DNA of 64,000 bases from contig QUDE01000004.1 in assembly GCA_003477405.1 (NCBI GenBank), positions 62,001 to 126,000 of the forward strand, given 5' to 3'. This document shows positions 1 through 64,000 of the stretch, piece after piece (position 1 is the first letter of the stretch; each line of letters begins with the position of its first letter). The translations under genes and the position numbers were made by a program. This DNA is from Ruminococcaceae bacterium AM07-15. Lineage in GTDB: Bacteria; Bacillota; Clostridia; Oscillospirales; Butyricicoccaceae. The notes beneath the pieces are model-generated. The model saw only the letters and a program-made list of their open reading frames with translations, had not been told where the DNA came from and did not search any database.

Positions 1-492
1 CCGGAAGGGCCTTTGCTGCAAAGGATCGCCTGTTTTCATCTGCGGTTTCTGGCGGAAGAACAGCCGGTGCAGCGGGAAACCGTGGAAGTGATGCTGGGCA
101 ATCCCGCAGGTGGCCTGCGGCTTTTGGAAAAGGCCCCTCGGGGAGCCTGGCAGGTGAAGGTGGCCGCCAAAGGGAAAGGTCTGCTGTTTCAGCACTACCG
201 GGGAAAGAAAACCGGAGAAGAAGTGCTGTTCACCGGTTACGACGAAGGGGAAGAGCTTTTCCAGCTGTGGAAACCGTTGGAGCAGGAGCTGAACAAGGGC
301 GAGCTGCTGTGCCCCTTGTGGCGTCTCCGGACCGATGGAGATGGCAAGGCCATTCTGCCGGCCATCGGAGCCTTTCTTCCCAAGGAGGATGGGGAGCTCC
401 ACTTTGCGCTGGGCAATAGGAACGCCACGCTGCAAACGGCAGCCCCCTCTCCCAGCCTGTCCTGTACCATTCCGTTGAAGGAGGAAAAGTAG
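1..492 (+). CDS. 5'-truncated protein of the eCIS locus, function unknown
   Basis: The reading frame is open from the first base, and the earliest possible start (TTG at 13) has no ribosome-binding site, so the gene very probably begins upstream of the window. The visible 163 codons show no signal peptide, membrane segment or motif that I recognise. The stop lies one base before the ATG of the PAAR-like gene, so the two are probably co-transcribed and translationally coupled. By position it is probably a baseplate or spike-associated component of the contractile injection system. That is inferred from context only. Confidence 0.6.
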   Translation, partial: PEGPLLQRIACFHLRFLAEEQPVQRETVEVMLGNPAGGLRLLEKAPRGAWQVKVAAKGKGLLFQHYRGKKTGEEVLFTGYDEGEELFQLWKPLEQELNKGELLCPLWRLRTDGDGKAILPAIGAFLPKEDGELHFALGNRNATLQTAAPSPSLSCTIPLKEEK

Positions 493-493
493 C

Positions 494-883
494 ATGGGAA
501 ATCAAGTGTGCATGGGCGCCATGTGCCAGTGTTCCTTCGGCATGGCCCCTTCCAGCCTGGTGGTCACACCGGAAAACAAGACCCTGACTTCCAATATGCC
601 GGCGGCCACCATCATGGACAATGTGCCCATGAAGAACATCATGCCCTTTGGTATGTGTACCTCCATGTCCAACCCCACGGTGGCCTCGGCCACAGCAGCG
701 GCCATGGGCGTGCTCACTCCCATGCCCTGTGTGCCGGTGATCCCGGCTCCCTGGGCGCCGGGCTGTCCCACGGTGCTCATCGCCAACAAGCCCGCTCTCA
801 ACGACTCCTCCAAGCTCACTTGTGCCTGGGGGGGCGTCATCAGCATCAATATGCCGGGGCAGATGAAGCACCAGGTGCCCTGA
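494..883 (+). CDS. PAAR-like spike-tip protein (DUF4280)
   Basis: A 129-residue protein matching the DUF4280 PAAR-like family along its whole length. It has an N-terminal Cys-rich start (VCMGAMCQCSFG), the NIMPFGMC block, the alanine-rich segment followed by GVLTPMPC, and the C-terminal CAWGGVISI block. In this family the protein caps the spike of contractile injection systems, and its regularly spaced cysteines may bind a metal or form disulfides. It starts one base after the upstream stop, with GGAGG in the preceding 15 bases, and is followed by the AAA+ ATPase. The pairing with an eCIS ATPase and a DUF4157 protein points to an eCIS rather than a type VI system. Confidence 0.85.
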   Translation: MGNQVCMGAMCQCSFGMAPSSLVVTPENKTLTSNMPAATIMDNVPMKNIMPFGMCTSMSNPTVASATAAAMGVLTPMPCVPVIPAPWAPGCPTVLIANKPALNDSSKLTCAWGGVISINMPGQMKHQVP

Positions 884-923
884 TGGCAGAATCCCTGATT
901 TTTTCCCGAAAGGAGGCATGGTT

Positions 924-3005
924 ATGGAATCCCTTTTTCGCCGGTATTTTGACCCGGACTGTTTTGCTGCGCCCTATAAAGAGCCGGAAGAGCATCTTCT
1001 GGACCTGGTGTATTGGGTCCGGGAAGCGCTGGACGGCTGGAACAGGCTCTATGGGCAGAGGGAAAACCAACCAATGCCGGAAGGCGCCCGGGAAAAATGG
1101 GTGCAGGATCTGGACAAAAGCCTGTTTCATATGGACGCCCGGGTTTCGGCCAGCGTGAAGCGAGGGGATTTTCTGGCCGTCCAGTATGTGCGGGAGCTGT
1201 TCCGCCTGACCGATCTGGAACTTTTCACTTTGATCCTTTATCTGCTGCCCCGGTACGAAGAGACCTTTGGCCCTCTGCTAGGGAAGTGGCGGGGCGAGGG
1301 AAGACAAACCGGCCCCAGCCTGGATATGGCCCTCAAACTGTTCCACCTGGCCCGAGGTCCCGAGGATGTACCCGGTTATCACCGACAGCGGTATCAGCTG
1401 GAGAAAAAAGCCTTCTATGCTTTTTTGCAAAAGGACGGCACATTGGACAAACGCATGGCAGACTTTTTGCTCCAGAATGGCCGGGAGCCTTTGGAACGGG
1501 AAGTGGCGGAAACCTTCCTTCCCCAGAATACGGAGGCCCTTTTGTGGGGCGAGGAAGAGGCCGGGCATCTGGCGGAGACCATCGCCGGAGACGGGGAGGA
1601 AAAAGAGCCTTTGTTTCTGTGTCTCCGCGGCCCCAGCGGCGTGGGGCGCACCACCAGGGCCAAACGGGTGGCCCAGCTGCTGGGCATCCCGGCGGTGATC
1701 TTTTCCTGTGTTCCGTCTCCCCAGATGCGCCGGGAGGATTTTTTCGACGCTCTGCGCACCGCCGGACGGGAGACCATTCTGGTGCAGGGGCTGCTGGTGC
1801 TGCGCCAGCTGGACGCTCTGCTGGAAGAACCGGACACCGCCCGTCAGGTGCTGGATATGGCGGGGATGTTCTCCGGTGCGGTGCTTCTTCTCTGCGGAGA
1901 GGAGGGAAACCTTCTGGAGCTGTCCCAGGGGCGGCGGTGGCTGGAAGTGCCCATTGCCCTGCCGGACAAAAAGGCCAGCATCGCCCTATGGCAAAAAGAG
2001 CTTTCCGCTTTGCCGCTGAAAGAGCCGGTGGACGGGGCGGAGATGGCCAACAAATTCACCTTCACTCCGGCCCAGATCGTGGGTACCGGCCAGCGGGCGG
2101 CTGGGGAGGCCCGGCTTCACGGCCCCCTGGGGCGGCAGGATGTGACCCGGGCCGCCTACCACCAGGTGAGCCACAAGCTGGGAGAACACGCCACCCTGAT
2201 CTATGCCCGCCATACCTGGGACCAACTGGTGCTGGGGCAGCAGGAAAAGGAAATGCTGCGCATGGCCTGCGATCAGGTGCGGTATCAGCATGTGGTCTAT
2301 GACAAATGGGGCTTTGACAAGCGTCTGGCCTATGGCAAAGGGGTGAGTATGCTCTTTGCCGGACCGCCGGGCACCGGCAAGACCATGGCGGCCCAGGTGG
2401 TGGCCAGCGACCTGGGCATCGAGATGTACAAGGTGGATCTGTCCCAGGTGGTGAGCAAATACATCGGCGAGACCGAGAAGAATCTGAACCAGGTGTTTAG
2501 TGAAGCAAAAAAATCCAATGTGATTCTGTTTTTCGATGAGACCGACGCCATCCTGGGCAAGCGCACCGAGGTGAAGGATTCCCACGACAAAAACGCCAAC
2601 CTGGAAACCGCCTATTTGCTTCAGAAAATGGAGGAATACGACGGCATCACCGTCATGACGACGAACTACAAGGAAAACATCGACAGCGCCTTTTTCCGGC
2701 GCATCAGCTATGTGATCCATTTTTCCTTCCCCGATGAAAAGGCCCGCCGGGCCATCTGGAAGGGGATCTTCCCTCAGGAAACCCCGTTGGGAGAGGATGT
2801 GGATCTGGATTATCTGGCCCGGCAGTTTTCCATCACCGGCGGCAGCATCAAAAACATCGCTTTGGTAGCCGCCTTTATGGCCGCCCGGAAGGATGTGCCG
2901 GTGGGGATGGAACACATTCTCAGGGCCACCCAATTTGAAATGGCCAAACAGGGAAAGATCATGCTCCGGGAGGATTATGGCGAATATGGCTATCTCCTGC
3001 CGTAG
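924..3005 (+). CDS. eCIS-type AAA+ ATPase with two AAA domains
   Basis: A 693-residue cytoplasmic ATPase. The N-terminal roughly 200 residues are helical. A first AAA module follows with a degenerate Walker A, GPSGVGRTT, in which arginine replaces the usual lysine. The second AAA module is canonical: GPPGTGKT at residues 480-487, Walker B ILFFDETDAI and sensor MTTN. AAA+ ATPases of this type are a hallmark of eCIS loci (Afp15-like) and are thought to help assemble the particle. I chose ATG 924 over ATG 918 because AGGAGG ends at 916, which leaves 7 bases before 924 and only one before 918. Confidence 0.88.
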   Translation: MESLFRRYFDPDCFAAPYKEPEEHLLDLVYWVREALDGWNRLYGQRENQPMPEGAREKWVQDLDKSLFHMDARVSASVKRGDFLAVQYVRELFRLTDLELFTLILYLLPRYEETFGPLLGKWRGEGRQTGPSLDMALKLFHLARGPEDVPGYHRQRYQLEKKAFYAFLQKDGTLDKRMADFLLQNGREPLEREVAETFLPQNTEALLWGEEEAGHLAETIAGDGEEKEPLFLCLRGPSGVGRTTRAKRVAQLLGIPAVIFSCVPSPQMRREDFFDALRTAGRETILVQGLLVLRQLDALLEEPDTARQVLDMAGMFSGAVLLLCGEEGNLLELSQGRRWLEVPIALPDKKASIALWQKELSALPLKEPVDGAEMANKFTFTPAQIVGTGQRAAGEARLHGPLGRQDVTRAAYHQVSHKLGEHATLIYARHTWDQLVLGQQEKEMLRMACDQVRYQHVVYDKWGFDKRLAYGKGVSMLFAGPPGTGKTMAAQVVASDLGIEMYKVDLSQVVSKYIGETEKNLNQVFSEAKKSNVILFFDETDAILGKRTEVKDSHDKNANLETAYLLQKMEEYDGITVMTTNYKENIDSAFFRRISYVIHFSFPDEKARRAIWKGIFPQETPLGEDVDLDYLARQFSITGGSIKNIALVAAFMAARKDVPVGMEHILRATQFEMAKQGKIMLREDYGEYGYLLP

Positions 3006-3047
3006 AGCGTTGCACGGATAAACAAGCATGGGAAAGGAGCACCTTTT

Positions 3048-3551
3048 ATGGATAAGGATTCTTTGATGTACGGCATGGATGTGTTGGATGAGATCAATGG
3101 GGCCCTGGAGCCCATCGGCCTCACTGTGCGCAAACTGGATGCGGAGGAGACCCAGGGATTGCCTGTGGGATTGATCGTCCCCGCGGGGGAAAACCCTTCT
3201 TTCTCTGTTACCTGCCATGTGCTGCCCACTCATAAGGACCAGGTGTCCACCACCTTTGTTCAGCTCTTTCTCCCCCTCACAGAGCCCTGCCCGGAAAAGC
3301 TGGAGGAGATGGAGCAATTTGCCAAAGAATGCAACAGCCGGTTTTTGCTGGGCACCCTTTTTGTGTACCAGGATTGCCTGAGCATGAAATATGTCACTGC
3401 TCTGGAGCCCACCATCGCCCTGGAAGGGGCCCATTTTCAGGCAGCGGTGTTCGCCTTCCTGCAGCAGGCAGAGGAGATCGGCAAAAAGGCCCAGGCTCTG
3501 TGCCGGGGAGAGATCACTTTGGAGCAGGCCCTGGGTGAAAGCGCCCAGTAA
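3048..3551 (+). CDS. Small eCIS-locus protein, possible YbjN/chaperone-like fold
   Basis: A soluble 167-residue acidic protein with no signal peptide or membrane segment. Its organisation (N-terminal helix, a sheet-forming core with a central loop, long C-terminal helix ending in QALCRGEITLEQAL) resembles YbjN or type III secretion chaperone-like proteins, but no diagnostic motif is visible. It lies between the ATPase and the large DUF4157 protein, with 42 bases to the former and 15 to the latter. That suggests a chaperone or loading factor for the downstream protein. The start ATG follows GGAAAGGAG. The functional idea is inference. Confidence 0.6.
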   Translation: MDKDSLMYGMDVLDEINGALEPIGLTVRKLDAEETQGLPVGLIVPAGENPSFSVTCHVLPTHKDQVSTTFVQLFLPLTEPCPEKLEEMEQFAKECNSRFLLGTLFVYQDCLSMKYVTALEPTIALEGAHFQAAVFAFLQQAEEIGKKAQALCRGEITLEQALGESAQ

Positions 3552-3566
3552 CAGGAGGTGACAGCC

Positions 3567-6563
3567 ATGTTCGCACAGGACGAGCGGAAAGAAAGGAACA
3601 CATTCCCTGCGCCCCAGAATCCCCAAGGAGGAACCACCTTGTTTCAGGTGTCCGACAGCCGGGACGGGGCGGAAGTAAATGCCCGGCAGACGGCCGACAG
3701 CGTGATGGGCGGCGGCATTTTCCGGGAAGGAAGCGGCAGTTTTTCCCCGGGTGGCGAGGCACAGCTGTCCAATCTGGATCTGGCCGGGGCGGGAGAGAGC
3801 CTGCCCGCAGGGCTGCAGGGGCAGATGGAGCAGGCCATGGGCGCCGATTTCTCCCAGGTGCGGGTGCACACCGGCGCCGGAGCGGCCCGGGCCAGCAAGC
3901 AGATTTCGGCCCGGGCATTCGCCCGGGGGAAAGATCTGTATTTTAACCAGGGAAATTATGACCCCCACAGCCAGGAGGGCCAGCATCTGATCGCCCATGA
4001 GCTGGCTCATGTGGCCGCCGGAGACGGAGGCATCCACCGGGACCCCGACGATGATGAACGAAGACGGGCAGCGGCCAATGCGGCCGGGAATGGAACTGCT
4101 GCCGCGGCCAGCGCCACAAACGCTGCACAGAGCGCTCAGGTTCCCGCAGGAGCAGAGGCCACAAGAGCAGCCGATGTATCCCGGGTCGGAACAGGCGCCA
4201 CGGCCAGTGTTACAAACGATGCGCAAAGTGCGCAGGCTCCCGTAGGAACAGAAACCAGAAGAGCAGCCGATGTGACCCGTGTCGGGGCAGGCGCCACGAC
4301 CAGTGTTACAAATGATGCGCAAAGTGCGCAGGCTCCCGTAGGAACAGAAACCACAAGAGCAGCCGATGTGACCCGTGTCGGGGCAGGCGCTACGACCATT
4401 GTTACAAACACTGCGCAAAGCACTCAAGTTCCAGCAGGAGCGGCGGCCACAAGAGCAGCCGATGTATCCCGGGTAGGGACAAGCGTTACGGAAGGCGTTA
4501 CAAATCAGGCACAAAATCCTCCTGCCTCGGCAAATACCGATCAGGAGCGCCGGAACAAGGCTTTTCAGGAAATGAAGGCTGCCACGGCCCAGGGAACAGC
4601 TGCTTTTCAGCAGGCCAACAGTGCGATTGCACAAGCGGGAACTTTTCAGAGCATTGCGCTGGCGGCCAAAGCCAGGGGCCTCAATACCGGAGAACTCAAC
4701 CGGAAAAAAACCAATTTGAATACTCTTCAGAATACACTAGCGGAAAAAAGCACGCAGGTGCAGCAGAAGGTCCAGGATTTTCTGGCCGCTTCTCAGCCTG
4801 CGGGAGTACAGAATGAAGAGCAAAAAACGGCAGTACAGCAGGCTCATCAGGTGAAGGAGCAGCTGGCAAAGAGCAGGAGCGACTTGAATCAGGCGATCCA
4901 GGCGTTGGATTTCGGCCTGGAACAGAGCAAAATGAAAGATGAGAATCAGCAGGGGAAGGCCCTGTCCCAGCCAGTGCTCCATATGCTGAACAGCTCTGCG
5001 GGAGAATTGTTTATCGAAGCGGTAGCTCAGGTGAACAAAAGCTCCGGCGGCCAAAGTATCGAGGATTTCGATAAACAGGTGGCCGGAGGCGCAGCGGGCA
5101 AAAAACTGCGGGCAGGCGATGGTGACAGCGCAGCGGATATAATCGGGGGCTTGGCGGAAAAAACCAGTGTGGGCCTGGGGGCGATAGGAGCTGCCAATGG
5201 CTTTATTTCCAGCGGTACTGAGCTGGATGAGGCAGTAAAGGGCGAGGACAATGTGAGTGGTGCCTCTTCGGGTGCTGCTGACTTTTCCAGTGGAGTAAGC
5301 GCCGTCGCCGATACAGCCAGTGCTCTGGTGGGAACGGTAGGCGGTGTGATCGAATCCAAACAGCTCCATGATCAGGAGAAAAGCCGGGAAGACAAAATCA
5401 AGCAAATGAAGCTGAAAAGCGCTGCGGCAGGAAAGTTGAAGAGCGCCGACCATGTGGCACGCACGGCCAACGCCGGCACCTGGATCGGCAACGCTTCGGA
5501 TTATGTCAGTGCGGGCAACTCCATCGGCGGCATTGCCAAAGGCGAGGACTATGATGAGACCAAAGGCAATGTGGCCAGCGTGGTGGGAGACAGCTTGTCA
5601 GTAACAGGGGATGTGCTGGGATTGGCCGCCGACAGCCAGACGGCCAAAGTGCAGCATGAACAGGATGTCCGTGCCAAGCAGAATATGAAAAACCTGGGCA
5701 CCCAGCTTCAGAGCACCATTCACGGGAATACCGGCCGCAGCGAAGTGCTTCAAATGGTATGTGAACGGCTGAAAGCAGAGAGATTCAACGCCAAACAGCA
5801 GAAGTTCAGGATGTTGGATCTGATTGATGCGGCTCTGGATGGCCGCCATCCCTCTACGCCCCGTCCCAGAAACGGAGGGAATCAGGGGAACCAGGCCAAC
5901 CAGGGGAACCAGGCAAACCAGGGAAATCAGACGAGCCAACCAAACCAGCCGGCAGTGGATTACGCCAAACCGGATCTGGAAGAAAAGCAGAGAATGTTGC
6001 TGCTTAGCCTGCGGATGCTGGAAGTAGGCCGGGAAAACAGTAAGGAAGCTGCTTCGGACAGCCGGTGGGACGCTGCATTTGATGTGCTGGGCACTGTGGG
6101 AGATCTGACCAGCCTGGCGGCCAGCATCACCCGTATGGCCGGTGGCAAGCTGGGCGGCGCCATTGTGGGATTGGTGGCCAATGCGATTGGTGCGGTAGGT
6201 ACAGTCCGGGATGTGGTCAAGACTGTGCGTGACAGCAAGGATGGAGGCAAAGGAGAACAGGACCAGCGAATGAAAAAAATGCGTGTTTTCCGGGGAGCCA
6301 TGTGGCAGATGGCCATGTTGCCGCCTTTGTCCTATGGAGCGCTGCAGGCTGCGGCAAAAACGGGGATCAATGTATCCGATGACACGGCCAACACCGCCGA
6401 ACAGTATGCCGCTGTCTTTTCCTCTCTGGAGGCGGCCAATGTGAATATGGTGGATTTCCTGTATGCCATCCAAAAAGGAAACTTTGGCGGTAAAGATGCT
6501 CTGGGGAATACCTTGTCTGTAAAGCAGAGCCTGGAAAATACATATAACGCTATGGAACTTTGA
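3567..6563 (+). CDS. eCIS-core (DUF4157) protein, probable injected effector
   Basis: A 998-residue protein. Residues about 80-155 form the DUF4157 eCIS-core domain, with the GADFSQVRVHTG block and the zinc-protease-like HELAH motif at residues 144-148. Four near-identical 32-residue repeats follow (residues 184-311), then helical coiled-coil segments (about 330-450), Gly/Ala-rich hydrophobic stretches (about 530-600 and 855-890) and an NQ-rich spacer near residues 770-790. Known eCIS-core proteins are often cargo or capsid-associated. The hydrophobic segments could form membrane-inserting parts, which is inferred. ATG 3567 has AGGAGG eight bases upstream, better than GTG 3558. It is the last gene of the locus; a hairpin follows. 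Confidence 0.8.
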   Translation: MFAQDERKERNTFPAPQNPQGGTTLFQVSDSRDGAEVNARQTADSVMGGGIFREGSGSFSPGGEAQLSNLDLAGAGESLPAGLQGQMEQAMGADFSQVRVHTGAGAARASKQISARAFARGKDLYFNQGNYDPHSQEGQHLIAHELAHVAAGDGGIHRDPDDDERRRAAANAAGNGTAAAASATNAAQSAQVPAGAEATRAADVSRVGTGATASVTNDAQSAQAPVGTETRRAADVTRVGAGATTSVTNDAQSAQAPVGTETTRAADVTRVGAGATTIVTNTAQSTQVPAGAAATRAADVSRVGTSVTEGVTNQAQNPPASANTDQERRNKAFQEMKAATAQGTAAFQQANSAIAQAGTFQSIALAAKARGLNTGELNRKKTNLNTLQNTLAEKSTQVQQKVQDFLAASQPAGVQNEEQKTAVQQAHQVKEQLAKSRSDLNQAIQALDFGLEQSKMKDENQQGKALSQPVLHMLNSSAGELFIEAVAQVNKSSGGQSIEDFDKQVAGGAAGKKLRAGDGDSAADIIGGLAEKTSVGLGAIGAANGFISSGTELDEAVKGEDNVSGASSGAADFSSGVSAVADTASALVGTVGGVIESKQLHDQEKSREDKIKQMKLKSAAAGKLKSADHVARTANAGTWIGNASDYVSAGNSIGGIAKGEDYDETKGNVASVVGDSLSVTGDVLGLAADSQTAKVQHEQDVRAKQNMKNLGTQLQSTIHGNTGRSEVLQMVCERLKAERFNAKQQKFRMLDLIDAALDGRHPSTPRPRNGGNQGNQANQGNQANQGNQTSQPNQPAVDYAKPDLEEKQRMLLLSLRMLEVGRENSKEAASDSRWDAAFDVLGTVGDLTSLAASITRMAGGKLGGAIVGLVANAIGAVGTVRDVVKTVRDSKDGGKGEQDQRMKKMRVFRGAMWQMAMLPPLSYGALQAAAKTGINVSDDTANTAEQYAAVFSSLEAANVNMVDFLYAIQKGNFGGKDALGNTLSVKQSLENTYNAMEL
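4116..4499 (+). repeat. Four in-frame 96-bp tandem repeats
   Basis: Units start at 4116, 4212, 4308 and 4404, each 96 bp (32 codons), with a fifth partial start at 4500. Units 2 and 3 differ at only a few bases, while units 1 and 4 are more diverged. Each encodes a version of AQSAQxPxG, RAADVxRVG and GATxxVTN. The multiple of three keeps the frame of the eCIS-core protein open, so copy number can change without destroying the gene. Confidence 0.95.
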
Positions 6564-6575
6564 TCCAAAGAAAAA

Positions 6576-6599
6576 GCCGGGGGAATCTTCTCCCCCGGC
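6576..6599. terminator. Hairpin after the eCIS-core gene
   Basis: Stem GCCGGGGGA with TCCCCCGGC around a short loop. The bases on the + side are A-rich, so the T-tract is found only on the - strand. It may act mainly as a barrier between the eCIS operon and the convergent small gene. Confidence 0.6.
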
Positions 6600-6601
6600 A
6601 G

Positions 6602-6626
6602 AAAAAAAGCACCCCTTGCGGGGCGC
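6602..6626 (-). terminator. Intrinsic terminator of the 76-aa gene
   Basis: On the - strand GCGCCCC and GGGGTGC pair around GCAA and are followed by seven T. It lies 8 bases beyond the stop of the small leader-like gene. Confidence 0.75.
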
Positions 6627-6633
6627 TTGCGAA

Positions 6634-6864
6634 CTACTGACACAGAACCTGGGAAAGCTCCTCCATGGAGAGCTTCTGGCCGGGCACCGCCAAAGGGAAG
6701 GCGGCTTCGTCCTGGGCTGTAAGCTGAGCCTCATGGGCCTTGGCCAGAGCGTCAAAGGCCGAGATGGGATCTTCTTGGGCCAGGCGGGCAAAGTCCGGGT
6801 CTTCCAGGCATTTTTGGTTGAAACGGTCCAACACCGTGTTGAGTTCCTGATCGGGAAGGGCCAT
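6634..6864 (-). CDS. Putative NHLP/Nif11-like leader peptide, 76 aa
   Basis: A small acidic protein with a strong AAAGGAGG site. Its central part, with CLEDPDFARLAQEDP followed by alanines, resembles the helical leader of NHLP (nitrile hydratase-like leader) precursors. The C-terminal LSMEELSQVL resembles the leader-to-core boundary, which in that family usually ends in a Gly-Gly-type cleavage site. Here only Cys-Gln follow, so there is almost no core peptide. It is transcribed away from the NHLM-type exporter genes across a gap of about 70 bases. It may be a reduced precursor, a regulatory leader mimic or an unrelated small protein; the resemblance is from pattern only. Confidence 0.6.
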   Translation of the reverse strand: MALPDQELNTVLDRFNQKCLEDPDFARLAQEDPISAFDALAKAHEAQLTAQDEAAFPLAVPGQKLSMEELSQVLCQ

Positions 6865-6932
6865 CGTGATGCCTCCTTTCAGGAAAAATTATAGCAGACC
6901 GCGCCGGAGGGCGCAAGGAATTGGGTGAAGAA

Positions 6933-8066
6933 ATGAAACGGTTTTTGGCACTGATACTGTGTGCCCTGACCCTTATGGGGGTGACGGGGTGCGGCAGCTC
7001 CGAGGCCGCCACAGACGGCGGAGACAAAAACATCAAGATCGCCGTTTTGGACACCGAAGTGGTGTTTGAGGCGGATGACAGCTATATCAACGGCATTACC
7101 ATGGCCATTGAGGATCTCAATGAGCTGTATGGAGACGAAGGCTACACCATCAGCTATGAGTTTTACGAGGATGGTTCGGTGTTCCAGACGGGCATGGAGG
7201 CCTTGAACCAGATCAGCGCCGATTCGTCCATTACGGCGGTGGTGGGCACTTCCTCGTTGAATATCCTGGATGTGGCCGCCGACGTGCTGGACAGCGCCGG
7301 AAAGCTGCTGGTCACCTATTACAGCGCCCCCGACAGTCTGTTTGAAAACGGCTACACTTCGGTGTTCCGCAACTGTTTCGGAGAAAGCGACCTGGGAGAG
7401 GCCATTGCCTCCTATGCCGCTGAACAGGAGGATATCTGCCGGGTGGCCGTCTATCACAGCGACACCAGCTACGAACGGAACATGGTGCGGGGATTTCTCC
7501 GGGGCCTGGAGGGTACCAGCACCCAGGTGGTGGATGTGGCCATCACCACCCCTGTGGAGGATGAACTGACCGCCATGGTGGAAAAGTGGCAGGCCCTGGG
7601 GGTGGATACGGTGTTTGTCAGCCAGTATATCGGCGAAGATGCCTTTGATATCCTCCGCCGGGTGCGGCATATGAATCCCGACATCAATATACTGGGTGAC
7701 TTTTCCTTTGACTACACCGACTTTCTGCTGGCCGATGCCGATGTGAGCGACGATATCTACATCGCCACGCCCATTCCCTTGGAGCCCAGTGAAAAAGTGG
7801 ACGATTTTTACACCCGTTACCGGGAAAAGTACGGCACTGAGCCCACACAATGGGCCATTCAGCTGTATGATTCGGTGCGCATGATCGGGGATACCGCCGT
7901 GCGGATCGGCAGCACCGATCCGGAGGATATTGCCCAGGCCTTGCGCAATGATGGCTATGAAGGCATCGGCGGCACCATCACCTTTGATGATCAGGGACGG
8001 CTCACCGGCCGTACGCCCCGGATCATGGTGTCCAAAGACGGTATGTTCAGTTATATAGAGGAGTGA
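6933..8066 (+). CDS. LivK-like substrate-binding lipoprotein
   Basis: A 377-residue type 1 periplasmic-binding-fold protein (Peripla_BP_6 family), normally the receptor of branched-chain amino acid, amide or urea ABC importers. A lipoprotein signal ends at VTGC, so it should be anchored to the outer face of the membrane. No importer permease or ATPase is adjacent. Instead it heads the export operon and its stop is 5 bases from the HlyD-type start. I prefer ATG 6933 over TTG 6921 because it gives a clean signal peptide. It probably senses a small ligand for this locus, which is inferred. Confidence 0.82.
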   Translation: MKRFLALILCALTLMGVTGCGSSEAATDGGDKNIKIAVLDTEVVFEADDSYINGITMAIEDLNELYGDEGYTISYEFYEDGSVFQTGMEALNQISADSSITAVVGTSSLNILDVAADVLDSAGKLLVTYYSAPDSLFENGYTSVFRNCFGESDLGEAIASYAAEQEDICRVAVYHSDTSYERNMVRGFLRGLEGTSTQVVDVAITTPVEDELTAMVEKWQALGVDTVFVSQYIGEDAFDILRRVRHMNPDINILGDFSFDYTDFLLADADVSDDIYIATPIPLEPSEKVDDFYTRYREKYGTEPTQWAIQLYDSVRMIGDTAVRIGSTDPEDIAQALRNDGYEGIGGTITFDDQGRLTGRTPRIMVSKDGMFSYIEE

Positions 8067-8071
8067 GCGCC

Positions 8072-8953
8072 ATGGATCGTCAGCAAATTTTCATCCGTTC
8101 TCCCCGCCGGGAAGACCGCGCTCCGGCGGCAGGCCGTTTTTCCGTGGCGCCGCCGGCGGCTTTTCTGGCAGGGCTTTGCCTGCTCATCGCCGCAGTGGGT
8201 GCGGTGGCCTGGTGCTTTTTTGGTACGGTCACCCGCAGCGTTGAGGTCACCGGCATCGTTTTTCCCCATTATGGCATCAAACAGGTGAACAGCCAGGTTT
8301 CCGGTATTGTGTCCTATCTACAGGTGGAAGTGGGAGAAGAGGTGGAGGCCGGAGATCTGATTGCCATCATCCCCCAGCAGGAATTGCTGGAGCAGATAGA
8401 GCAGGCCCGTCAGCAGGGGGATCAGGCCCGGCTGGACACTTTGTATGAAGAATATCAGACGGCTTCCATGATCTATACCCCGGTATCCGGCCGGGTGGTG
8501 GATCTGGTGCAGGAGGGAAGCGCTGTGGAGGCGGGAGAGCTGATCGTGGGGGTTACCAATGCCGACTCCACTACCAATGAAACCGAGATCCGGGCATATG
8601 TTCCCTCCACTGTGGCCCAGTCCATTCAGAAGGGCATGGAAGTGCGGGTCTATCCCAACACTTCAGATACCGAAAGCTATGGCTATGTCCAGGGCATGGT
8701 GAGCAATATCTACGATTACCCCATCACCGAAACCGATATCAGCCAGACCCTGGGTCGGTTTTACACCAGCCAGATCATTCCCCAGAATGAGAACATTGTG
8801 GAAGTGCGCATCACGCTGGTAGGCGGGACCGAAGGCAGCACAGGAGCCTGGGCCCGGGCCGAAGGCGGCAGCATTGCCATCGACACAGGGATGCTCTGCG
8901 AGATGGATGTGGTGGTGGAAGAGATGACCCCCTGGCAGTTCCTCAGATCCTGA
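8072..8953 (+). CDS. HlyD-type membrane-fusion protein of the NHLM-like exporter
   Basis: A 293-residue adaptor. A single membrane helix near residues 30-52 is followed by a short biotinyl-lipoyl-like domain split by a small helical hairpin, and a C-terminal beta-barrel part. It matches the adaptor of NHLM bacteriocin secretion systems in size and position, directly before two ABC genes. In a single-membrane host it would act as an extracellular collar on the exporter. ATG 8072 follows GAGGAG, and the upstream stop is only 5 bases away. Confidence 0.82.
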   Translation: MDRQQIFIRSPRREDRAPAAGRFSVAPPAAFLAGLCLLIAAVGAVAWCFFGTVTRSVEVTGIVFPHYGIKQVNSQVSGIVSYLQVEVGEEVEAGDLIAIIPQQELLEQIEQARQQGDQARLDTLYEEYQTASMIYTPVSGRVVDLVQEGSAVEAGELIVGVTNADSTTNETEIRAYVPSTVAQSIQKGMEVRVYPNTSDTESYGYVQGMVSNIYDYPITETDISQTLGRFYTSQIIPQNENIVEVRITLVGGTEGSTGAWARAEGGSIAIDTGMLCEMDVVVEEMTPWQFLRS

Positions 8954-8966
8954 GAAGGAAGGTGAT

Positions 8967-11105
8967 GTGGTGAAAAACAGCCGGCTGATGGGGCAGGAGG
9001 AGCTGGTGCTCCAGACCTCCCCGGAGGAAAACGGAAAAGCGGCCCTGGCCATGATCCTGGCCTGCTTCGGGAGAACAGTCACCATGGAGGAGCTGGGTGG
9101 CCCCATCCATAACGCTGCGGAATTGGTGTCCGCCGCTCAGGAGCAGGGCCTGGCGGCCCGGGGATTGCGCATGACGGTGGAGGAGGTGGAAAAAGCTCCT
9201 CTGCCCCTCATTGCCCATTGGCGTTTCCGCGCCTTTGTGGTGGTGACCAAAGTGAAAGGGAACAGGGTGTGGATCTCCAGCCCGGAGGAGGGCTTCCTCA
9301 CCCTGTCCCGGAAGGAATTTCAGCAGGGCTTCACCGGTGTGGCCCTGTGTTTTGCTCTGCCTGGGGAAGGAAGGCCGGAACCCTCCGGCGGCGACAGTGA
9401 CGGGGAAGAAGACAAAAAGCCCTCAGCTGTTCAGAAGCCCGCCCGGAAAAAGGCAGAAAAAGAGGAAGGCGGCCTTGAAGGGATGCTGCCTCCGGCAGCA
9501 CTGGCGCTGCTGGGAGTGATTCAGTTGTTTATCGCCGCAGGGTATGGTCTGCTGGCGATTTTGTGCCGTCGTCTGGCCATGGGCCTTTCTGCGCCTCAGC
9601 AGGTTCACGGAGTGGGATTGTGCCTGTTCATCGCAGGGCTGCTGCTGGCGCTGGGCGGAGCGGAGATTTTCCAGACCTGGCTTGTTCATCGGGGCCAGGA
9701 GAAAAAGAGACGGGAGAGCCGCCTGATTCTGGAGGAGAAGATGGAAGAAGTCAACCCGGCCCGTTTGCGTCCGGTGCATCCCTTCCGGCTGCTCCAGGGT
9801 GTGCGGGGGTATGAAGGCATCCCCCAGGCACAGGCCCGGCAGATCCTGGCCTGGACACGGCTGTTGGCTGGTGGTTTTTGTCTTCTGTGGATGGCCGTAC
9901 AGGATGCGGGCGCTTTTGGAGCGGCCGTTGTGGTGACGGCGGTGTATAGCGGTGTGTGCGTGGCCTGCGTACGCAGCGCCTATGGGGAAATGCAGAAAAG
10001 CCGTCTCTATGGATTTGCCGTTCAGGCATTGGCCCAGGAAGATCTGTCCCATCTGGAGGACGCCAAGCTGCGGGGAGAAAATATCTCCCTGGGCCACCGG
10101 TGGCTGAGCCGGGCGGCGGCTTCTCCCGTTCTTAAAATGAGCGTGATCAAGGGAGAAGGATGGTATTTCAGTGCGGCTTTGCTGCTGCTGCTGTTTGTCT
10201 TTGGGGCCAGCCTTGTGGGAATGCTCATGGGGCACAGTGACACAGCCGATCTGCTGGGGTGCATGGCCATGGCGGCCGGAGCAGCCAGTGCCATGGGTGC
10301 TTTGCCCGAGCTCCTGTCGGCCCGGATGGAGGAAAAAGCCGCCGGAGAGGCCATTCGTTTGGCCTTCCCGCGGGAAAATCCCCTGGAAGGGGCCTATCAG
10401 GACCGGCGGGCCCAGTCTCTCACCTTGCAGAATGTTGCGGTGCAGCCGGAGGGCTGGGATACACCGGTGCGGGGAGTGACCTTCACGCTTCGCCGGGGAG
10501 AGGCCCTGGGCGTACTGGCCCAGGAACCGGTGGGCCAGGCTCTGGCGAAGGTGATGGCCGGACTGGGGTCTCCCGTGCAGGGAGAGGTGTACCTGGACAG
10601 CCGGGACATGGCCAAGGAAAACAGCCAGGATGTGTTTCAGAATGTGATGATGCTGGGGGAAAGTTTGCCCTTTCCTCAGGGAACCGTGCGGGAAAATATT
10701 GCAGCACAAAAAGAAGATGTGTCCGACCAGGCGGTGGCAGAAGCGGCTTCCCAGGCCTTGCTCCATGAGAGCATTCTCCGCCATAAGGACGGGTACGACA
10801 CGCCGGTGCAGGAGCTGTCCCGGGGAGAGCGGGTGCTGCTGGAGTTTGCGCGGGCTTTTGTGCGGGGCACGCCCTTTTTGATCAGCCCCGGCCTGACCCG
10901 TGGGCTGTCCCGGGAGACCGAAGGAGAGCTGCTTTCCAGCCTGCGGCGGCAGGGAATCGGGATTGTGCTGCTGACACAGGACCGGGGACTGCTGCGTCAA
11001 TGCGACATCGCCTGCCGCATTGAAAAGGGCCGGATGACCCTGCGGGAGCGGGGAGAATTTGTGGAGGAGGAAGAGGACGCCTATGGAAATGAGCCAAAGG
11101 GATGA
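8967..11105 (+). CDS. NHLM-type ABC exporter with inactive C39 domain and degenerate ATPase
   Basis: A 712-residue protein. Residues 1-140 follow the C39 leader-peptidase fold, but the catalytic Cys region reads EENGKAALAM where active members have ECGA, and the His position reads HWRFRAFVVV. A charged linker (about 140-170), membrane helices (about 175-465) and a nucleotide-binding domain (about 490-712) follow. That domain has lost Walker A (AQEPVGQAL), and Walker B lacks its Asp and Glu (FLISPGLTRG), while a signature-like LSRGE remains. The frame is intact, without stop or shift. Start GTG 8967 or 8970 follows AAGGAAGG. Its 3' end overlaps the next ABC gene. Confidence 0.8.
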   Translation: MVKNSRLMGQEELVLQTSPEENGKAALAMILACFGRTVTMEELGGPIHNAAELVSAAQEQGLAARGLRMTVEEVEKAPLPLIAHWRFRAFVVVTKVKGNRVWISSPEEGFLTLSRKEFQQGFTGVALCFALPGEGRPEPSGGDSDGEEDKKPSAVQKPARKKAEKEEGGLEGMLPPAALALLGVIQLFIAAGYGLLAILCRRLAMGLSAPQQVHGVGLCLFIAGLLLALGGAEIFQTWLVHRGQEKKRRESRLILEEKMEEVNPARLRPVHPFRLLQGVRGYEGIPQAQARQILAWTRLLAGGFCLLWMAVQDAGAFGAAVVVTAVYSGVCVACVRSAYGEMQKSRLYGFAVQALAQEDLSHLEDAKLRGENISLGHRWLSRAAASPVLKMSVIKGEGWYFSAALLLLLFVFGASLVGMLMGHSDTADLLGCMAMAAGAASAMGALPELLSARMEEKAAGEAIRLAFPRENPLEGAYQDRRAQSLTLQNVAVQPEGWDTPVRGVTFTLRRGEALGVLAQEPVGQALAKVMAGLGSPVQGEVYLDSRDMAKENSQDVFQNVMMLGESLPFPQGTVRENIAAQKEDVSDQAVAEAASQALLHESILRHKDGYDTPVQELSRGERVLLEFARAFVRGTPFLISPGLTRGLSRETEGELLSSLRRQGIGIVLLTQDRGLLRQCDIACRIEKGRMTLRERGEFVEEEEDAYGNEPKG

Positions 11106-12762
11106 AAAACGGGCGGCTGTGGAGAATTTTCCCGGCATCTGCCGTTTGCTTGATTATTTCCGTCTGCCGTCTCCCAGCCTCTCCCAGGATGTAGAGGATC
11201 TGGAGCAGGCGGTGGAACAGCTGAACCAGGAGGGGAAGCTGCTGTTTACCCCCACCTTGCTGGAAGGGGATTGGTACCGCACTTCGGTGGGGCCTTTCCT
11301 GGTGGAGGATGAAGGGGGAATCAGCCGGGCCGTGCTTCCCGATGGCTGGGGCCGGTATTATTTCAAGGACGAAGCCACCGGGAAGCGGATCTATCTGGGG
11401 AAAAAGAACCCGGGAAACTTTCAAAGAGCGTATAGCGCCACGGCGGATTTTCCCAAGGCAAAGCTGTCTTTTGCCAACCTGATTTTTCGGCTGGCCAAGG
11501 GCCTCAGCCTGCGGGCCGGGGTGCTTTTGGTGCTGCTGGGATTTTTGGGCGGTGCTTTGTGGGCCCTGTTTGCCTATCTGACCCGCCAGACTTTGTCCAG
11601 CGTCATGCTGCTGGCCGATGGGGGCGATCTGGGTGCCCTGTGGTTTTTGCTCACAGGGGTGTTTCTCCTTTTGGTGCTGCTGGTGTTCACCACTCGCCGC
11701 ATCATAGAGCGGGCGGCGGACAAAGGCGCCATTCTGGCTTTGCCGGCCCTGCTGCGGCGTCTGTACGAAGGGGATGGCGGGGGAGAAGAGACGGCGGAAA
11801 GTCTGGCCCATTTCCGGGACAATAGCCGTCACCTGATCGGTTGGATCTTCTCCGGAATCTGGAGCCTGTGTGTGCTGGCGTGGGTCCTGCCCTTTTTCCA
11901 CGGGAAAACACGGGGCTGGAGCCTTCTGACCATGGCGGCACTGTTCCTGGTGGCCGTTCTGGTGTTCTTCCTGGCCCGGAATCGGAAAAAGGGAGCCAAG
12001 GAAGAGCGGCAGCGGCGGCAATGGGTCCTTCGCCGGGCCGATGACCGGCGCTTGGGCGTTTGCCGTCCGTTCCCAGGGGAAAAGAAACCTGTGGAAAAAT
12101 GGAACCACATCGGCGGATCGTTCTGGATCGCGCTGCTGCTGGCTTTGCCGGTGGTGGCCTGGATGGTATCGGATGGCCGTTCGGCTGGCCGGCTGATGCA
12201 AAATCTATTGCTGTATCTGCCCTTTGCCGCGCTGCCCTTGCAGCAGGTGCTGTCGGCCACGGGAGCCGGACGGGCCGCAGGCGAGCTGCGGTCTCTGCTG
12301 CCCCGGGCAAAAAAGGAACCGGGCGGTCAGGCGGCACTCCCCTCTCTGGGCAGTGTGATGGAGTGGAAGGATGTAACCTTTTCCTATCCGGATTCGGCGC
12401 AGCCGGTGCTGCAGGGAGTTTCTCTGCGGCTGAACCCTGGGGATCGGGTGGGGATCTATGGCGGCACCGGTGCGGGAAAAACCACCTTCTGCCGTCTGGC
12501 CGCCGGATTGCAGCGGCCCACCGGTGGCAATATCTACTATGGCGGCGTAGAACTGGGACGATATAACGGCGCTGCGCTGCGCAGCCGGGTGGCCTGGGAA
12601 ACAGGCCGGGACATTGTGCTGGGAAGCACTCTGCCCTCCCAAGCGGATGAACGCACCTTTGTGGTGCTGTCTCCCCGGATGGAGGATTTGCGGGGATGCC
12701 AGAGGATCTATCGGCTGGAAGAAGGCCGGCTCATCCCTGTGGATGAAAAACAAATCGGGTAA
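11083..12762 (+). CDS. Second NHLM-type ABC exporter with truncated ATPase domain
   Basis: A 559-residue protein. The N-terminal soluble domain (about 1-120, containing LPDGWGRYYF) is typical of the second ABC subunit of NHLM systems. Six likely membrane helices follow (about 140-400). The nucleotide-binding domain starts near residue 425 and keeps an intact Walker A, GGTGAGKTT. The sequence then jumps from the strand after the Q-loop region to the switch region (VVLSPRMED, where a His is expected). About 90-100 residues holding the signature, Walker B and D-loop are missing. ATG 11083 follows GGAGGAGGAAGAGG and overlaps the upstream gene by 23 bases. Confidence 0.8.
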   Translation: MEMSQRDEKRAAVENFPGICRLLDYFRLPSPSLSQDVEDLEQAVEQLNQEGKLLFTPTLLEGDWYRTSVGPFLVEDEGGISRAVLPDGWGRYYFKDEATGKRIYLGKKNPGNFQRAYSATADFPKAKLSFANLIFRLAKGLSLRAGVLLVLLGFLGGALWALFAYLTRQTLSSVMLLADGGDLGALWFLLTGVFLLLVLLVFTTRRIIERAADKGAILALPALLRRLYEGDGGGEETAESLAHFRDNSRHLIGWIFSGIWSLCVLAWVLPFFHGKTRGWSLLTMAALFLVAVLVFFLARNRKKGAKEERQRRQWVLRRADDRRLGVCRPFPGEKKPVEKWNHIGGSFWIALLLALPVVAWMVSDGRSAGRLMQNLLLYLPFAALPLQQVLSATGAGRAAGELRSLLPRAKKEPGGQAALPSLGSVMEWKDVTFSYPDSAQPVLQGVSLRLNPGDRVGIYGGTGAGKTTFCRLAAGLQRPTGGNIYYGGVELGRYNGAALRSRVAWETGRDIVLGSTLPSQADERTFVVLSPRMEDLRGCQRIYRLEEGRLIPVDEKQIG

Positions 12763-12833
12763 GGAGCGAGCATATTTTGGCAACGGCATGGATACGGGAC
12801 GGCAAAAAACAATGGGAAGAGGAGAAAAACGAA

Positions 12834-13760
12834 ATGTCCCTTCCCCGGAAGCTGAAAGACTTTCTCCAGTGGATGGAAGAAAAGCAGGGCTTCCGTCCTT
12901 TTCGGCTGGAAGACCGGGCCATGGTGGACCAGTACAGCAGGGAGAGCGTCTTTTTTGACCTGTCCTTCACCAACTTCTGGGCCTGGGAGGAGGTGTTCCA
13001 CTACTGCTGGAAAATGGTGGGCGACACTCTGGCGGTAGTATACATCACTCTGGACCAGGTGCCTGCCGTTATCGTGATGCCCGGGCCTTCCCGCAGGCTG
13101 GAGGCGGCCGTCCATGTGCTGCGTGAGCTGTTCGGGCGATGGGGCCACTCCCTGATCTGCGAATACATCCCCGAGGAATGGCTGCCGCTCTATAAAGGGC
13201 TTGGTGTGCCCACAGAAGTATCAACCCACCGGGATTGGAGCGATTATGTGTACGATGTGGCGGACTTCACCCTTCTGGAAGGAGGGGCGAACAAGTCCCG
13301 CCGCCGGGAACTGAAACTGGTGGAAGGAATCGACGGTGTGCACTTTGAACCGCTGCGTTCGGAGCTTTTTCATCCGATGCTCCAGGTTTTTGACCGGTGG
13401 TGCCAGGACAGAGACTGCAAAGACTGCTTTTTTGGCTGCGAGCGCCAGGCCTTTGCACGGCTGGAAAACATCTGGGAAGAAGGCCGCTATTATGGCGGAC
13501 TGGTGTACATAGAAGAGGAACCCATGGCCTTTGCCCTGGGAGAAACTTTGGGGAACTGCGCTTGCTATTCCTTCCAGAAAAATGCCGTCAATCTGCGGGG
13601 GCTTACTTATTATATCAGCTATCGCTGTGCCCTTTTGCCCGGCCATCCGCCTCAGCTCAACTGGTGTGAGGACATGGGCCTTGCAGGCCTGCGGGAAAAC
13701 AAACTTCATTACCGTCCCAGCAAGCTGGTGGATAAATACACCGTGACCATAAGGCCCTGA
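12834..13760 (+). CDS. DUF2156 (phosphatidylglycerol lysyltransferase C-terminal-like) protein
   Basis: A 308-residue soluble protein of the DUF2156 family, the GNAT-like double domain that in MprF transfers lysine to phosphatidylglycerol. Stand-alone members such as this one lack the flippase helices and their substrates are mostly unknown. Family-typical features are DLSFTNFWAW near the N terminus, the CKDCFFGCE region, and the C-terminal LNWCEDMGLAGLRENKLHYRP block. I chose ATG 12834 because AGAGGAG precedes it, while TTG 12777 has no such site. It lies between the second ABC gene and the propeller-MFS gene in the same direction. Confidence 0.8.
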   Translation: MSLPRKLKDFLQWMEEKQGFRPFRLEDRAMVDQYSRESVFFDLSFTNFWAWEEVFHYCWKMVGDTLAVVYITLDQVPAVIVMPGPSRRLEAAVHVLRELFGRWGHSLICEYIPEEWLPLYKGLGVPTEVSTHRDWSDYVYDVADFTLLEGGANKSRRRELKLVEGIDGVHFEPLRSELFHPMLQVFDRWCQDRDCKDCFFGCERQAFARLENIWEEGRYYGGLVYIEEEPMAFALGETLGNCACYSFQKNAVNLRGLTYYISYRCALLPGHPPQLNWCEDMGLAGLRENKLHYRPSKLVDKYTVTIRP

Positions 13761-13784
13761 GAAGGCCGCCGAAGGAGTGAAAAT

Positions 13785-16700
13785 ATGAAAGCATTGTGGA
13801 AAAAACATCGACTGCTTTTTCTGGGACTGCTGGCCCTTGTGTGCCTGTTGGTGCTGGTGGCGGGGTGGAGCGCGCTCCAGGCCGATCCCCGGACGGATTC
13901 GATCTATATCAGCGATCCCACGGCGGTGTTGTTTGGCCCGGATGGGAAAAAGTATATCATCGCCGAAGGCAGCACCAGCATTCTGGTGCTCAATGAGGAG
14001 GACCAGTATCTCCGTACTCTTTCCGGAGGCCAGCAGAGCCAGGGCTTTTACTATGCCCAGAGCCTGGCCGCCGATGAAGAGGGGAACCTGTACATCAGCG
14101 ACAAGATCCTGAGGGAAAACGGAAAAGACATCCAAAGCGAACGCATTGCCGTTTATGATAAAAACGGGGGCTTTGTGGATTATCTGTATGAACTGCCTCG
14201 GGAGAGCACCCAGGGAGACAACCGGGTGCGCATTCAGGACCTGCGGTGGCGGGATGGAAAGCTTTGGTTTGTCCAGATAGAGCAAGGAGGCCTGAGACTG
14301 TGCACCTTGGACAAGGACACCGGCGAGCAGACAGAAGCGGGGTTTTACCCCTGTGAAGATGCCTGGCGGAAGGTGATGTATGCCGCCGTTTCCCCGGAGG
14401 GAACGGTGTATTTCACCGACAAATACGGTGCTTTGTACCAGGCCTCGGAAGAGGGGAGTCACACCCTTTTGTACGATCCTGTGGCCAGTGGGGAAGAAAG
14501 CAGCATCGCATCAAACCTGGTGTGTGCCGCAGACGGCAGCATCTATTTCAACGATTTGGGAAAACGGGAGATCCGCCGTATTACCCCGGAGGGACAAGTG
14601 GAGACCGCCGTGGGACAGGGAGAGCCTATGGCGGAAAAGCCGGAGGCTTTCAACGAACTGCCCATCTATTCCTTTGTCGCCCTGACGCCGGAAGAAAATC
14701 TGGCTGCCATTTATTGCGAGTACTATTTCGATGAGACCATCGATGACTACACCTATGACTACTGCATCTATGTGAAGGATGCAGAAGGACAGGTGCTGCT
14801 CAACACGGCAGAGGTATCCAAAGCCCTTCCTGTGCGGCTGTGGGGCTATGCAGCCTGCGGGGCCATTGTGTTGCTGGTGGTGCTGGCCGTTCTGTGCCTG
14901 GCCTATGTTCTGCGGGCCGGCTGGCTGAGCCGGATCACGCCCAAAAGCCGCATTCATCTGGCGGTTATCGTGGCGGCGGTGCTGGGCGCGGCCGTCACCG
15001 CCACAGTGGTGGTGGGGGACCTGAATGACCGTTATATCCAGGAGAGAATCAGCAAGATGACCAACATGGCGGTGCTCATGGTCCGGGATCTGGATGCCGA
15101 AGACATTGCCAGCCTGGATTCGCCCCAGGCCTATGACTCTCCGGCGTACCAGCGTATCGACGAGTCGGTGCAGGAGATCATGGACAGCGATATCAACGAG
15201 GATGGAGCTTACTGCACCCTCTATCGGGAAAAGGATGGAGTGGTCTGCATCGTCTATTCCGACGAAGGCCTGAACAATGTGCTCTATCCCATGAGCGGTG
15301 TGTTTGAAGGCTCTTACGAAGCGGAGATCTATGAAACAGGCCAGCTGAAGCAGTTCTCGGCTTTTTCCAGCGCCGATGGACACTATGCCTTTACCCTGGC
15401 CCCCATCACCGATGAGAACGGCGAAGTGGTGGGCCTCATTGAGGTGGGTACCGACCTGTATGCCTTTACCGCCAGCAATCAGGCCCTGATCCGGGAGACT
15501 TTGCTCACCGTGCTCATGGTGGTGGTCACCTGCGTGCTGCTCTTTTCCGAAAGCACGGTGTTTTTCTCGGCCCTGCGCCGCAACCGGCAGGAAAAACGGC
15601 AGCATCTGCTGCGGGATGTGGGCATTGTACGCCCCATCGCCTTCCTGATCTTCTTTGCAGGAAATATGTCCACCGCCTTTTTGCCGGTGTATGGCATGGG
15701 GCTGTGGGATAGTTCCATGGGCATCCAGAAGGTGGTGGCTTCGGCCATCCCCTTGTCGGCCGAAGTTCTGGTCACCGCGATCTTTTCCTTCTTAGGCGGA
15801 TTTTTGGTGGACAAAATAGGAACAAAGCCTCTGATTGCCGTGGGTAGCGTACTCTTTATGGGCGGCTTGGGACTGTGCGGCGCCGCTCCCGACCTGCGCT
15901 TCCTCATCGGGGCCAGCGTGGTGCTGGGTGTGGGCGAAGGCCTGGTGCTGGTGGCCCTCAACACCTTTATCAGCAACTATGGGGAAGAAGAGCAGCGGAA
16001 CCGGGGCTTCTCCGGCTATAACGCCGCCTATCTCTCCGGCGTCAACTGCGGTACGGTGGTGGGCTCCCTGGCGGCCGAACAGTTCGGCTACCGGAATGTG
16101 TTCTATATCGCCGTGGTGGTCACGGCAGTGGCTCTGCTGCTGGCTATTTTCTGCCTGCACAAGCAGTCCGTGGGCGGCGAGACGGAAGAGGAAGAAAAGG
16201 GAATGTCCACATGGGCCTTCCTGTTCAAACCCCGGGTGTTCTTCTTTTTCCTGTTCATGCTCACACCCTATCTGATCTGCGCTTCCTTCCTCAGCTATTT
16301 CTTCCCCATTTTCGGAGATGAAAACGGGCTCAGTGCCTCCTTTGTGGCCCAGGCCTTCCTGATCTCCGGCGTGGTGGCCATCTACTTGGGACCCACTCTG
16401 ACGAAGGTCGTCACCGAGAAGCTGGGAGCCCGGGGCGGTTTGATCCTGGCCACCGGGATTTATGTGGCTGCCTTCCTGCTCTTTGCCCTGTATCCCACCG
16501 TGGAGTTCTGCTTTGTCATCATCCTCCTTCTGGCGGTGGCCGACAGCTTCGGCCTTTCCATGCAGGCGGTGTATTTCAGCGCCCTGCCGGAGGTGCGGGT
16601 TTACGGTTCGGGCAAAGCCATGGGCATCAACAGTGCTGTGGAAAGCATCGCCCAGACGGTGGGCCCCATGATTTTTGCCGCCGTGCTGCTGCTTGGAGTG

Positions 16701-16805
16701 GAGAAAGGCGTCATGACCCTGGGGTTGGGCGTGGGCGTATTGCTTCTGCTCTTTGTTTTCTCCACTCTGCGGGATCGGAAGAAGGAGAAGCGCCACAATG
16801 GATGA
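13785..16805 (+). CDS. Beta-propeller / Cache / MFS transporter fusion
   Basis: A 1006-residue membrane protein with an unusual order. It has an N-terminal membrane helix (about 8-28), then an extracellular repeat domain (about 35-345) whose recurring segments such as AADEEGNLYISD and SPEGTVYFTDKYG indicate an NHL-like propeller. Helices follow near 355-378 and 390-415, then an extracellular Cache-like domain (about 415-570), a helix (about 575-595), and twelve-helix MFS core from about 610 (GGFLVDKIGTKP loop). Two sensor domains on a transporter suggest a ligand-gated permease or transceptor, which is inferred. A GAAGGAG site precedes ATG. Confidence 0.82.
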   Translation: MKALWKKHRLLFLGLLALVCLLVLVAGWSALQADPRTDSIYISDPTAVLFGPDGKKYIIAEGSTSILVLNEEDQYLRTLSGGQQSQGFYYAQSLAADEEGNLYISDKILRENGKDIQSERIAVYDKNGGFVDYLYELPRESTQGDNRVRIQDLRWRDGKLWFVQIEQGGLRLCTLDKDTGEQTEAGFYPCEDAWRKVMYAAVSPEGTVYFTDKYGALYQASEEGSHTLLYDPVASGEESSIASNLVCAADGSIYFNDLGKREIRRITPEGQVETAVGQGEPMAEKPEAFNELPIYSFVALTPEENLAAIYCEYYFDETIDDYTYDYCIYVKDAEGQVLLNTAEVSKALPVRLWGYAACGAIVLLVVLAVLCLAYVLRAGWLSRITPKSRIHLAVIVAAVLGAAVTATVVVGDLNDRYIQERISKMTNMAVLMVRDLDAEDIASLDSPQAYDSPAYQRIDESVQEIMDSDINEDGAYCTLYREKDGVVCIVYSDEGLNNVLYPMSGVFEGSYEAEIYETGQLKQFSAFSSADGHYAFTLAPITDENGEVVGLIEVGTDLYAFTASNQALIRETLLTVLMVVVTCVLLFSESTVFFSALRRNRQEKRQHLLRDVGIVRPIAFLIFFAGNMSTAFLPVYGMGLWDSSMGIQKVVASAIPLSAEVLVTAIFSFLGGFLVDKIGTKPLIAVGSVLFMGGLGLCGAAPDLRFLIGASVVLGVGEGLVLVALNTFISNYGEEEQRNRGFSGYNAAYLSGVNCGTVVGSLAAEQFGYRNVFYIAVVVTAVALLLAIFCLHKQSVGGETEEEEKGMSTWAFLFKPRVFFFFLFMLTPYLICASFLSYFFPIFGDENGLSASFVAQAFLISGVVAIYLGPTLTKVVTEKLGARGGLILATGIYVAAFLLFALYPTVEFCFVIILLLAVADSFGLSMQAVYFSALPEVRVYGSGKAMGINSAVESIAQTVGPMIFAAVLLLGVEKGVMTLGLGVGVLLLLFVFSTLRDRKKEKRHNG

Positions 16806-17655
16806 TCTTCGTTTCCGCCTGGCCCGGGCCGGGGAAGGGCCGCGTCTGCGGCCTTTGTGGCAGGAGTGTTTTGGGGATTCCCAGGAGTTTTGGGAGGTCT
16901 ACGAAACCTTTGCCTTTTCCCCGGAGCAAGTGGAGCTGGGCTTTTGGGAAGAAACACTGTGCGCCATGATGACCTTGCTTCCCGGTACATTGCATACCCA
17001 GGCGGGAATGACAAAAAAAGCCGCCTGTATTTACGGCCTGGCCACTCTGCCCCATTATCAGGGGCGAGGGGCGGCCACCGCTTTGCTGAAACGGGCGGTG
17101 GAACGGCTGAAAGACGGGGAACTGGACTGCGTGGCCGTGGTGCCTGACACCCCGGAGCTGTACTCTTTTTATGCCAAGGCCTTGGGAGCGGAAACCGCCT
17201 TTTATATCTGTTTTGCCGAAAAAGAACGGCAGAGTTTGGAGAAAGCCCATATGTTTCCCCGTCTCATCGGGGCCGAGGGCTATGTCGACTTGCGGCGAAG
17301 GGCCTTGGAAGGCCGGAACTTTATGGACTGGGGAGGGCGGCTGGTGGAGTTTCAGCGCCAGATCTCCCAAGGAGAGGGCGGGGGATTGTTTTCCTTTCCT
17401 CAGGCTCCCCAGTGCTGTGCTGCGGCGGAAATCGACGAAGAAGGCCGGCTGCAGGTGCGGGAGTTACTGGGGCCGGAGGAGGCGCTGGAAGGCTGCCTTG
17501 CCGGTCTGATGGACGCGTTGGGTTGTCAGAAGGCCCAGGTGCGCCTGCCTCCCTGGAGCCAGGCCCTGGGCGGAGAGAAAGAGCCTTTTGCCATGGTGTC
17601 CGGTCGGCCGGTGCCCGCAGGGGAAGAATGGTATCTGGGATTTGATTTTGCGTAA
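16798..17655 (+). CDS. GNAT acetyltransferase with C-terminal extension
   Basis: A 285-residue protein. The N-terminal half is a GNAT domain with the acetyl-CoA loop HYQGRGAATALL, and the C-terminal half is a beta-rich extension like that of Eis/SCP2-type acetyltransferases. ATG 16798 overlaps the stop of the MFS fusion by 8 bases and has AAGGAG upstream, so the two are probably translated together. The acceptor is unknown. It is the last gene of the export locus; a terminator follows 6 bases after the stop. Confidence 0.8.
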   Translation: MDDLRFRLARAGEGPRLRPLWQECFGDSQEFWEVYETFAFSPEQVELGFWEETLCAMMTLLPGTLHTQAGMTKKAACIYGLATLPHYQGRGAATALLKRAVERLKDGELDCVAVVPDTPELYSFYAKALGAETAFYICFAEKERQSLEKAHMFPRLIGAEGYVDLRRRALEGRNFMDWGGRLVEFQRQISQGEGGGLFSFPQAPQCCAAAEIDEEGRLQVRELLGPEEALEGCLAGLMDALGCQKAQVRLPPWSQALGGEKEPFAMVSGRPVPAGEEWYLGFDFA

Positions 17656-17660
17656 TAACA

Positions 17661-17687
17661 AAGGCCCTGGGCAATGCCCAGGGCCTT
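17661..17687. terminator. Bidirectional terminator between convergent GNAT genes
   Basis: AAGGCCCTGGGC and its perfect complement around AAT, with TTTT on the + side. It separates the export operon from the convergent - strand genes. Confidence 0.85.
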
Positions 17688-17697
17688 TTGCAATATA

Positions 17698-18495
17698 TCA
17701 GTTTTTGGGGGGCAGATCCCGTCGGTACAGGCTGCGGCGGGATCGGGTGACAAACCCCTGGCTTTCATAGAGCCGGACGGCTTTTTCGTTCCAATCCAGC
17801 ACTTCCAGGGTGGGGTTCTGGCCTTGAGCCAAAAGACGGTTTACGGCAAAAGCCAGAATGCCTTTCCCCAGCCCCTGTCCCTGAAAGGCGGGAGATACCG
17901 CCAGATTGTCCAGCAGACCGCTTTCATCCAGGGAGACCGCTCCCATGAGCTGCCGGTTTTTCAGAAAGAGGAAAATATCCCGGCGATGCCGGGCACAGGA
18001 AAGCCGGTCTTCCACCGAAGGGAGCATCCGGTGGGGCGGCACATCCATGGCCCGGCGCAGAGGGAGAAAGGCCTGGGCGATCAGGTCCTGATAGGCCCGG
18101 TACCATGGGTCCTCATAGGGAATGGGGGAAAGAGGCTCAGGCAAAGGCTCTCCTTCGTAAACCATATGCCGGGTGGTGAACCAGGGGACAAGTCCCCCTT
18201 TCTCGGCAAAAGGATGGGAACCATAGGGCAGATCGGTGGTGACCAGGCGCAGCCCTAAGCTGCTGGCCTGCTCCAGAGCGGCGGCAATGAGGGGGACAAA
18301 ATGATCCCCTTCCTCTCCCAGAAGGAAGAGAGCCGTCCGTTTCTGAAAAGGGGCAAAAGGAAAAAGGGCTACGGCTCGGGGAAGGCCTCCCTCCCAGTGA
18401 ACGACACCCCGGCAGTTTTCCCAAGGGGGCTGCCGGAACAGGCAGGGCAGGGAGGAGAGGGCCTCCGCCTGCTCAGGAGAATAGGAAATGAGCAT
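17698..18495 (-). CDS. GNAT acetyltransferase
   Basis: A 265-residue protein with a C-terminal GNAT domain: the strand LDNLAVSPAFQGQGLGKGIL carries the acetyl-CoA loop QGQGLG, followed by NEKAVRLYESQGF. The N-terminal half is a diverged second GNAT-like domain. Its stop is 10 bases from the terminator shared with the convergent gene, and it follows the TSUP permease by 3 bases, so they form one operon. Substrate unknown. Confidence 0.8.
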   Translation of the reverse strand: MLISYSPEQAEALSSLPCLFRQPPWENCRGVVHWEGGLPRAVALFPFAPFQKRTALFLLGEEGDHFVPLIAAALEQASSLGLRLVTTDLPYGSHPFAEKGGLVPWFTTRHMVYEGEPLPEPLSPIPYEDPWYRAYQDLIAQAFLPLRRAMDVPPHRMLPSVEDRLSCARHRRDIFLFLKNRQLMGAVSLDESGLLDNLAVSPAFQGQGLGKGILAFAVNRLLAQGQNPTLEVLDWNEKAVRLYESQGFVTRSRRSLYRRDLPPKN

Positions 18496-18498
18496 GGC

Positions 18499-19260
18499 TT
18501 AAAACAGTTCGCTCACCACTTTGATCATCAGCAGCACGATGACCAAAGCAATGATGGGACGGATGAACTTGGCGCCATTTTTGATGGCCAGATGAGCGCC
18601 CAGGTAGTTTCCGGCGATGGTGCAGCAGGCCGCGGGCACGGCCAGCCAGAAAAGCACCTTGCCTCCCAGAAGATAGGCCACCGCCGAGGCGATGTTGGAC
18701 GCCAGGTTGGTCAGCTTGGCATTGCCGGAAGCTGTGACGATGGGAAGCCGCAGCACCATGCAGAACAGGATGATGAGGAAAGTGCCGGTGCCCGGGCCGA
18801 AGAAGCCGTCATAGGCCCCCAGAAACAGGCCGATGACAAAGGCCTTGGGATAGAGCAGTTTTACCTGGTCGTGTTCGTCCTCATTTTCCCCGAACTTCCG
18901 GTTGATGAGAATAAAGACGCCAGCCACCGGCAGGATCACCATCAGGCACATCCGCAGCACCCGGTCTTCCAGCACCATGGCCAGCTGAGAGCCCATCCAG
19001 GCGCCGATCAGGGCGCCAACGGCGCTGTATAAGGCGGTTTTCAAATGCACATTGCCGCTTTTGAAATATTTGAAGGAGGAGACGCAAGTGCCCAGAGCGG
19101 CGGAAAACTTGTTGCAGCCATAGGCATTGATCATGGGCAGGCCGGCGAAAACATAGGCGGGGATGGAGATCAGTCCGCCCCCTCCGGCCACTGAATCCAC
19201 AAATCCGGACAAGAACACCAATGGGCAGACGATAAGCAGTGCGTGCAGACTGAAATCCAT
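18499..19260 (-). CDS. TSUP (TauE/SafE) family permease
   Basis: A 253-residue integral membrane protein with the two TSUP repeats: FVDSVAGGGGLISIP in the first and LGAYDGFFGPGTGTF in the second. The family exports or imports small sulfur-containing anions such as sulfite, taurine-derived compounds or thiosulfate. ATG 19260 has GAGAGG 10 bases upstream, while a further in-frame ATG at 19293 lies inside the promoter region. The YedF pair of selenium/sulfur genes lies just upstream on the same strand, which agrees with a role in sulfur chemistry. Confidence 0.88.
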   Translation of the reverse strand: MDFSLHALLIVCPLVFLSGFVDSVAGGGGLISIPAYVFAGLPMINAYGCNKFSAALGTCVSSFKYFKSGNVHLKTALYSAVGALIGAWMGSQLAMVLEDRVLRMCLMVILPVAGVFILINRKFGENEDEHDQVKLLYPKAFVIGLFLGAYDGFFGPGTGTFLIILFCMVLRLPIVTASGNAKLTNLASNIASAVAYLLGGKVLFWLAVPAACCTIAGNYLGAHLAIKNGAKFIRPIIALVIVLLMIKVVSELF

Positions 19261-19302
19261 AACCAAAATCCTCTCTTTTTCAAATGAAAGCAAACCTCAT
19301 TT

Positions 19303-19331
19303 ATCATAAATCAAAAATGGCGCCCTGGCAA
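19303..19331 (-). promoter_or_regulatory. Promoter of the TSUP-GNAT operon
   Basis: On the - strand TTGCCA (19331-19326) and TATGAT (19308-19303) are separated by 17 bases. The start codon is 43 bases further on. Confidence 0.6.
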
Positions 19332-19341
19332 GGTATCGGCG

Positions 19342-19601
19342 AAAAAAGTCTTTGGGAAGTCTGGATTTCTCAGGCTTTTCAAACTGGACTAAAACTGATT
19401 GGATTGGAGAGAGACGCTTGTCCAGCCCTTCATCAACCCGCAAAAAGCCGCGACCTGTGCGTGGCTTTTTGCACTTCTCAAGGGGCAAGTGTGCGCCGAA
19501 GGCGTACATGTATCCCCTTGCAAAAACTCGGAAAAGCGGCAAGGGCCGCTTTTCCGGCATACAAAAAAGTCCTTGGGAAGTCTGGCTTCCCAAGGACTTT
19601 C
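19342..19601. repeat. Structured intergenic element, copy A, between duplicated terminators
   Basis: The conserved core is 19440-19562. It contains three helices: GCAAAAAGCC with GGCTTTTTGC (19440-19449 and 19463-19472); CAAGGGG with CCCCTTG (19479-19485 and 19514-19520) enclosing GTGTGCGCC with GGCGTACAT; and GGAAAAGCGGC with GCCGCTTTTCC (19530-19540 and 19545-19555). The flanks 19342-19380 and 19563-19601 match at 32 of 39 positions, and the right one is the terminator of the DUF3343 gene. A second core lies at 54665. The space from 19261 to 19606 holds no credible gene. Confidence 0.85.
19567..19599 (-). terminator. Terminator of the yedF-DUF3343 operon
   Basis: On the - strand GTCCTTGGGAAG pairs with CTTCCCAAGGAC around CCAGA and runs into six T. 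It lies 8 bases past the DUF3343 stop. Confidence 0.85.
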
Positions 19602-19606
19602 GTATG

Positions 19607-19879
19607 TCAGATCTGAATGGCTTCCACCTGGCGGTGGTTTTTATCTCCTTTGGCAAAATACAGCTGAAACACCCCTTTTTCCATTCCCAGGCTGTTGGCC
19701 GCGGCGATGGCCTCCTGCTGGTCCATTGGGGGCAGCATCACCGAGATGCCGCAGCTTTGGGACACTTCCCGCAGAGTGGGGATGACGGTGATGGAATAGC
19801 GGGGCCGGAGGATCTTCTGGGCCTCCATGGCCGAATGGGTATTTTCAAAGGAGATCACATAAAATTCTGTCCGTTCCAT
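19607..19879 (-). CDS. DUF3343 putative selenium/sulfur carrier protein
   Basis: A 90-residue protein of the DUF3343 family, often encoded beside yedF and selenium genes. The fold is small alpha/beta, with the expected N-terminal FYVISFENTHSAMEAQKIL and the Cys-containing SQSCGISVML. ATG 19879 shares its A with the TGA of yedF, which indicates coupled translation. A longer in-frame start at 19903 would lie inside yedF and is less likely. Family members are proposed carriers for reactive selenium or sulfur; that is family knowledge, not shown here. Confidence 0.82.
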   Translation of the reverse strand: MERTEFYVISFENTHSAMEAQKILRPRYSITVIPTLREVSQSCGISVMLPPMDQQEAIAAANSLGMEKGVFQLYFAKGDKNHRQVEAIQI

Positions 19880-20460
19880 CAGACGCGCATCATCTTGCCG
19901 CAAGCGGTGACGGCTTCCAGAATTTCATACATATTGCTCACTGTGCCGCACTGGAGCTTGTCGGTGATGCCGAAGAAGTTCAGGCAGGTGCCGCAGACCA
20001 TCACCCGGGTACCCTTCTCCATCAGTGTTTTCAGGCTGTCCACGATCTGCTGGTTTTCACAGGGCAGCATGACGCCTTCGTTCATAAAGGCAATGACAGA
20101 GGGCGGGGTGTCCATCTGGGTCAGGGTGTAGAAATACATATTGATCAGGTTGTGGCCCAGCTCATTGTCGGCGGAACCGATACGGTTTTCGGTGCAGAAA
20201 ATGGACCAGGAACGGTCTTCATAGGCCTCAGCTTTCTGCACATCGGCATTGGGGTCCTTTTTCAGGGTGACGGTATAAACACCGTTGTCCTCCTGGCTCT
20301 CATGGGTATAGCCCACACTGGCGGCAAAACGGCTCAGGTTCTGCACGGCGGTGGGGTTGTCCACCAGGGTCTGGATCTCTTCTTCACCGTTCTGCACGGC
20401 GGCCTTGGTCATGAGGACGGGCTTGGGGCAGGCTTCGCCCCGGGCATCGACTTTATACAT
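19879..20460 (-). CDS. yedF: YedF-family sulfurtransferase-like selenium metabolism protein
   Basis: A 193-residue protein. Residues 1-70 form a TusA/SirA-like domain with the catalytic-type motif CPKPV near residue 12. The C-terminal half is a DsrE-like domain with VCGTCLNFFG, whose two cysteines could exchange selenium or sulfur. ATG 20460 has GGAGGG 8 bases upstream and fits the promoter at 20522-20550; the frame stays open further upstream but that part lies in the promoter. It is the first gene of a two-gene operon with DUF3343. Confidence 0.87.
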   Translation of the reverse strand: MYKVDARGEACPKPVLMTKAAVQNGEEEIQTLVDNPTAVQNLSRFAASVGYTHESQEDNGVYTVTLKKDPNADVQKAEAYEDRSWSIFCTENRIGSADNELGHNLINMYFYTLTQMDTPPSVIAFMNEGVMLPCENQQIVDSLKTLMEKGTRVMVCGTCLNFFGITDKLQCGTVSNMYEILEAVTACGKMMRV

Positions 20461-20521
20461 TGGGGAACCCTCCAGTTTCAAAAAAATCCGGACAGGGACA
20501 AAGACCCTGTCTCCTGGTTTC

Positions 20522-20550
20522 ATTATAACAGCCGGGTTTTTCCCCGTCAA
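20522..20550 (-). promoter_or_regulatory. Promoter of yedF
   Basis: On the - strand TTGACG (20550-20545) and TATAAT (20527-20522) are separated by 17 bases. Confidence 0.75.
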
Positions 20551-20614
20551 TCAAAGGGAGGGTTCTATCGAAAAGGGCGATAAAAACAGGGGCTTTTATC
20601 GAAAAATGCCGGCT

Positions 20615-20974
20615 TCAGCTGCCGTAGTCCTCCAGCAGCATCTGGAGTTCTTCTTCGTTGCGCAGGCCGATGCCCTCTTTCAGCATTTCCCGGTCCTGCT
20701 GGGGAAGAACGGCTGTGTCAAAATCGGTGACATACTGAGGCGTCCGGGCTTCCATGGAAGAATAGACGGCGATTTTTCCCTGATAATCCCGCACCACATA
20801 TTGATACAGGGCCTTTTCCACCGGCTGTACCTCCACCTTCTGGCTTTGATGGGAGACGGTCTGGAGGGGGGAAGCCTCTTCGGGACGGGAAGAAACGAGG
20901 GCGGCCATCCCCATGGCCAGGGAGACCGAGACCAGACCCCCCAGGATAAAAAAACGGCTTTTGGCAGCGGTCAT
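20615..20974 (-). CDS. BofC C-terminal-like membrane-anchored protein
   Basis: A 119-residue protein with one N-terminal membrane helix (about residues 7-28). Its C-terminal domain, containing YVVRDYQGKIAVY and ending with an EEL...LLEDYGS pattern, resembles the C-terminal domain of BofC, the forespore regulator of SigK activation in Bacillus. In clostridia such proteins occur in non-sporulation contexts as well. It is divergent from the penicillin-binding protein gene. Assignment rests on the short domain only. Confidence 0.65.
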   Translation of the reverse strand: MTAAKSRFFILGGLVSVSLAMGMAALVSSRPEEASPLQTVSHQSQKVEVQPVEKALYQYVVRDYQGKIAVYSSMEARTPQYVTDFDTAVLPQQDREMLKEGIGLRNEEELQMLLEDYGS

Positions 20975-21043
20975 CGTGATTCCACCTTTCCGGTTTGTCT
21001 GCTGCTTATTTTTTCCATGAATGGGGGCCTTTATACAAAAGTT

Positions 21044-21073
21044 TTGGATTTTTTCCCGAATCTATGTTATAAT
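21044..21073 (+). promoter_or_regulatory. Promoter of the penicillin-binding protein gene
   Basis: TTGGAT (21044-21049), an 18-base spacer and TATAAT (21068-21073). This fixes the gene start downstream, although the frame is open for 840 bases upstream. Confidence 0.65.
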
Positions 21074-21196
21074 GTAAACCGATTATTGTACTTGGGGCAG
21101 GGAACAAATGCCCCTGCGCATTCGTCTCAATCAGAAAGATACCCGGGAAGGCCTCAGGGCCCTTCTCCCACACCCCGGCGAAAGGAGAACGGATCT

Positions 21197-23815
21197 TTGG
21201 ATAAGCAACTCACCCCCAATGAAGGCGCACCCCAGGAAAATCAGCGCAAAAAGCGGAAAAAACGGAAAAAGCGCCGTTTGTTCGGCATGCGTCCCATTCC
21301 CTTTGTGCTGCTGTCCACGGTTCTCATTGCCATTACCACCGTGGCCATCTGCGGCATGGCCTTCGCCCTGTATGTGAACAAGTATATCAACCCCACCATC
21401 GATATCAATCTGGACGATTTCCGGCTGAATTTCACCAGTTTCGTCACCTATATCGACAGTGAGGGCAACGAGCAGGTGCTGGAGGAACTCCACGGCAGCG
21501 AAAACCGGATCTGGGCCGATATGGATGAGATATCACCCCAACTCCAGCAGGCCTTCGTGGCCATTGAGGACAACCGCTTTTATGAGCATGGCGGCGTGGA
21601 CTGGAAACGCTCCATCGGCGCGGCCCTCAACTACATTGTGCCCTTCCGGGACAACTTCGGCGGCGGCTCCACCATCACCCAGCAGCTGATCAAAAACATC
21701 ACCGGCGACGATGAGACTTCGGTGAAGCGGAAAATCACCGAGATCATGCGGGCTCTGGAGCTGGAGGATAAATACGAAAAGGACGATATCCTGGAGTTTT
21801 ACCTCAACACCATTTACCTGGGGCAGAACGCCTATGGCGTCAAAGCAGCGGCCCAGACCTATTTTGGCAAGGAGCCCTCCCAGCTGACGCTGGTGGAATG
21901 TGCCGCCATTGCGGGCATCACCAAAAACCCCTATAAGTATGACCCGGTGCGCTTCCCCGAATTCAACAAGGAGCGGCGGGACCTGGTGCTGGAGCAGATG
22001 TGCAAATACGGCTATATCTCAGAAGAAGAGAAGAATGAGGCCATGGCCCAGGAGCTGGTGCTCTATGAGCCCACAGAGGAAGAAGAAGACGAGGAAGTCT
22101 GGTCCTACTTTGTGGATGAGGTCTTCACCAGCGTGGTGGAGGATCTGATGGAAGAAAAGGGTTACAGCCAGGCGGTGGCCCGCCAGATGGTTTACACTGG
22201 CGGCTTGCGCATCGTCAGCACCATCGATCCCAATGTTCAGGCCAAGATGGACGCTGTGTTCCAGGATGAGGACAACCTGCCCGGCGTGCTGGGTAAGGAC
22301 GGCACCATGCCCCAATGCGCCATGGTGATCATGGACCAGCACACCGGCGAAGTGAAGGCCCTTTATGGCGGACGAGGTGAGAAGGAGGGCAACCTGGTGC
22401 TCAACCGAGCCACCAGAACCAACCGTTCTCCCGGTTCTTCCATCAAGCCGGTGAGCGTCTATGCTCCGGCTTTGGAGATGGGGCTTATCACCCCGGCCTC
22501 TGTGCTGGACGATGTGCCCCAGGACTTTTCCATCAAGAGTTCCGGCTGGCCCAAAAACTCCACCAATGGCGGCGTGTGGCAAGGCCGCATGACGGTGAAA
22601 AAGGCGGTAGCGGTTTCCAACAATACCATCCCTGTGGATTTGGTCCAACAGATGGGTGTGGATGCTTCCTTTGATTTTGCCACAGAAAAGCTGGGCCTGC
22701 CCTTGGAAGGGGGACGCACTGTCACCGACAAAAAGGGCAACACCAGCACGGTGTCCGACAAGGGCCTGGCGCCTTTGGCTCTGGGCGGCCTGACTGACGG
22801 TGTTTCCGTGTTGGATATGACTGCGGCCTATGCCGCTTTTGGCAACTACGGTTATTACAACGAGCCCAAGGTCTATACCAAGGTCTATGACTCTCAGGGC
22901 AATGTGATTTTGGACAACACCGGCGAGACGGTGGAGGCCATGAGCCAGAAAACCGCCGACTATATGCTGGATCTGCTGGTGAATGTGGTCACCGGCCCCC
23001 AGGGCACTGGTGCCCGGGCCAAGATCCAGGGCATCGAAACCGCAGGCAAAACCGGTACCACCGACGATGATTACGACCGTTGGTTTGTGGGCATGACCCC
23101 CTATTATACCGCCGCTGTGTGGTTCGGTTACGATACTCCCCAGGTGGTCAAGGGCGTGAGCTCCAACCCGGCCCTGGCCATTTGGAAAGATGTGATGGAG
23201 GATGTGCACGCCGATCTGCCCAATGCCGAGTTTGACCGGAAGACGGCCATGAAAACGGTGTATGTCTGCGCCGACAGCGGTCTCAAACCCACAGAATATT
23301 GCAGCAGCGATATCCGGGGCAGCCGGGTGATTTCGGCCCGTGTGGCGGCAGAGGATGTGCCCACGGCCAGCTGCGATATGCATGTGGCCGCCCAGATCGA
23401 CAGTCAAACCGGCCAGCTGGCCAATGACTATTGCCCGGTGGCCGATGTGAAGACGGTGGGTATGCTCCGCGTGGACCGCAGCTTCCCTGTTTCCGGCGTA
23501 CGGGTTTCGGACGGAGGTTATGTGCTTCCCGGCAGTGATTCCAGCGGCTATCCCGCCGCCAGCGGAGCGGATTCGCCCAATCACACCTGTACTCTGCACA
23601 ATGCAGAAAATGACGGCAATGCCCCGGTGGAGCCCGATCCCAATGATCCTAATAACCCTACCGATCCCAATGATCCCAACAATCCGGATGATCCCAACAA
23701 CCCTACCGACCCGGATGATCCCAACAGTCCCACCGATCCGGACGATCCCAACAATCCCACGGACCCCGATGACAATCAGGACCCAGGGACCACGGTGACG
23801 CCATCCTCCCCTTAG
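21197..23815 (+). CDS. Class A penicillin-binding protein (PBP1A family)
   Basis: A bifunctional peptidoglycan glycosyltransferase/transpeptidase of 872 residues. Features in order are a Lys/Arg-rich cytoplasmic tail, a membrane helix (about 35-60), the glycosyltransferase domain with EDNRFYEHGGVD and GGSTITQQL, and the transpeptidase domain with SSIK (in PGSSIKP), SNN and KTGTT. A low-complexity C-terminal tail follows, of about 50 residues built from Asp-Pro-Asn-type repeats. TTG 21197 follows AAAGGAG and no ATG is available near it. Such charged tails are common in clostridial PBPs and may span or bind the wall. Confidence 0.92.
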   Translation: MDKQLTPNEGAPQENQRKKRKKRKKRRLFGMRPIPFVLLSTVLIAITTVAICGMAFALYVNKYINPTIDINLDDFRLNFTSFVTYIDSEGNEQVLEELHGSENRIWADMDEISPQLQQAFVAIEDNRFYEHGGVDWKRSIGAALNYIVPFRDNFGGGSTITQQLIKNITGDDETSVKRKITEIMRALELEDKYEKDDILEFYLNTIYLGQNAYGVKAAAQTYFGKEPSQLTLVECAAIAGITKNPYKYDPVRFPEFNKERRDLVLEQMCKYGYISEEEKNEAMAQELVLYEPTEEEEDEEVWSYFVDEVFTSVVEDLMEEKGYSQAVARQMVYTGGLRIVSTIDPNVQAKMDAVFQDEDNLPGVLGKDGTMPQCAMVIMDQHTGEVKALYGGRGEKEGNLVLNRATRTNRSPGSSIKPVSVYAPALEMGLITPASVLDDVPQDFSIKSSGWPKNSTNGGVWQGRMTVKKAVAVSNNTIPVDLVQQMGVDASFDFATEKLGLPLEGGRTVTDKKGNTSTVSDKGLAPLALGGLTDGVSVLDMTAAYAAFGNYGYYNEPKVYTKVYDSQGNVILDNTGETVEAMSQKTADYMLDLLVNVVTGPQGTGARAKIQGIETAGKTGTTDDDYDRWFVGMTPYYTAAVWFGYDTPQVVKGVSSNPALAIWKDVMEDVHADLPNAEFDRKTAMKTVYVCADSGLKPTEYCSSDIRGSRVISARVAAEDVPTASCDMHVAAQIDSQTGQLANDYCPVADVKTVGMLRVDRSFPVSGVRVSDGGYVLPGSDSSGYPAASGADSPNHTCTLHNAENDGNAPVEPDPNDPNNPTDPNDPNNPDDPNNPTDPDDPNSPTDPDDPNNPTDPDDNQDPGTTVTPSSP

Positions 23816-23836
23816 GGGGATAAAGCGAATAAAAAA

Positions 23837-23856
23837 AGAGACCCGATCGGGTCTCT
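23837..23856. terminator. Bidirectional terminator between PBP and hemL
   Basis: Perfect 20-base palindrome AGAGACCCGATCGGGTCTCT flanked by A-run and T-run on both strands, so it can stop both convergent transcripts. Confidence 0.9.
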
Positions 23857-23875
23857 TTTTTTTATTGTTTTTGCC

Positions 23876-25138
23876 TTAGCCCTGGAAGGTGCGGGCCGCT
23901 GCAATGGCCCGATCCAGATCTTCCATGGTGTGAGCACCGCTGACAAACATGGCCTCAAACTGGGCCGGGGCCAGGTAGATGCCGTTTTTCAGCATATGGC
24001 TGAAGTAGGCGGCATAGCGGTGGGTGTCGCTTGTCTGTGCCGAAGCAAAATCGGTGACAGGGCCTTCGGTAAAGAAGGCGCACACCAGGCTTCCCACCTG
24101 ATTGACGGTGCATCCGGGAAGGGCCTGACGCAGGCCATCGGCCAGATGAGCGCCCATCTTTTCCAGCCGCTCATAGAGGGCCGGGTCCCTTTCCAGCTTC
24201 CGCAGGTTGCAAAGTCCGGCTGCCATGGCCACCGGGTTGCCCGACAGAGTGCCGGCCTGGTAAACACTGCCCAGGGGAGACACCTGGCTCATGATGGCCT
24301 TTTTGCCGCCATACGCGCCCACCGGCATCCCAGCGCCGATGATCTTGCCATAGGTGACCAGGTCGGCCTGTACGCCGTAGTATTCCTGAGCGCCGCCCAG
24401 AGCCAGGCGGAAGCCGGTGATCACTTCGTCAAAGATCAGCAGCGCACCGTTTTCGTCGCACAGCTTCCGCAGTCCCTGGAGAAAGCCGGGAGCAGGGGGC
24501 ACAACACCCATGTTGGCGCCCACCGGCTCCACAATGAGGGCGGCGATCTCGCCGGGATTTTCCTGGAACAGCTGCTCCACCGAAGAGAGGTCATTATACT
24601 GGGCCAGCAGGGTATCCTGGGCCGCGCCACGGGTGACACCGGCGCTGTCCGGTTTGCCGTTGGTCAAAGCGCCGCTTCCGGCCTTCACCAGCATGCTGTC
24701 GCTGTGGCCGTGGTAGCAGCCGGCGAACTTGATGAGCTTTTCCCGGCCGGTATAGCCACGGGCCAGACGCAGAGCGCTCATCACGGCCTCCGTGCCGCTG
24801 TTGACCATGCGCACCATTTCCATCCCCGGCACCAGACGGCAGATCAGCTGAGCCATCTCCACCTCCCGGCGGGTGGCGGCGCCAAAGCTCAGTCCTTCCT
24901 GCACCGCTTCCATGACGGCCTGCTCCACATCCGGGTCCCGATGGCCCAGGATCATAGGACCCCAGGAGCCTACAAAGTCGATATAGGTCACATTGTCTTC
25001 GTCGGTGATGCGGGCGCCGCGGCCGCTTTTGATGAACCGGGGCGCACCGCCCACGGCGTTGAAGGCCCGCACCGGGCTGTTGACGCCGCCGGGCATCACT
25101 TGTTTTGCCTGTTCAAACAGTTCTTCCGATCGTCCCAT
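23876..25138 (-). CDS. hemL: Glutamate-1-semialdehyde 2,1-aminomutase
   Basis: A PLP enzyme of 420 residues that converts glutamate-1-semialdehyde to 5-aminolevulinate in the C5 pathway. The family signature DEVITGFR and the PLP-binding lysine in TYGKIIGAGMPVG are both present, and the length is normal. It is the last gene of the hem operon and starts one base after the hemB stop region. Confidence 0.95.
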   Translation of the reverse strand: MGRSEELFEQAKQVMPGGVNSPVRAFNAVGGAPRFIKSGRGARITDEDNVTYIDFVGSWGPMILGHRDPDVEQAVMEAVQEGLSFGAATRREVEMAQLICRLVPGMEMVRMVNSGTEAVMSALRLARGYTGREKLIKFAGCYHGHSDSMLVKAGSGALTNGKPDSAGVTRGAAQDTLLAQYNDLSSVEQLFQENPGEIAALIVEPVGANMGVVPPAPGFLQGLRKLCDENGALLIFDEVITGFRLALGGAQEYYGVQADLVTYGKIIGAGMPVGAYGGKKAIMSQVSPLGSVYQAGTLSGNPVAMAAGLCNLRKLERDPALYERLEKMGAHLADGLRQALPGCTVNQVGSLVCAFFTEGPVTDFASAQTSDTHRYAAYFSHMLKNGIYLAPAQFEAMFVSGAHTMEDLDRAIAAARTFQG

Positions 25139-25139
25139 A

Positions 25140-26120
25140 TCAGCCGATATCCCCTTTCATGATGGCATCTGCCAGTTCGTTGGCATAGTAGGTGATCAAA
25201 ATATCCGCTCCGGCCCGGAAGATGGAGACGGCGCTTTCGCACATGACGCCGTATTCGTCGATGAGTCCGGCCTGGGCCGCCGCCTTGATCATGGCGTATT
25301 CGCCGCTGACGCTGTAAGCCGCCAGAGGCAGGTGGGTGTTTTCCTTTACCGCCCGGATTACATCCAGATAGGAAAGGGCGGGCTTGACCATCAGCAGGTC
25401 GGCTCCTTCCCGGGTGTCCTGCATGGCTTCCTTCAAGGCTTCCCGCGCATTGTGGCAGTCCATCTGGTAGCTCTTCCGGTCTCCGAAGGAGGGAGCGCTG
25501 CCGGCGGCATCCCGGAAGGGGCCATAGAAGGAGGAGGCGTATTTGACGGCATAGGACAAAATGGGGGTGTTTTCAAAGCCGTTTTCATCCAGGGCCTGAC
25601 GGATGGCGGCCACCCGGCCGTCCATCATGTCAGAGGGGGCCACCATATCGGCTCCCGCCTGCACATGGGACAGGGCGGTGCGGCTGAGATAGGGGAGGGT
25701 TTTGTCGTTGTCCACCGTTTCCCCACAGAGGATGCCGCAATGGCCATGAGAGGTGTATTCGCACATACACACATCGGTGATGAGATAGACCTCTTTGCCG
25801 TATTTCTGCCGGATGGCCCGCAGTCCCTGCTGAACGATGCCGTCCTCTGCATAAGCGCCGCTGCCTTCCGGGTCTTTGCTGGCGGGCAGACCGAAGAGCA
25901 GGAATTTGTTGATCCCGTGGCCCAGGGCTTCCTCAATGCCCCGGGAAACTTCATCAGGGCTGTAATGGAAGTGGCCGGGCAGGCTGGGGATGGGGGAGCA
26001 GATCTTTTCCCCTTCCTGCAAAAACAAAGGCAGAATCAGGCTCTGGGGGCTCATGCGGGTCTCCCGCACCATGCCCCGGAGCAGGGGAGTGGTGCGGAGA
26101 CGGCGGGAACGATCAATCAT
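25140..26120 (-). CDS. hemB: Porphobilinogen synthase (delta-aminolevulinate dehydratase)
   Basis: A 326-residue enzyme that condenses two 5-aminolevulinate molecules. The Cys-rich zinc site DVCMCEYTSHGHCG and both active-site lysines (SYAVKYAS and LMVKPA) are visible, so it is a zinc-type enzyme. It overlaps the end of the upstream cobA/hemD gene by 8 bases. Confidence 0.95.
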   Translation of the reverse strand: MIDRSRRLRTTPLLRGMVRETRMSPQSLILPLFLQEGEKICSPIPSLPGHFHYSPDEVSRGIEEALGHGINKFLLFGLPASKDPEGSGAYAEDGIVQQGLRAIRQKYGKEVYLITDVCMCEYTSHGHCGILCGETVDNDKTLPYLSRTALSHVQAGADMVAPSDMMDGRVAAIRQALDENGFENTPILSYAVKYASSFYGPFRDAAGSAPSFGDRKSYQMDCHNAREALKEAMQDTREGADLLMVKPALSYLDVIRAVKENTHLPLAAYSVSGEYAMIKAAAQAGLIDEYGVMCESAVSIFRAGADILITYYANELADAIMKGDIG

Positions 26121-27591
26121 GGAAAAAACCTCCTATCAATGTATCTATCATGGAATCGATGGTGGCTTCCGGGGATAGAGTGACATCCATCCCCATTTCC
26201 GCCGCCTTTTTGCCGGTTTCCGGCCCGATGCACAGGGCGGGAAGATGGGAAAGATCGGCGCCGGGACAACCGAGCAGGAAGCCCTCCACTGCGCTGGCGC
26301 TGGTGAAGGTAAAGGCGTCATAGACCCGGGGGTCGATGTGCTCTTCTCCCGCTTGGAGCAGGGTTTCATACACCGGCAGGATGGTGTAGGGAACCTGCAT
26401 CTCCTTCAGGGCCTCTTCCAGATGGGGCCCGGCCTTTTTGGCCCGGGGGATGAGGGCACGGTCCTCCGGTGTGAGGAAGCCTGCGGCTTTCATTTCCGCT
26501 CCCAAAGCTTTGCCGCTGTATTCCCGGGGCACAAAATCGGCCCGCAGCCCCTGCTTTTGCAAAGCACGGGCGGTCTGACTGCCCACGGCGGCCAGCTTTT
26601 TGCCAAAAAGAGCCCGGCTGTCCAGGCCCGCTTCCCACAATCCCTCAAAGAAACAGGCCACACCGTGGGGGCTGGTGAAGAGCAGGGCGGTGGTATCCTT
26701 CAGGTCAGGCAGGACGAGGGGCAGCTTTTCCCGTGCAATCGCCGGGAGCAGGTCGGCCCGGGCCCCCAGCTCTTCCAGGCGGCTTTGCAGGCGGGAGCCC
26801 TCCTGCCGGGGACGGGTCACCAGGATGCGCTTACCCTTGAGAGGCAGGGCATCGAACCAGTCAAACTGAGGGGACAGGGACGCCACCTTGCCCACCAGCA
26901 AAATGGCGGGGGAAGTGACCTGTTGCTCCTGCACCGTTTCTCCCAGGCGGGAAAGGGTGGTGAGGATGGTGCGTTGATCTGGTCGGGTGCCCTTTTCGAT
27001 GATGGCTGCCGGCATCTCTTTTTCCATGCCTGCATCCAGCAGGCCCTGGGCGATCTGAGGGGCGGTGGACACCGACATGAGGAAAACCAGGGTGCCCTGA
27101 AGCCGCACCAGAGCGGGATAATCCAGCGTCAGCTCTCCGTCCTTCTTTTTGTGGCCGGTGATGATGTGGAGGGAGGAGCAGAAGTCCCGGTGTGTCACCG
27201 GAATGCCGCCGTAGGCCGGAGCGGCCAGGGCCGAGGTGATGCCGGGGATGACCTGGAAAGGAACCTGTTCTTTTACCAGCTCTTCCAGCTCTTCGCCGCC
27301 ACGGCCAAAGAGGAAGCAGTCGCCTCCTTTGAGCCGCACCACATCCTGTCCCTTCTTGGCTTCTTCCGCCAGGATCTGGTTGATCCGCCACTGGGGCACG
27401 GGATGCTCTCCCGACCGCTTGCCCACATCGATCTTCTTGCATTTGGGGGGAATGAGGGCCAGGACCCCTTCGCCCACCAGACGGTCATAGACCACCACAT
27501 CGGCTTTTTCCAGGGCTTCCCGTCCTTTGCAGGTGAGCAGACCTGCGTCTCCCGGTCCGGCGCCCACCAAAGTTACTTTTCCTTTTGTCAT
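26113..27591 (-). CDS. cobA/hemD: Uroporphyrinogen-III C-methyltransferase / uroporphyrinogen-III synthase fusion
   Basis: A 492-residue bifunctional protein. Residues 1-240 are SUMT (VGAGPGDAGLLT near the N terminus, then VYDRLV and the RLKGGDCFLFGRGGEE block), which makes precorrin-2. Residues about 245-490 are HemD (ILVTRPRQEGSRL and later LFTSPHGV). The fusion is common in clostridia and commits tetrapyrrole flux to siroheme and B12. The ATG overlaps the hemC stop by 4 bases. Confidence 0.93.
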   Translation of the reverse strand: MTKGKVTLVGAGPGDAGLLTCKGREALEKADVVVYDRLVGEGVLALIPPKCKKIDVGKRSGEHPVPQWRINQILAEEAKKGQDVVRLKGGDCFLFGRGGEELEELVKEQVPFQVIPGITSALAAPAYGGIPVTHRDFCSSLHIITGHKKKDGELTLDYPALVRLQGTLVFLMSVSTAPQIAQGLLDAGMEKEMPAAIIEKGTRPDQRTILTTLSRLGETVQEQQVTSPAILLVGKVASLSPQFDWFDALPLKGKRILVTRPRQEGSRLQSRLEELGARADLLPAIAREKLPLVLPDLKDTTALLFTSPHGVACFFEGLWEAGLDSRALFGKKLAAVGSQTARALQKQGLRADFVPREYSGKALGAEMKAAGFLTPEDRALIPRAKKAGPHLEEALKEMQVPYTILPVYETLLQAGEEHIDPRVYDAFTFTSASAVEGFLLGCPGADLSHLPALCIGPETGKKAAEMGMDVTLSPEATIDSMIDTLIGGFFHD

Positions 27592-28466
27592 TTGCCCCTC
27601 CTTGCAGCCATCGTCCGGGCCAGAGTGACACCCAGGTCTTCTGCGTCGGACACAGAGCCACGGATCTCATCGATCTCCCAGCCGATTTCGTCCCAATACA
27701 GGCCCCGCAGACGGATGGTTTCTCCATCCACTTGGGCATAGGCCGCCACCGGGGAGGAGCAGCCTCCATCCAGAAACCGGACAAAGGCCCGTTCGCACAA
27801 AGCGCAGGCGGTAGCATTCTTGTCCTCCACTTCCCGGAGCAGGGAGCAATCGAAATCCGCCCGGCCCTGGACGGCCAGGATGCCCTGACCAGCGGCGGGC
27901 AGCATTTCCTCCGGGAAAAACAGGCGGCTGATCCGCCCTTCTAGCCCCAGGCGGCGCAGTCCGGCGGAAGCCAGCACCAAAGCACCGTAGTCCCCCCGGT
28001 CCAGCTTTTCCAGGCGGGTGAGCACATTGCCCCGCACCGGTTCCACCCGGCAGCCGGGGAAGAGCTTTTCCAGCTGGATGCGCCGCCGGGCACTGGCGCA
28101 GCCGATGGGCTTTTTGAGGTCCAGCTCTGTTTGTCCCAAAGGCAGAACCAGAGCATCCCGGGGATCTTCCCGCCGGGAATAGGCCAGGATGGGAAGGCGG
28201 GGATCTGTTTCCATGGGCATATCTTTCAGACTGTGGACGGTGATATCCGCCCGCCTGTCCAGAAGGGCCTGGTCCAGCTCACGGACGAAAAGGCCCTTGC
28301 CGCCGATCTTGTCCAGGGTGCGGTCCAGAATCTTGTCCCCGGTGGTTTTCATGGTGACAAGCTCCACCTGATAGTCCGGGTGGTGCTTTTGGATGAGATC
28401 GGTGACGATCCGGGTCTGGAGCACCGCCAGCCGGCTTTCCCGGCTTCCCACAAGCAGTTTTTTCAT
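27588..28466 (-). CDS. hemC: Porphobilinogen deaminase (hydroxymethylbilane synthase)
   Basis: A 292-residue enzyme that polymerises four porphobilinogen units. The N-terminal GSRESRLAVLQT and the VHSLKDMP block are present. The dipyrromethane cofactor cysteine lies in GGCSSPV. The C-terminal domain is somewhat short. The start overlaps the stop of the precorrin-2 dehydrogenase gene by 4 bases, so the operon is tightly packed. Confidence 0.94.
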   Translation of the reverse strand: MKKLLVGSRESRLAVLQTRIVTDLIQKHHPDYQVELVTMKTTGDKILDRTLDKIGGKGLFVRELDQALLDRRADITVHSLKDMPMETDPRLPILAYSRREDPRDALVLPLGQTELDLKKPIGCASARRRIQLEKLFPGCRVEPVRGNVLTRLEKLDRGDYGALVLASAGLRRLGLEGRISRLFFPEEMLPAAGQGILAVQGRADFDCSLLREVEDKNATACALCERAFVRFLDGGCSSPVAAYAQVDGETIRLRGLYWDEIGWEIDEIRGSVSDAEDLGVTLARTMAARRGK

Positions 28467-28921
28467 TGTTCCAACAGCCTCCTGATCTGCCCAGCCCGCT
28501 GGGCGACTGCGGCGTGATCCCGGCCGTCGCCGGCAACGCCGATGGTGATGGGCCCGTCCTCAATGAGGGCGGGAAAATAAAAGGTGCATTCCTCCCGCCG
28601 GTCGGCCACGCTGACAAAGGCCCCGGCCTGTTTTCCCAGCTGTCCCGCCAGGGCATTGACCTGCCGGTCATCGGTGGCGGCCACCAGAAGGAAGGCGCCC
28701 TTTTCGTCCCCCGGGGCAAAATTGCGGCGGGAGACGGTGGCAAGCCCCTGTTTTTCCAGCTCCACAATGTCCGGGTGGAGTGTGGGGGCGATGATGTGAA
28801 GGGCAAAAGAAAAGCGGGAAAGGGTGCGGCATCGGCGGGCGGCAATGGCGCCGCCGCCGATCACCACCGCTTTTTTCCCTTGGATATCACAAAAAAGGGG
28901 AAAGTGGTTTTTCTGTTCCAT
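28463..28921 (-). CDS. Precorrin-2 dehydrogenase / sirohydrochlorin ferrochelatase
   Basis: A 152-residue protein equivalent to the N-terminal part of CysG (SirC/Met8-like). The NAD-binding loop VVIGGGAIAARRC and the later VAATDDRQVN block are clear. It oxidises precorrin-2 to sirohydrochlorin, and in some members also inserts iron. It lacks most of the C-terminal helical dimerisation region found in the longer forms. The start ATG is one base past the hemA stop. Confidence 0.87.
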   Translation of the reverse strand: MEQKNHFPLFCDIQGKKAVVIGGGAIAARRCRTLSRFSFALHIIAPTLHPDIVELEKQGLATVSRRNFAPGDEKGAFLLVAATDDRQVNALAGQLGKQAGAFVSVADRREECTFYFPALIEDGPITIGVAGDGRDHAAVAQRAGQIRRLLEQ

Positions 28922-28922
28922 G

Positions 28923-29921
28923 TTAGCACCCGGAGATCCGCTGGGCCCGATAGCTTTCCCATTTGTGCAGATCCTGACGGTATTTTTCCACGATCTCCTG
29001 GGCCTGCTGGAGAAGAACTGCCCGCTCCCGGGTGAATTCCTCCCGGCCCAGGGTGTCGATGTCATAGAGGGCGGCTTTTTCACCGCAGGCGGGGTCGATG
29101 TCCCGGGGCACTGCCAGGTCGATGAGATACCGGGGAGCCTTGGCAAGGCGGGAGAACTCCGCCCAGTCCACGGTGTAGTGGGGGCTGGAAGTGGCGCTGA
29201 CCAAGGCGTCAAAGCGGGGCATTTCCTGGTAGCGCAGGGCGTAATCAAAGCTCTCCGCCCCTTCCGGCACCTGGATCTGGCCGTGCTTATACTGGCGCAG
29301 GGTCATGCTCACCGAAAAGCCTTGTTCCAGCAGCCGGGAGCACACCAGGCGGCCGATTTCCCCGTTGCCGATGACCAGCACATTGCGGGGGGCATCCGGG
29401 GCGTTTTGCAGGATCTCCAGGGTTTTGGTGGCCACCGATGCCTCCGAACGGGTGAAGCGCAGGGTGGTTTTGATCTTTTTGGCGGCGGTGATGGCGGTGC
29501 GGAAAAACACTTCCAGCAAAGAGTCGGCACAGTGTTCCTCCCGGGCCAGAGTGATGGCGTTTTTCACCTGGGTGATGATCTGATCCTCACCCCAGATCTG
29601 GGAGAGGGCGCCGCTGCCCAGAAGGCACAGATGGTCAAAGCACTCTTCTCCCCGGCGCACCTTGTAAAGGCCCTGACAGTCTTCAAAGGGCAGATTGGCT
29701 GCCTGGCAGAACAGGGCGAAGGGATCGGGGGAAAAGCCTTCCCGGCAGGAAAGGTAGATCTCGGTGCGGTTGCAGGTGGAAAGCAGCACCGCTCCCTCCA
29801 CCATCTCCATGTGGAACAGGGCCTGGAGAATCTGCTGCTGGCGGCTTTTGGCCAGGGAAAACCGCTGGCGGATGTCGATACCGGCCATGGAATGGTCGAT
29901 GCCGGCCATGGAAATATTCAA
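28923..29921 (-). CDS. hemA: Glutamyl-tRNA reductase, short form
   Basis: NADPH-dependent reductase that makes glutamate-1-semialdehyde. The N-terminal catalytic domain has the active-site cysteine in LLSTCNRTEIY, followed by the Rossmann segment VIGNGEIGRLV. The protein is 332 residues instead of about 420: it stops soon after the spinal-helix start (VEKYRQDLHKWESYRAQ), so the C-terminal dimerisation domain is missing. I chose TTG 29921 because AGGAG lies 11 bases upstream and the family begins with an N-I-S pattern; ATG 29909 is the alternative. It is the first gene after the cobalamin riboswitch. Confidence 0.9.
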   Translation of the reverse strand: MNISMAGIDHSMAGIDIRQRFSLAKSRQQQILQALFHMEMVEGAVLLSTCNRTEIYLSCREGFSPDPFALFCQAANLPFEDCQGLYKVRRGEECFDHLCLLGSGALSQIWGEDQIITQVKNAITLAREEHCADSLLEVFFRTAITAAKKIKTTLRFTRSEASVATKTLEILQNAPDAPRNVLVIGNGEIGRLVCSRLLEQGFSVSMTLRQYKHGQIQVPEGAESFDYALRYQEMPRFDALVSATSSPHYTVDWAEFSRLAKAPRYLIDLAVPRDIDPACGEKAALYDIDTLGREEFTRERAVLLQQAQEIVEKYRQDLHKWESYRAQRISGC

Positions 29922-29958
29922 AAAAACACATCTCCTGTCTCGTGTGAGGATAAAAGGC

Positions 29959-29992
29959 AAAAGAAAAGCCCCGGCGGAAAACAGGCCGGAGC
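29959..29992 (-). terminator. Putative expression-platform terminator between riboswitch and hemA
   Basis: On the - strand GCTCCGGC and GCCGGGGC pair (one G-T) around a loop and are followed by TTTTCTTTT. It lies between the cobalamin aptamer and hemA, so B12 binding could favour it. A competing hairpin (GATCTCCC with GGGAGGTC) lies just before it. Confidence 0.65.
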
Positions 29993-30057
29993 AGACCTCC
30001 CCCAGGGAGATCAGACCGCTCATTTTCCGTATCCGCGCAAAAAATGAAGGGCGACGG

Positions 30058-30245
30058 TGAAGGCAGGTGTTCTGGCTTTGCGTCATGGCGCACCGCCGCC
30101 TTCCCGGAAAACCAGTGGCCAGGGCGGACGCTCGGCGTTTACAGCAACGGGATTGCGCGGGATTTACACCCGGCTTCCCTCTTGGCCCCAAGGGGACCTT
30201 CACCGCGTTTGGTTGTTTCAGGCCGGGAACATTCAGCCCCAGTCC
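30058..30245 (-). ncRNA. Cobalamin riboswitch
   Basis: Read on the - strand, this leader contains the conserved blocks of the B12 riboswitch in order: GGTGAAGGTCCCC, then GGGAAGCCGGTGTAAATCCC, the B12 box GCCACTGG, and the 3' element AAGCCAGAACACCTGCC. It precedes hemA by about 140 bases and is placed correctly behind its own promoter. It should repress the tetrapyrrole operon when cobalamin is plentiful. Confidence 0.93.
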
Positions 30246-30253
30246 AGTACCTT

Positions 30254-30282
30254 ATTATATAAAAACCACTCTGCCTTGTCAA
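30254..30282 (-). promoter_or_regulatory. Promoter of the hem operon
   Basis: On the - strand TTGACA (30282-30277) and TATAAT (30259-30254) with a 17-base spacer, an exact consensus pair just upstream of the riboswitch. Confidence 0.9.
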
Positions 30283-30314
30283 ATAAAAGGGGTGGGCAAA
30301 AGTCAAAAAAACCC

Positions 30315-30343
30315 TTGCAATGGAGCGGGAATTTTGGTATTAT
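30315..30343 (+). promoter_or_regulatory. Promoter of the CNNM/CorC transporter leader
   Basis: TTGCAA (30315-30320), a 17-base spacer and TATTAT (30338-30343). It gives a leader of about 210 bases. Confidence 0.7.
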
Positions 30344-30359
30344 ATAGCTAATTTATTTT

Positions 30360-30535
30360 ACAGCGAAGGAGCGACGACTCTTGGATGAGCCGCCTTTAAC
30401 CGGCACTGAGCCGGGACGAAAACGAAAGAAGGATTTTGCCGCAGCTTGCTTTGGCGCCGCCTGATGGCGGGGTCTGTGTTTGCTGCGGCTTTTGGTTTTG
30501 TCCAAACGGCGCTTTTTTGCGGAATACCCACATTT
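30360..30535 (+). promoter_or_regulatory. Structured 5' leader, candidate riboswitch, of the CNNM/CorC gene
   Basis: A GC-rich leader follows the promoter. It holds GGAGCGACGACTC, then GAGCCGCC, a hairpin CCGGC-loop-GCCGG, and CCTT/AAGG closing that hairpin. The later GCCGCAGC (near 30437) can pair with GCTGCGGC (near 30480), which is followed by TTTT and another T-run, like an intrinsic terminator. The layout (compact conserved-looking domain, then terminator, then AGGAGG and ATG) is that of a riboswitch. I cannot assign a class. An alkali-cation class is a guess based on the transporter family. Confidence 0.5.
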
Positions 30536-30562
30536 ATTTTTTAGGAGGAAGATCATTCAATC

Positions 30563-31801
30563 ATGGACAGTCACAGTATGCTGCTTATCGGGGTTCTGGT
30601 GGTTCTGATCGCCATGTCGGCCTATTTTTCCGCCACCGAAACGGCCTTCACATCCTTCAACCGCATCCGGCTGAAGAACATGGCCCAGGCGGGGAGCAAA
30701 AAGGCTCAGCTGGCTCTGAACCTTTCGGAGAACTACGATAAGCTCCTTTCCACCATTCTCATTGGCAACAACATCGTCAACATTTCTTCGGCTTCTCTGG
30801 CCACCGTCATCTTCACCAAGTATTTCGGCAATGCCGGCGTCACCCTTTCCACTGTGGTGATGACCGTCCTGGTGCTGATCTTCGGTGAAATCTCCCCCAA
30901 GAGCCTGGCCAAGGAATCCCCCGAGCGTTTTGCCATGTTCTCCGCTCCCATCATGCGCCTGCTTTTGTGGGTGCTTGCCCCGGTGAACTGGATCTTTATG
31001 CAGTGGAAAAAACTCCTTTCCATGGTGTTTAAAGCCCAGGAGGACAAAGGCATCACCGAAGAAGAGCTGCTGACCATTGTGGACGAAGCCCAGAATGACG
31101 GTGGCATCGGCGAGCAGGAGGGCGAGCTGCTGCGTTCGGCCATTGAGTTCCATGAGTTGGATGTGTCCGATATCCTCACTCCCCGGGTGGATGTGGTGGC
31201 TGTTTCTGATAAGGATACTCCTGAGGAAGTGGCGGAGCTGTTCCGCTCCACCGGTTTCTCCCGTCTGCCCTATTATGAGGACACCATCGACAATATCCTG
31301 GGCGTCATCAACCAGAAAGATTTCTACGGCCGGAAAGATTGGAAAGCTCCTGTGAAGGAAGTGGTCAGCTCGGTGCTCTTTATCACCGACTCCATGAAGA
31401 TTTCCCGTCTGCTCCATCTGCTTCAGCAGAACAAGGCCCATATGGCCGTGGTCACCGATGAATACGGCGGCACCGCCGGTATCGTCACACTGGAAGATGT
31501 GATCGAAGAACTGGTGGGCGACATCTGGGATGAGCACGACGCAGTGGAAGAAGAGGATTTCGAGAAGATCGCTGAGCGCCGTTACCGTGTGGAAGGCAGC
31601 GCCGATCTGGAGGAAATGCTGGAACTGTTCGGCATGGAAGAAGATCCGGAGCTGGATGTGAGCACCGTCAACGGCTGGGTGCTGGGCGTGCTGGGCCGCA
31701 TCCCCAAGGAAGGGGAAGTGTTCCAGTATGACAAGCTCACCGCCAAGGTGACCAAGGCCGATGAGCGCCGGGTCATTGAGGTGGAAGTCAACGCCGACTG
31801 A
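30563..31801 (+). CDS. CNNM/HlyC-CorC family transporter with CBS pair
   Basis: A 412-residue membrane protein. An N-terminal DUF21 domain with four membrane helices (about 5-145, including SATETAFTS and FGEISPKSLAKE) is followed by a CBS pair (about 200-330, MVPR-like ILTPRVDVVAV and DEYGGTAGIVTLED) and a C-terminal CorC_HlyC domain. Relatives export Mg2+, often coupled to Na+, or confer cation resistance. AGGAGG lies 15 bases before ATG. A long structured leader precedes it and a strong terminator follows. Confidence 0.92.
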   Translation: MDSHSMLLIGVLVVLIAMSAYFSATETAFTSFNRIRLKNMAQAGSKKAQLALNLSENYDKLLSTILIGNNIVNISSASLATVIFTKYFGNAGVTLSTVVMTVLVLIFGEISPKSLAKESPERFAMFSAPIMRLLLWVLAPVNWIFMQWKKLLSMVFKAQEDKGITEEELLTIVDEAQNDGGIGEQEGELLRSAIEFHELDVSDILTPRVDVVAVSDKDTPEEVAELFRSTGFSRLPYYEDTIDNILGVINQKDFYGRKDWKAPVKEVVSSVLFITDSMKISRLLHLLQQNKAHMAVVTDEYGGTAGIVTLEDVIEELVGDIWDEHDAVEEEDFEKIAERRYRVEGSADLEEMLELFGMEEDPELDVSTVNGWVLGVLGRIPKEGEVFQYDKLTAKVTKADERRVIEVEVNAD

Positions 31802-31821
31802 TTTTTATAAAAGAATAAAAA

Positions 31822-31852
31822 GGTCCCGGGCTTCGGCTCGGGATCTTTTTTT
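31822..31852 (+). terminator. Terminator of the CNNM/CorC gene
   Basis: GGTCCCGGGC and GCTCGGGATC pair around a TTCG tetraloop, followed by seven T. Confidence 0.9.
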
Positions 31853-31862
31853 GTTCTTCATC

Positions 31863-31885
31863 ATACCCCCTCCCCCGGGGGGTGG
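31863..31885 (+). promoter_or_regulatory. Upstream CsoR-type operator
   Basis: ATACCCCCTCCCCC is followed by GGGGGGTGG, a C-tract/G-tract dyad like the known CsoR operator class with TACCC and GGGTA halves. It lies 68 bases upstream of the -35 box. Confidence 0.6.
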
Positions 31886-31952
31886 CTGATAGTATGACGG
31901 TAAAAGCGAAAAACAGAAAAGAAAAAATCCAGTATTTACAGGGGAGAAACGG

Positions 31953-31981
31953 TTGACAAAGAAGGATGGGCGTGCTACCAT
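31953..31981 (+). promoter_or_regulatory. Promoter of the csoR-ATPase operon
   Basis: TTGACA (31953-31958), a 17-base spacer and TACCAT (31976-31981). It lies between two CsoR-type operators. Confidence 0.8.
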
Positions 31982-31988
31982 ACAGTCA

Positions 31989-32014
31989 GACCCCCTCCCA
32001 GGGGGGTGGGGGAT
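31989..32014 (+). promoter_or_regulatory. Downstream CsoR-type operator
   Basis: GACCCCCTCCCA is followed by GGGGGGTGGGGGATA, a second C-tract/G-tract dyad, placed over the likely transcription start and just before the csoR ribosome-binding site. CsoR bound here would block initiation. Confidence 0.7.
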
Positions 32015-32031
32015 AGGAAAGGAGAAATCCC

Positions 32032-32292
32032 ATGTCGAGACATTATGATAAATCCCTGGACAACCGGCTGGCCGCCATCGAGGGCCATGTGCGGGCGGTG
32101 CGCCAGATGCTCACCGAGGACAAAGAGTGCGAAGACATTCTTTTGCAGCTGTCCGCCATCCAGGGTTCCCTGGAGAAACTGGGGAAGATCATTTTGAAGG
32201 ATCATCTGAATAACTGCGTAAAGGAAGGCATCCAGCGGGGAGATACCCAGGTGCTGGAGCGGTTCAATCAAGTGCTGGACAAATATCTGTAA
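32032..32292 (+). CDS. csoR: CsoR/FrmR-family metal-sensing repressor
   Basis: An 86-residue all-helical DUF156 protein. The copper-type ligand set is in place: Cys33, His58 and Cys62 (in LKDHLNNC), the C-H-C pattern of CsoR rather than the pattern of nickel or formaldehyde sensors. It should tetramerise and leave the DNA when metal binds. The two operators around its own promoter indicate autoregulation, and the metal ATPase follows 26 bases later in the same operon. Start ATG follows AGGAAAGGAG. Confidence 0.9.
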   Translation: MSRHYDKSLDNRLAAIEGHVRAVRQMLTEDKECEDILLQLSAIQGSLEKLGKIILKDHLNNCVKEGIQRGDTQVLERFNQVLDKYL

Positions 32293-32318
32293 GGAGCCGG
32301 CCAAAGGAGGAGAGGACA

Positions 32319-35168
32319 ATGCCCAACCCCAAGGAGAACACCATGCATTCGCATGAGCACGATCACGAGCATGAAAGCTGCGGTTGTGGTCACGACCACA
32401 GCCACGAACACGAGCACGAAAGCTGCGGTTGTGGTCACGACCACGGCCATGACCACGAGCACGAAGGCTGCGGCTGTGGTCACGACCACGGCCATGATCA
32501 CGATCACGAAGGCTGCGGTTGCGGTCACGACCACAGCCATGAACACGAGCACGAAAGCTGCGGCTGCGGTCACGACCACGGCCATGAACACGAGCACGAA
32601 AGCTGCGGCTGCGGTCACGATCATGGCCACGATCACGAGCACGAAAGCTGCGGCTGCGGTCACGACCACAGCCACGATCACGAGCACGAAGGCTGTGGTT
32701 GCGGTCACGACCATAGCCACGATCACGAGCACGAAAACTGCGGCTGCGGTTGTGGTCACGATCATGGTCATGAGCATCATCACCATCATCATCACACACC
32801 GTCGGCCGGAATGAGCCGGAAGGTGTATATCATCGATGGCTTAGACTGCGCCAACTGCGCCGCCAAGATCGAGCGGAAGATCAACCAGCTGGAGGAAGTG
32901 GAAGAGGCCACCCTGACCTTTGCCACAAAACAGCTGCGGGTCACCGCCAAAGATCCGGACGCCCTTTTGCCTCAGATGCTGGAGATTGCCCGCAGTGTGG
33001 AGGGCACCGCCACCATCACCCCCCGGGGGGAGAGTGTGCCCCAGGGAATGCGGCGGAAGACCTACCGCATCGACGGTCTGGACTGCGCCAACTGCGCCGC
33101 CAAGATCGAAGGGAAGATCAACCAGCTGGAGGAAGTGGAGGAGGCCACCCTGACTTTCGCCACAAAACAGCTGCGGGTCATTGCCAAAGATCCGGACGCC
33201 CTTTTGTCCCGGATGGTGGAGATCGCCCGCAGCGTGGAGGGCACCGCTACCATCACCCCCTGGGGAGATGGCCGGGAGACCGAGAAGGAAAAGAAGGACG
33301 AAAAAAAGGAAGAGCGGCGGGATCTTCTCTTTATCCTGCTGGGCGCCTGCCTGTTTGTGGCCGGTGAAGTGCTGGGCCATGTGCTGGGCGGGGCGGAAGA
33401 CTCCCTGTGGCTGCGGGGCATTTTCCTGGTTTCTTATGTGATTCTGGGCGGCGAAGTGCTGCTCACCGCTTTGAAAAACCTGACCCGGGGCCATGTGTTT
33501 GACGAAAACTTCCTGATGAGTATTGCCACATTGGGTGCGCTGTGCATTGACAACTTCCCCGAAGCGGTGGGTGTCATGCTGTTCTACCGGGCCGGTGAGT
33601 ATTTTGAGCACCGCGCTGTGGAAAAGAGCCGCAGCCAGATCATGGAGGCGGTGGACCTGCGTCCCGAAGTGGTGGAGCGGGTGCTGGGTGAAGGCAAAAC
33701 CGAAACCATCCCTGCTTCCCAGGCCCAGGTGGGAGATATCCTGCTGGTGCGTCCTGGTGACCGGATTCCCCTGGACGGCGTTGTCACAAAGGGCGAAAGC
33801 CGCATCGATACCTCCCCGGTTACCGGTGAGCCTGTGCCGGTGAAGGTGACCGAAGGCAGCCCGGTGACCTCCGGCTGCGTCAATACCTCCGGCCTGCTGG
33901 AAATGCGGGCGGAAAAAGTGCTGGAAGAGTCCATGGTCACCCGTATCCTGGATTCGGTGGAAAATGCCGCCGCCAGCAAGCCCAAAATTGACCGGTTCAT
34001 CACCCGGTTTGCCCGGGTCTATACCCCGGTGGTGGTGGGATTGGCTCTGGCCACTGCCATTCTGCCCTCCCTCTTCACCGGCGACTGGAGCTACTGGATC
34101 TATACCGCCCTGACCTTCCTGGTCATCAGCTGTCCCTGCGCCCTGGTGCTCAGTGTGCCTCTGGCCTTCTTTGCAGGCATCGGTGCCGGTTCCAAAAAGG
34201 GCATCCTCTTCAAGGGCGGCGTCTCTCTGGAAGCCATGAAAAATGTCAAGGCTGTGGTGATGGACAAAACCGGTACCATCACCAAGGGCAACTTTGTTTT
34301 GCAGCAGATCGATTCCCTGGAAGGTGTGGATTCCCAGAAGGTGCTGGAAGTGGCTGCCATCTGTGAGCAGAACTCCACCCATCCCATCGGCGTCAGCATC
34401 CTGGCCGCTGCCAAGGAAAAGGGCATTTCTCTGGAAAAGCCCCAGCAGGTCACCGAACAGGCCGGTCAGGGCATTGCCGCCCGGACCTCCCAGGGCCTGG
34501 CCCTCTGCGGCAACCGGAAGCTGCTGGAAAATCATGGGGTGCAGGTGTCCGATCTGCCTTCCCACAAGGAAGGCACCCAGGTGCTGGTGGCCCTGGATGG
34601 AAAAATGCTGGGCAGTTTGCTCATCGCCGATACGGTGAAGGAGGAATCTCCCTCGGCCATCGGCAAGATCAAGAGCCAGGGCATTGCCACCGTGATGCTC
34701 ACCGGCGACGGGCCGGAAAGCGCTCAGGCCGTGGCAGAAAAGACCGGAGTGGATCAGGTCTTTGCCCGTCTGCTTCCCGAAGAGAAGCTGGATAAACTCC
34801 AGCAGGTGCGGAAAGAGCGGGGAGCGGTGATGTTTGTAGGCGACGGCATCAACGACGCTCCGGTGCTGGCTGGCGCCGATGTGGGTGCGGCCATGGGTAG
34901 CGGCGCCGATGCCGCCATCGAAGCCGCCGATGTGGTCTTTATGACCTCCTCTATGGAAGCGGTGCCCCAGTCTCTGGCCATCGCCCGTCAGACCAATTCC
35001 ATCGCCTGGCAGAATGTGATTTTCGCCTTGGCCATCAAGGCTTTGGTGATGGTTCTGGGTCTCTTCGGCTACGCCAATATGTGGGCGGCGGTCTTTGCCG
35101 ACAGCGGTGTTGCCATGCTCTGCGTGCTCAACGCGGTGCGGCTGCTGTATAAAAAGGAACACGCCTGA
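32319..35168 (+). CDS. P1B-type metal-exporting ATPase with large His/Cys repeat domain
   Basis: A 949-residue ATPase. Residues about 9-160 are nine or so 16-residue repeats of the GHDHxHxHEHExCGC kind. Two nearly identical HMA domains follow (both GLDCANCAAKIE), then eight membrane helices with C605-P-C607, the phosphorylated Asp649 in DKTGT, and GDGINDAP. The last helix carries FADSGVAMLCVLNAVRLL, which is the pattern of zinc/cadmium/lead (ZntA/CadA) pumps rather than copper pumps. Its regulator is a CsoR with copper-type ligands, so the true metal is uncertain. Start ATG follows AAAGGAGG. Confidence 0.9.
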   Translation: MPNPKENTMHSHEHDHEHESCGCGHDHSHEHEHESCGCGHDHGHDHEHEGCGCGHDHGHDHDHEGCGCGHDHSHEHEHESCGCGHDHGHEHEHESCGCGHDHGHDHEHESCGCGHDHSHDHEHEGCGCGHDHSHDHEHENCGCGCGHDHGHEHHHHHHHTPSAGMSRKVYIIDGLDCANCAAKIERKINQLEEVEEATLTFATKQLRVTAKDPDALLPQMLEIARSVEGTATITPRGESVPQGMRRKTYRIDGLDCANCAAKIEGKINQLEEVEEATLTFATKQLRVIAKDPDALLSRMVEIARSVEGTATITPWGDGRETEKEKKDEKKEERRDLLFILLGACLFVAGEVLGHVLGGAEDSLWLRGIFLVSYVILGGEVLLTALKNLTRGHVFDENFLMSIATLGALCIDNFPEAVGVMLFYRAGEYFEHRAVEKSRSQIMEAVDLRPEVVERVLGEGKTETIPASQAQVGDILLVRPGDRIPLDGVVTKGESRIDTSPVTGEPVPVKVTEGSPVTSGCVNTSGLLEMRAEKVLEESMVTRILDSVENAAASKPKIDRFITRFARVYTPVVVGLALATAILPSLFTGDWSYWIYTALTFLVISCPCALVLSVPLAFFAGIGAGSKKGILFKGGVSLEAMKNVKAVVMDKTGTITKGNFVLQQIDSLEGVDSQKVLEVAAICEQNSTHPIGVSILAAAKEKGISLEKPQQVTEQAGQGIAARTSQGLALCGNRKLLENHGVQVSDLPSHKEGTQVLVALDGKMLGSLLIADTVKEESPSAIGKIKSQGIATVMLTGDGPESAQAVAEKTGVDQVFARLLPEEKLDKLQQVRKERGAVMFVGDGINDAPVLAGADVGAAMGSGADAAIEAADVVFMTSSMEAVPQSLAIARQTNSIAWQNVIFALAIKALVMVLGLFGYANMWAAVFADSGVAMLCVLNAVRLLYKKEHA
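32343..32790 (+). repeat. In-frame 48-bp-period His/Cys repeats
   Basis: The DNA repeats with a 48-bp period (16 codons) around GGTCACGACCACGGCCA-like segments, about nine copies with silent and conservative changes. They encode the metal-binding N-terminal tail of the ATPase. Confidence 0.9.
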
Positions 35169-35174
35169 TATTCT

Positions 35175-35199
35175 GCCCCCGGGGAAAATCCCCGGGGGC
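35175..35199 (+). terminator. Terminator-like hairpin after the metal ATPase
   Basis: GCCCCCGGGG pairs with CCCCGGGGGC around a short A-rich loop. The downstream T content is low. Confidence 0.65.
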
Positions 35200-35215
35200 T
35201 TGCGCTTGTATGCAC

Positions 35216-35243
35216 TTGACGGCAGAAGAAAAGATGATAAAAT
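35216..35243 (+). promoter_or_regulatory. Promoter of the SufC/SufB-like pair
   Basis: TTGACG (35216-35221), a 16-base spacer and TAAAAT (35238-35243). The transcription start expected near 35250 excludes the in-frame TTG at 35253 as the start codon. Confidence 0.7.
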
Positions 35244-35282
35244 CAGTATAGATTGCAGTTTGGAAAAAGGAATGATGAAAAC

Positions 35283-36002
35283 TTGCTGGAACTGAAGAAT
35301 GTATCCTGGAAACTGGAAGAGGAAGACAAATGGATCCTGCGGGACATCAATTTGAAGGTGCAGAAGGGAGAACGGCTGGTGCTCACCGGTCCCAATGGCG
35401 GCGGCAAAACCACCCTGGCCCGGGTGATTGCCGGGCTGCGGGAAGGAGCAGAGGGAGAGATCTGGCTGGATGGCCAGCGCATTGACGGTCTGGACATCAC
35501 CGGAAGAGCCCGGGCCGGACTGGGCTATGCCTTTCAGCAGCCGGTGCGCTTCAAAGGCGTGACGGTGGAAGAACTGATGCAGATGGCGGCAGGGGAACAG
35601 TGTTCCCGGGAAGAGCTGTGCCATCTTCTGTCCCAGGTGGGGCTGTGCGCCCGGGATTATCTGGGAAGAGAAGTGGGTAACGGCCTTTCCGGCGGTGAGA
35701 TCAAGCGGGTGGAGATTGCCACCGTGCTGGCCCGCAAGCCCCGGGCGGCGGTGTTTGACGAGCCGGAAGCCGGTATCGACCTGTGGAGCTTTGACAAGCT
35801 GATTCAGGTGTTCGGCCACCGGGACCGGTGGCCGGGAGCCTTGGTGCTCATCTCCCACCAGCGGCGGCTGATGGAGATCGCCGATACCATCGGCGTTGTT
35901 TGCCAGGGGAGACTGGCCGACATCGGGCCAAGAGAGCAGATGCTTCCCCGGCTCTTTGGGGAAAAATCGGGGCAGTGCCCCTGGGATGGAGGGAATGACT
36001 GA
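35283..36002 (+). CDS. SufC-like ATPase of a minimal Fe-S assembly pair
   Basis: A 239-residue soluble ABC ATPase with all motifs: GPNGGGKTT, the Q-loop AFQQPVRF, signature LSGGE, Walker B AAVFDEPEAGID and switch His in ISHQRR. The overall pattern is that of SufC. With the next gene it forms a two-gene unit without sufS, sufU or a second sufD, as in the SUF-like minimal (SMS) systems. TTG 35283 follows AAAGGAATG; translation of the next gene is coupled, sharing one base. Confidence 0.82.
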   Translation: MLELKNVSWKLEEEDKWILRDINLKVQKGERLVLTGPNGGGKTTLARVIAGLREGAEGEIWLDGQRIDGLDITGRARAGLGYAFQQPVRFKGVTVEELMQMAAGEQCSREELCHLLSQVGLCARDYLGREVGNGLSGGEIKRVEIATVLARKPRAAVFDEPEAGIDLWSFDKLIQVFGHRDRWPGALVLISHQRRLMEIADTIGVVCQGRLADIGPREQMLPRLFGEKSGQCPWDGGND

Positions 36003-36925
36003 TGAAAGCCATCACCGAAAAACTGTTGGAAGTGGTCTCTGATTTCAAAGGGAAGCTGTGGGAAAAATCCGCTTATTCCGTGCGGGAGGATGGAGGCTGC
36101 GCCGCCATTCACTCCACCCAGCACACCCATATCACCCCCAAACCCGATGGGGGCGGTCTGGATATCACGGTGGATGAGGGGACCCAGGGAGAAACGGTGT
36201 ATATTCCCGCCTGCATCACCCACGGCGGCGTGGACGAAGTGGTTTATAACGATTTCCACATCGGCAAAAACGCCGATATTACCATTTACGCCGGCTGCGG
36301 CGTCCATGTAGAAGGAGAAGAGGGCAGCCGCCACAGCGGCATCCATCGCTTCTTCCTGGCCGAAGGAGCCAAAGTCCATTATATCGAAAAGCACGCCGGC
36401 GAGGGCCAGGGGGAAGGCAAGAAGGTGCTGGACCCCCAGACCTGGTTTGAACTGGGAGAAGGCTCCCTTCTGGAGATGGACACCACCCAGCTGGGAGGCG
36501 TGGACCGCACCTGCCGTATTACAAAAGGCAAAGTGGGCAAAGACGCCCGGCTTCTGGTGCGGGAGCGCTTGCTCACCGAAAAGGACCAGCAGGCCGACAG
36601 CCAGTTTGAAGTGGATCTCATGGGAGAAAACAGCGGCTGCGATCTGGTCTCCCGGGCGGTGGCCAAGGATCAGTCCCATCAGGACTTTTCCTCTCTCATC
36701 CGGGGCTTTGCCCCCTGCACCGGCCACACCGCCTGTGATGCGCTGCTCATGGGCCAGGGCACCGTGGACGCCGCGCCCCGGCTGGCGGCCCGGTGTGAGG
36801 ACGCCTCCCTTATCCACGAAGCGGCCATCGGCAAGATCGCCGGGGAACAGCTGTGGAAGCTCCAGACCCTGGGCCTGACCCGGGAAGAGGCCGAGGAACG
36901 GCTGGTGGCCGGATTTTTGAAATAG
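36002..36925 (+). CDS. SufB/SufD-like scaffold of a minimal Fe-S assembly pair
   Basis: A 307-residue protein with the SufBD beta-helix core (FHIGKNADITIYAGCGVH, then HYIEKHAGEG and an MDTTQLGGVDRT block) and a C-terminal helical part with HEAAIGKIAGEQL, the SufC-binding region. It is much shorter than classical SufB (about 465 residues). In SMS systems such a protein forms the cluster scaffold with the adjacent ATPase. The ATG overlaps the stop of the ATPase gene. Confidence 0.82.
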   Translation: MKAITEKLLEVVSDFKGKLWEKSAYSVREDGGCAAIHSTQHTHITPKPDGGGLDITVDEGTQGETVYIPACITHGGVDEVVYNDFHIGKNADITIYAGCGVHVEGEEGSRHSGIHRFFLAEGAKVHYIEKHAGEGQGEGKKVLDPQTWFELGEGSLLEMDTTQLGGVDRTCRITKGKVGKDARLLVRERLLTEKDQQADSQFEVDLMGENSGCDLVSRAVAKDQSHQDFSSLIRGFAPCTGHTACDALLMGQGTVDAAPRLAARCEDASLIHEAAIGKIAGEQLWKLQTLGLTREEAEERLVAGFLK

Positions 36926-36931
36926 CGCCCC

Positions 36932-36960
36932 TTGTCAGAAGAGGGGATTTTGTGTAAAAT
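36932..36960 (+). promoter_or_regulatory. Promoter of purB
   Basis: TTGTCA (36932-36937), a 17-base spacer and TAAAAT (36955-36960). A weak hairpin (CCCCT with AGGGG) overlaps it and may end the upstream transcript. Confidence 0.65.
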
Positions 36961-36997
36961 GAAAGCAGTATTTTATAGATGAAAGGCGGCTGTGCCC

Positions 36998-38434
36998 ATG
37001 AAGGACTATCGCTCTTATGAAACACCTCTCAATTCCCGCTATGCCAGCGAGGAGATGAAATACCTCTTTTCCTCCCAGTACAAGTTTTCCACCTGGCGGA
37101 AGCTGTGGATCGCCCTGGCCGAAAGCGAGCAGGAGCTGGGATTGCCCATCACCGATGAGCAGCTGAACGAAATGCGGGAGCATATTGATGACATCGATTT
37201 TGACAAGGCGGCGGAGTATGAAAAGAAGTTCCGCCACGATGTGATGGCCCATGTGCACACCTATGGGGAGTGCTGCCCCAAGGCCCACGGGATCATCCAT
37301 TTGGGGGCCACCTCCTGCTATGTGGGAGACAACACCGATGTGATCATCATGCGGGAAGGACTGAAGATCCTCCTGTCCAAGCTGCTGGAAGTGCTTCGCT
37401 CCCTCTCGGCCTTTGCAGAGGAATACAAGGGAATGCCCACTCTGGCCTATACCCATTACCAGCCGGCTCAGCCCACCACTGTGGGCAAGCGGGCCACTTT
37501 GTGGATGAATGACATCCTCATGGACATCGAGGAAGTGGAAAAGCTGATGGGCGAGCTGAAGCTGCTGGGCAGCAAGGGCACCACCGGCACCCAGGCCAGC
37601 TTCCTGGAGCTGTTCGACGGGGATTACAGCAAGGTGCGTCAGCTGGATGGGCTGATCGCCAAAAAAATGGGCTTTGAAAGCTGCGTGCCGGTGTCCGGCC
37701 AGACCTATACCCGGAAAGTGGACTTCAAGGTGCTCAGCGTGCTGTCCCTGATCGCCCAGAGCGCCGCCAAGTTCAGCAACGATATGCGCCTTTTGCAGCA
37801 TATGAAGGAAATGGAAGAACCCTTTGAGAAGAACCAGATCGGCTCTTCTGCCATGGCCTATAAGCGCAACCCCATGCGCTGCGAGCGTATGGCCGCTCTG
37901 GCCCGGTATCTGATGATCGACTCTCTCAACCCGGCCATCACCGCCGCCACCCAGTGGTTTGAGCGCACCCTGGACGACAGCGCCAACAAGCGCCTGAGCA
38001 TTGCGGAGGCCTTCCTGTGCTGCGATGCCGTGCTCAACCTGTATGAGAATGTGTCCGCAGGGCTGGTGGTCTATCCCAAGATGATCGAAAAGCATCTGCG
38101 GGAAGAGCTGCCCTTCATGGCCACCGAGAATATCATGATGGACGCCGTCCGCCGTGGCGGCGACCGGCAGGAGCTGCACGAGCACATCCGGGAACATTCC
38201 ATGGATGCTGCCCGTCAGGTGAAGCTGGAAGGCAAGAGCAACGACCTGCTACACCGCATTGCCCAGGACCCCATTTTCGGAGTGACCGAGCAGGAACTGG
38301 AGGGCATTCTCCAGCCGGAGAAATACATCGGCTGCGCCGAAATGCAGACCGAGGACTTCCTGCGTGAGTGCGTCCAGCCGGTGCTGGATCGCCATGCGGA
38401 TATCCATGCCGGTAAAGCTGAGATCAATGTATAA
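36998..38434 (+). CDS. purB: Adenylosuccinate lyase
   Basis: A 478-residue enzyme of the fumarase/aspartase superfamily that splits SAICAR and adenylosuccinate in purine synthesis. The signature loop GSSAMAYKRNPMRCE carries the catalytic serine, and the other conserved blocks (HDVMAHVHTYG, THYQPAQPTT) are present. ATG 36998 follows GAAAGGCGG and is preferred over GTG 36992. Monocistronic: it has its own promoter and a strong terminator. Confidence 0.95.
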   Translation: MKDYRSYETPLNSRYASEEMKYLFSSQYKFSTWRKLWIALAESEQELGLPITDEQLNEMREHIDDIDFDKAAEYEKKFRHDVMAHVHTYGECCPKAHGIIHLGATSCYVGDNTDVIIMREGLKILLSKLLEVLRSLSAFAEEYKGMPTLAYTHYQPAQPTTVGKRATLWMNDILMDIEEVEKLMGELKLLGSKGTTGTQASFLELFDGDYSKVRQLDGLIAKKMGFESCVPVSGQTYTRKVDFKVLSVLSLIAQSAAKFSNDMRLLQHMKEMEEPFEKNQIGSSAMAYKRNPMRCERMAALARYLMIDSLNPAITAATQWFERTLDDSANKRLSIAEAFLCCDAVLNLYENVSAGLVVYPKMIEKHLREELPFMATENIMMDAVRRGGDRQELHEHIREHSMDAARQVKLEGKSNDLLHRIAQDPIFGVTEQELEGILQPEKYIGCAEMQTEDFLRECVQPVLDRHADIHAGKAEINV

Positions 38435-38449
38435 CAATAACGCCAAAAA

Positions 38450-38474
38450 GCCCCCGCACCCGGGGGCCTTTTTG
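38450..38474 (+). terminator. Terminator of purB
   Basis: GCCCCCG pairs with CGGGGGC around CACC, followed by five T. Confidence 0.88.
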
Positions 38475-38506
38475 CTATCCAGGTGATGGAAAAAGGAGGG
38501 AAAACC

Positions 38507-39844
38507 ATGGTGAAGAGGCTGTGTGCTCTGGCTTTGGCCACAGCGATGATTCTGCTGGCCTGTGTGCAAACCGGCCCGGCTCCAGGGGAAGGTGCGCCAG
38601 AAACAGGGCAGAAGCAGGAGTTGGAAGTATTCGATCCGGCTACCTACACCCGGGAGATGATGCTGGAGGACTATGACTTTTTCTGGACCACTTTGGAGGA
38701 AAACTGCGCCACCTTTGACTTGATTGAGCAGGCCACAAGGATTGATCTGGAGCAGGTAAAGCAGGAATACCGAGCTCGCATCGAAACCACCCAGGATGGG
38801 GAAGCGGAGACCTTTGTGCGGATCATGAGTGATTTGAATCAGGAATTCAGATCGTTTGCCCATATCAGTGTGGAGGAACCTGTGTCCTATTACCGGATGA
38901 TGGATGGTGTATATTGGGAGAATACGGTAAAAAAAGAACTGTATGAATCGGATCAGGTGCAGGCGTTTTATCAGTGGGAGGCCGACCTGCCCTATTATCG
39001 CCAGCAGCTGGAGAGCGCGCAGCAGGCCAGTGCATTGGAAGAGGATGGGGAAGGAGAACTGGATAATTCTGTGATAGAGGAAAACATCCAGCTGTCCCGG
39101 CAGGGAGATATTGCCGTTGTGCGCCTGAAAAGCCTCTATTTTTACGGAGAAGAGCTGAATCAAGTTATCATAGAAAAACTGCGGACCTTCTGCCGGGAGA
39201 ATCTGGACGCCCAGCATTTTATCATTGATATCACGGGAAATCCCGGCGGAAGCAGCCTGATCTGGTCTGAGGGGCTGGACCCTTTGTGGGCCGGAAAGGT
39301 CTTTTTCCGTGAGGAAGTGGCGGCCTACAAGCAGGGAAGCGTGAATGTGCAGATGTGGGATGGCTGGCCGGAGAACGATCCCGATGTGGAGCTGCGGCCC
39401 ATTTCTGATTTGAGCACCATGGACTATCCCAAACTGGATATGCAGTCTCTGGAAGGATGCGACGGCATAGCGATTCGAACGGAAGTGGATGATTACACCC
39501 ATGTGGAAAATCCGGACGGGCAGGAATTTGAAGGTCGGGTCTGGATCTTGACCGATAGGCGGGTGGCTTCTTCTTCGGAAATGTTGGCCCGATTTGGAAA
39601 AGAGAGTGATCTTTGCACTTTGGTGGGGACTCAGACAGGGGGAATGGGCGGAACAATGGCCCAGCCGATGGTGATGGCAGCGGCCATGCCCAACTGTGGG
39701 ATGCTGATACAGTATGCTCCTTTCTATTTTATCAACGAGGACGGCACCTGTAACGATATAGAGGGCACCCATCCGGACATTGAGATCGGCCCGGAGGAAG
39801 ATCCGATGACACGGTGCTTGCAGGAGATCGCAAAGCTGGGATAA
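38507..39844 (+). CDS. S41-like peptidase-family lipoprotein
   Basis: A 445-residue protein. The N-terminal signal ends in a lipobox-like LLAC. The central and C-terminal parts follow the tail-specific protease (S41) fold: FIIDITGNPGG, then ILTDRRVASSSEMLA with the nucleophile-position serine, and LVGTQTGGMGG. No PDZ domain is visible, and the catalytic lysine usually found in GKG-type motifs is not evident (GMG here), so activity is uncertain. ATG 38507 has AGGAGGG upstream. It is a single gene between purB and the phosphatase-like gene. Confidence 0.75.
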   Translation: MVKRLCALALATAMILLACVQTGPAPGEGAPETGQKQELEVFDPATYTREMMLEDYDFFWTTLEENCATFDLIEQATRIDLEQVKQEYRARIETTQDGEAETFVRIMSDLNQEFRSFAHISVEEPVSYYRMMDGVYWENTVKKELYESDQVQAFYQWEADLPYYRQQLESAQQASALEEDGEGELDNSVIEENIQLSRQGDIAVVRLKSLYFYGEELNQVIIEKLRTFCRENLDAQHFIIDITGNPGGSSLIWSEGLDPLWAGKVFFREEVAAYKQGSVNVQMWDGWPENDPDVELRPISDLSTMDYPKLDMQSLEGCDGIAIRTEVDDYTHVENPDGQEFEGRVWILTDRRVASSSEMLARFGKESDLCTLVGTQTGGMGGTMAQPMVMAAAMPNCGMLIQYAPFYFINEDGTCNDIEGTHPDIEIGPEEDPMTRCLQEIAKLG

Positions 39845-39898
39845 ATTATTGACAAACATGAATATAAAATGACGGCATCACAGAAGGAGGAACTTTTT

Positions 39899-40705
39899 AT
39901 GGAAGCGAAAAACAACATTTCTCTGGCCCGTCTTTGCTCCACTCTGGCAGCGGTACTGGATGTTCCCGCCCCGGAAAAGGCCGAGCCGCCTTTGGATTGG
40001 GCGGTGCAGCTGCTCAAGGAACAGGCCGGCGGCCCTATTCAGCGGGCACTGATCTACAATCCCGATGCCGTGGCCCAGTGGCTCTTCCACAAAAACCGGC
40101 TGATGTTCCAGCCGGTGCTGGAGCAGACCCAGTTGGTGCTGCCTCTGCGGGCGGTGATGCCTTCGGTGACCCCGGTGTGCTTCGGCACCATGTACACCGG
40201 CGCCCAGCCGGAAGTCCATGGTATCCAGGCCTATGAAAAGCCGGTGATCGCCATCGATTCTTTGTTTGACGCATTGGTTCGTGCAGGAAAGAAGGTGGCC
40301 CTGGTAGCGGTGGAAGGCTCCAGCATGGCCATAATCTATAACAATCGGCCCATCGATTATTTCTATCTGCCCTACGACAAAGAGGTGGAGGAAAAAGCTC
40401 TGGAGCTGATCGATAAGGATCAATACGATGTGATCGTGGCCTATACCCAGGAATATGACGATGTGATGCATCGCACCGGTGTGGATTCCCTGCTGTCCAT
40501 GCAGGCCCTGAGCAATCAGATCGGCATTTTCCAGCGTCTGTGCCGTAAGGCCGCCGAAAGCTGGAAGGATAAGACCAGCCTTGTGGCCTTCTGTCCGGAC
40601 CACGGCGTCCACCAGCAGGAGGATGTCCACGGCAACCATGGCCTGGACATTCCGGAAGACCTGAACATCCAGCACTTCCTGGGGGTCCGCCGGGCGGTAA
40701 AATAA
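39899..40705 (+). CDS. Alkaline phosphatase-superfamily (nucleotide pyrophosphatase-like) protein
   Basis: A 268-residue soluble protein of the type I phosphodiesterase/nucleotide pyrophosphatase group. Typical elements are the block PSVTPVCFGTMYTG followed by PEVHGI, and the C-terminal metal-site region FCPDHGVHQQEDVHGNHG. The family hydrolyses phosphoesters, but this short form lacks the usual N-terminal DG metal motif at the start. ATG 39899 has AGGAGG 8 bases upstream. Substrate unknown. Confidence 0.7.
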   Translation: MEAKNNISLARLCSTLAAVLDVPAPEKAEPPLDWAVQLLKEQAGGPIQRALIYNPDAVAQWLFHKNRLMFQPVLEQTQLVLPLRAVMPSVTPVCFGTMYTGAQPEVHGIQAYEKPVIAIDSLFDALVRAGKKVALVAVEGSSMAIIYNNRPIDYFYLPYDKEVEEKALELIDKDQYDVIVAYTQEYDDVMHRTGVDSLLSMQALSNQIGIFQRLCRKAAESWKDKTSLVAFCPDHGVHQQEDVHGNHGLDIPEDLNIQHFLGVRRAVK

Positions 40706-40719
40706 GAAGATTGCATACT

Positions 40720-40757
40720 GCCGGAGAGCTGCCAAAAAAGGCTCTCCGGCCTTTTTT
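40720..40757 (+). terminator. Terminator of the phosphatase-like gene
   Basis: CCGGAGAGC pairs with GCTCTCCGG around an A-rich loop and is followed by six T. Confidence 0.88.
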
Positions 40758-40912
40758 CGGCACTTTGCAGAGGGAAGGCAAAAAATGATAGGGAAAGGGA
40801 CAAAGAGGACAAAGGGAAGGCGGGAACTGCCGGCCCCCTTCTGTGCAAACAGGACAAAGAAGGGTAAAGCGGAAGGAGTAAAATTTTAAAGGGGCAAAAG
40901 GGCTCTCCCGCC

Positions 40913-40942
40913 TTGACTTTCCTGCTGAGAGGATGCTATATT
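40913..40942 (+). promoter_or_regulatory. Promoter of the MATE gene
   Basis: TTGACT (40913-40918), an 18-base spacer and TATATT (40937-40942). The space from 40760 to 40912 is purine-rich and shows nothing else. Confidence 0.7.
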
Positions 40943-40991
40943 GGGCTGGAGGGGGAGGAAAAAATCCGCCCCGGGAAAAGGAGGAAGCAAT

Positions 40992-42392
40992 ATGAAACAG
41001 ACCATGGAAAAAACGGGAAATCCTATCATCGACGGCGTGATCTGGAAGCAGCTTTTGGCCTTCTTTTTTCCCATTTTGTTAGGTACCTTTTTTCAGCAGC
41101 TCTATAACACCGCCGACGCCATGATCGTGGGCAACTTTGTGGGCAAAGAGGCCCTGGCCGCCGTGGGCGGCACCACCAGTGTGCTCATCAATTTCTTCGT
41201 CAATCTGTTTGTGGGCATCTCTTCCGGCGCCACGGTGGTCATTGCCCAGGCCTATGGCGCACGCCGCTTTGACGATGTGAAAAAAGCAGTGCACACCTCC
41301 ATGGCTTTGGCGTTGTGGGTAGGGGCTGCCATTATGCTGCTGGGACTGGGACTTTCCCATTGGGCCCTCAGCGCCATGGGCACTCCTGCGGATATCATGG
41401 ACTATGCCCAGCTCTATCTGCGGATCTATTTTGTGGGCACCATCCCCAGCTTTGCGTATAACATCGGCTCGGGCATCCTCCGGGCCATGGGCGACACCCG
41501 CCGCCCCCTGTATTTTCTTATCATCGCCTGCCTGACCAACATCGTGCTGGACCTTTTGTTTGTGGTAGTGCTGGGCTGGGGCGTGGCCGGTGTGGGCATC
41601 GCCACCGTTACCTCTCAGGTAGTGGCCGCCGCTCTGATCCTTGCGGCCCTGCGGAAGGAAGGGGCGGTATATGAGCTGGATCTGAAACAGGTGCGCTTCA
41701 CTCCCCGGCTGCTGCGGGATATTGTGAAAATCGGTCTGCCTGCCGGTATTCAGTCGGATATGTACTCCATCTCCAACATCCTTATCCAGGCCAGCGTCAA
41801 CTCCTTCGGTACCAATACCATTGCCGCCTGGACGGCCCAGGGTAAGGTGGACAGCTTCTTCTGGATGGTGCTGGGCGCTTATGGCGTGTCCATCACCACC
41901 TTTGTGGGCCAGAACTTCGGGGCCCAGCAATATCATCGGGTGCGTAAAAGCATCTGGGTGTGCATGGGCATGGCTGCTTTGACCACCATTTTGTTCAGCG
42001 TCCTTTTCTATTTTGCCGCATCTCCCCTCATCGGTCTGTTCAGCACCGATCAGGCGGTTCTGGCCGAAGGGGTGGACATCATGCGGTTTCTGGCCCCTTG
42101 GTATATCACTTTTGTGTGCATCGAAATTTTCTCCGGCGCCATCCGGGGCACCGGGGATTCCCTCATTCCCATGCTCATCACCACCAGCGGCGTGTGTGTG
42201 CTTCGTGTGGTCTGGATCTATGCCGTTCTGCCCCTGAATCACACCTTCCACAACCTGGTGCTCAGCTACCCGGTGAGCTGGATTCTCACCTCTATCCTCT
42301 TTTTGATCTACTATTTCCAGGGAGGATGGATGCGCCGGAGAATCAGGAAAATGGGATTTTCACCGGAAGAAAAATCTTCAAAAGCCATATAA
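40992..42392 (+). CDS. MATE-family efflux transporter
   Basis: A 466-residue membrane protein with the two six-helix halves of MATE pumps. Family blocks are LGTFFQQLYNTADAMIVG near the N terminus, the GAxRF loop, and VGQNFGAQQYHRV in the second half. It exports drugs or metabolites against Na+ or H+. ATG 40992 follows AAAAGGAGG; the frame is open further upstream across the promoter. It is followed after 23 bases by an M20 peptidase. Confidence 0.92.
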   Translation: MKQTMEKTGNPIIDGVIWKQLLAFFFPILLGTFFQQLYNTADAMIVGNFVGKEALAAVGGTTSVLINFFVNLFVGISSGATVVIAQAYGARRFDDVKKAVHTSMALALWVGAAIMLLGLGLSHWALSAMGTPADIMDYAQLYLRIYFVGTIPSFAYNIGSGILRAMGDTRRPLYFLIIACLTNIVLDLLFVVVLGWGVAGVGIATVTSQVVAAALILAALRKEGAVYELDLKQVRFTPRLLRDIVKIGLPAGIQSDMYSISNILIQASVNSFGTNTIAAWTAQGKVDSFFWMVLGAYGVSITTFVGQNFGAQQYHRVRKSIWVCMGMAALTTILFSVLFYFAASPLIGLFSTDQAVLAEGVDIMRFLAPWYITFVCIEIFSGAIRGTGDSLIPMLITTSGVCVLRVVWIYAVLPLNHTFHNLVLSYPVSWILTSILFLIYYFQGGWMRRRIRKMGFSPEEKSSKAI

Positions 42393-42415
42393 CGCAGTGA
42401 AAGGGGAAGGGTAAC

Positions 42416-43582
42416 ATGACACAGATGGAACAAATCGGCGCCTTTTTGGAAGAACACCGCCCGGCCATGCTGGAGCTTTGGAAAGAGCTTGTCAACATGG
42501 AGAGCTATGTGGGCGAGCCGGAGAATGTGGAAAAGGTGCTCCGGCGGCTCAAAGAGGAATTTGAAAAAGAAGGCTTTTCCTGCCGCATCCAGGATGTGGG
42601 CGGCGGCTGGGCCGGGACCCTGGTGGGGATCTGGGGCGAGGAAAACGGAGGCAAACCCATTTTGTTCTCCGGCCATCTGGACACCGTGTTCCCCAAAGGC
42701 AGCTGGGGAGAAAATCCTTTCCGCATCGAAGGGGATAAGGCCTTCGGGCCGGGTGCTCTGGATATGAAGGGGGGCGCGGTGATCTCCCTTTATGCCATCA
42801 AGGCTCTGAAGCACCTGGGCTACAAGGAAAGCCCCATCAAGATCATCTTCTCCGGCAATGAGGAGAAGGGGCATCAGGGTTCCACCGGGGCCGAAGTCTT
42901 TTTGCAGGAAGGCAAGGACTGTCTCTTTGCCTTCAACATGGAGACCGGCCTGATGGACGGCTGTCTGTGTGTGGGCCGCAAGGGCCATCTGGGCTGCCGT
43001 GTGACGGTGGATGGGGTGGAATCCCATGCGGGCAACGACTTTGAGTCGGGCCGCAGCGCCATCGAGGAGGCCGCCCACAAGGTGCTGGCCATCCAGGCCC
43101 TCACCGATCTGGAGGAAGGCACCACAGTGAATGTGGGCGTCATCCAGGGCGGCACGGTGCCCAATGCCGTGGCGGGAAGCTGCCAGATGGATGTGGATAT
43201 CCGGGTTTTGCAGGAAGTGGGACGGCAAAGAGTGAAAGCAGCCATTCCCCAGATTGTGGAACACTGCCAGGTGGAGGGCACCCGGGGCCATGTGGTCTTT
43301 GAAAAGGACGCTCCCATCTATGAAACCGATGCGAAGGTGGAAAAGTTCTATTCCTATGTTTGCCGGGTAGCAGAGCAGGAGGGCTTCCCGGTGCCTGGCC
43401 GGAAGGTGCTGGGCGGATTTTCCGATGCCGCCTATATCTCCCTGGCGGGTACGCCGGTGATTTGCTCCTTTGGCGTGCAGGGAGAATGGAACCACACCAA
43501 GCGGGAATATGCCTCTGTGCCCTCTCTCACGCAGCGGGCCAGGCTGATCTGCGCCGTAGTGCTCCACCAGAAGGAGTTTTAA
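42416..43582 (+). CDS. M20-family metallopeptidase
   Basis: A 388-residue two-domain zinc hydrolase like carboxypeptidase G2 or ArgE. Metal-site blocks are FSGHLDTVF, GPGALDMKGG (bridging Asp) and FSGNEEKG (catalytic Glu). The lid domain follows, with VESHAGND, and the final metal ligand region is CSFGVQGEWNHT. Substrate likely an N-acyl amino acid or small peptide. It probably shares the MATE promoter, so the pump and hydrolase may act on related compounds. Its stop lies within the start of the truncated intergenic element. Confidence 0.88.
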   Translation: MTQMEQIGAFLEEHRPAMLELWKELVNMESYVGEPENVEKVLRRLKEEFEKEGFSCRIQDVGGGWAGTLVGIWGEENGGKPILFSGHLDTVFPKGSWGENPFRIEGDKAFGPGALDMKGGAVISLYAIKALKHLGYKESPIKIIFSGNEEKGHQGSTGAEVFLQEGKDCLFAFNMETGLMDGCLCVGRKGHLGCRVTVDGVESHAGNDFESGRSAIEEAAHKVLAIQALTDLEEGTTVNVGVIQGGTVPNAVAGSCQMDVDIRVLQEVGRQRVKAAIPQIVEHCQVEGTRGHVVFEKDAPIYETDAKVEKFYSYVCRVAEQEGFPVPGRKVLGGFSDAAYISLAGTPVICSFGVQGEWNHTKREYASVPSLTQRARLICAVVLHQKEF

Positions 43583-43620
43583 AAACTCGAAAAAGTGGCT
43601 TCTGCCACTTTTTCGATATA
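43581..43620. repeat. Truncated third copy of the intergenic element
   Basis: AAAAACTCG followed by the hairpin CGAAAAAGTGGC with GCCACTTTTTCG and then ATATA. This equals the right-hand end of the elements near 19530 and 54755, in the same position relative to a - strand terminator. The rest of the element is absent; the M20 stop codon lies at its left edge. Confidence 0.65.
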
Positions 43621-43623
43621 TTA

Positions 43624-43650
43624 GGCCCAGGACAATTATTGTCCTGGGCC
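43624..43650 (-). terminator. Terminator of the SLOG-like gene
   Basis: GGCCCAGGACAAT pairs with its complement in a 27-base near-perfect palindrome just past the stop at 43655. Confidence 0.75.
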
Positions 43651-43654
43651 TGTT

Positions 43655-44125
43655 TTATTTGGGTACGAGGGTGGTCAAATCTTCAATATGAAGGAGTCCT
43701 TGTTTTGCTCTTCCATAAGCATATTGAAGCAAGCGGAAGGTGTTTCCGGTGGTATCTTCGCAATAGGTGATGAAAAAACCACAATGTTTTATCATATATC
43801 GATTGGCCCGAGGAATTGCCAAGGTTTTAGGGATATGCTCCAGTTCAAACGGATAAATGCTGTCATCAAAGTCGGGAGGAAGAGTGAATGGTCGTTCTGC
43901 GGGATGGTAGGGAAGTAACGCACTTAAAGTGATGAACGGATAGGCCTTTTTTAACTCTGATACGGCCCGGGCTGCCATCCGGTCAAAATGTCCATAATGT
44001 CCCACTACAAAAGAGGTTATGTTGAATTCACGAATGTGTCGTTCTATGGCGGCAGACAAGATGGGGAATACACTCTCAGGCGAATTGTGATTACCTAAGA
44101 AGAAGCAGGTGCTTTCTGACAGCAT
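43655..44125 (-). CDS. SLOG/DUF1273-like small protein
   Basis: A 156-residue soluble alpha/beta protein. It has an N-terminal CFFLGNHNSPES, then VGHYGHFDRMAARAV, PYHP, AIPRANRYMIKHCGFFI and a C-terminal Gly-rich region. This arrangement is that of YpsA/DUF1273-type SLOG-fold proteins, which resemble Rossmann proteins that bind nucleotides or nucleotide-derived signals. No function is known. The start shares a regulatory region with a divergent ribbon-helix-helix gene, and codon use is less GC-rich than its neighbours, suggesting recent acquisition of the pair. Confidence 0.65.
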   Translation of the reverse strand: MLSESTCFFLGNHNSPESVFPILSAAIERHIREFNITSFVVGHYGHFDRMAARAVSELKKAYPFITLSALLPYHPAERPFTLPPDFDDSIYPFELEHIPKTLAIPRANRYMIKHCGFFITYCEDTTGNTFRLLQYAYGRAKQGLLHIEDLTTLVPK

Positions 44126-44138
44126 CAGTACATCATCT

Positions 44139-44182
44139 CACTTTATTTTAATATAAAGTGATGTCACTTAAATGTCAAGTGA
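44139..44182. promoter_or_regulatory. Twin inverted repeats between the SLOG and RHH genes
   Basis: Two dyads lie in an AT-rich region: CACTTTAT with ATAAAGTG (44139-44160) and TCACTT with AAGTGA (44164-44182). Both contain CACTT/AAGTG half-sites, so four equal half-sites lie in 44 bases, a typical layout for a ribbon-helix-helix operator. Confidence 0.6.
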
Positions 44183-44251
44183 ATGTATAAAAAGTACAGA
44201 GGTTGCTATATCATAAAGGAGGTGGTATCAAGATGTGGGAAGGGGAGCGTT

Positions 44252-44431
44252 ATGACCAACAAGCGAGTATTTACCTTGCGTTTATCCGATGAAGTTTTTG
44301 ATAAAATCGGATATCTGGCTACAAGGGAGCATCGCTCCATGACCAATTATATCGAGTTTGTTCTGATTCAACATTTACAGCAGGTGGAGCGGGAAAAGGG
44401 CCCGATTTCTCTGGATGAAAAAGAAGAATAA
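44252..44431 (+). CDS. Ribbon-helix-helix DNA-binding protein, 59 aa
   Basis: A small protein of Arc/MetJ-like type: the strand RVFTLRLSD, then helix DEVFDKIGYLATREHRS and helix MTNYIEFVLIQHLQQV. This is the size of a minimal RHH repressor or antitoxin. ATG 44252 follows AAGGGGAGCG. It is divergent from the SLOG-like gene, with twin inverted repeats between them, so it probably represses both; no toxin is visible nearby. A terminator follows at once. Confidence 0.78.
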   Translation: MTNKRVFTLRLSDEVFDKIGYLATREHRSMTNYIEFVLIQHLQQVEREKGPISLDEKEE

Positions 44432-44432
44432 C

Positions 44433-44462
44433 AAAAACCCCGGCCAATGGCCGGGGTTTTTG
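44433..44462. terminator. Bidirectional terminator between RHH gene and trmB
   Basis: AAAAACCCCGGCC and GGCCGGGGTTTTT around AAT; T-runs lie on both strands. Confidence 0.9.
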
Positions 44463-45155
44463 TTATTCTTCGGTTTTTGTTTCTTCCAGAGAAAGGGGAG
44501 CAGGATCGGGGAGCACAGGGCCGGGGAAGGTGGCCACGCACCGATAGATGGGAAGCCCCTGGGAGGAAAAACGCTCTTCGTATTCGGTCATCACATTGAA
44601 CAACGGCAGCTTGTGCAGATCAAAGGTGATCTGGCTCAGCTTCAGACCGAAATCGGCAAACTGATTGAGGGAAAACTCAAACAGCTTCTGGTTGTCGGTT
44701 TTCATGTGGATGCTGCCGCCGGGGCAGAGGAACTGGGCATAGACCTGGAGAAAATTGGGGTGGGTCAGCCGCCGCTTGGCCCGGTTGTTGGGGGGCCAGG
44801 GGTCGGAAAAATTGAGGAACAGCCGCTCCACCTCGTCTTTGTCAAAGACATCGGCCAGAGCAATAGCGTCCTGGTTGAGAAAGAGCACATTGGTCAGTCC
44901 CAGTTCCATGGCTCCCTCCATGGCGATGACCAGGGCGCTGGGGTCCCGCTCCACTGCCACAAAATTCACCTGGGGAAAATGCTGGGCCATTTGCAGCACA
45001 AACCGGCCTTTGCCGCAGCCGATTTCCAGCCAAAGGGGACCTTTGCGGCCAAACCGCTCCTCCCATTTTCCCTTGAGAGCCTGGGGCTCTGTGATATGTA
45101 CCTTTTCGCACCGGGCCGTGCGGGGCTCCAGATTCTTTTTGCGGCGCATTCGCAT
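44463..45155 (-). CDS. trmB: tRNA (guanosine(46)-N7)-methyltransferase
   Basis: A 230-residue SAM-dependent methyltransferase that makes m7G46 in tRNA. The SAM loop LWLEIGCGKGRF, the family block LNFSDPWPPNNRAKRRLTHP and the C-terminal TEYEERF are all present. The N terminus is basic (MRMRRKKN). Length is normal. It has no close partner; the upstream 110 bases are AT-rich and hold its likely promoter. Confidence 0.94.
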   Translation of the reverse strand: MRMRRKKNLEPRTARCEKVHITEPQALKGKWEERFGRKGPLWLEIGCGKGRFVLQMAQHFPQVNFVAVERDPSALVIAMEGAMELGLTNVLFLNQDAIALADVFDKDEVERLFLNFSDPWPPNNRAKRRLTHPNFLQVYAQFLCPGGSIHMKTDNQKLFEFSLNQFADFGLKLSQITFDLHKLPLFNVMTEYEERFSSQGLPIYRCVATFPGPVLPDPAPLSLEETKTEE

Positions 45156-45263
45156 GGCGTTTCACCTGTCTCTTTCCGTATTTTTTGTCAGTTCATCTAT
45201 TATACTCAAAAATTCCTTGATTCGCAACCATTCCCCAGGAAATTTCCCGGGGTCGGGCTGGAT

Positions 45264-45575
45264 TTATCCGGCCACAGCAAACCAAACCAGGAGTGCAACC
45301 CCGATGGCGAGAAAAGCAATGCCAACTTGTCGGTACGGCTTTTCGGTGTACTGCTGATACTTATAGAACAGCATAAAGGCGATGCCGAAGAACAGCAGAG
45401 ACAGACTTCCTCTCCATGCAGGATTGCCTTTGATCAGGCACAGAACCGTTAAAATTTGTGTGGCTGCAATGACATATTCCAGTGCATGGCTTTTGGCCTG
45501 TACATCGATTTGTTGGTCCCGTTCGTCTTTCAAAGGATAGCGTTTGGGTGATGGATTCATGGTCTGTTTCTCCAT
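45264..45575 (-). CDS. Small membrane protein of the XRE operon
   Basis: A 103-residue protein with a charged N-terminal KDERDQQID segment and three likely membrane helices. The DERxxxI motif before the helices is shared with the next gene upstream and with small membrane proteins found beside XRE regulators in many clostridia. Function unknown. An in-frame ATG at 45560 has GGAG 9 bases upstream and may be the true start. It lies 2 bases past the previous stop. Confidence 0.65.
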   Translation of the reverse strand: MEKQTMNPSPKRYPLKDERDQQIDVQAKSHALEYVIAATQILTVLCLIKGNPAWRGSLSLLFFGIAFMLFYKYQQYTEKPYRQVGIAFLAIGVALLVWFAVAG

Positions 45576-45577
45576 TC

Positions 45578-45997
45578 TCAGTTCTTCGATTCATAATAAA
45601 TGTATGTGAAAATCTCAGTGAGGAAGGAAAGCCCCCAGGCCAGGGAAAAACCTATCATAATGCCGATGATGCCCAGGTTTTTTGTGGCGATATAGGCGGC
45701 CACACAGCCCAGTATCAGCACAAAGAGAATCGATCGGCTGATGACAAATGCCCGGCTTTCTGATTTCAGTTTGATCAGTTGGTTGCGCTCGTCCATGGCC
45801 TCGATTCGATCCTGGCGGCTGGCCTTTCGGGACAGGCTCCGCAGGAGCAAAGTTCCGCCAAACAGAAAGAGTGCGGCGCACACAATACCATCCTTGATGG
45901 TCACACTGCTCTGGATGATGCCTGTGGACAAATTCAGCACCCCCAGCACCAGCATGAACAGGCCCTCTGCAAAATTCTTTTTGTTATAAATTTTCAT
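45578..45997 (-). CDS. Four-helix membrane protein of the XRE operon
   Basis: A 139-residue protein: two membrane helices, a basic loop with EAMDERNQLIKLKSESRA, then two more helices. The DERNQ motif matches the KDERDQQ motif of the downstream gene, so the two may be distant paralogues. ATG 45997 has GAGGATGGGG upstream and overlaps the XRE gene by 14 bases. Function unknown; DUF2178-like families are the nearest idea. Confidence 0.7.
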   Translation of the reverse strand: MKIYNKKNFAEGLFMLVLGVLNLSTGIIQSSVTIKDGIVCAALFLFGGTLLLRSLSRKASRQDRIEAMDERNQLIKLKSESRAFVISRSILFVLILGCVAAYIATKNLGIIGIMIGFSLAWGLSFLTEIFTYIYYESKN

Positions 45998-46214
45998 ATT
46001 CCCCATCCTCCTGTTCCTTATTCTCTTGCAGGCAGCACAGCTCCTCCACCGTGACATCAAACACCTGTGCAATCCGGTAGGCCAGCATGAGAGAAGGGCT
46101 GTATTGCTCCTTTTCAATGGAAATGATTGTTCTTGATGAAACATGAACCAGATCGGCCAGCTGCTGCTGCGTCATTCTGGCCGCTGTACGCAATTCTTTT
46201 ACCTTTGTTTTCAT
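45984..46214 (-). CDS. XRE-family transcriptional regulator, 76 aa
   Basis: A compact helix-turn-helix protein of the YozG/Cro type: RTAARMTQQQLADLVHVSSRTIISIEKE is the HTH, with LMLAYRIAQVFDVTVEELC after it. It heads a three-gene operon with two small membrane proteins. A perfect palindrome overlaps its own promoter, which implies autoregulation. Confidence 0.88.
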   Translation of the reverse strand: MKTKVKELRTAARMTQQQLADLVHVSSRTIISIEKEQYSPSLMLAYRIAQVFDVTVEELCCLQENKEQEDGEYENL

Positions 46215-46246
46215 GGGTTCCTCCCAACAACATGAAGCAAACTTCT

Positions 46247-46290
46247 CATGAAGTTAACTTCATGTTAGCAGGAAAGACTCGGGTTGTCAA
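46247..46290 (-). promoter_or_regulatory. Promoter and palindromic operator of the XRE operon
   Basis: On the - strand TTGACA (46290-46285), a 17-base spacer and TAACAT (46267-46262). The perfect 18-base palindrome CATGAAGTTAACTTCATG (46247-46264) overlaps the -10 box. Further half-sites with CATGAAG or CTTCATG lie at 46231 and 46306. Confidence 0.75.
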
Positions 46291-46350
46291 GAAAAAGTGA
46301 AGGAAACTTCATGCTTTTGCCTGCGGCGATACAGCAATGCTCCTGTGGGG

Positions 46351-46380
46351 TTGTCAGAAAGAGGGGCGGTATGGTATAAT
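46351..46380 (+). promoter_or_regulatory. Promoter of the tandem GNAT genes
   Basis: TTGTCA (46351-46356), an 18-base spacer and TATAAT (46375-46380). Confidence 0.75.
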
Positions 46381-46417
46381 AGGTTCAGTAAAATATTGTA
46401 AATTACGGAGGAATATT

Positions 46418-46867
46418 ATGGAACTGAGAGCCATTACAGAGCAGAACTATCAAAAAATTCTGGATCTTTCCACTGGCGCAGGGCAAGAGGAGTTTGTGGC
46501 CCAGAATGTCCGGTCCCTGGCCCAGGCCTGGGTGTTTCGGGACAGGGCCCGCCCTTATGCCCTGTATGAAGGGGAAGAGCCGGTGGGCTTCATTATGTTC
46601 GACTGGCGGCCGGAGAAAAAATGGGTGGAGATCTGGCGGTTGATGATCGATCACCGGTTTCAGGGCAAGGGCTATGGCCGGGCGGCGGTGCAGAAGGCTC
46701 TGGAGTTTCTGAGGGAAAGCGGACTGTTTGACAAAGTGCAGATCAACTATGTGGAGGAAAACCAGGGGGCCAAGCATTTGTACCGGAGTATGGGTTTCCA
46801 GGAGACCGGGGCCATGGAGGGCAACGAAGTGGTGATGGAGATGGATCTGACAGGGGAGAGCAAATAA
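46418..46867 (+). CDS. GNAT acetyltransferase, first of tandem pair
   Basis: A 149-residue single-domain GNAT protein related to spermidine/diamine acetyltransferases: FIMFDWRPEKKWVEIWRLMID followed by the acetyl-CoA loop QGKGYGRAA and YRSMGF. It is closely related to the next gene over its whole length. ATG 46418 follows CGGAGGAA. The substrate cannot be told from sequence. Confidence 0.85.
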   Translation: MELRAITEQNYQKILDLSTGAGQEEFVAQNVRSLAQAWVFRDRARPYALYEGEEPVGFIMFDWRPEKKWVEIWRLMIDHRFQGKGYGRAAVQKALEFLRESGLFDKVQINYVEENQGAKHLYRSMGFQETGAMEGNEVVMEMDLTGESK

Positions 46868-47305
46868 ATGGAACTGCGGGAGATCACCGGAGAAAACTAT
46901 CAGCAGGTTCTGGACCTTTCCACCGGAGCCGGACAGGAGAAATTTGTCACAGCCAATCTGTATTCTCTGGCCCATGCCTGGGTGTTCCAGAAGACCGCCC
47001 GTCCCTATGCCCTATATGAAGGAGAAGAGCTGGTGGGGTTTATCATGCTGGACTGGCGGCCGGAGGAAAAGACGGCGGAGATCTGGCGGTTTATGATCGA
47101 TTACCGGCACCAGGGGAAGGGCTATGGCCGCCGGGCCATGGAGCTGGCCCTGGAGAAGATACGCCGGGCAGGGGTGTTTGACCGGGCGCAGCTTTATTAT
47201 GTGCCGGGGAATGAGAAGGCCCGGGCCCTGTATCACAGCCTGGGATTTGGGGAGACGGGCAACACCCTGGATGGGGAAATTCAGATGGAGTTGATTCTGG
47301 AGTAA
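46868..47305 (+). CDS. GNAT acetyltransferase, second of tandem pair
   Basis: A 145-residue paralogue of the preceding gene; both begin MELR, share LDLSTGAGQE and the acetyl-CoA loop QGKGYGR. Its ATG follows the upstream TAA directly, so the pair is co-translated. The two proteins differ most in the C-terminal third, where the acceptor usually binds. Confidence 0.85.
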   Translation: MELREITGENYQQVLDLSTGAGQEKFVTANLYSLAHAWVFQKTARPYALYEGEELVGFIMLDWRPEEKTAEIWRFMIDYRHQGKGYGRRAMELALEKIRRAGVFDRAQLYYVPGNEKARALYHSLGFGETGNTLDGEIQMELILE

Positions 47306-47410
47306 ATAGAAGAAAACGGCCGAAACTAAAAGGAAAATGACGGAAAAGAGAACTAACAGGGAAATGGGGTGAATTTTGGCGGAAAACGGGGAAAAAGCAG
47401 GGGCGTTCCC

Positions 47411-47440
47411 TTGACAAAACCACAAAAGGACGGGTATCAT
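47411..47440 (+). promoter_or_regulatory. Promoter of the yitT-LUD-lipoprotein genes
   Basis: TTGACA (47411-47416), an 18-base spacer and TATCAT (47435-47440). Confidence 0.75.
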
Positions 47441-47479
47441 AGAAGCAGAAGGAATCTGTGAGAAGGGAAGGCGATCCCC

Positions 47480-48355
47480 ATGGGGAAGAAAAATGGAATC
47501 CAGTGGAAAAAACTTTTGTGGCAGTATATCCTGTTCACCATCGGATCGGTGATTTATGCTGCGGCCGTGGCCCTGTTTTTGGACCCCAATGAGCTGGCTC
47601 CTGGCGGCGTGGTGGGCATCAGCGTCATTCTCAACCGCCTTACCGGTCTGCCTACCGGCACGCTGATGCTGTGCATCAACATCCCCTTGCTGCTGGCCGG
47701 GGTATGGAAACTGGGGCTGCGGTTCTTGCTGTCCACCATTTATGTCACTTTCTTTTCTTCCTTTGTGGTCAATCTGCTCACTCCCTATGGCCCTCTCACC
47801 GAAGATCTGCTGTTGGGCGCCTTCTTCGGGGCCGTGGTGCTGGCTGTGGGCATCGCTCTGGTCTTTCGGGCCGGCGCCACCACAGGTGGCACCGACATCC
47901 TGGTGCGCCTTCTCAAGCTGCGGTATAAGCACATCGAAACCGGCAAGCTGTTTTTCTGCACCGACCTGGTGGTGGTGATCTGCTCCATGGTGGTGTTTCA
48001 CAATGTGAACACCGGTCTGTATGCTCTTTTGTCCATCATGGTGTTCGCTATTGTCTTTGATGTGGTGCTTTATGGCAGCGATACCGCAAAAATGGTGTAT
48101 GTGGTGTCGGAAAAAGAAGAGCGCATTGCCCGACGGATCATGGATGAGCTGGAGATCGGCGTCACCTATGTGTATGGCCAGGGAGCTTATACCGAAAAGG
48201 AGAAGCGGGTGATCCTCTGCGCTGCCAAAAAGCAGCTGTTCCCCAAGGTGAAGGAGATCGTCAAGGAAGAAGACCCGCAGGCCTTTTTGATCGTCTCTTC
48301 CGCCAGCGATATTTACGGCGAGGGCTTCAAAGACCATTTCGCCGAAGAATTTTGA
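47480..48355 (+). CDS. YitT-family membrane protein
   Basis: A 291-residue protein with five or six membrane helices (DUF161; NELAPGGVVGISVIL and RAGATTGGTDIL blocks) and a C-terminal DUF2179 cytoplasmic domain (about 210-291). YitT proteins are widespread in Firmicutes and their transport role is not established. It begins a run of three same-strand genes; the LUD gene follows after 21 bases. Confidence 0.9.
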   Translation: MGKKNGIQWKKLLWQYILFTIGSVIYAAAVALFLDPNELAPGGVVGISVILNRLTGLPTGTLMLCINIPLLLAGVWKLGLRFLLSTIYVTFFSSFVVNLLTPYGPLTEDLLLGAFFGAVVLAVGIALVFRAGATTGGTDILVRLLKLRYKHIETGKLFFCTDLVVVICSMVVFHNVNTGLYALLSIMVFAIVFDVVLYGSDTAKMVYVVSEKEERIARRIMDELEIGVTYVYGQGAYTEKEKRVILCAAKKQLFPKVKEIVKEEDPQAFLIVSSASDIYGEGFKDHFAEEF

Positions 48356-48376
48356 TTTGTGAAGGGAGTAGAGAGC

Positions 48377-48973
48377 ATGGATGCTTCCATGGAGAAAACG
48401 CTGAAGAACTTTGAGAGCCACGGCATCAAGGCCCGGTATTTTGAAACCGGAGAGCAGGCCAGACAGGCCATCGTCCAGGCCGTTCAGGGGAAAAAGGTGG
48501 CCTTCGGCGGCTCGGTGACTTTGCAGCAGCTGGGGTTTTATGAGGCCCTGGAGCAGAACAATTCGGTTTTCTGGCACTGGGTCACTCCCACAGAAAAGCG
48601 GCGGGAGCGGGAAAAGGAATGTGAGGTCTTTTTCACTTCGGCCAATGCCCTCAGCCGCACCGGGGAGATCGTCAACATCGACGGCACCGGCAACCGGGTG
48701 ACTATGGCGGCCTATGGGCCGGAAAAGGTCTATTACATCTGCGGCATCAACAAACTGTGCCCCGACATCACTTCGGCCATTGACCGGGCCCGGAATGTGG
48801 CGGCGCCCCAAAACGCCAAACGCCTGGGGCTGGATACGCCCTGCGTGAAAGATGGAGTGTGTCATAACTGCCAGAGCCCCCAGCGGATCTGCAATGTGAT
48901 GGATATCACGCTGCGCCGTCCCGGTGCTGTGGAGGTGGAACTGTGGATCATCCAGGAGGAACTGGGCTATTGA
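48377..48973 (+). CDS. LUD-domain protein (LutC/YkgG-like)
   Basis: A 198-residue protein of the lactate-utilisation LUD family. Typical blocks are KKVAFGGSVTLQQLGF, then FTSANALSRTGEIVNIDGTGNRV and a C-terminal cluster of cysteines (CVKDGVCHNCQSPQRIC). Stand-alone LUD proteins are not proven to act on lactate. ATG 48377 follows GAAGGGAG. The 3' end overlaps the start of the lipoprotein gene by 4 bases. Confidence 0.86.
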   Translation: MDASMEKTLKNFESHGIKARYFETGEQARQAIVQAVQGKKVAFGGSVTLQQLGFYEALEQNNSVFWHWVTPTEKRREREKECEVFFTSANALSRTGEIVNIDGTGNRVTMAAYGPEKVYYICGINKLCPDITSAIDRARNVAAPQNAKRLGLDTPCVKDGVCHNCQSPQRICNVMDITLRRPGAVEVELWIIQEELGY

Positions 48974-50085
48974 GTGGGAAAAAGGCCCTAGCCTTGGCGG
49001 GAGCTGGGATTCTGGCGGTTTTGTGCGCCGGATGCGGCACGGCGAGCGGGGAATATTATAAGGAGACCGCCCATACCTCTTTGGCGGAAAGCGAATCCCG
49101 CCTCAGTTTCAGCAGCGGGGTGAGCAATTACTATGCCCTGCAAAGCGCCGTTTTGAGCATGATCGGCGCAGGCCAGGAGCTTAGTACCCTGCCTGTGGGC
49201 AATTACGAAGGCTCGCTGGAGGAAGATCTGAGCCGCATCACCCAGGAGATCACCACGGAAAATCCTCTGGGCTGTTTTGCTGTGTCTTCCATCGTCTTTG
49301 ACCAGACCAAAATGCTCACTTATGAAGAGCTGAGCATCACCATCCAATACAAACGCACCCCGGAAGAGATCGCCGCCGTGCGGGAAGCGCCCAGCCAGCA
49401 GGAATTTGAGCGGCGGCTCACCGAGCTGCTTTCCGGCTACGGCACAGAGGCTTATTTTTCGGTGAGTGCCCTGGAGGATGGGGAAGAGGATCTGTACGAC
49501 CGGGTGCTGCGGTGTTTTTATGGCGCGGCCGACACGGCCTATGGCCTGAAAAGCGTCAGCCTGGCCACCTATCCCAAAACCGGCCCCAAGCGGATTGTGG
49601 AAGTGAAGCTGGAATGGACCGACAGCCGGGAGATTTTGCTGGAGCAGGGGCAGCAGGCCCAGGAGCGCGCCCGGGAAATTTGTACGGAGTTTAACGGGAA
49701 GAGCGATTTTGAGCGCCTGGATTTCGTACAGAAATACCTGGGAGACCATGTGCGTTATGATGATAAGGCCATGCGGGTGGTGACCGAAACCGGAGGACGG
49801 CAAAGCCGCACTTCTACATACACGGCCTACGGGGCCCTGGTGGAAGGGGTGGCCGCCCAATCCGGGCTGGCCCACGGGGCCAAGCTGCTGTTGGATGAGC
49901 TGGGAGTGCCCTCCACGCTGATTGCCGGACAGAACGGCGGCATCAGTTATGTGTGGCTGCTGGTGCAAAGCGAAGGGGTGTGGTATCACTATGACCCCAC
50001 CGGCGACCATGGTCTGATGAGCACCGAGGAATGCAAGCAGCAGGGCTATACCTGGAATGAACGGGTTTATGACGATTTATCCTGA
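48970..50085 (+). CDS. Transglutaminase-like lipoprotein lacking catalytic Cys and His
   Basis: A 371-residue protein. The signal peptide ends in LCAGC, a lipobox. Residues about 230-350 follow the transglutaminase-like fold: a helix with FVQKYLGDHVRYD, TAYGALVEGVAAQSGLAHG where active members read KAVCQGYA, and SYVWLLV where HAWN is expected, while YHYDPT keeps the third residue. Two of the three catalytic residues are therefore changed. TTG 48970 overlaps the LUD stop (TTGA) and has AGGAGG 9 bases upstream. Possibly a binding rather than catalytic protein. Confidence 0.75.
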   Translation: MSGKKALALAGAGILAVLCAGCGTASGEYYKETAHTSLAESESRLSFSSGVSNYYALQSAVLSMIGAGQELSTLPVGNYEGSLEEDLSRITQEITTENPLGCFAVSSIVFDQTKMLTYEELSITIQYKRTPEEIAAVREAPSQQEFERRLTELLSGYGTEAYFSVSALEDGEEDLYDRVLRCFYGAADTAYGLKSVSLATYPKTGPKRIVEVKLEWTDSREILLEQGQQAQERAREICTEFNGKSDFERLDFVQKYLGDHVRYDDKAMRVVTETGGRQSRTSTYTAYGALVEGVAAQSGLAHGAKLLLDELGVPSTLIAGQNGGISYVWLLVQSEGVWYHYDPTGDHGLMSTEECKQQGYTWNERVYDDLS

Positions 50086-50088
50086 GGA

Positions 50089-50126
50089 TTTCCCCGGCGA
50101 AAGAAAAATTTTTTTCGCCGGGGAAA
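50089..50126 (+). terminator. Hairpin after the transglutaminase-like gene
   Basis: TTTCCCCGGCGAAA pairs with TTTCGCCGGGGAAA around an AT-rich loop. No T-run follows, so termination strength is uncertain. Confidence 0.6.
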
Positions 50127-50132
50127 AACCCC

Positions 50133-50161
50133 TTGACAAACCCCTAGGGGTTTGCTATTAT
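50133..50161 (+). promoter_or_regulatory. tRNA-Gly promoter with palindromic spacer
   Basis: TTGACA (50133-50138), a 17-base spacer and TATTAT (50156-50161). The spacer contains the perfect palindrome AAACCCCTAGGGGTTT (50138-50153), which shares its first base with the -35 box. Confidence 0.8.
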
Positions 50162-50173
50162 AATAAGGCACTT

Positions 50174-50249
50174 GCGGATGTAGCTCATCTGGTAGAGCGC
50201 CACCTTGCCAAGGTGGAGGTAGCGAGTTCGAGCCTCGTCATCCGCTCCA
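50174..50249 (+). tRNA. tRNA-Gly (anticodon GCC)
   Basis: Complete cloverleaf: acceptor GCGGATG with CATCCGC, D-arm around GCTC...GAGC, anticodon stem CCACC/GGTGG with loop TTGCCAA, and T-arm GCGAG-TTCGAGC-CTCGT. The CCA end is encoded (50247-50249). Confidence 0.95.
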
Positions 50250-50251
50250 TG

Positions 50252-50286
50252 AAAAAGACACGGTTATTTAACCGTGTCTTTTTTGT
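50252..50286 (+). terminator. Terminator of tRNA-Gly
   Basis: AAAGACACGGTT pairs with AACCGTGTCTTT and is followed by a T-run, 3 bases past the tRNA. Confidence 0.9.
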
Positions 50287-50362
50287 TTCTCAGGTGTTTT
50301 TTGTCCCAGGCCCTGGGCGTGTGCGGCAGCACCACTTGTGAACCCAGGCCTTGCGTAGTGAA

Positions 50363-50391
50363 TTGACTTTTCAGATGGGGTGTGGCATACT
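50363..50391 (+). promoter_or_regulatory. Promoter of pspA
   Basis: TTGACT (50363-50368), a 17-base spacer and CATACT (50386-50391). Confidence 0.65.
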
Positions 50392-50449
50392 TGTGCCATA
50401 ACAAAACCAAGAAACCACACCTTTTTACAATGAAAGGAGAACACGAACT

Positions 50450-51127
50450 ATGGGAATTTTGTCTCGCTTTGCCGACATCATTTCGGCCAATATCAACGCT
50501 CTTCTGGACAAGGCGGAAAACCCGGAGAAGATGATTGATGAATATCTGCGCCGGGCCATGGAAGACCTGGCCGAAGTGAAGCAGGAAACCGCCGCCGTCA
50601 TGGCGGAGGAAAACCGCTGCCAGCGTCTGTGGGAAGAGAACCGGAAGGATGTGGAGAAATACACCGATCTGGCCAAAAAAGCCCTGATGGCTGGAAACGA
50701 AGGGGATGCCCGCGTCTTCCTGCAGAAGAAGCAGGAGCTGGAGCAGGCGGGAGTTTCTTTGGAAAAGACCTACCAGGCGGCCCGGCAGAACGCAGAAAAG
50801 ATGCGTCAGATGCACGATAAGCTCACCGAGGACATCAATACCCTGAAAGCCCGCCGGCAGAATGTGAAGGCCACCATGGCAGTGGCCCGAACCCAGGAGA
50901 AGGTCAACCGGGCCCAGGAGGCCTTTGACGGCGCAGGCGGCGCCATCCAGGGCTTTGCCCGCATGGAGGAAAAGGCCCAGGCCATGCTGGATCAGGCCAA
51001 CGCCATGGCTGAGCTGAACCAGCGTCCCGCCGATCCGGCAGCGGCTTTGGAGGAGAAGTATTCTTCCGGCGGCAGTGCTGCCGTGGAAGACGAACTGGCC
51101 AAACTCAAGGCCGAGATGGGGCTGTAA
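50450..51127 (+). CDS. pspA: PspA/IM30 (ESCRT-III-like) membrane-stress protein
   Basis: A 225-residue, mostly helical coiled-coil protein. The N-terminal amphipathic helix GILSRFADIISANINALLDK, then NPEKMIDEYLRRAMEDLAEVK, are family hallmarks. It polymerises on stressed membranes. It ends one base before the Gly/Arg-rich TPM-like gene, so the two form an operon; pairings of PspA with TPM-like or Psp partner proteins are common in Firmicutes. Confidence 0.92.
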   Translation: MGILSRFADIISANINALLDKAENPEKMIDEYLRRAMEDLAEVKQETAAVMAEENRCQRLWEENRKDVEKYTDLAKKALMAGNEGDARVFLQKKQELEQAGVSLEKTYQAARQNAEKMRQMHDKLTEDINTLKARRQNVKATMAVARTQEKVNRAQEAFDGAGGAIQGFARMEEKAQAMLDQANAMAELNQRPADPAAALEEKYSSGGSAAVEDELAKLKAEMGL

Positions 51128-51128
51128 G

Positions 51129-52148
51129 ATGGGTCGCGGCGGAAGAGGGGGCGGCGGTGGCCGCTCCAGTGGCGGCGGAGGAGGCCGTTCCTCTGGCGGA
51201 CGGATGGGAGGCGGCTCTTTCGGCGGCCGTGGCGGCCGGTCTGGCGGTTCTTTTGGAGGCGGGTTTTCCCGCGGTCCTTCCCGGCCTTCTATGGGCGGTT
51301 GGCGCCCCGTTTACCGGAGCGGTTGGGGCCCGCGCCGTCCTGCACCCGGCCCCGGACCTTCTCCCGGCGGCTGCGGCTGTCTGTGGAGTACATTCCTGCT
51401 GCCCATCCTGTTGGTGCTGGTGCTTTTCGTCCTTTTCTCCGGTGTGGGGAATGTGCTTCACGGCGGTTCCTTCCTCCCTGCGGGAAGTGAGGACATCACC
51501 CGCTCCACCGTCAAGCGGGAGCCGTTGGACAAGGCCTATGTGAATGAAACCGGTTATTATACCGACGAGCTGGGCTGGGTCCGCAGCAGCAGTACCCTGG
51601 AAAAGGGCATGAAGGCGTTTTACCAGGAAACCGGCGTGCAGCCCTATCTGTACATCACCGACACCGTCAATGGCACCACTTCTCCCACTTCGTCGGATAT
51701 GGAAGCGGCCTGCCAGGCGCTGTATGATGAGCTGTTCACCGATGAGGGACATATGCTGCTGTTGTTCCAGGAGTACAATTCCTCCGGGAATTACAATATG
51801 TGGTATGTGTGCGGCAAGCAGGCCAAAACCGTGCTGGACGATGAGGCCATGGACATCCTGATGGACTATGTGGATTATTACTACTATTCCGATCTGGATG
51901 AGGATGAGATGTTTGCCCAGGCTTTCCAGAAGGCGGGAGACCGGATTATGTCGGTGACCCGTCCGGCCTGGATGATGCCGGCCATCATTCTGGGCGTGGT
52001 GCTGCTGGTGGCTCTGCTGTACAGCTGGTGGAAGAAGGCCAAGCAGCAGAAGAATCTGGAGGCCGAACAGACCAAAAAGATCCTGGAGACCGATCTCAAC
52101 ACCTTTGAGGACAACGAGCTGAAAGATCTGGAAAACAAGTACAAATAA
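51129..52148 (+). CDS. Gly/Arg-rich TPM-like membrane protein
   Basis: A 339-residue protein. Residues 1-75 are a low-complexity tail of GRGG, GGGRSSGG and GGSF repeats; a membrane helix follows (about 92-112), then an extracellular TPM-like domain (about 135-270, with YYTDELGWV and AFYQETGVQPYLYI), a second helix (about 282-305) and a charged cytoplasmic coil. TPM proteins work with PspA-type or photosystem-repair machinery in other organisms. The RGG-like tail could bind nucleic acid or PspA, which is inferred. Start ATG is one base past pspA. Confidence 0.78.
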   Translation: MGRGGRGGGGGRSSGGGGGRSSGGRMGGGSFGGRGGRSGGSFGGGFSRGPSRPSMGGWRPVYRSGWGPRRPAPGPGPSPGGCGCLWSTFLLPILLVLVLFVLFSGVGNVLHGGSFLPAGSEDITRSTVKREPLDKAYVNETGYYTDELGWVRSSSTLEKGMKAFYQETGVQPYLYITDTVNGTTSPTSSDMEAACQALYDELFTDEGHMLLLFQEYNSSGNYNMWYVCGKQAKTVLDDEAMDILMDYVDYYYYSDLDEDEMFAQAFQKAGDRIMSVTRPAWMMPAIILGVVLLVALLYSWWKKAKQQKNLEAEQTKKILETDLNTFEDNELKDLENKYK

Positions 52149-52157
52149 GCAAGAAAT

Positions 52158-52181
52158 AAGGCCCGGCGTCTGCCGGGCCTT
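52158..52181 (+). terminator. Terminator of the pspA operon
   Basis: AAGGCCCGGC pairs with GCCGGGCCTT around GTCT. The T-run is short. Confidence 0.75.
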
Positions 52182-52203
52182 GCGCTTTATGGGAGGGAAG
52201 AAC

Positions 52204-52719
52204 ATGGATATTCGATTGACGCCGTGGAGCATGGAGGATGAAGCAGCACTGGCCTTTCTGATGGACCGGGCCGACCGGCGGTATCTCAGCGACCGGCTGC
52301 CCAAGCCCTATACTCTGGAAAACGCCCGGTGGTGGCTGGAAATGGTGGCCCAGCAGGAAGGGAAGACCGGTTTGTTCCGCAAGATTCTGGTGGATGGGCA
52401 TGTGGTGGGGAATATTTCCGCCGAGGGCCAGGAGGATATCTACCGGAAAGACGCCGTACTGGGCTATGTGCTGGACAGAGAGCAGTGGGGACGGGGAATC
52501 ATGAGCCGGGCGGTGGAGCTGTTCTGTCCGCTGGCTTTTGACAGGCTGGATGTGCTGCGGCTCAGCGCCCGGGTGATGGAGGAGAACATCCCTTCCCGCC
52601 GGGTGCTGGAAAAGAACGGTTTTCAGCTGGAAGGCGTGGTGAAAATGGGAGCCTGGAAAGAGGAAAGAGCCCACGACCTTTGGCTCTATGGCAAGCTGAA
52701 AAATCAGAACGGACTTTAG
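52204..52719 (+). CDS. RimJ/RimL-type GNAT acetyltransferase
   Basis: A 171-residue protein: AVLGYVLDREQWGRGIMSRAV is the acetyl-CoA strand and loop, followed by ARVMEENIPSRRVLEKNGFQLEG, the typical ribosomal-protein acetyltransferase motif. ATG 52204 follows GGGAGGGAA. The 3' end overlaps the convergent phosphopantetheinyl transferase gene by 4 bases. The substrate is not known. Confidence 0.86.
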   Translation: MDIRLTPWSMEDEAALAFLMDRADRRYLSDRLPKPYTLENARWWLEMVAQQEGKTGLFRKILVDGHVVGNISAEGQEDIYRKDAVLGYVLDREQWGRGIMSRAVELFCPLAFDRLDVLRLSARVMEENIPSRRVLEKNGFQLEGVVKMGAWKEERAHDLWLYGKLKNQNGL

Positions 52720-53270
52720 TCTTTTCCGCCATCGGCTCCCGGCAGAGTGAAGTAGGTCAGCTGCGATACCGCCTCGGGAGTGCACAGGCACAGGCCGTGG
52801 CCCAATGGGGCCGGGAGAAGGGAAAGGTACAGGCCGGGAAAACAGGGGAAGGCACCTTCCTCATTCACCAGAGAGAAGGTGGGCAGGCCCTGGGACAATC
52901 CCCGGCCAGTGTATTTGATATAACTCTCCTTGGCGCTCCACAGGGGGAAGAAAGCATCGGGATGGGCCTTCAGGTATTCCTGCTCCAAGGGGTGGAAAAA
53001 ACGCCGGGAAAGGGCTTCCTTGCGGCAGGAACGGGAAACCTGGTAATCCAGTCCCAGGGGCGCGTCTCCAAAGGAGCACATCCAGGTGTCACCGCTGTGG
53101 GTGATGGAGAAGTGGAGCTGAGGAAAAGCAGGAAAATAAGGCTTTCCCCATTCCCCAAAGGCCAAGGGCTCTGTAACCGGCTCCCTATTGAGATAGACAC
53201 CGGCCCCCTGGCGGAGCAGAGTATGGGAAGAGCGGTTGGAAAGAGAAGAAGTGACCAAAAGCACTTTCAT
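52716..53270 (-). CDS. 4'-phosphopantetheinyl transferase, Sfp type
   Basis: A 184-residue enzyme that loads phosphopantetheine onto carrier proteins. The motifs are FSITHSG, LGLDYQ (usually GIDIE, so the metal-binding acid here is Asp with Gln in place of Glu) and WSAKESYIKYTG. It is short for the Sfp type. No polyketide or peptide synthetase is in the window; it may act on the acyl carrier protein. Confidence 0.88.
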   Translation of the reverse strand: MKVLLVTSSLSNRSSHTLLRQGAGVYLNREPVTEPLAFGEWGKPYFPAFPQLHFSITHSGDTWMCSFGDAPLGLDYQVSRSCRKEALSRRFFHPLEQEYLKAHPDAFFPLWSAKESYIKYTGRGLSQGLPTFSLVNEEGAFPCFPGLYLSLLPAPLGHGLCLCTPEAVSQLTYFTLPGADGGKD

Positions 53271-53287
53271 GGCATATCACCTTTCAA

Positions 53288-53320
53288 AACAGCCCCCAAG
53301 GCATTGCCTTGGGGGCTGTT
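53288..53320. terminator. Strong hairpin between GH-like gene and Sfp gene
   Basis: AACAGCCCCCAAGGCA pairs with its perfect complement. T-runs lie on both sides, so it terminates the GH-like gene on the - strand. Confidence 0.85.
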
Positions 53321-53339
53321 GTTTTTGGAAAATTCCCCG

Positions 53340-54452
53340 CTATCCCAGATAGCAGGAGCGGCCCTGGGGAAGAGCACTGCCTTCCGGCAGAGCCAGGGCG
53401 ATGCGGCAGGAGGAGCCATCCTCCACCTGTGTGATCAGGTTTTGCACAAAAGCATCGGTTTCGCTCTGGGCATTGACCAGCAGAGCGTCGCAGTATTCCC
53501 GCAGCTGCATGGGATTCTGGCCGGTCATGGCATCGGTGAGGCTCTGGGCGGCGGTATCGCTCAGCTCTACTGTCACGGTCATTTCACCGGCGGCCTGCTG
53601 AAGCTGCTGGAGCAGCTGGGTGGTGAGGGCCTGCTTGTCGGCGTCCTTGTCGGTGACAATGAGATCGGTTTTGCCCCGGGGCGGATAACCCAGGTCGCTG
53701 AGGATCACCCCGTCAAAGCCCAGGCTCTGGCAGGAGGTGAGCAGCTGACCGATATATTCCCCGGTCTGAGGGCCGGAAGGCGCCAGCCAGGTGATGTTGT
53801 CATAGTCCATCCATACGGCGCCGCTCTGGGTGCGCAGAGCGTTGTCCCGCAGAGCGCGGGGCACGATGTTGTCCCGGCAGATCGACAGCCGGGCGGTGAG
53901 GGAGAAGCCGGCCTCTTTCAACTCTGTCAGTCCTTCGGCCACACCGTCATAGGGCTGGGCCGAACCGGCCTGCTGGGCGATGGCCGAATCGGTGGGGATT
54001 CCCACCCGGCCGCCTTCTTCCTTCACGGTGAACACCAGAGCGCCGCAGCCGGCGTTCCAGGCCTGGTTCATCAGCTGGCTGCGATAGTTTGCGTCCCCAA
54101 TGCGGGACAGATCCCCTTCCATGGCCGTGACAGTGGGAGCAGATTCCGGGGGCGTTTCCTCTTCATCCTTGTCCTCCGGGTCTTTGTTGCCCTCTTCCTC
54201 TTTTTCCGAGCCGTCGTCCACCACCAGCGGCACATCCTCCGGCGTGGTGGGCTCTTTCCCCGACAGGAAGGGGAAGTCAAAATAAAAACCGTCGGCCGTA
54301 TAGACGATGTGCTCCTGGAGATAGAAGTACCCGCCGGCCAGAACACCTGCCGTGATGAGAAGCACCAGCAGCAGGATGAGAAGCCGGCGGCCTTTTTTCC
54401 GGCCCCGGCCATAATAAACCGAATGAGTGGAGTTGATGCCCTTATGCGCCAA
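53340..54452 (-). CDS. Membrane-anchored, DUF4015-like glycoside hydrolase-fold protein
   Basis: A 370-residue protein. A basic N-terminal tail precedes one membrane helix (about 23-45), then an acidic Glu/Asp-rich spacer (about 65-105). The rest has the pattern of a TIM-barrel of the DUF4015/GH-like group: FTVKEEGG, AGFSLTARLSI, GAVWMDYDNITWLAP and GFDGVILSDLGYP. The catalytic residues of the family are not established. It lies alone between two terminators and is probably extracellular, facing the wall. Confidence 0.7.
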   Translation of the reverse strand: MAHKGINSTHSVYYGRGRKKGRRLLILLLVLLITAGVLAGGYFYLQEHIVYTADGFYFDFPFLSGKEPTTPEDVPLVVDDGSEKEEEGNKDPEDKDEEETPPESAPTVTAMEGDLSRIGDANYRSQLMNQAWNAGCGALVFTVKEEGGRVGIPTDSAIAQQAGSAQPYDGVAEGLTELKEAGFSLTARLSICRDNIVPRALRDNALRTQSGAVWMDYDNITWLAPSGPQTGEYIGQLLTSCQSLGFDGVILSDLGYPPRGKTDLIVTDKDADKQALTTQLLQQLQQAAGEMTVTVELSDTAAQSLTDAMTGQNPMQLREYCDALLVNAQSETDAFVQNLITQVEDGSSCRIALALPEGSALPQGRSCYLG

Positions 54453-54584
54453 AGCTCCCGCCTCCTTTGTTTTCCGAAAAAGTCATTTCTTATATACTAT
54501 ATGAAATGGCCGCCAGTTTCAACCGAAAAATGGTGAATTTTAGTGGAACAGTGAAAAATCGGTATAGGAAAGAGAAAAAATTCA

Positions 54585-54812
54585 AAAAAAGAAGGCCCGA
54601 AGGCCTTCTACGGGTTGCCAGAGATTATGCACCGGGAAGAGTCTGTCTGCTTTCAAATCAATCTGCAAAAAGCCGCAACCTGCGCGTGGCTTTTTGCACC
54701 TCTCAAGGGGCCAGTGTGCGCCCAAGGCGTGCATGCAGCCCCTTGCAAAAACTCGGAAAAGTTGCCTGAGCCACTTTTTTCCATATACAAAAAGAAGGCC
54801 CGAAGGCCTTCT
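54585..54812. repeat. Structured intergenic element, copy B, between duplicated terminators
   Basis: The conserved core is 54665-54787 and matches copy A nearly base for base. The first helix (54665-54674 with 54688-54697) is identical. The second (54704-54710 with 54739-54745) encloses GTGTGCGCC with GGCGTGCAT, a change that keeps pairing. The third hairpin is less perfect. The flanks 54586-54609 and 54789-54812 are 24 identical bases, each the GAAGGCCCGAAGGCCTTC hairpin with an A-run. The space 54453-54825 holds no credible gene. Confidence 0.87.
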
Positions 54813-54817
54813 TTTTT
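54789..54817 (-). terminator. Terminator of the rnf operon
   Basis: On the - strand AGAAGGCC and GGCCTTCT pair around TTCG-type bases and run into five T. It lies 9 bases past the rnfB stop; a second copy lies at 54585-54609 beyond the element. Confidence 0.85.
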
Positions 54818-54825
54818 GTTTCACA

Positions 54826-55653
54826 TTACAGTGCCGACTGACGGGTTTCGCTGGTGATGGAGCTGGCCCGGACAATGAGCTTCCGGGGGCATACCGCCAC
54901 GCACTCGCCGCAGTTGACGCATTTGTCGTAATCGATGGAGGCCAGATTATCCACCACATGGATGGCATCGTGCTTGCAGGTCTTCTGGCACAGAGTACAG
55001 CCGATGCAGCCGATGTTGCAGTTTTCCCGCAGCACCGGGCCACGGTCGTGGGAGGAGCAGGAGACGAACACATCCTGCTTTTCCGAAACCAGGGAGATCA
55101 GATGCCGGGGGCAGGAGGAGACGCAGAGGCCGCAGGCACGGCATTTGTCTGCCTGTACCACCGCAACGCCGTTGACCACATGGATGGCGTCATAGGGGCA
55201 GGCCTTCTCGCAGGTGCCGTAGCCCAGGCAGCCATAGGCACAAGCCAGGTCGCCGGAGCCCACCTTGGAGGCGGCCAGGCAGTCCTGGATGCCCTCATAT
55301 TCAAACTTCCGCTTGGCATTGTGGCCGCCGCGGCAGTTCACATGGGCCACTTTCCGGTCCTGTGCAGAGGCTTCCACGCCCATGATGGCGGCGATTTTGG
55401 CAGCCGTTTCCGGTCCGCCCACAGCGCAGCCGTTGCAGGGAGCTTCCCCGGCCACCACGGCGCTGGCAAAGCCGGAGCAGCCAGGGTAGCCGCAGCCGCC
55501 GCAGTTGGCCCCGGGCAGCACTTCGGTGATCTGGGGCAGGCGCTCGTCCTGCTCCACATGGAAAATCTTAGAGCTCACCGCCAGCAGCAGGCCGAAAAAC
55601 AGGCCCATGGCCCCCAGGGCCACCACCGGGGCGACGATCGACAGTGTATACAA
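54826..55653 (-). CDS. rnfB: Rnf complex subunit B
   Basis: A 275-residue iron-sulfur protein. After one N-terminal membrane helix comes the four-Cys motif ANCGGCGYPGCSGFA with a further Cys pair, then several ferredoxin-type clusters (for example CRACGLCVSSCPRH and CVNCGECVAVCPRK). It takes electrons from ferredoxin for the Na+- or H+-pumping Rnf complex. It is the last gene of rnfCDGEAB. Confidence 0.95.
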   Translation of the reverse strand: MYTLSIVAPVVALGAMGLFFGLLLAVSSKIFHVEQDERLPQITEVLPGANCGGCGYPGCSGFASAVVAGEAPCNGCAVGGPETAAKIAAIMGVEASAQDRKVAHVNCRGGHNAKRKFEYEGIQDCLAASKVGSGDLACAYGCLGYGTCEKACPYDAIHVVNGVAVVQADKCRACGLCVSSCPRHLISLVSEKQDVFVSCSSHDRGPVLRENCNIGCIGCTLCQKTCKHDAIHVVDNLASIDYDKCVNCGECVAVCPRKLIVRASSITSETRQSAL

Positions 55654-55694
55654 AGTGATTCACCTCATCTTCTTCATCGGGGATTGTGTTTTGA

Positions 55695-56282
55695 TTAAAA
55701 GATCTTCAGCCCCTGGAATCCCATAAAGGCCATGGCCAGCAGGGAAGCGCTGATCAAGGCGATGGGGAAGCCCTCAAAGGAGGGGGGACATTCGGAAAAC
55801 TCCAGCCGCTCCCGCACAGAGGCGAAGAGCACGATGGCCAGGGTGAAGCCGGCGGCGGCCGAGAAGCCGTAAACCACCGAGCCGATGAAGTTCAGGTTGT
55901 TCTGCACATTGAGCAGAGCCACGCCCAGCACGGCGCAGTTGGTGGTGATCAGAGGCAGATAGATGCCCAGGGCCTGGTAGAGGGAGGGCATGCTCTTCAT
56001 CAGGAACATTTCCACAAACTGTACCAGGCTGGCGATGATCAGGATAAAGGCCACCGTCTGCATATACTCCAGGTCAAAGGCCAGGAGCACATATTTGTTC
56101 ACCAGATAGGTGACGGCGGAAGCCACCGTCATAACGAACATGACGGCCAGGCCCATGCCCAGGGCGGTCTCGGTTTTCTTGCTCACGCCCAGGAAGGGGC
56201 AGCAGCCGAGGAATTTCACCAAAACGAAGTTCTCCAGCAAAATGGCGCCCAGGGCCAGGGAAAAGAGTTCGGTAAAGCTCAT
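55695..56282 (-). CDS. rnfA: Rnf complex subunit A
   Basis: A 195-residue membrane protein with six helices; the block [19 protein letters not shown] carries the cysteine that binds the membrane Fe-S cluster together with RnfE. It follows rnfE by 3 bases. Confidence 0.95.
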
Positions 56283-56285
56283 AAA

Positions 56286-56885
56286 TTAGGCCCCTTTCTT
56301 TTTCAGGATCTTTTGGAACAGGGCGATGACAAAGCCCAGGGTCAAAAACCCGCCGGCGGGCAGGATCATCATGATGGCCGGCTGGAAGTTGTCCCCGAAG
56401 AGGGGATGACCCAGCAGAGTGCCGGCGCCCAGGATCTCACGGATGGTGGACAAAATGTACAGGGCGAAGGTGAAGCCCAGACCCATGGCAAGACCGTCCA
56501 CCAAAGAGGGGATGACCTTGTTCTTGGAAGCAAAGGCCTCGGCCCGGGCCAGAATGATGCAGTTGACCACGATCAGCGGGATGAACAGGCCCAGGGATTT
56601 GGACAGATCGGGCAGATAGGCCTGCATCAGCAGATCCACCGCCGTAACAAAGCCGGCGATGATGGTGATATAGGCGGCAATACGCACCTTGGAGGGGATG
56701 AGCTTCCGCAGAAGGGAAATGACCACATTGGAGCAGATGAGAACTGCGGTGGCGGCCATGCCCATGCCGAAGCCGTTTTCCAAAGAAGTGGTGGTGGCCA
56801 GAGTGGGGCACATGCCGATCAGCTGCACCAGCACCGGGTTGTTGGTAAAAAGCCCTTCATAGAGCTGACGGAGAAAATTTTTCAC
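56286..56885 (-). CDS. rnfE: Rnf complex subunit E
   Basis: A 199-residue six-helix protein homologous to RnfA in inverted orientation; NNPVLVQLIGMCPTLATTTS is the characteristic N-terminal block. It lies between rnfG and rnfA. Confidence 0.95.
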   Translation of the reverse strand: MKNFLRQLYEGLFTNNPVLVQLIGMCPTLATTTSLENGFGMGMAATAVLICSNVVISLLRKLIPSKVRIAAYITIIAGFVTAVDLLMQAYLPDLSKSLGLFIPLIVVNCIILARAEAFASKNKVIPSLVDGLAMGLGFTFALYILSTIREILGAGTLLGHPLFGDNFQPAIMMILPAGGFLTLGFVIALFQKILKKKGA

Positions 56886-56897
56886 GATGCACCCTCC

Positions 56898-57464
56898 TTA
56901 CTGCGCCAGGGAAGCGGCCAGGTCCAAAGCGGACTGGACGCCCGAGGTGACGCCGTTGGAAGTGATGGTGGCGCCCGACAGGGCCACGATTTCCCCTTCG
57001 GCGCCGGTGGCCGATTTCACAACGGTGAGATCGCCCTGCTGGCCTTCATATTGCTGGAGAAATTCCGGTTTTTCGGCGTTGGCGCCCAGGCCGGCGGTTT
57101 CGCTCATGTCCACGATCTGCACGCCCAGCACGGTGCCTTCACCGCTGACGCCCACGATCATGGTGATTTCGCCGCCGTAGCCCGAGGGGGCTACCTGGAC
57201 GCAGATGCCGTCGGGAGAGCCGTCCCGGATGATCTGATAGGCATCCTGGATGGTCTCGTCATCGATGTCGGCCTCCAGGGGCTCAAAGGTGGCGTCGGTG
57301 CCGCACACAGCGCCCATGGCGTCCTTTACCTGCTGCTCTTTCAGAGCGGCGATCTTGTCCCGGGTCAAAGCGTCCACGCAGCCCAGGCACAGAGCAACCA
57401 CAACGGTGATGGCCAGAAGGGCGCCGCCCAGATGAAGCAGGTCTTTTTTCAGGCTGTCGTTCAT
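56898..57464 (-). CDS. rnfG: Rnf complex subunit G
   Basis: A 188-residue protein with one N-terminal membrane helix. The motif SGAT in LSGATITSNGV is the site to which FMN is joined covalently through Thr. It overlaps rnfD by 4 bases. Confidence 0.95.
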   Translation of the reverse strand: MNDSLKKDLLHLGGALLAITVVVALCLGCVDALTRDKIAALKEQQVKDAMGAVCGTDATFEPLEADIDDETIQDAYQIIRDGSPDGICVQVAPSGYGGEITMIVGVSGEGTVLGVQIVDMSETAGLGANAEKPEFLQQYEGQQGDLTVVKSATGAEGEIVALSGATITSNGVTSGVQSALDLAASLAQ

Positions 57465-58468
57465 TTGCTTTTCCCTCCTTCCGGGGTCTTAACGGCCTTG
57501 GGAGGAGCCACAAAGCCGTATTTGCGGGGTCTTGTCACCTTTTCGATGAGGAACACGGTGGCGTTCATCACCAGGATGGAATAGCTGACGCCTTCCGGCA
57601 TATTGCCGAAGAAGCGGATGAATACCGTCAGCAGGCCGCAGCCGATGCCAAAGACCACCTGGCCCTTTTTGGTCACAGGGCTGGTGGAATAGTCGGTGGC
57701 CATGAAGATGGCGCCCAGCATCAGACCGCCGCTGCACAGCTCGGCCAGCATGAATTCCACTCTTCCGTTGCCGTGGGGGAAGAGGAAGCACAGAAGGGCC
57801 ACGGTGCCCAGATAAGCCACAGGGGTATGGAAGGTGATGACCTTCCGGGAGATGAGATACAGGCCGCCGGCCAGAAGGGCCAGAGCGGAGATCTCACCCA
57901 TGGAGCCGCCCACCATGCCCAGAGCCAGGTCGGTGAGAGAGGCGTTGGGCATCATTCCCTGTTTCAGGCTGGCCAGAGGAGTGGCCGAGGACACCACATC
58001 AGGGGTGGCGAACAGGGGGAGCTTGGTGCGGATGGCAGGCCAGGTGGTCATGATCACCGGGAAGCTCATGAGAAAAGCACGGGCGCTGAGGGCGGGGTTC
58101 ATGAAGTTTTTTCCGATGCCGCCGTACAGCTGCTTGACCACGATGATGGCGAAAGCGTCGCCGATGAGAACCATCCACATGGGGGAGGACACCGGCAGAC
58201 AGTAGGCCAGCAGAATACCGGTGACCAGGGCGGAACAATCCCCCACGGTCACAGGCTTTTTCATCAGTCTTTGATAAAGCCACTCAAAAAACAGGCAGCC
58301 TGCGGCGGAGACCGCCGTCAGGGTCAGGGCCCGGGGGCCAAAGACATAGATGGCAATGGCCAGGGCAGGCATCAGGGCGATGATCACATCCACCATGATC
58401 TGCCGGGTGTTGTCCTCGTGCCGGATATGGGGGGAGGAAGAAACCGTCAATTTGCTCAAATCAGCCAT
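57461..58468 (-). CDS. rnfD: Rnf complex subunit D
   Basis: A 335-residue membrane protein with about nine helices; the SATPLASLK segment holds the Thr for covalent FMN binding. It follows rnfC by 7 bases. Confidence 0.95.
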   Translation of the reverse strand: MADLSKLTVSSSPHIRHEDNTRQIMVDVIIALMPALAIAIYVFGPRALTLTAVSAAGCLFFEWLYQRLMKKPVTVGDCSALVTGILLAYCLPVSSPMWMVLIGDAFAIIVVKQLYGGIGKNFMNPALSARAFLMSFPVIMTTWPAIRTKLPLFATPDVVSSATPLASLKQGMMPNASLTDLALGMVGGSMGEISALALLAGGLYLISRKVITFHTPVAYLGTVALLCFLFPHGNGRVEFMLAELCSGGLMLGAIFMATDYSTSPVTKKGQVVFGIGCGLLTVFIRFFGNMPEGVSYSILVMNATVFLIEKVTRPRKYGFVAPPKAVKTPEGGKSK

Positions 58469-58475
58469 AGGAACC

Positions 58476-59786
58476 TCACTTTCTGCGCGCGTTCAAGATC
58501 CGCTGCTTAGCCGAGCGGATGCCCTGGACCAGCGGCAGCTTGCCGGGGCAGACATAGGTGCACGCGCCGCACTCGATGCAGTCGAGGGCGTCATATTTTT
58601 CACAGGCCTCCAGATTGCCCTTTTCTCCATAGAGGTAGATGTAAGTGGGCATCAGGCGCATGGGGCAGGCCTCCACGCATCGGCCGCAGCGGATGCAGGA
58701 AGGGGTCTTGGAACCCTTGGCTTCGTCGCCGCAGAAGGCCAGGATGGCATTGGTGCCTTTGAAGATGGGGGCGGTGAGATCGAACTGAGCCACGCCCATC
58801 ATAGGGCCGCCCATGAGGATCTTGTTGGGTTCCTCTCTGAAGCCGCCGGCCGCTTCGATCACTTCCCCGATGGGGGTGCCCACCCGCACTTCCAGGTTCT
58901 TGGGCGCGGTGATGGCCGAGCCGGAGACCGTGACAATACGGCGGATGTCGTTCATGCCGGTGCGGAATTTCCGGGCGATGGTGGCGCAGGTGTCCACATT
59001 GAACACCACGCACCCGGCGTCGGCGGGCAGCTTGCCCGAAGGCACTTCCCGGCCGGTGAGGGCGAAAATCAGCTGTTTTTCTGCGCCCTGGGGATACTTG
59101 GTCTTGAGACGGCACAGCTCGATGGAGCCGTCAGCAGGCAGCAGCTTTTCCACATGGGAAAAGACATCGGCCTTGTTTTCCTCCACAGCCAGCTTGGCCT
59201 TCTGCAGGCCCAGAGCTTTGAGCAGGATCTTGATGCCCAGGATCACATCGTCGGTCTGTTCCAGCATGACCCGATGGTCGGATGTGATGTAGGGTTCGCA
59301 TTCAGCGCCGTTGAGGATCAGGGTATCGGCCTTGCCCAGGCCGGAGCGGATCTTCACATCGGCCGGGAAGGTGGCGCCGCCGTGGCCCACGATGCCGGCC
59401 TCACGAATGGCGTTGATGATTTCCTCCTGGGTCATGGCGTCCATATCCAGAGGATGGAGCGAGGGGTCCGGGGTGTCCTGGAAGTCATTTTCAATGACCA
59501 CCGACAGCACTTTGGACCCATTGGGATGGGGACGGGGCGCCACATCCACCACAGTACCGGAAACGGTAGCGTGGATATTGGCGCTCACATTGCCGCCCGC
59601 TTCAGCCACCAGCTGGCCCAAAAAGACTTGATCGCCTTTTTTGACCACCGGTTTGGCCGGGGCGCCGATGTGCATCGAGACGGGAAGCACCACCTGTTTG
59701 GGCGGGGCCATGGGCTCGATGGCCTTTTTGTTGGTTGCAGCCTTTTGATCGTCGGGGTGAATACCCCCGCGGAATGTGTAGGCCAT
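58476..59786 (-). CDS. rnfC: Rnf complex subunit C
   Basis: A 436-residue soluble subunit that binds NADH and FMN. The Gly-rich segments GHGGATFPADVK and LNGAECEPYITSD form the nucleotide sites, and two four-Cys clusters (CIRCGRCVEACP and CIECGACTYVCP) lie near the C terminus. First gene of the operon; its promoter lies about 70 bases upstream. Confidence 0.95.
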   Translation of the reverse strand: MAYTFRGGIHPDDQKAATNKKAIEPMAPPKQVVLPVSMHIGAPAKPVVKKGDQVFLGQLVAEAGGNVSANIHATVSGTVVDVAPRPHPNGSKVLSVVIENDFQDTPDPSLHPLDMDAMTQEEIINAIREAGIVGHGGATFPADVKIRSGLGKADTLILNGAECEPYITSDHRVMLEQTDDVILGIKILLKALGLQKAKLAVEENKADVFSHVEKLLPADGSIELCRLKTKYPQGAEKQLIFALTGREVPSGKLPADAGCVVFNVDTCATIARKFRTGMNDIRRIVTVSGSAITAPKNLEVRVGTPIGEVIEAAGGFREEPNKILMGGPMMGVAQFDLTAPIFKGTNAILAFCGDEAKGSKTPSCIRCGRCVEACPMRLMPTYIYLYGEKGNLEACEKYDALDCIECGACTYVCPGKLPLVQGIRSAKQRILNARRK

Positions 59787-59856
59787 AGTCTCACCTCACA
59801 AAGATAATATGCAGAGAAGGGAAGTCCTCAGTTTCCCCTTTTACACAATGCAGTTT

Positions 59857-59885
59857 ATTATAATACAAAAAATCGAAATCCGCAA
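59857..59885 (-). promoter_or_regulatory. Promoter of the rnf operon
   Basis: On the - strand TTGCGG (59885-59880), a 17-base spacer and TATAAT (59862-59857). The remaining sequence to 60137 is AT-rich with no gene or clear repeat. Confidence 0.75.
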
Positions 59886-60137
59886 CAAAAATGCGAAAAT
59901 CTCCCGAAAAAAAGATGAAAAATCATGGAATTGATAATTAAATAACAAAATTGAAAAAAATTCCTTCTCCTCGGGGACAGCTCTCTTATATCAGAAAAAC
60001 AGATGATGAAAAGTATAAAAGAGAAGTTTTTCAAATGGGTTGGAAAAATAGAACAAAAACGGAATCGAAAAAATATATGAAATGAATCTTGTCTTTCCAG
60101 GGGTTTTTATATAAAATGATGAAAAGGAGGAAATACT

Positions 60138-60524
60138 ATGAAAAAGAGGTTTGTTCTGGGTTTCCTGATTGTGTTGGATTATTTTATTGGCATTTATTTG
60201 GGTTACCAGCGAAGCGTCAGCTACTACATCCTGGCCGTTCCGGGGATTCTGGTGGGACTTTTCCAGGGCGTGTGCATAGGGCTTTTGGTGTGGGGACGGA
60301 TGGAAGACCTTTCCCTGAAAAATTTGAAGCTGGATGCATTTTCCGCTGTGCGCCTGGTAATCACCCTGGTTTTGCTGGTTGTCGCCCATCTGATCGCCTG
60401 GCGCTGGGGCAATTACAACAGCTTTTTGCCCTATTGGCCTTTGATGGGCATGATCGCCGGTATGAATCTGCCTGGCATGTTCCTCCGGGGAGCTTACGGC
60501 AAGGGCGCCTATAAAAAAAGATAA
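60138..60524 (+). CDS. Small four-helix membrane protein
   Basis: A 128-residue protein with four likely membrane helices and a basic C terminus. I do not recognise the family. It has a perfect AAAAGGAGG site before its ATG and is flanked by an AT-rich region and a strong terminator, so it is expressed alone. Neighbours (rnf operon, oligoendopeptidase) do not suggest a role. Confidence 0.65.
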   Translation: MKKRFVLGFLIVLDYFIGIYLGYQRSVSYYILAVPGILVGLFQGVCIGLLVWGRMEDLSLKNLKLDAFSAVRLVITLVLLVVAHLIAWRWGNYNSFLPYWPLMGMIAGMNLPGMFLRGAYGKGAYKKR

Positions 60525-60527
60525 ATC

Positions 60528-60564
60528 TTAAATTTCCCCTGGTTTTCCAGGGGAAATTTTTTTT
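60528..60564 (+). terminator. Terminator of the small membrane protein gene
   Basis: AAATTTCCCCTGG pairs with CCAGGGGAAATTT around TTTT and is followed by eight T. Confidence 0.9.
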
Positions 60565-60637
60565 GCTTGTTTTACTTTTTCCCACTCTGCGGTATACTGG
60601 AGACAACCACTATATTTACGCAAAGGAGAGAACTGCC

Positions 60638-62338
60638 ATGACATTTCAGGAAATGCCTTATGAGCGGGTGGATCTGGCCGCTTTGTGCAAGGTCTACGAA
60701 GATCTGAAAGCCCGGATGGAAGGGGCCAAAACGGCAGAGGAAGCCGCCGCTTTGCTGGACGAGCACACCCGTACCTATGAGCCGGCCAGCACCATGATGA
60801 GCCTCAGCTCCATTCGCCATACCATCGATACCGAAGATCCTTTCTACACCGCAGAAGAGGAATTTTATGCCCAGGAAGGCCCGGCCTTTGGGGAAAAGGT
60901 CACCGATTTCTACCGGGCCGTGCTGGCTTCTCCCTTCCTGGAAGAGCTCCGGAAGGAATTTCCCCCGGTGTTTTTCAAAAACATCCAGATGGACGCCAAG
61001 ACCATTTCCCCGGCTGTGCTGGGAGAACTGGAAGAGGAAAACAAGCTGGTGATGGATTACCAGAAGCTCCAGGGCAGCGCCCAGATCGAGTTTCAGGGAA
61101 AGGTGTGCAACCTGTCCCAGCTGGGTGTTTATAAGGAAGACCCCCAGCGGGAGGTGCGGAAAGGGGCCTACACCGCCGAAGGGAATTTCTACCGGGAACA
61201 CAAGGCGGAATACGACCGGATCTATGACGAGCTGGTGAAAAAGCGCACGGCCATTGCAAAAAAGCTGGGCTTTCAGAATTTTGTGGAGCTGGGCTATCTG
61301 CGCATGGGCCGCAACTGCTATGACAAAAAGGATGTGGCCGTGTTCCGGGAAGAAGTGGTGCGGGAGATCGTGCCCATTGTCTGTGAGATGAAAAAAGAGC
61401 AGCAGAAGCGGCTGGGTCTGCCGGACTTCAAGTTCTATGATGATCCGGTGGTGTGCCAGGGAGGAAATCCGGCGCCCCAGGGCACCTTTGAGGACACCTA
61501 TCGCACCGGCATTGAAATGTACCGGAAGATGTCCCCGCTCACAAAGGATTTCATCGACAAGATGGACAGCATGAACCTGTTTGACCTGATTGCCAAAAAG
61601 GGCAAGATGACCGGCGGCTATTGCAGCTATCTGGCTTCTTACAAGGCTCCCTTTATCTTTGCCAATTTCAATGGCACTTCCCACGATGTGGAAGTCTTTA
61701 CCCACGAGGGAGGTCATGCTCTGGCCGCCTTTATGGCCTCGGACAAAACCCGGCTGATGGAGTGCGCCATGCCTACATTGGAAGGCTGTGAAGTTCATTC
61801 CATGTCCATGGAGTTTTTGTGCTGGCCCTATCTGGAAGGGTTCTATGGGGACAAGGCCGACAAGGCCCGGGCCATTCATTTGGGCGGCACTCTGTCCTTC
61901 CTGCCCTACGGCTGTCAGGTGGATGAGTTCCAGCACATCGTCTATGAAAACCCGGATATGACCCCGGAGGAGCGCAACGCCCAGTGGGCCGCTCTGGACA
62001 AAAAATATCGTCCCTGGCTGGATTTTGAATCGGTGCCCTTCTATGCCGACGGCGCAGCCTGGCAGCGGCAGATCCACATCTACACCGATCCTTTCTATTA
62101 TATCGATTACTGTCTGGCCCAGTCGGTGGCCCTGCAGATCTTCCGTCTCATGGAGGAAAAGGGCTGGCAGGCCGCCTTTGACCAGTATCTGGCCTACACC
62201 CGCCAGGGGGGCAATGATACCTTCCTGGGTCTTTTGCAGAAGGCCGGGCTGGAAAATCCCATGGAAAAGGGTTCTCTCAAAAATGTGGCTCAGGAAGCCA
62301 GAGAGTATCTCACTGCCCATCAAAAAGATCTGGATTAA
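60638..62338 (+). CDS. M3-family oligoendopeptidase
   Basis: A 566-residue cytoplasmic zinc metallopeptidase of the PepF type. The HEXXH motif reads HEGGH at residues 356-360 in FTHEGGHALAAF, and the third ligand lies in the following ME(C/G)-type helix region. No signal peptide. It probably degrades small peptides. ATG 60638 follows AAAGGAGAG; the frame is open about 75 bases further upstream but lacks a site. Confidence 0.93.
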   Translation: MTFQEMPYERVDLAALCKVYEDLKARMEGAKTAEEAAALLDEHTRTYEPASTMMSLSSIRHTIDTEDPFYTAEEEFYAQEGPAFGEKVTDFYRAVLASPFLEELRKEFPPVFFKNIQMDAKTISPAVLGELEEENKLVMDYQKLQGSAQIEFQGKVCNLSQLGVYKEDPQREVRKGAYTAEGNFYREHKAEYDRIYDELVKKRTAIAKKLGFQNFVELGYLRMGRNCYDKKDVAVFREEVVREIVPIVCEMKKEQQKRLGLPDFKFYDDPVVCQGGNPAPQGTFEDTYRTGIEMYRKMSPLTKDFIDKMDSMNLFDLIAKKGKMTGGYCSYLASYKAPFIFANFNGTSHDVEVFTHEGGHALAAFMASDKTRLMECAMPTLEGCEVHSMSMEFLCWPYLEGFYGDKADKARAIHLGGTLSFLPYGCQVDEFQHIVYENPDMTPEERNAQWAALDKKYRPWLDFESVPFYADGAAWQRQIHIYTDPFYYIDYCLAQSVALQIFRLMEEKGWQAAFDQYLAYTRQGGNDTFLGLLQKAGLENPMEKGSLKNVAQEAREYLTAHQKDLD

Positions 62339-62392
62339 AAGCGCATAGTTTCCTTCCTTCCGCCCATACTGGGAAAAAAGGGAGGAAGGACG

Positions 62393-63043
62393 ATGAGAAA
62401 GCGTGTATGGTTGGCCGGGATTCTGGCGGGCAGCATATTGCTGTCCGCCTGCGGCCGCAATGAAAAGGACAAGGCCCAGGAAAAGAAGGATGATCCGGCC
62501 CAAAATTCCCAGGAACAGACCCAGCAGCAAACCCCGGAGGAAACACCTGCCCCCGATCCGGTACAGCCACCGGAGACGGCGGAAAACAAAGCCGCACCCC
62601 AGGAGCTGGCCGCTGTGAGCACCGCCTTGCACGATTGGGATGAAGGGCGCATGGAAAACCTACGCCTGGCCTGTCAGGCCGTTCACGGGGCGGTGATCCC
62701 GGCGGGCGGTTCCTTTTCCTTTAATGAAGCTCTGGGAGAGCGCACCGAGGAAAAGGGTTACCGCCCGGCCATTGCCTTTGAGAATGGAGAGAAGGTACTG
62801 GAGGTGGGAGGCGGCGTGTGCCAGGTGAGCACCACCCTGTTCCTGGCCGCCCAGCAGGGAGGCATGGAGATTCTGGAGCGGCATCCCCATCAGCTGCCGG
62901 TGCCCTATGCAGGAGAAGGCCAGGATGCGGCGGTGGAATATGGAAGCCTGGATTTTCGCTTTCAGAATCCCACCGCATCCCCTGTGGAGATCGGCTGCTG
63001 GCTGACGGGAGACAGCGTCACTGTCTCCCTGACAGTCCGGTGA
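62393..63043 (+). CDS. VanW-like lipoprotein
   Basis: A 216-residue protein. The signal peptide ends in LLSAC (lipobox), a Glu/Gln/Pro-rich spacer follows (about 22-75), and residues about 80-215 are a VanW domain: IPAGGSFSFNEALGERT, then GGGVCQVSTTLF, then a beta-rich end. VanW proteins are common in clostridia, usually without glycopeptide resistance genes, and their function is unknown. ATG follows GGGAGGAAGG. Its last codons already lie in sequence similar to the repeat array that follows. Confidence 0.88.
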   Translation: MRKRVWLAGILAGSILLSACGRNEKDKAQEKKDDPAQNSQEQTQQQTPEETPAPDPVQPPETAENKAAPQELAAVSTALHDWDEGRMENLRLACQAVHGAVIPAGGSFSFNEALGERTEEKGYRPAIAFENGEKVLEVGGGVCQVSTTLFLAAQQGGMEILERHPHQLPVPYAGEGQDAAVEYGSLDFRFQNPTASPVEIGCWLTGDSVTVSLTVR

Positions 63044-63067
63044 CCGGGCTTGGAGTTTTGGTGCATT

Positions 63068-63413
63068 GGCCTGGTTTTGTTGCCGAGCGCGGCAGCGCAG
63101 TATGGGTGCAGCGTCACGCTGCTCCGGTGACCGGACAGTCGTACCTTCTTAGCCTGGACGAACACAACAGGCCTGGTTCTGTTGCCGGGCGCAGCAGCGC
63201 AATATGGGTGCAGCGTCACGCTGCTCCGGTGGCCGGACAGCCGTGCTTTCTTTGCCTGGATGAACACAACGGGCTCTGGTTCTGTTGCCGGGCGCGGCAG
63301 CGCAATACGGGTGCAGCGTCACGCTGCTCCGGTGGCCGGACAGCCATACTCTCTTTGCCTGGATGAACACAACAGGCTCTGGTTTTGTTGCCGGGCGCGG
63401 CAGCGCAGTATGG
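63068..63413. repeat. 102-bp tandem repeat array, about 3.4 copies
   Basis: Units start at 63068, 63170, 63272 and 63375 (102, 102 and 103 bp, then a 39-bp partial unit). Each holds GTTGCCG, the palindrome GCAGCGTCACGCTGC, CCGGTGGCCGG or CCGGTGACCGG, and ends in GAACACAACA or GAACACAACG. It lies between the vanW stop and the terminator. The gap 63044-63512 holds no credible gene. Confidence 0.93.
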
Positions 63414-63432
63414 CCGTGGCAGCTTGCCACCT

Positions 63433-63474
63433 GCCGGAAAAAGTGGATGAGCCACTTTTTCCGGCTCTTTTTTT
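63433..63474 (+). terminator. Terminator after the repeat array
   Basis: GCCGGAAAAAGTGG pairs with CCACTTTTTCCGGC and is followed by a run of eight T after TC. The stem resembles the third hairpin of the intergenic elements near 19530, 43588 and 54755. Confidence 0.88.
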
Positions 63475-63512
63475 GTGTTACAATAAAGGATAGAGCAAAA
63501 GGAGGAATGTCC

Positions 63513-64000
63513 ATGCTGTGGCGGTGTCCGGTGTGCGGCGCAGAATTGCAGGAAGAGGAAAAAGGCGGGGTTTGTCCTCAGGGCCATCGGTTTGACAAGG
63601 CCCGCAGCGGCTATCTGAACCTGCTGCCCCCTTCGGGGAAAAAGACCCGGGAGCCGGGGGATAACAAAGAGATGATCCGGGCCCGGTGGGCATTTCTGCA
63701 AAAAGGCTATTATGCCCCTCTGGCCGATCTGGCGGGGGAGATCACCCTGGGGGAGGAAAAAACGCCCCTTCGGATGCTGGATGCTGGCTGTGGAGAGGGT
63801 TACTATTCCCAGCGTTTGTGGGAAAAAGCCCAGGAAAGCAGCCGGGAACTGGAAATCTACGGCATGGACATCTCCAAATTCGCTGTGGACCGGGCAGCCA
63901 AGGGCCTGAAACAGGGCCGCTATGCGGTGGGAAGTCTGTACCATCTGCCTTTGGGAGAGGAAGCGGTGGATGTGATCTGGAACTTTTTCGCTCCCCATTG
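63513..64000 (+). CDS. rlmA: 23S rRNA (guanine-N1)-methyltransferase, 3' truncated by the window
   Basis: The first 162 codons of a SAM-dependent rRNA methyltransferase. The N-terminal zinc ribbon (CPVCG, later CPQGH) precedes the RSGYLNLLPP block, and the SAM loop reads LDAGCGEGYYSQR. It modifies G745 or G748 in helix 35 in characterised members. ATG 63513 has GGAGG 7 bases upstream, while ATG 63507 is too close to it. The frame runs off the window end. Confidence 0.88.
   Translation, partial: MLWRCPVCGAELQEEEKGGVCPQGHRFDKARSGYLNLLPPSGKKTREPGDNKEMIRARWAFLQKGYYAPLADLAGEITLGEEKTPLRMLDAGCGEGYYSQRLWEKAQESSRELEIYGMDISKFAVDRAAKGLKQGRYAVGSLYHLPLGEEAVDVIWNFFAPH

Follow-up and report, generated by a model that had tools for sequence, protein, structure and literature searches.

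The question raised by this locus is why a short, folded sequence should be bracketed by two versions of one terminator hairpin, and why the arrangement should recur with a different terminator elsewhere in the window, that is, the stretch of 64,000 nucleotides of contig QUDE01000004.1 of Ruminococcaceae bacterium AM07-15 that was analyzed here. A first-pass annotation had taken the copying of the flanks to be a property of the inserted element and had suggested a small mobile or retro-copied RNA family that uses terminators as targets. The two insertions are described first, followed by their relatives in other genomes, the origin of the second hairpin, the source of the ends and the nature of the core.

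Two insertions in the window

Copy A occupies positions 19381-19562 on the plus strand (~182 bp from flank comparison; the search for terminal inverted repeats (TIRs) shifts the ends by a few bases and gives 188 bp). Its neighbors are a TauE-type permease gene on one side and a TusA/DsrE gene on the other, the latter (19879-20550) being the nearest minus-strand open reading frame (ORF) of at least 100 aa with a known domain to the right of the element. On this gene side there is an intact minus-strand terminator hairpin at 19563-19601, which has perfect 15-bp arms (19566-19580 and 19586-19600) and lies toward the minus-strand genes to the right, while the distal flank at 19342-19380, to which no strand is assigned, is a decayed copy of the same hairpin and is read as the target duplication. 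The two flanks are equal at 32 of 39 bases (82%), just as the first-pass annotation had it. The left TIR at 19380-19395 (plus strand) is also decayed and matches CAGACTGTCGAAAAAC at 11 of 16 positions, as counted by hand. The conserved core, a putative RNA, extends from 19437 to 19530 on the plus strand (105.9 bits with model R1, see below), and the three helices proposed earlier are confirmed on that strand as H1 (19440-19472), a hairpin with the near-invariant loop motif GACMTGYGC, H2 (19479-19520), a two-part hairpin read from the sequence and present as a consensus in the alignment, and H3 (19529-19556), a subterminal hairpin that adjoins the right end.

Copy B (54610-54788, plus strand, ~179 bp), the ends of which are too decayed for the TIR search, does have the same arrangement with a different terminator. 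Its core is at 54662-54755 (plus strand, 105.9 bits) and it is flanked by two minus-strand copies of the hairpin AAAAAGAAGGCCCGAAGGCCTTCT, one distal (54586-54609) and one on the gene side (54789-54812), which are equal at 24 of 24 bases. The gene-side copy lies beyond the end of a ferredoxin-type gene (54826-55653) that is RnfB-like as judged by its neighbor, an Rnf-Nqr subunit gene (55695-56282), and a DUF4015 gene is located on the other side of the element. The flanks of both copies are referred to as terminators because of the hairpin, the A/T tracts and the position at gene ends. A consensus terminator scan of the window copies listed the gene-side hairpin of neither A nor B, the stems of which extend into the A/T tracts; what the scan did list, on the minus strand in both cases, was the distal hairpin for copy B and the element's own H3 for copy A.

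The core is on the plus strand in both copies. A core pattern allowing up to three mismatches has two matches in the window, compared with 0.03 expected, and copies A and B, which were both used to build R1, are the only strong matches to this model in the window. A promoter scan listed none inside either element. The ORFs of at least 100 aa that overlap copies A and B extend into the flanks, and with elements of 171-254 bp in the TIR-search set there is no coding capacity at this threshold of 100 aa. At gathering score an Rfam scan of the window returned only a cobalamin riboswitch (30045-30216, minus strand, 107.6 bits) and a tRNA gene (50174-50246, plus strand).

Copy number, ends and related genomes

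The nearest relative genome, G001, which we infer to be that of Intestinimonas butyriciproducens An565, shares 21% of the sampled words of the window and has at least 48 core matches that are dispersed over its contigs, a lower bound as 48 is the number that was scored. G001 has both window insertions at the corresponding positions (L001, 92.8%, and L055, 91.7%, over ~3 kb with one alignment each), and hence they are older than the split between the two genomes, which fits the decay of copy A. The search of relatives that the first-pass annotation had recommended also gave R1 matches, within the family in 37 of 87 genomes and within the order in 48 of 394 (22 of 169 genera), and these too are lower bounds, given the strict filters and the few candidates that were scored per genome.

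The terminal repeats are ~16 bp in length; read inwards, the left one is CAGACTGTCGAAAAAC and the right one GAGCGTGTCGAAAAAG. The TIR pattern has 32 + 28 matches in G001, compared with 4 + 2 for the reversed control, and paired matches are ~180-254 bp apart. An autonomous copy was sought in G001 in 20 stretches around paired or unpaired TIRs, which yielded more short copies and no recognizable inverted pair at the distance expected of an insertion sequence (IS) with up to three mismatches; G001 may have a weaker or incompletely assembled autonomous copy. Variants of the element are also seen, in that L126, L127, L129, and L128 have a long additional hairpin on H2, and in L128 the tip of H2 is replaced by an insertion.

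Duplication of the flanking hairpins

A loose pattern gave 72 copies, 68 in G001 loci and four in the window, two of the latter by chance. Both ends are present in 56 of the 72 (55 from G001 together with copy A), and the 16 in which an end could not be recognized, including copy B and the two chance window matches, were left uncounted. With so loose a pattern a few of the counted copies may also be chance matches, such as L043-7344, where no core match is listed. In 35 of the 56 copies the score of the flanking direct repeat exceeds 8, the highest value among 300 mismatched left/right pairs. Of these 35 repeats, 25 are centered on a hairpin with 7 net bp or more, compared with 2 of 300 random window sites. 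The edges of the hairpin are a median of two bases beyond either end of the repeat (offsets -2/+2). Exceptions are L037, with a 43-bp duplication that is not centered on a hairpin, and L144, with an 18-bp duplication.

Flank copying is a common property of the element, and in this sense the earlier claim stands; it is not universal, as the remaining 21 of the 56 copies have no significant flanking duplication. The first-pass annotation had regarded copies not flanked by duplicated terminators as evidence against its reading, and such copies are found, although some are plainly decayed pairs. For example, L008, L010, and L033 failed the repeat test, yet by eye they have two diverged hairpins of one ancestry, and in further failing copies just one flank has a hairpin, or neither does as far as could be recognized. 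The flanking hairpins of L008, L010, L033, and L046/L215 are unlike in sequence and both still pair, as if they had changed coordinately (by eye). According to a rough A/T rule, the terminators at the 35 duplicated sites are directed against the core at 14, with the core at 5 and both ways at 16, so expression of the core by read-through is not obvious. The orientation of genes deduced from long ORFs was dropped as a measure, since it gave many divergent pairs, which are implausible at terminators.

On a wider set the repeat test was passed by 34 of 87 items, or by 28 after removal of four rows of the L213 array, L116 and L117, and some of these 28 are also in the set of 56 copies. Palindrome duplication was found in only 1 of 35 items outside family f1 (L114), so the RNA is found more widely than the form that duplicates terminators. 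Three of the loci in the wider set have arrangements of their own. L213 (G232:C1:22700-23950) is a tandem array of five cores ~160-180 bp apart. The core in L116 is beside a tRNA-Arg (cct) and has a 44-bp near-identical copy of the 3′ part of this tRNA on the opposite side, like the remnant of an attachment site, and that in L117 is within a 46-bp duplication (net score of 37) of an apparent gene start, not a terminator.

Empty sites

Empty sites in which both hairpins were already present would have counted against an insertion that brings the second one, as the first-pass annotation pointed out. Three empty sites were found and each has a single hairpin. They come from two genomes of the same genus, G016 and G037: at all three of the G016 sites that were compared (L214, L063, and L045), G037 has the same flanks, no element and one hairpin (L221, L223, and L225) where the occupied site has two, indicating that the second hairpin arrives with the insertion of the element. 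At the compared sites G028 gave partial matches only. A search of G002 for the core gave no match, and five sites were compared in this genome. At the L004 locus both neighboring genes are present, together with a single evident terminator hairpin that differs in sequence (by eye), at L013 there is the gene and then a single terminator, L003 matches one gene only, and L006 and L012 are without a match. Together with the 25 of 35 repeats that are centered on hairpins, the empty sites bear out the proposal of a small mobile element that uses terminator hairpins as its targets.

Ends shared with IS1182-family elements

The ends of the element point to the machinery that may have moved it. Of 295 genomes of the order, 50 contain the transposase domain PF13751 (48 above cut-off), and 9 of the 30 PF13751 loci that were fetched contain inverted copies of the end sequence of the element 1.0-1.8 kb apart, the other 21 being without the pair. 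Among 76 control loci a single one has such an inverted pair, made up of an end of the element of that locus itself and a match with two mismatches. In five of the nine ISs (L154, L157, L162, L167, and L172) an exactly duplicated palindrome of 26-34 bp immediately adjoins the ends, and the duplications of the same five were recovered also by a search that assumes no TIR. Four ORFs of these five ISs were tested and they score 388-405 bits with NF033551 (IS1182 transposase, cut-off 270) and carry both PF13751 and PF05598. The remaining four loci with the end pair have no duplication. Three of these IS1182-type elements (L153, L163, and L165) have unlike palindromes on their two sides, which may have come about by recombination between copies, and the fourth is cut by the end of a contig.

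The element and a piece of an IS1182 transposase (L228) occur together in G064, which has 11 core matches. The right end of this piece, read inwards, is CAGACTGTCAAAGAACC and abuts a perfect palindrome, and the end of the element L088 in the same genome is AGCTTGTCAAAGAACCCC. No IS1182 transposase was found in G001 in searches with PF13751, PF01609 (which took in nine genomes) and NF033551, though this genome has many copies with perfect duplications, and the NF033551 search of 24 genomes gave none above the cut-off and sub-threshold pieces in nine. As the TIRs are common to IS1182-family ISs that also duplicate palindromes, the evidence points to DNA transposition rather than to the retro-copying that had been suggested earlier.

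The core might have been an internal sequence of such an IS, and this was rejected as R1 finds none in 30 IS1182 loci (best match 14.9 bits, E 0.35). Hence those ISs have not given rise to the element by simple internal deletion, and by eye it resembles them only in the ends and the subterminal hairpin. What it has of an IS1182-derived MITE are TIRs that match those of an autonomous member and the same target and duplication, and what it does not have is an interior taken from a parent IS. On the basis of sequence, its ends make the element a MITE, and it does not derive by deletion from the ISs found here.

A conserved structured core

Model R1 was made from 38 copies (MAFFT alignment A1), in which 9 of the 22 pairs show compensatory change. 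A second alignment, A2, with 65 matches from 56 sources and 63 distinct rows, was fitted to the structure, which favors pairing. In A2 97.1% of the cells pair compared with 67.0% in shuffles, 347 cells are changed on both sides in a compensatory manner compared with 98, and the covariation score is 0.741 compared with 0.216; none of 500 shuffles reached the observed paired fraction, compensatory cells or covariation score. The paired fraction drops to 38-56% in slid controls. The number of pairs that are changed on both sides (20 of 22, with a shuffled mean of 17.2) is a weak discriminator, as two of the 500 shuffles were as high. On the modelled strand there are 176 G-U cells and 9 A-C cells in A2, and 122 and 8, respectively, in A1 (counted by hand), and this excess of G-U suggests that selection acts on one strand, most simply in the form of RNA. 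The core thus appears, from its pattern of substitution, to be conserved as a single-strand structure and most simply as an RNA, in agreement with what the three helices had suggested at the outset. A cruciform in double-stranded DNA was considered as the selected form of the core, and the same strand preference counts against it. The loop motif of H1 is nearly invariant and the H1 stem varies freely, and between genera the interior of the element is better conserved than the ends (by eye).

A known RNA family was rejected as the identity of the core, since there is no core match at gathering score in the Rfam scans of the window and of 20 loci. The latter gave only tRNA and skipping-rope RNA, both outside the core, and the weak matches on copy B all have E values of at least 0.3 and are below gathering. 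A skipping-rope RNA (RF02924) is located at positions 1891-1987 (minus strand) of L119, ~300 bp from a core. Cores are also seen in what is apparently the same gene neighborhood across genomes (L094, L096, and L103, and also L099 and L102), suggesting vertical inheritance (by eye). Our guess is that the core RNA either promotes persistence of the element or is of use to the host.

Origin of the element

We propose, with considerable confidence, that the element is a non-autonomous DNA transposable element, MITE-like and with ends of the IS1182 family. In the mechanism that we envisage, an IS1182-family transposase acting in trans would recognize the extruded (cruciform) hairpin, the 3′ ends of the element would be joined at the two 5′ feet of the hairpin, and gap filling would then copy the entire stem-loop, so that the duplication would be as long as the hairpin. 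As an intact terminator is left at the site, insertion should cost the host little. The conservation of the interior speaks against this reading in that it is not expected of an ordinary MITE, and we tentatively entertain, as something possible rather than probable, that the element is a bacterial analogue of a SINE that is built on a DNA transposon.

It seems unlikely that this DNA element is moved by a transposase of another family that has its end sequence and palindrome target in common with IS1182. The results with G001, where no IS1182 transposase was found, and with the 24 genomes, none of which was above the NF033551 cut-off, would be in keeping with such a helper; however, IS1182 elements match the present one both in their ends and in the identical palindrome duplication, the element and an IS1182 piece reside together in G064, and helpers are commonly lost once amplification has taken place. 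We consider improbable, by a similar reckoning, a bacterial SINE-like retroelement, in which target-primed reverse transcription at a nicked terminator would copy the structured RNA and the duplication would result from staggered nicking at the feet of the hairpin. A structured core that prefers one strand, an interior more conserved than the ends between genera (by eye) and the failure to find an IS1182 transposase in G001 all favor such a route, but the TIRs are shared with IS1182 DNA transposons, which produce duplications of the same kind, and the element occurs in both orientations relative to the terminator. That nothing has moved, and that terminators were locally duplicated in tandem or by slippage around an ordinary repeat, is scarcely credible and is rejected, for while the array of five cores in G232 shows that local duplication can occur, there are at least 48 dispersed copies in G001, the duplicated ones each with a hairpin of their own, and the empty sites with one hairpin contradict it.

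If the element is transposed as we propose by an IS1182-type transposase, it provides many natural examples, for three of which an empty site is available, of what the authors of the IS1272 work drew as a hypothetical branch of their model (PMC5678879), namely a cruciform attacked at its 5′ feet with duplication of the whole stem-loop. Structure-directed target choice by an IS1182-type transposase thereby becomes testable, and the findings suggest a way for an element to insert at terminators without doing much damage. They also reveal a putative structured RNA family with strong covariation and no Rfam match at gathering score that is present in dozens of copies in some gut bacteria.

Comparison with known systems

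Group IIC introns target intrinsic terminators, as does the present element. To our knowledge their insertion does not duplicate the terminator, and in contrast to them the present element is bounded by inverted repeats; the Rfam matches in the window, the 20 loci and copy B included no group II intron family. ISfinder tables reportedly give long direct repeats for IS1182 members, and whole-hairpin duplication may already be known to specialists. Among the papers listed by searches of the open-access literature, we recognized none that describes the element, the RNA, or duplication of a whole terminator as an observed target site duplication (TSD).

The IS1182 family, as represented by IS1272 and TnSha1, is like the present element in the ~16-bp inverted repeats and in having hairpin targets, often terminators, with no consensus in primary sequence, and the DDE transposase family would be a further point of likeness (PMC5678879; PMC4923244). 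The hairpin is replaced or deleted by IS1272/TnSha1 with no TSD (PMC5678879; PMC4923244), the targeting of hairpins, including terminators, is accompanied by deletion (PMC4923244), and duplication of the whole stem-loop is drawn as hypothetical pathway b of Figure 13 (PMC5678879). The present element, on the other hand, duplicates the whole stem-loop, is without a transposase and carries an RNA core. The SPRITE, BOX, and RUP repeats of pneumococcus are similar, by description, in being small and interspersed, and SPRITE is terminator-like; duplication of a terminator as the TSD is not mentioned in the accessible part of the source (PMC10969869). Bacterial MITEs, as outlined in the same part of that source (PMC10969869), resemble the element in being short, non-coding, present in multiple copies, bounded by TIRs and rich in hairpins, whereas the TSD of the present element is a whole hairpin of variable length, and its interior is conserved across families of the order with compensatory changes.
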